From: Candidatus Latescibacterota bacterium
GTDB lineage: Bacteria > JAAXHH01 > JABIQT01
Assembly (NCBI GenBank): GCA_018667995.1
Contig: JABIQT010000665.1
Coordinates: forward strand, 1-10,305
Length of the DNA stretch: 10,305 nt
Direction: 5' to 3'
Position 1 is the stretch's first letter, and the number at the start of each line of letters is the position of its first letter. The translations under genes and the position numbers were made by a program. Below, piece by piece: positions 1 to 10,305 of the stretch. The notes beneath the pieces were generated by a model that saw nothing but the letters and a program-made list of their open reading frames with translations, made no database searches and was not told where the DNA came from.

Positions 1-519
1 GAGATCTGGCCGTCAGCTATTGCGTTAGGCAGGCACTTTTTCGAACATCCTCTGGAGCCCGGTAGTAATCTGCTCGAACTAGGGTGCGGTACCGGTGTTG
101 CAGGGTTGGCCGCAGCAAAGGCGGGATTGAACGTGTTAGCCTGTGATTACGAACTGGATGCGCTCGCATTTGCGCGGCACAATGCGGAATTGAATAGTGT
201 CGCGGATCGTATAAGTTTTCGCCACTTGGATTGGCGTGATCCGGATCTAACCGATCGATATCCTTTGATCGTTGGATCGGATATTACTTATGAGCGTCCG
301 AACCACGAGCCTATCCGTGCGCTGCTGCGCAGCACTTTGGCGCCAGGCGGAACCTTTCTTTTGAGTGACCCTGACCGGAGGTCTGCTCCCGCATTTGTTT
401 CAACCATGGCGGAAGCGGGTTTTCTCCATACCCCGCAACCTCGGCGCATTCGGTATGACGACAAGGTAAGCAGGGTTACTGTTCATCGTTTCGTTGACAC
501 GAGCCAGCAAAACGATTGA
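1..519 (+). CDS. Class I SAM-dependent methyltransferase, lysine methyltransferase (METTL)-like, 5' truncated by window edge
   Basis: The reading frame is open from base 1, so the gene begins upstream; the ATG at 106 lies inside the fold and is not the real start. The visible part opens with a WPSA segment, as in the METTL21/ETFB lysine methyltransferase group. The SAM-binding glycine loop LELGCGTG follows (bases about 76-99), then CDYELDAL with an acidic residue at the end of strand 2, the usual ribose-binding position. SDITYE (about 277-294) resembles the conserved DxxY region after strand 4 of that group, and LAPGGTFLLSD is the strand 5 region. The protein is presumably cytosolic and transfers a methyl group from SAM to a protein side chain. 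The substrate cannot be told from sequence, and a small-molecule target is possible. It ends 13 nt before the tRNA nucleotidyltransferase start, so the two are probably cotranscribed. Confidence 0.8.
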   Translation, partial: EIWPSAIALGRHFFEHPLEPGSNLLELGCGTGVAGLAAAKAGLNVLACDYELDALAFARHNAELNSVADRISFRHLDWRDPDLTDRYPLIVGSDITYERPNHEPIRALLRSTLAPGGTFLLSDPDRRSAPAFVSTMAEAGFLHTPQPRRIRYDDKVSRVTVHRFVDTSQQND

Positions 520-532
520 CCGGGACACTCCC

Positions 533-1843
533 ATGTCGGAAACCGCATTTCCCGAGCAACATCAACTACTGAAAATACTGTTGGAGCCGCTGCGAAAACA
601 CCTAGCTGAGGCCATGCGACAGGCGGATTCCTTGTGCCTAACTACCTTCCTCGTGGGCGGAGTTGTTCGTGATCTCATTATCGGGAAACACGCGACCGAT
701 CTGGACTTGGTGATAGTCGGCGACGCCATCAGCTTCGGCCGACAACTGTCCCACCAGTATGCCGGTGAATTCAAATACCATACGAGATTCGGCACCGCAT
801 CCGTCGTCTTTCCCGATGGGGTATGCCTTGACCTCGCAACAGCGAGATCGGAGCGCTATGAGCACTCTGGCGCCCTGCCAAGTGTTGTTCCGTCAAACCT
901 GACAGACGATCTGCTCCGACGGGATTTCTCCATAAATGCCATGGCCATTGGCCTCACGGGCGAGCGTGCCGGTGAATTCATAGATCCTTTCCTTGGGCTA
1001 CAGGATTTGGAGAATCATGTTATTCGAGTGCTACATCCACAAAGTTTCATAGACGATCCTACACGACTGTTTCGTGCTGTTAGATTCGAACAGAGACTGG
1101 GCTTCCATCTCGAAGACACGACCCTTGGACTGTTCCTGGACGCGGTAAAGGGAGAGTTGATACGAAAACTTACGCCTGAGCGGCTCAAGGAACAGATTCG
1201 ACTGACGCTTCAGGAAGATCATCCATGGGCGCCGGTCAGTCGCTTGTATGAGCTCAATGCTTGGAACGATGTGTTTCCTGGGCTCGAGGTTGGATGCGAT
1301 GCACAGCGCATCTTTTCAGGTGTCGAGAACTGGTTAGCCGAGGGGCGTGATTCGAAACGAATCGACGAAACTGTCGTATGGCACCTTTATCTGCTTGCCC
1401 TTATTTCAGGCTGTGATGATTCCCCGGGTTCGATCGAAAAACGTCTCAATCTGGAAACCGAAGTGCGGGTAGGTATCAGGCGTCTAAATAAAATGCGGGA
1501 GATCGAGTTTGAGGTGAAGCAAGGAGCGCTAAAATCTGCCTCTGGATTTTATACGGCAGCATGCGGGATACCAGATTGGGTAGTCCTGTATAGCGGGATC
1601 GCGAGCGAGGTTGAAGGGATGAGGCATCTTTGCATGAATTACTACCTACGAGATCGGCACGTCCGGACTGAGATTGACGGTCATACACTGGAAAGTCTGG
1701 GAATACCCAATGGTCCCATCTACCGTGTGATACTCGATGCTGTCCTTTCGGCGCGCCTGGATGGCGATATAAATGATGAGGAATCCGAAGTAATCCGTGC
1801 CTTGCAAATCTGGGGAAAAAAAGCATCCCAGGACCGTCACTGA
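533..1843 (+). CDS. cca: tRNA nucleotidyltransferase / poly(A) polymerase family protein (class II, CCA-adding type)
   Basis: This 436-residue enzyme should add some or all of the 3' CCA end of tRNAs from CTP and ATP. Visible motifs are the nucleotidyltransferase signature VGGVVRD (residues 41-47) with catalytic Asp56 and Asp58 (DLDL), RRDFSINAMA (129-138), and the neck motif DDPTRLFRAVRFEQRLGF (174-191). I see no HD phosphohydrolase, CBS or DHH domain, so it is a compact single-function form. The neck motif reads DDxxR where the usual class II form is EDxxR. I chose ATG 533 over an in-frame TTG at 494: the TTG would overlap the methyltransferase, has no Shine-Dalgarno sequence, and adds 13 residues lacking family features. 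The site before 533 is itself weak (GGGA). Whether it adds CCA, only CC or only A cannot be decided from sequence alone. Confidence 0.88.
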   Translation: MSETAFPEQHQLLKILLEPLRKHLAEAMRQADSLCLTTFLVGGVVRDLIIGKHATDLDLVIVGDAISFGRQLSHQYAGEFKYHTRFGTASVVFPDGVCLDLATARSERYEHSGALPSVVPSNLTDDLLRRDFSINAMAIGLTGERAGEFIDPFLGLQDLENHVIRVLHPQSFIDDPTRLFRAVRFEQRLGFHLEDTTLGLFLDAVKGELIRKLTPERLKEQIRLTLQEDHPWAPVSRLYELNAWNDVFPGLEVGCDAQRIFSGVENWLAEGRDSKRIDETVVWHLYLLALISGCDDSPGSIEKRLNLETEVRVGIRRLNKMREIEFEVKQGALKSASGFYTAACGIPDWVVLYSGIASEVEGMRHLCMNYYLRDRHVRTEIDGHTLESLGIPNGPIYRVILDAVLSARLDGDINDEESEVIRALQIWGKKASQDRH

Positions 1844-1991
1844 CACGGATTCTCCTATCCACATTTCTGTTGTCATCCAGGATTTTGCAGTGTACCTTAA
1901 TACAGGCTGAAAGAGCAATGCTTGCGGATGCGGAACGTACCATAGGGTGCGGTTCCCAGACCTTAACTGATCCTGACCCCGTGGAGTTCAT

Positions 1992-2621
1992 TTGTTACCC
2001 GATATCTCGCAGATCATGCTGATGGCTCCGCCTTTTATCTTTGCCCTGACGTTTCATGAGTTTGCGCACGCATGGTCTGCCAACAAGCTGAATGACCCAA
2101 CCGCAAAAAACGAAGGACGCTTATCGCTCAACCCCCTTGTTCACCTTGATCCGGTCGGCACGATCATGCTGTTTATCGTCCAATTTGGGTGGGCAAGACC
2201 CGTTCCCGTAGACACCCGGAATCTTCAGAATCCGCGTCGCGATATGATGTGGATCGCTCTCGCCGGACCTCTCTCTAATGTTATATTAGCCTTCGTCTCC
2301 GGATTTCTATTGTTTAACATCTCAGCCACCTCTGAGATGATGGTTATGCTAAAGCAGATGCTGGCCATAAGCATTCGTATAAATCTCATACTGTGTTTCT
2401 TCAATCTGCTACCCGTGCCTCCGCTCGATGGGTCGAAAATCCTAACAGGGCTTCTACCGCAGGAACAGGCCTATCAATACAGCAAGCTGGAACAATATGG
2501 TCCGGGTTTGCTGATTGGTGTAATAGTCTTGGATCGATTTACCCAACTCGGGCTTCTCCGCACCTGGATCTTTCCACCTATGGCGTTTTTTCAGAGTCTG
2601 ATATTTTCTCTGTTCTCATAG
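1992..2621 (+). CDS. Site-2 protease family (M50) integral membrane metalloprotease
   Basis: This 209-residue polytopic membrane protein should cleave substrates within the bilayer. The zinc motif HEFAH (His22, Glu23, His26) lies in the first hydrophobic segment after PFIFALTF. The third ligand is Asp146 in NLLPVPPLDG (138-147). NPLVHLDPVGTI (47-58), WARPVPVD (68-75) and ALAGPLSNV (89-97) are typical of the short M50 subgroup that lacks PDZ and CBS domains. About five membrane segments are apparent. The start is TTG 1992: GGAG at 1983-1986 sits 5 nt upstream, and the first ATG (2016) would leave only a few residues before the first membrane segment. The 148-nt gap after the tRNA nucleotidyltransferase gene shows no convincing promoter or terminator, so cotranscription is unclear. 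The substrate is unknown; many members of this short group have none assigned. Confidence 0.87.
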   Translation: MLPDISQIMLMAPPFIFALTFHEFAHAWSANKLNDPTAKNEGRLSLNPLVHLDPVGTIMLFIVQFGWARPVPVDTRNLQNPRRDMMWIALAGPLSNVILAFVSGFLLFNISATSEMMVMLKQMLAISIRINLILCFFNLLPVPPLDGSKILTGLLPQEQAYQYSKLEQYGPGLLIGVIVLDRFTQLGLLRTWIFPPMAFFQSLIFSLFS

Positions 2622-2633
2622 AATGTGTCTATG
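2617..2633 (+). terminator. Weak hairpin at the 3' end of the M50 gene
   Basis: CATAGA (2617-2622) and TCTATG (2628-2633) form a 6-bp stem with a 5-nt loop overlapping the stop codon. T-rich sequence follows, including a TTTTT run at 2648-2652. The stem is AT-rich and short and the T run is not adjacent, so it may only attenuate transcription or do nothing. Confidence 0.25.
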
Positions 2634-2659
2634 TATATTTCTGACTGTTTTTCGACTAT

Positions 2660-2689
2660 TTGTACCTCCTAATTTGTATTTCTTAAGAT
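2660..2689 (+). promoter_or_regulatory. Candidate sigma70-type promoter for the hybrid kinase gene
   Basis: TTGTAC (2660-2665) and TAAGAT (2684-2689) are separated by 18 nt and match four of six positions in each consensus hexamer. Transcription would begin around 2696, within the palindrome at 2693-2706, leaving a leader of about 48 nt before ATG 2744. The assignment rests on pattern alone. Confidence 0.4.
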
Positions 2690-2692
2690 TAT

Positions 2693-2706
2693 GCCGCTTA
2701 AGCGGC
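2693..2706. promoter_or_regulatory. Perfect 14-bp palindrome GCCGCTTAAGCGGC, possible operator
   Basis: The 14 bases are an exact inverted repeat without spacer. It begins 3 nt downstream of the predicted -10 box of the hybrid kinase gene and covers the expected transcription start, a common place for a dimeric repressor to bind. No regulator can be assigned. A second CTTAAG core occurs just upstream (around 2682-2687). Confidence 0.4.
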
Positions 2707-2743
2707 CAGCTGATGGTTGATGTGATTTCGTTGAGGATACCTC

Positions 2744-4888
2744 ATGGAAGGTCGCGTACTGATCGTCGAGAATGACCCGACGGTCCTTAAATTGGCAACG
2801 GATTTTCTCCAGTATGATGGTCATGATGTGATGACGGCTGGAGACGGGGAAGAGGGACTCAAAATCTTCTCCGAAGGCGAATTTGACGTAGTGGTCACCG
2901 ACGTCAAGATGCCGAAGATGGATGGCATCGAGATGATGAAGGCCATTAAGGCCCTTGAGCCGTCCATAGAGGTAATTGTACTTACGGGGTACGGCACCTT
3001 CGAGATGACAATAGAAGTCATCCGTAACGGTGGTTACGATTTTCTCCGTAAACCAGACGACGTCGCGCAACGTATTCGCCCTACCGTACAGCGGGCAATT
3101 GAGAAGCGCAGGTTGGGGCTAAAGAACGACGAGCTTGTGACTGCCCTGGAAGCGGCAAATAAGGACCTGGAGGCCCGGGTAGTCGAGAAAACGCAGGAAG
3201 CCAGTCGGCTTGGCGCCCAACATGCCGTGACTCGCATTCTCGCCGAATCGACATCGCTCGCCGACGCGACTCCAAAGGTAATTACAGCCATGTTGGACAG
3301 TATGGGCTGGGCTTTAGGAGCTATTTGGAGTGTTGATCGATTCGCATCGCTGTTACGATGTGAAGGTCTCAAACACGCCTCAAAAGACGATCTGTCAGGT
3401 TTCGCTGGGCGGCACAGAGAAGAGAGTTTCTCGACGGGTATAGGGCTGCCAGGGAGTGTATGGAAGAGCCGGCAACATGTGCTGGTTCCTGCATCCTCGG
3501 ACACGGCGGAGTCCAATTCCACGTCGCCTCCCGGTTATTCCGGGATAGGATTTCCTGTGGTGCTGGGTAACGAAGTGCTGGGCGTCATTGAGTTCTACAA
3601 CGAACAAATCCAGCAACCGGACGAAAACCTGCTTCGTATGATGACTGCAATTGGCAGTCAGCTAGGTCACTTTATCGAACGAGAGCGGCTTGAAGAACAG
3701 TTTCGACAGTCGCAGAAGATGGAGGCGATTGGACGGCTTGCTGGTGGGATTGCCCATGACTTCAACAATTTGTTAACATCCGTCATTGGCTATGCCCACC
3801 TAATCGAAAAACAGCTCGAACCCAATACCACCATACACCGAAACGCTGGCCAGATTCAGAAAACAGGTCTCAGAGCGGCTTCGTTGATCCAGCAGCTTCT
3901 GGCATTCAGTCGTCGTCAGGTACTAAAGCCTGATATTCTGGACGTGAACGATATCATCTCAGGAGTAGACTCCATGCTCGGACGTCTGCTTCCTGACACC
4001 ATCGTCCTTAAGACCAATCTGAGCACTTCGCTGGAACCCGTGTTCGCCGACCAGACGCAGATTGAGCAGGTAGTACTTAATCTGGCCGTAAACGCTCGTG
4101 ATGCGATGACTTCGGGTGGCATCCTATCCATAGAGACATCCAAAACCGTCCTGGACGAACACGCAGCACGTATCATCAGCGCCGAGCCTGGTGAATATGT
4201 TCGTATTCTCGTGAATGATACCGGTCACGGTATGGATGAATCTGTCCAGGCGCATCTCTTCGAGCCGTTTTTTACGACCAAACCAAAGGGAAAAGGTACC
4301 GGACTGGGACTGGCCACAGTTTACGGTATCGTAACGCAGAGCGGCGGTCAGATAACAGTCAAGAGTTCCCCCAATGAAGGGGCTACTTTTACGGTGTATC
4401 TACCTGTCGCTCAACCCGATGAGGCCGTTGATCAGGTTCCAGAGCCCCCTGCAATACCTGTGACCCGCCGCGATTCCCACGCAGGTTCGGAGACCATTCT
4501 GCTTGTGGAAGATGAAGATGAAGTTCGGGATATGGCTAAGCAGATTATCGAAGAAGCGGGTTATACCGTGCTGGAAGCTGAGAATGGCATTGATGCTCTG
4601 GCATTGACTGAGAAGAACGGTGACACAATTCACCTCGTTCTGACAGACGTAGTCATGCCCATGATGAATGGCGATGAACTGGCGGAGCGCCTGATCCGCT
4701 CCCGGCCATCAACAAGGATCATTTTCATGTCGGGTTATGCCGATGAGGCGCTGACAGAACACAACGTCTTTGAGTCGGGCATCTTCCTCTTGCAGAAGCC
4801 CTTTACGCCAGACGATCTTCTTGAGAAAATCCGAGAAGAGCTTGATTTGCCTAAGCCCTCGCACCAACGAAGTGTTGGTCAACGTTAA
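2744..4888 (+). CDS. Soluble hybrid sensor histidine kinase: REC-GAF-HisKA-HATPase-REC
   Basis: This 714-residue kinase has no membrane segment and should sense a cytoplasmic signal. Residues 4-120 are a receiver with phospho-acceptor Asp53 ([10 protein letters not shown]), Thr81 and Lys103. A short coiled stretch (about 125-155) leads to a GAF-like domain (about 158-312). The dimerisation helix carries His338 in [12 protein letters not shown]. The ATPase domain shows an N box [10 protein letters not shown] (446-455), a G1 box DTGHGM (492-497), FEPFFTTK (506-513) and a glycine-rich lid GKGTGLGLA (517-525). After a proline-rich linker a second receiver (583-700) has acidic residues 589-592, Asp635 (TDVVMP), Ser663 and Lys685. 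In receiver 1 the acidic pocket reads E9-N10-D11, with Asn where the second Mg-binding Asp usually lies. The start has GAGG 7 nt upstream. No HPt domain or DNA-binding output domain is present, so the output partner is elsewhere. It is probably the first gene of an operon with the epimerase and sixA. Confidence 0.93.
4863..4879 (+). other. Short hairpin at the 3' end of the kinase gene
   Basis: ACCAAC (4863-4868) and GTTGGT (4874-4879) form a perfect 6-bp stem with a 5-nt loop inside the last kinase codons. No T tract follows, so it is unlikely to terminate. It could affect mRNA stability or coupling across the 24-nt gap to the epimerase gene, or be chance. Confidence 0.2.
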
Positions 4889-4912
4889 AGCGTCGACTTC
4901 CGAATTTCATCC

Positions 4913-5962
4913 ATGCGATTTATTGCTGAACCCATAGGACTTGATCTGATTCATAGCTTCCAGATCGCGCGTTCCTCCGACACAAAAAAACAAAATGTGC
5001 TTGTCTCTCTGACGGATAGCGGAATGGTTGGGGTCGGAGAAGCAGCGCCCTCTGCCTATTACGGAGAGAGTCAGTCCGGCGTGGTCGACGCGCTGAGACC
5101 TGCCTACGAAATCCTCTCCGAAGACCCTCTGAACATGGAACGTCTGGATCGAAAGATTTGCGCGACCGTCCCGAATAGCGCAGCCGCCCGAGCTGCTTTA
5201 GATATTGCTTTGCATGACCTCGTTGCTCAGAAGCTAAGAATCCCCCTCTACCGCTACTTTGGACTGCATAGTGACGATACGCCCCTGACATCGTTCACCA
5301 TCGGAATAGATTCGCTGGATATTATTCGTCGAAAGACACGGGAGGCATCCCAGTACCCGATTCTGAAGGTAAAGCTTGGCGCGGGAAACGACCTGGACAT
5401 CGTGAAGACTATCCGTCTGGAGAGCGACGCGGTGATCAGAATAGACGCTAATGCGGGGTGGACGGTCCCCCAAGCGACTGCCCTGATTCCGAAATTGGCT
5501 GACCTGGGTGTCGAGTTGATAGAACAGCCACTACCAGCTGAGGACTATGATGGCCTGAGGCGGCTGCGTATCAACTCTCCCCTACCAATTTTCGCCGATG
5601 AGAGCGTGAAGACGGCTGCGGACGTCCCACGACTGGCAGGTTGTGTGGATGGTGTCAATATCAAACTGATGAAGACCGGTGGCTTACGGGAGGCTCTCCG
5701 ACTCATACACTGTGCAAGGGCCCACGATATGCAGGTTATGCTGGGGTGCATGATCGAGACTTCGGTGGCCGTGACTGCCGCGGCACACCTGTCACCCTTG
5801 GCCGATTACGCAGATCTGGATGGTAACCTCTTAATAGCAAATGACCCATACATTGGTGTGGGGGTGGAAGATGGAAAGCTGGTACTGCCGGATAGCCCCG
5901 GGCTCGGAATAAGAGAAGCGGATGACCGTGCACAATGTACAAGGCCGGGGGAAGAACTATGA
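4913..5962 (+). CDS. L-Ala-D/L-Glu epimerase (dipeptide epimerase, enolase superfamily, MLE subgroup)
   Basis: This 349-residue enzyme should epimerise L-Ala-D-Glu, the dipeptide released from murein peptides, to L-Ala-L-Glu for further degradation. The lid domain holds GVGEAAPS (40-47). The barrel carries the paired lysines KVK (Lys152, Lys154), metal ligands Asp178 (DAN), Glu204 (EQPLP) and Asp229 (ADES), and general base Lys251 (NIKLMKTGG). The DLD motif (Asp301, Asp303) corresponds to the acidic pair that binds the dipeptide amino group in characterised Ala-Glu epimerases of the YkfB/YcjG type, which supports this specificity over other MLE-subgroup activities. Other hydrophobic dipeptides remain possible. 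ATG 4913 lies 24 nt after the kinase stop with no clear Shine-Dalgarno, so translation may depend on upstream ribosomes. The C-terminal 15 residues are polar and appear to be a non-conserved tail. Confidence 0.9.
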   Translation: MRFIAEPIGLDLIHSFQIARSSDTKKQNVLVSLTDSGMVGVGEAAPSAYYGESQSGVVDALRPAYEILSEDPLNMERLDRKICATVPNSAAARAALDIALHDLVAQKLRIPLYRYFGLHSDDTPLTSFTIGIDSLDIIRRKTREASQYPILKVKLGAGNDLDIVKTIRLESDAVIRIDANAGWTVPQATALIPKLADLGVELIEQPLPAEDYDGLRRLRINSPLPIFADESVKTAADVPRLAGCVDGVNIKLMKTGGLREALRLIHCARAHDMQVMLGCMIETSVAVTAAAHLSPLADYADLDGNLLIANDPYIGVGVEDGKLVLPDSPGLGIREADDRAQCTRPGEEL

Positions 5963-6462
5963 GGCTCTTACTCGTGCGGCACGCAAAAGCCGAAGTTCGC
6001 AGTTGGTCAGCCTATCCTGACGATGATTTGCGCCCCTTGTCTGAAACCGGGAAAACTGAGCAGCATGAGATGTCGCGCGCCATGATTCGCATGCGAATTT
6101 CCTTTGACTATCTGGTATCAAGTCCCAGACTCAGGGCTCTCCAAACAGCGAAGATTATCTCCAAAGAGTACGAGTGGGCATCTCCAATTGAGAGAAGTGA
6201 TCTCCTGGGTGACGATTTTACAGTAGATGGTGTTATTAACTGGCTGGTGCAGAATCAGGATGAAGCGAAGGTTGTCTGTGTGGGGCATGAACCTGATTTA
6301 AGTGAGTTGGCCTCTGCTATGATCGCGGGTGATGATTCGGTCCACATAGATTTCAAGAAGAGCGCCGTGCTGGCCATTGATTTTGACGGGAATCCGGCCG
6401 TGGGAAAGGGCATTCTACGCTATTTCTTGAGGCCCAAACAGATTCTTGCTTTAGCAAGATAG
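5959..6462 (+). CDS. sixA: SixA-type phosphohistidine phosphatase (histidine phosphatase superfamily)
   Basis: This 167-residue enzyme should remove phosphate from histidine residues of signalling or phosphotransfer proteins. The catalytic RHA motif is at residues 7-9 (RHAKAE), DDDLRPLSETGK (21-32) is the SixA-type substrate loop, SSPRLRALQTA (54-64) carries the second active-site Arg57, and VGHEPDLSELA (108-118) holds the second catalytic His110. I chose ATG 5959, not the in-frame ATG at 5935: the run GGGGGAAG (5947-5954) is a good Shine-Dalgarno, the protein then begins at the family's usual MRLLLVRHA, and the start overlaps the epimerase stop as ATGA, a standard sign of translational coupling. 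Escherichia coli SixA acts on the phosphorelay protein ArcB and on phosphotransferase protein NPr. The hybrid kinase two genes upstream is an obvious local candidate, but its relay partner is not visible here. Confidence 0.9.
   Translation: MRLLLVRHAKAEVRSWSAYPDDDLRPLSETGKTEQHEMSRAMIRMRISFDYLVSSPRLRALQTAKIISKEYEWASPIERSDLLGDDFTVDGVINWLVQNQDEAKVVCVGHEPDLSELASAMIAGDDSVHIDFKKSAVLAIDFDGNPAVGKGILRYFLRPKQILALAR
6444..6459. other. Hairpin in the convergent sixA / lpxH-like junction
   Basis: TCTTGC (6444-6449) and GCAAGA (6454-6459) form a 6-bp stem with a TTTA loop over the last sixA codons. The convergent genes end only 18 nt apart. Neither side has a T tract, so it is at best a weak bidirectional transcription barrier. 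Confidence 0.2.
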
Positions 6463-6480
6463 GGCGCGGTATCGCAACCA

Positions 6481-7221
6481 TTATGGTGTCTCTGTGTCCT
6501 CAAGGGACTCCAGGCGTAGCTCTCCGTCGACCATTATTCCAAATGTAAAAAAGCGGACCCAGTCCCCCAGGTTCAGATAGATTTTGTCGCCTTCCTTCTG
6601 CAGGTCCGGTTTGTGCACGTGACCGAAAACCACACAGTCATATCGTTCCTTAAGGTGCTTTTTTGCGAGTTCCCTGTACGCCTGGACTGGGCTCCATGAT
6701 GAGGGGGCCGCATGTCTTCTACTTGCACCCGAGATTGTACGCGCCAGCCAAACGGCCACATCTGGATGGATCCATTGAAAGAGCCAGATATTCAAGCGAT
6801 TATGAAGGATCTTGCGCATGAGACGGTAGTTCCAGTCTTTGGAAATCAGACCATCTCCGTGGCAGATTAGCATCTTCTTGCCCTGATGGGAGACTTCCAG
6901 CTGTCCATAGACCGTCTCTACGCCAACCTGCTCGTCAAGAAACGACCCTAGCCAAAAATCATGGTTGCCAGCTAGATACACTATTCTGGTGCCACTTTCT
7001 GCAAGGCCGGCCAGCTCATGAAGAACGGCAAAATGCTGTTTGAGTATGACCGTCCGATATTCGAACCAGAAATCGAACAAATCACCCACGATATAGAGCA
7101 GTTTAGTCCGACCGCGCAAACCTCGTAGAAAAGGCAGGAGGCGTTCCGTTTTATAGGACTCAGCCTGCTGAGAGGCAGCGCCCAAATGAGCGTCGGAGAT
7201 AAAGTAGATGGGATCAGACAT
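6481..7221 (-). CDS. lpxH: LpxH-like UDP-2,3-diacylglucosamine diphosphatase
   Basis: This 246-residue calcineurin-like metallophosphoesterase should hydrolyse UDP-2,3-diacylglucosamine to lipid X and UMP at the cytoplasmic face of the inner membrane, step four of lipid A synthesis. Metal-site motifs are SDAHLG (9-14; Asp10, His12), GDLFDFW (46-52; Asp47), GNHDFW (85-90; Asn86, His87), CHGDG (120-124; His121) and GHVHKP (200-205; His201, His203). The helical insertion around 140-165 (LNIWLFQWIHPD) is the hydrophobic lid expected to hold acyl chains. GNHD and HGDGL differ from the GNRD of the Escherichia coli enzyme and resemble Bacteroidota-type homologues. I chose ATG 7221 over a GTG at 7296: the predicted transcription start lies close to the GTG, and family homology begins at MSDPIYFISDAH. 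No Shine-Dalgarno is evident before 7221. Confidence 0.87.
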   Translation of the reverse strand: MSDPIYFISDAHLGAASQQAESYKTERLLPFLRGLRGRTKLLYIVGDLFDFWFEYRTVILKQHFAVLHELAGLAESGTRIVYLAGNHDFWLGSFLDEQVGVETVYGQLEVSHQGKKMLICHGDGLISKDWNYRLMRKILHNRLNIWLFQWIHPDVAVWLARTISGASRRHAAPSSWSPVQAYRELAKKHLKERYDCVVFGHVHKPDLQKEGDKIYLNLGDWVRFFTFGIMVDGELRLESLEDTETP

Positions 7222-7297
7222 AGTGCGGATGGGGTAGACCTTCAATCGTCCTTCGGATGGGGGATTATTCAAGTATAGATTTTTCCCTGTGAACACT

Positions 7298-7313
7298 GCG
7301 GAATATATTCCGC
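7298..7313. promoter_or_regulatory. Perfect 16-bp palindrome GCGGAATATATTCCGC over the lpxH -10 box, possible operator
   Basis: The 16 bases are an exact inverted repeat and contain the whole predicted -10 hexamer of the minus-strand promoter. A dimeric protein bound here would exclude RNA polymerase. The core ATATATTCC recurs once at 7409-7417 in the same intergenic region. I do not recognise the cognate regulator. Confidence 0.45.
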
Positions 7314-7330
7314 TATTGATGGCTGATCAA
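7302..7330 (-). promoter_or_regulatory. Candidate sigma70-type promoter of the lpxH-like gene
   Basis: On the minus strand TTGATC (7330-7325) and TATATT (7307-7302) are spaced by 17 nt, close to the consensus. Transcription would begin near 7295 and give a leader of about 74 nt before ATG 7221. This argues against the upstream GTG at 7296 as a start. Confidence 0.5.
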
Positions 7331-7362
7331 TAGGTTTATCTTCACTATGGTCTCGAGCTGGA

Positions 7363-7381
7363 GTGTCATACCCCCTGACAC
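7363..7381. promoter_or_regulatory. Inverted repeat GTGTCA-N7-TGACAC, candidate operator
   Basis: GTGTCA (7363-7368) and TGACAC (7376-7381) form a 19-bp dyad. The same half-site TGACAC recurs at 7468-7473, overlapping the -35 box of the BlaI-type gene. BlaI-family repressors are dimers that bind dyads at their own promoters. The classic MecI/BlaI half-site TACA/TGTA is not evident in the dyad, so assignment to this repressor is inference. Confidence 0.35.
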
Positions 7382-7466
7382 GGTGATGTGGATCTTAAAT
7401 ATAAGAAGATATATTCCTATTTATATTAGCCGACCACATATGCGCCTCCAGCTACTACTTTTTTAG

Positions 7467-7495
7467 TTGACACGATTTCTAAATATCGGTAAGTA
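7467..7495 (+). promoter_or_regulatory. Candidate sigma70-type promoter of the BlaI-type / M56 operon
   Basis: A perfect -35 TTGACA (7467-7472) is followed after 17 nt by TAAGTA (7490-7495). Transcription would begin near 7502, leaving a leader of about 49 nt. Half-sites CTACTT (7455-7460) and AAGTAG (7491-7496) flank the promoter as a wide dyad, and TGACAC overlaps the -35 box; both are possible repressor contacts. Confidence 0.55.
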
Positions 7496-7550
7496 GGATG
7501 GTTTATACGGACGTCTGACTATGCAGTAATGTCGCGGAGGGCTATAGAGG

Positions 7551-7940
7551 ATGGGACGACAAAAGATATCGGCACTAACGGACCTTGAACTTGATGTCAT
7601 GAAAATCGTTTGGAAATATCGAACGGCAACAGTGCGACAGATCGTAGACGATCTCGGGGCCTTTCGGCCATTAGCCTACACTACGGTCCAGACCGTGTTG
7701 ACGATACTCACCCAAAAGGGGTTTGTTGAGCACACGACTTGCGGTCGCGCCTACGTCTATAGCGCATTAGTGCAATCGCACGGTATCCGAAAGGAGACCG
7801 TCAATGCGGTTGTAGACCGTCTGTTTGAAGGCTCGCGCCAATCTCTCATGTTGCATCTGATAGATTCTGATTCGCTCACTCCGGACGAGGCCTCGGAATT
7901 GAGGCAGCTCCTGGACCGGAAAATCCAAGAGGCCGACTAA
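7551..7940 (+). CDS. BlaI/MecI/CopY-family winged-helix repressor
   Basis: This 129-residue protein should bind DNA as a dimer and repress its own operon and possibly distant genes until it is cleaved or released. The N-terminal winged helix covers residues 7-75: LTDLELDVMKIVWKY (9-23) is the family opening, AYTTVQTVLTILTQKGF (42-58) is the recognition helix region, and GRAYVYSAL (65-73) is the wing. Residues 78-125 are the helical dimerisation part, where BlaI and MecI are cut by their sensor protease. The Asn-Phe cut site of staphylococcal BlaI/MecI is not present at the equivalent stretch (LMLHLIDS), so a cut site, if any, differs. No C-terminal copper-binding Cys motif like that of CopY is present. 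The start has GGAGG 10 nt upstream and GAGG directly adjacent. The stop overlaps the M56 start as TAATG, indicating coupled translation of a repressor-protease pair. Confidence 0.93.
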   Translation: MGRQKISALTDLELDVMKIVWKYRTATVRQIVDDLGAFRPLAYTTVQTVLTILTQKGFVEHTTCGRAYVYSALVQSHGIRKETVNAVVDRLFEGSRQSLMLHLIDSDSLTPDEASELRQLLDRKIQEAD

Positions 7941-9892
7941 TGACTGACACCGTACTGGTGTTGTCTGAGCTTGATTCTCTAGGACGCAGCATTACAGACA
8001 CGTTTCTCCTGCCCAGCATAGAGGCTTTGCTTCTGGGATTGATAGTCTGGGTTGGACTGAGAATCAATCCCAACGCTTCTCCAAGAATTCGACACCTTCT
8101 CTGGTTGTTTGTGATCGTTAAGCCATTGATTTCGGTGGCAATTCCCCTGCGCGGCCCGCTTCCCCTTCCAGTAGCCGCCATGCAGGGAGATAGCTCAGCG
8201 GCATTGACAGTATCATTGGGATCGGCCGAGACCTGGGGACAGTATTTGTACGGCGGAGTGGCCATAATATGGGTAACATGCATGCTGGGTGCGGCGGTCT
8301 GGAAAGCGGCAGGATACCTGGTAGTTGCTACCCGGGCCCGACAAACATTACCGATTCCGGTGCCCTGGGTAGAAGCGCTATTTTCACGGTGCCAGGAATT
8401 GGCAGGAATAACCAAGCATGTCGATCTAAGAATGTCTGATGATTTCGCTGGTCCGACGCTCATTGCGGTCGGGCGTCCGATCGTAGTTATGCCTTCCTGG
8501 TGCATGATTGATTTAACTCCTCAAGAGCTCAAACAAGTATTCCTGCATGAGCTCATGCACTACAGTCGCCGAGACCACTTGACACTATTTCTCGTACAGA
8601 TCGTGAAAGTCTGCTTCTTTTTTCATCCCCTTGTCTGGTATGTTGGGCGAAGGATTGATAGCGAGGCCGAGAGGGCATGCGATATGGCGGTGGTTGATGT
8701 TTCACGTCGGCCACACAGTTACGCTTCCAGTCTCCTGAAGGTAGCCGAAGGGCCTGTTTCTCGCGGATGGCGAGGGGTTCTTGAATTGGCGAAGTCAGCA
8801 TCTTTGACTGCTGTACGCATAAAGGAGGTGCTGGGGGATTTTGGCGGAAATCAATACGGTTTAAGCCGAAAGGGAATGCTGGTTCTCATGCTTTGTGGTT
8901 CCGCCAGCGTTCTTCCGTTCTTCCATATACCTGTCTTGGAAATGGTGAATGACGTCGTGGGGGTTGCAGACTACGATCCTGAGTCACCGGAGGTCTCGAT
9001 CCTAAAATTGGATTCCGGCCCGCAATCGTCAGTGATGGTCGCACCGGAGATAAGCATCCCGTCGGTGGCAGCTATTGAAATGTCACCAATGGAGGCCTTT
9101 CACGGAACGCCACCTGTGGTCACTCAGTCGACCGTTGACGTTCATAATAACGTCAGACCGCTTGCTCGACGATCGCCGGCTGCGGCATTGACGATTTCCC
9201 GGACACAGAGCACCGATAATCATTTGAATGGACCGGAGCAGGTGATCAGCACCGCAATGCTGGGTCTGTCATCAGTGAGTAAAACAGGTGGAGCCAGGCG
9301 GGCGTCGGATCGGCAACTCGTCGTCCCCGGGCATATTGAGGTGCAGAGCATTGGGCAGAATACCTCCAATCAGGGCATGTCACAGTCCATGTCGCTTCGT
9401 GCAGGTTACTTCGTAACGAAAGAACACGAGTTTGGTGGTGTTCTTTCTGTAGTTAGTCCTACAGGCACGGACATACAGGAGTCGGTGCGGGAGCGGAGCG
9501 CGCCTGCTCCGAGCTACTCAGGGCGCGTCTCAGCCAGACGAAACGTGACGCCGAGTCTGGGGCCAGGTCGTCAGTCGCTGATTAATGGTTCCTTACTGGG
9601 TGAGTCGGAAGATACAGAGGAGCAGGCCTCGTTTGAAACCCTGCGGCTCGGTGCCTTCTATCGGTACAATGTTACAGGTCTGAGCAGTGCTATGGTTCCA
9701 TTTATCGGTGTTGGGACCGGAGTTGAACTGCGCACAGGAAGAAATCCCGTGCTTGTTGATGGCGGTGGAGGCCTGCGTTGCTTCTTGACCGGTCGATCTG
9801 CCGTGGTAGTGCAGGTGGACTATGTCAGAGATATCGTGTTTTCTAACCGGTCCAGAGTCAATGCCTCACTCGGGTTCTCGACTATTTTCTAA
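7940..9892 (+). CDS. BlaR1-like M56 membrane metalloprotease with a C-terminal outer-membrane beta-barrel-like domain
   Basis: This 650-residue protein pairs with the upstream repressor. Hydrophobic segments lie at about 22-42, 52-70, 101-130, 213-236 and 311-332. The M56 protease signature is complete: HELMHYSRRDHL (203-214; zinc ligands His203 and His207, catalytic Glu204), HPLVWYVGRR (229-238) and EAERACD (242-248; Glu244 as likely third ligand). After the last membrane segment, residues 333-479 are a Ser/Thr/Pro/Gln-rich linker without Cys. From about 480 the sequence reads as an outer-membrane beta-barrel: MSLRAGYFVTKEHEFGGVLS (484-503), LRLGAFYRYNV (568-578), VPFIGVGTGVEL (586-597), DGGGGLRCFLT (607-617), VVVQVDYVRD (622-631) and a closing strand RVNASLGFSTIF whose last residue is Phe650. 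BlaR1's penicillin-binding sensor motifs (SxxK, SxN, KTG) are not evident. The frame is unbroken. A role as sensor protease is inferred from the family; the barrel fusion makes the signal unclear. Confidence 0.88.
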   Translation: MTDTVLVLSELDSLGRSITDTFLLPSIEALLLGLIVWVGLRINPNASPRIRHLLWLFVIVKPLISVAIPLRGPLPLPVAAMQGDSSAALTVSLGSAETWGQYLYGGVAIIWVTCMLGAAVWKAAGYLVVATRARQTLPIPVPWVEALFSRCQELAGITKHVDLRMSDDFAGPTLIAVGRPIVVMPSWCMIDLTPQELKQVFLHELMHYSRRDHLTLFLVQIVKVCFFFHPLVWYVGRRIDSEAERACDMAVVDVSRRPHSYASSLLKVAEGPVSRGWRGVLELAKSASLTAVRIKEVLGDFGGNQYGLSRKGMLVLMLCGSASVLPFFHIPVLEMVNDVVGVADYDPESPEVSILKLDSGPQSSVMVAPEISIPSVAAIEMSPMEAFHGTPPVVTQSTVDVHNNVRPLARRSPAAALTISRTQSTDNHLNGPEQVISTAMLGLSSVSKTGGARRASDRQLVVPGHIEVQSIGQNTSNQGMSQSMSLRAGYFVTKEHEFGGVLSVVSPTGTDIQESVRERSAPAPSYSGRVSARRNVTPSLGPGRQSLINGSLLGESEDTEEQASFETLRLGAFYRYNVTGLSSAMVPFIGVGTGVELRTGRNPVLVDGGGGLRCFLTGRSAVVVQVDYVRDIVFSNRSRVNASLGFSTIF

Positions 9893-9934
9893 CGACAGTA
9901 GCACAACGTTCTTACATCAGATGGATCATCCAAT

Positions 9935-9980
9935 CGAATCGGCGAAACTCTGTGAATAAATAGAGGGTTTCGCCGATTTG
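9935..9980. terminator. Long hairpin between the M56-barrel gene and the nucleotidyltransferase gene
   Basis: Bases 9935-9951 pair with 9964-9980 around a 12-nt loop. The stem is about 17 bp with an 11-bp perfect core (AATCGGCGAAA with TTTCGCCGATT) and two G-U pairs. It is by far the strongest hairpin noticed in the window. It lacks an adjacent T tract on either strand, so it is not a textbook intrinsic terminator. It ends 14 nt before the next gene's Shine-Dalgarno, so it may be a rho-assisted or attenuation structure in that leader, or a processing site protecting the upstream mRNA end. Confidence 0.5.
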
Positions 9981-10003
9981 CCGAACAGCACAACAGGATC
10001 GAA

Positions 10004-10305
10004 GTGGTCAAGACAGCACTTATAATTGCAGCGGGAGCAGGTTCCCGACTGCAGGAAGTAACCGGCAGCATACCAAAGCCACTGTTACACTTGGCTGGCT
10101 TGCCGCTACTCAAACGAATTATACTAACGGCCGCCAAGGTAGGTATAGAACGATTCGTAATAGTTACGGGTCATTCTGCCGAGCAGTTCCATGATGTATT
10201 GGGCGGTGACGTAGATCTACAGGGACTTGTTGATTGGGTGCATAATGATGATTGGAGGCTGCCAAACGGCATGTCTGTTCTGGCTGCCCGGTCGCGGATC
10301 GCGGA
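10004..10305 (+). CDS. Nucleotidyltransferase (NTP_transferase family; cytidylyltransferase-like), 3' truncated by window edge
   Basis: The first 100 codons are visible. The N-terminal signature LIIAAGAGSRL (residues 6-16) followed by IPKPLLHLAGLPLL is the nucleotide-binding loop of sugar-phosphate nucleotidyltransferases. IERFVIVTGH and NDDWRLPNGMSVLAAR follow. The N-x-NG-SVLAAR stretch resembles CTP:inositol-1-phosphate and CTP:phosphocholine cytidylyltransferases more than glucose- or mannose-1-phosphate enzymes, but the substrate-binding part is outside the window. The GTG start at 10004 has AGGA 5 nt upstream; no ATG in this frame would preserve the nucleotide-binding loop. If the inositol-phosphate type is right, a CDP-alcohol phosphatidyltransferase domain or gene should follow. 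The product would be an activated alcohol or sugar for envelope lipids or polysaccharides. Confidence 0.85.
   Translation, partial: MVKTALIIAAGAGSRLQEVTGSIPKPLLHLAGLPLLKRIILTAAKVGIERFVIVTGHSAEQFHDVLGGDVDLQGLVDWVHNDDWRLPNGMSVLAARSRIA

Follow-up and report, generated by a model that had tools for sequence, protein, structure and literature searches.

The window analysed here, 10,305 nucleotides long, is the entire 10.3-kb contig of a metagenome-assembled genome from the phylum Latescibacterota. On its forward strand, a gene encoding a BlaI/MecI-type repressor of 129 amino acids (7551..7940) is followed by a gene at 7940..9892, the start ATG of which overlaps the repressor stop codon by one base (TAATG). 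The second gene joins an M56 protease, a linker and a β-barrel in a single open reading frame of 650 residues with no internal stops. The initial annotation had read protease and barrel as one unbroken frame, and had named the absence of the fusion from all relatives as a sign of an assembly join. The frame stood, and the absence was contradicted: a whole-genome search found the fusion in 16/16 available genomes of the phylum, representing five genera, as a single full-length frame in 15 of them and frameshifted in one (G015). The frameshifted copy lies at L032 3070-5078. That two genes had been joined by an artefact of assembly or annotation could be suspected from the extent of the contig; however, independent assemblies from five genera share the fusion. 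This explanation is therefore refuted and its probability is negligible.

A scan with the alignment recovered 11 fusion loci, while an earlier scan with one sequence had recovered none. No further barrel fusion was found among 84,980 species with pattern scans, which may miss distant relatives, and this search otherwise gave just three M56 proteins, all without a barrel. In each relative, the identity to the window sequence was 55-65% in the protease and 51-68% in the barrel strands, but only 16-23% in the linker. Both ends of the protein are thus under constraint.

The N-terminal half of the fusion protein belongs to the M56 family. Residues 23-274 (8006..8761, + strand), comprising N-terminal transmembrane helices and a protease predicted to be cytoplasmic, matched PF05569 (Peptidase_M56) with an E of 5.6e-34 and 118 bits against the Pfam cut-off of 31, and contain both the HExxH and the ExxxD motif, in agreement with the BlaR1-like protease (HELMH, EAERACD) proposed initially. 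A PDB sequence search aligned the protein with the BlaR1 structure 8exs (E 6.5e-7), a cryo-EM structure that was the sole solved relative found by sequence. The HELMH zinc motif (H203/E204/H207 within residues 203-207; 8546..8560), the HExxH core of which is invariant in the alignment of relatives, aligns with H201ExxH205 of BlaR1, and the likewise invariant E244-R-A-C-D248 motif (8669..8683) aligns with E242xxxD246. The catalytic or supporting residues of BlaR1 are H201, H205, D210, E242, D246 and Y261 (PMC9834060); their counterparts H203, H207, D212, E244, D248 and Y261 are invariant here. As the cut site of the BlaI/MecI repressors also has a conserved counterpart in the partner protein (see below), the alignments indicate that the protease is likely to be active, with a substrate related to BlaI/MecI. 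The NCBIfam model blaR1_generic was the best NCBIfam match, though at 85.6 bits it missed the equivalog cut-off of 400.

The hydropathy peaks at the positions of TM1-TM4 and the charge pattern agree with the topology of BlaR1; hydropathy showed a further peak at residues 213-236, and the full-length model has low confidence. The predicted fourth transmembrane helix, at about residues 310-328 (8867..8923, + strand), coincides with a hydropathy peak and with a helix at 310-324 in the model. As noted at the outset, no penicillin-binding domain is evident, nor is a transpeptidase domain: residues 329-650 had no such match in Pfam, and the barrel occupies this position instead. The only M56 protein and the only BlaI-type protein of the genome that exceed the cut-offs are both encoded at the 7551-9892 locus. 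In one relative (G001), we observed a second BlaI/M56 pair, with the BlaI-type gene at L020 716-1105 and the M56 gene at L020 1102-2892 (+). The C-terminal part of that M56 protein consists of HEAT-like repeats (RKQAIFWLSQ) and is not a barrel, indicating that C-terminal domains of M56 proteins have been swapped within the phylum.

The repressor partner, also postulated initially, was identified by its match to PF03965 (Penicillinase_R; E 1.9e-33, 115.7 bits against the Pfam cut-off of 22.6), which assigns it to the BlaI/MecI family, and by its alignment with residues 7-123 of MecI (E 9.6e-16). BlaI/MecI are cut at N101-F102; the aligned position here is H102-L103, a pair that does not vary among five repressors. 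At all loci checked, the fusion gene comes after a BlaI-type repressor gene. At 7452..7469 (+ strand), 81 bp before the repressor start, there is an 18-bp imperfect inverted repeat, CTACTACTTTTTTAGTTG, a putative BlaI-type operator. In four of the five genera, the repeat CTACTANNNNNWTAGTTG was found at a distance of 65-82 bp from the repressor start, on its upstream side, by a pattern drawn from the window that was then matched without mismatches in the others, one position having been relaxed to W to accommodate L023; the repeat is degenerate (2-5 mismatches) in the large genus g3. In the 6.06-Mb genome containing the window, the pattern matches exactly nowhere but before the repressor gene, and the same holds for three other genera. 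In L024, the right half of the repeat overlaps the TTGACA of a TTGACA-17-TATGAT promoter; no sigma-70 promoter was found on the + strand of the window. The position of the repeat predicts autoregulation of the repressor-sensor pair through this putative operator. Near matches elsewhere in the same genome were no commoner than those of a control pattern, and thus we claim no regulon beyond the operon itself.

Between the fourth transmembrane helix and the barrel, residues 329-463 (8924..9328, + strand) form a linker that is predicted to be disordered (pLDDT mostly below 50). A long linker had been recognized from the start, but its length had been given as 147 residues; it has about 135 in the window, and 126-165 in all aligned relatives, never fewer than 126. 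Its sequence is poorly conserved except at R406-P407 and A439-x-x-G442. With about 0.35 nm of contour per residue, a linker of 126 residues has an estimated contour length of some 44 nm, which exceeds the usual periplasm of 20-25 nm. Conserved ends, a minimal length and a free sequence suggest a tether, and a tether to the outer membrane would be the plainest, though not the sole, reading of this pattern.

The C-terminal domain, residues 464-650 (9329..9889, + strand), was predicted from 11 sequences by AlphaFold2 as a closed, antiparallel, eight-stranded up-and-down barrel of the OmpA-like kind. The mean pLDDT of this model was 64, with blocks over the strands mostly at 64-88; a run with the full-length protein gave the same eight strands at a mean pLDDT of 48, that is, with low confidence. 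The best PDB matches of the barrel model in Foldseek were NspA, OmpA, PagL, OmpX and OprF. In VIA-align the top match was OprF (Z 17.7, rmsd 1.8 over 122 residues), followed by a designed transmembrane barrel, OmpA (Z 15.2), and NspA and OmpW (near 15). An outer-membrane-type barrel had been expected here, and a non-barrel fold had been named as evidence against it; the prediction yielded the barrel, but placed its start near residue 464 (base 9329) rather than at base 9377. Thus, the domain order proposed by the initial annotation (M56 protease, long linker, outer-membrane-type barrel, BlaI-type partner) is retained, with the start of the barrel and the length of the linker adjusted.

The surface of the barrel points in the same direction. 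The alternation of hydrophobicity along the strands exceeded that of shuffled sequences (p about 0.01). The outer face is 73% hydrophobic, and polar residues account for 50% of the inner face and Gly for 19%, percentages that are biased towards contrast because faces were assigned per strand by hydrophobicity, a bias for which the shuffle test allows. Invariant positions make up 21/46 of the inner face and 11/46 of the outer face. Such a barrel, hydrophobic outside and polar or glycine-rich inside, has the arrangement of an outer-membrane protein, the reverse of that of a lipocalin. The turns on the side of the termini are short (4, 7, and 6 or fewer residues), and on the opposite side strands 3 and 4 are connected by a disordered loop of 61 residues (506-566; 9455..9637, + strand), predicted to lie at the outer surface, with 12-25% identity against 51-68% in the strands; these loop lengths also fit an outer-membrane-type barrel. 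The last strand ends in SLGFSTIF (9866..9889, + strand), with the terminal Phe650 on the outer face. The pattern [ST]LG(F/V)S(A/T)IF ends 15/15 aligned sequences, conserving the terminal Phe and the Gly at -5; with Thr or Ala at -2, the β-signal is partial.

The profile search suggested initially for this region matched no Pfam barrel family: none of 11 members had a Pfam match to the barrel domain at an E of 10 or below. The PDB sequence matches of the barrel (E 0.34-1.5, e.g., V-ATPase subunit G) were rejected as chance. Weak matches to TIGR04565 (OMP_myx_plus, an outer-membrane barrel model) were obtained for 7/11 relatives (best E 1e-4), with the window member unmatched, and may be taken as independent support for an outer-membrane barrel. 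Proteins of the Omp85/BamA type are encoded in the genome, and a published description of Latescibacteria presents them as Gram-negative bacteria that carry LPS genes (PMC4454575). No separate gene of the barrel's family was found in the same genome.

The surroundings of the pair concern envelope lipids, as judged from an LpxH-like gene on one side and an inositol-phosphate/CDP-alcohol gene on the other. The divergent neighbour at 6481..7296 (- strand) encodes an LpxH-like metallophosphatase (PF00149), with LpxH as the best NCBIfam model (4.7e-31, below cut-off). The gene at 10004..10305 (+ strand) is truncated by the contig end; what remains is the 5' portion of a nucleotidyltransferase/CDP-alcohol phosphotransferase gene of the inositol-phosphate cytidylyltransferase-like kind (NTP_transf_3, 1.1e-10); its full-length relatives had NF041135 as the best NCBIfam match, below cut-off. 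Wherever the sequence of a relative extends that far, the gene after the fusion encodes a fused inositol-phosphate cytidylyltransferase/CDP-alcohol phosphotransferase, and in relatives this lipid-headgroup gene and the LpxH-like gene flank the repressor-fusion pair. The gap between the fusion and the lipid gene is 16-65 bp in most relatives, about 200 bp in L022 and 111 bp in the window, where it contains an inverted repeat with 15-nt arms and a 12-nt loop (9937..9978), strong and without a clear T run. This hairpin and the wider gap make the co-transcription of the two genes in the window uncertain. Past the lipid gene, L023 and L028 encode a flippase of the polysaccharide type and another CDP-alcohol phosphotransferase.

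Further features were observed around the locus. A perfect palindrome, GGAATATATTCC, at 7300-7311 immediately precedes the LpxH-like gene, and part of it recurs as GATATATTCC some 100 bp further along; the palindrome is possibly a site for another regulator. In L028, a collagen-repeat protein with a lipoprotein-like start (2898-4262) adjoins the LpxH-like gene. An enolase-superfamily gene at 4913-5962 of the window, closest to the cell-wall peptide recycling enzymes N-acetyl-D-Glu racemase DgcA and L-Ala-D/L-Glu epimerase, is kept near the pair in L023 and L028.

From the computed features, namely the fusion and its retention in the phylum, the catalytic motifs, the barrel fold, the minimal linker length, the paired repressor and the operator-like site, we infer a BlaR1-type anti-repressor in which the outer-membrane-type barrel would serve as the sensor, reading the state of the outer membrane or of the envelope lipids; we hold this account with moderate confidence. 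The N-terminal half would reside in the inner membrane with the protease towards the cytoplasm, the C-terminal half would be exported, and BAM would fold the barrel into the outer membrane. The linker would then cross the periplasm, bringing one chain into contact with both membranes. A change in the state of the barrel, such as failed insertion, altered lipids, a bound surface ligand or altered membrane spacing, would alter the fourth transmembrane helix and thereby activate the protease, which would cut the co-encoded BlaI-type repressor. The operon would be derepressed, with the repressor and the sensor joined in most relatives by the inositol-phosphate/CDP-alcohol gene a short distance downstream, so that the system would act as a switch for outer-envelope homeostasis. 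The linker of 126-165 residues and the outward hydrophobic pattern of the strands are consistent with placement in both membranes. That a single chain is indeed anchored in both at once, converting the outer-membrane state directly into repressor proteolysis, we propose more tentatively, as a claim somewhat short of an even chance. Among the conceivable signals, a specific surface ligand is less probable than the state of assembly or of the lipids, given that the lumen is conserved and the surface loop variable.

A narrower version of this account, compatible with it, is that the signal is a barrel stalled unfolded in the periplasm as a client of BAM, the protein thus reporting on quality control. 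With its C-terminal Phe, the barrel would be a client built into the sensor and hence a direct readout of BAM capacity, and the contrast between lumen and loop, arguing against a specific surface ligand, suits this version too; however, no chaperone or BAM gene adjoins the pair, the neighbours being lipid enzymes, and we regard it as possible but doubtful. The main competing explanation, which takes up the barrel release suggested in the initial annotation, separates the two halves: the linker would be cut in the periplasm, the barrel would become an ordinary outer-membrane protein, its loss would switch the protease, and the fusion would serve to couple the synthesis of the two. Proteins of this class are often subject to regulated proteolysis, and the disordered linker with its short conserved spots could accommodate a cut. 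Nevertheless, no recognized cleavage motif was identified, mere co-expression would need no fusion, and the single frame in 15 of 16 genomes, with no separate barrel gene of the family in this genome, makes such release unlikely.

Alternatively, the barrel might remain soluble in the periplasm as an avidin- or lipocalin-like ligand binder, comparable to the bile-salt sensor barrel of VtrA/VtrC. The fold comparison does list avidins, which are also eight-stranded (Z 11.5 and below), as well as VtrA/VtrC (Z 8.7), but its first 20 places by Z are taken exclusively by outer-membrane proteins and designed transmembrane barrels. The outward hydrophobicity, opposite to that of lipocalins, the conserved polar and glycine-rich interior, and the conserved terminal Phe with Gly at -5 also speak against solubility. 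We therefore consider this explanation quite improbable, and the role of a periplasmic ligand sensor, one of those proposed in the initial annotation, becomes less likely.

If the proposed sensing by an outer-membrane barrel is correct, the fusion illustrates how diderms put the BlaR1 module to further use by giving it new sensors, and how Sec/YidC and BAM both insert one protein becomes a question; the fusion could also be borrowed to report outer-membrane integrity. In E. coli, envelope stress systems relay outer-membrane signals through several proteins; to our knowledge, a one-chain link between barrel and protease would be the shortest outer-membrane-to-cytosol circuit. The initial annotation knew of no system of this layout, and we likewise found no description of an M56-barrel fusion in the open-licence literature searched, where PMC12578637 and PMC12864828 were false leads that matched by words only. 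The parts are of known kinds, and it is their combination that we did not find described in that literature.

The closest known systems are BlaR1-BlaI and MecR1-MecI of Staphylococcus aureus and Bacillus licheniformis, which likewise use an M56 gluzincin protease with HExxH and ExxxD motifs (PMC9834060). An adjoining BlaI-type repressor gene is shared with them, and the four predicted transmembrane helices and the putative extracytoplasmic C-terminal sensor would correspond to theirs. In contrast to BlaR1/MecR1, a long linker with an eight-stranded barrel of the outer-membrane type takes the place of the penicillin-binding sensor, the host is a diderm, and no beta-lactamase gene adjoins. The M56 protein of L020 has the same kind of protease and an adjoining BlaI-type gene, but differs in its non-barrel C-terminal part. 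With OmpA, OprF, NspA and OmpW the barrel shares the eight-stranded up-and-down fold, the outward hydrophobics and the terminal Phe. Those, however, exist as separate proteins from which a signal peptide is removed, whereas the barrel described here follows an inner-membrane protease and has no signal peptide of its own. In FecA-FecR and RcsF-IgaA, the state of the outer membrane is passed to an inner-membrane regulator by several proteins touching one another; in the present fusion, both ends would belong to a single chain.
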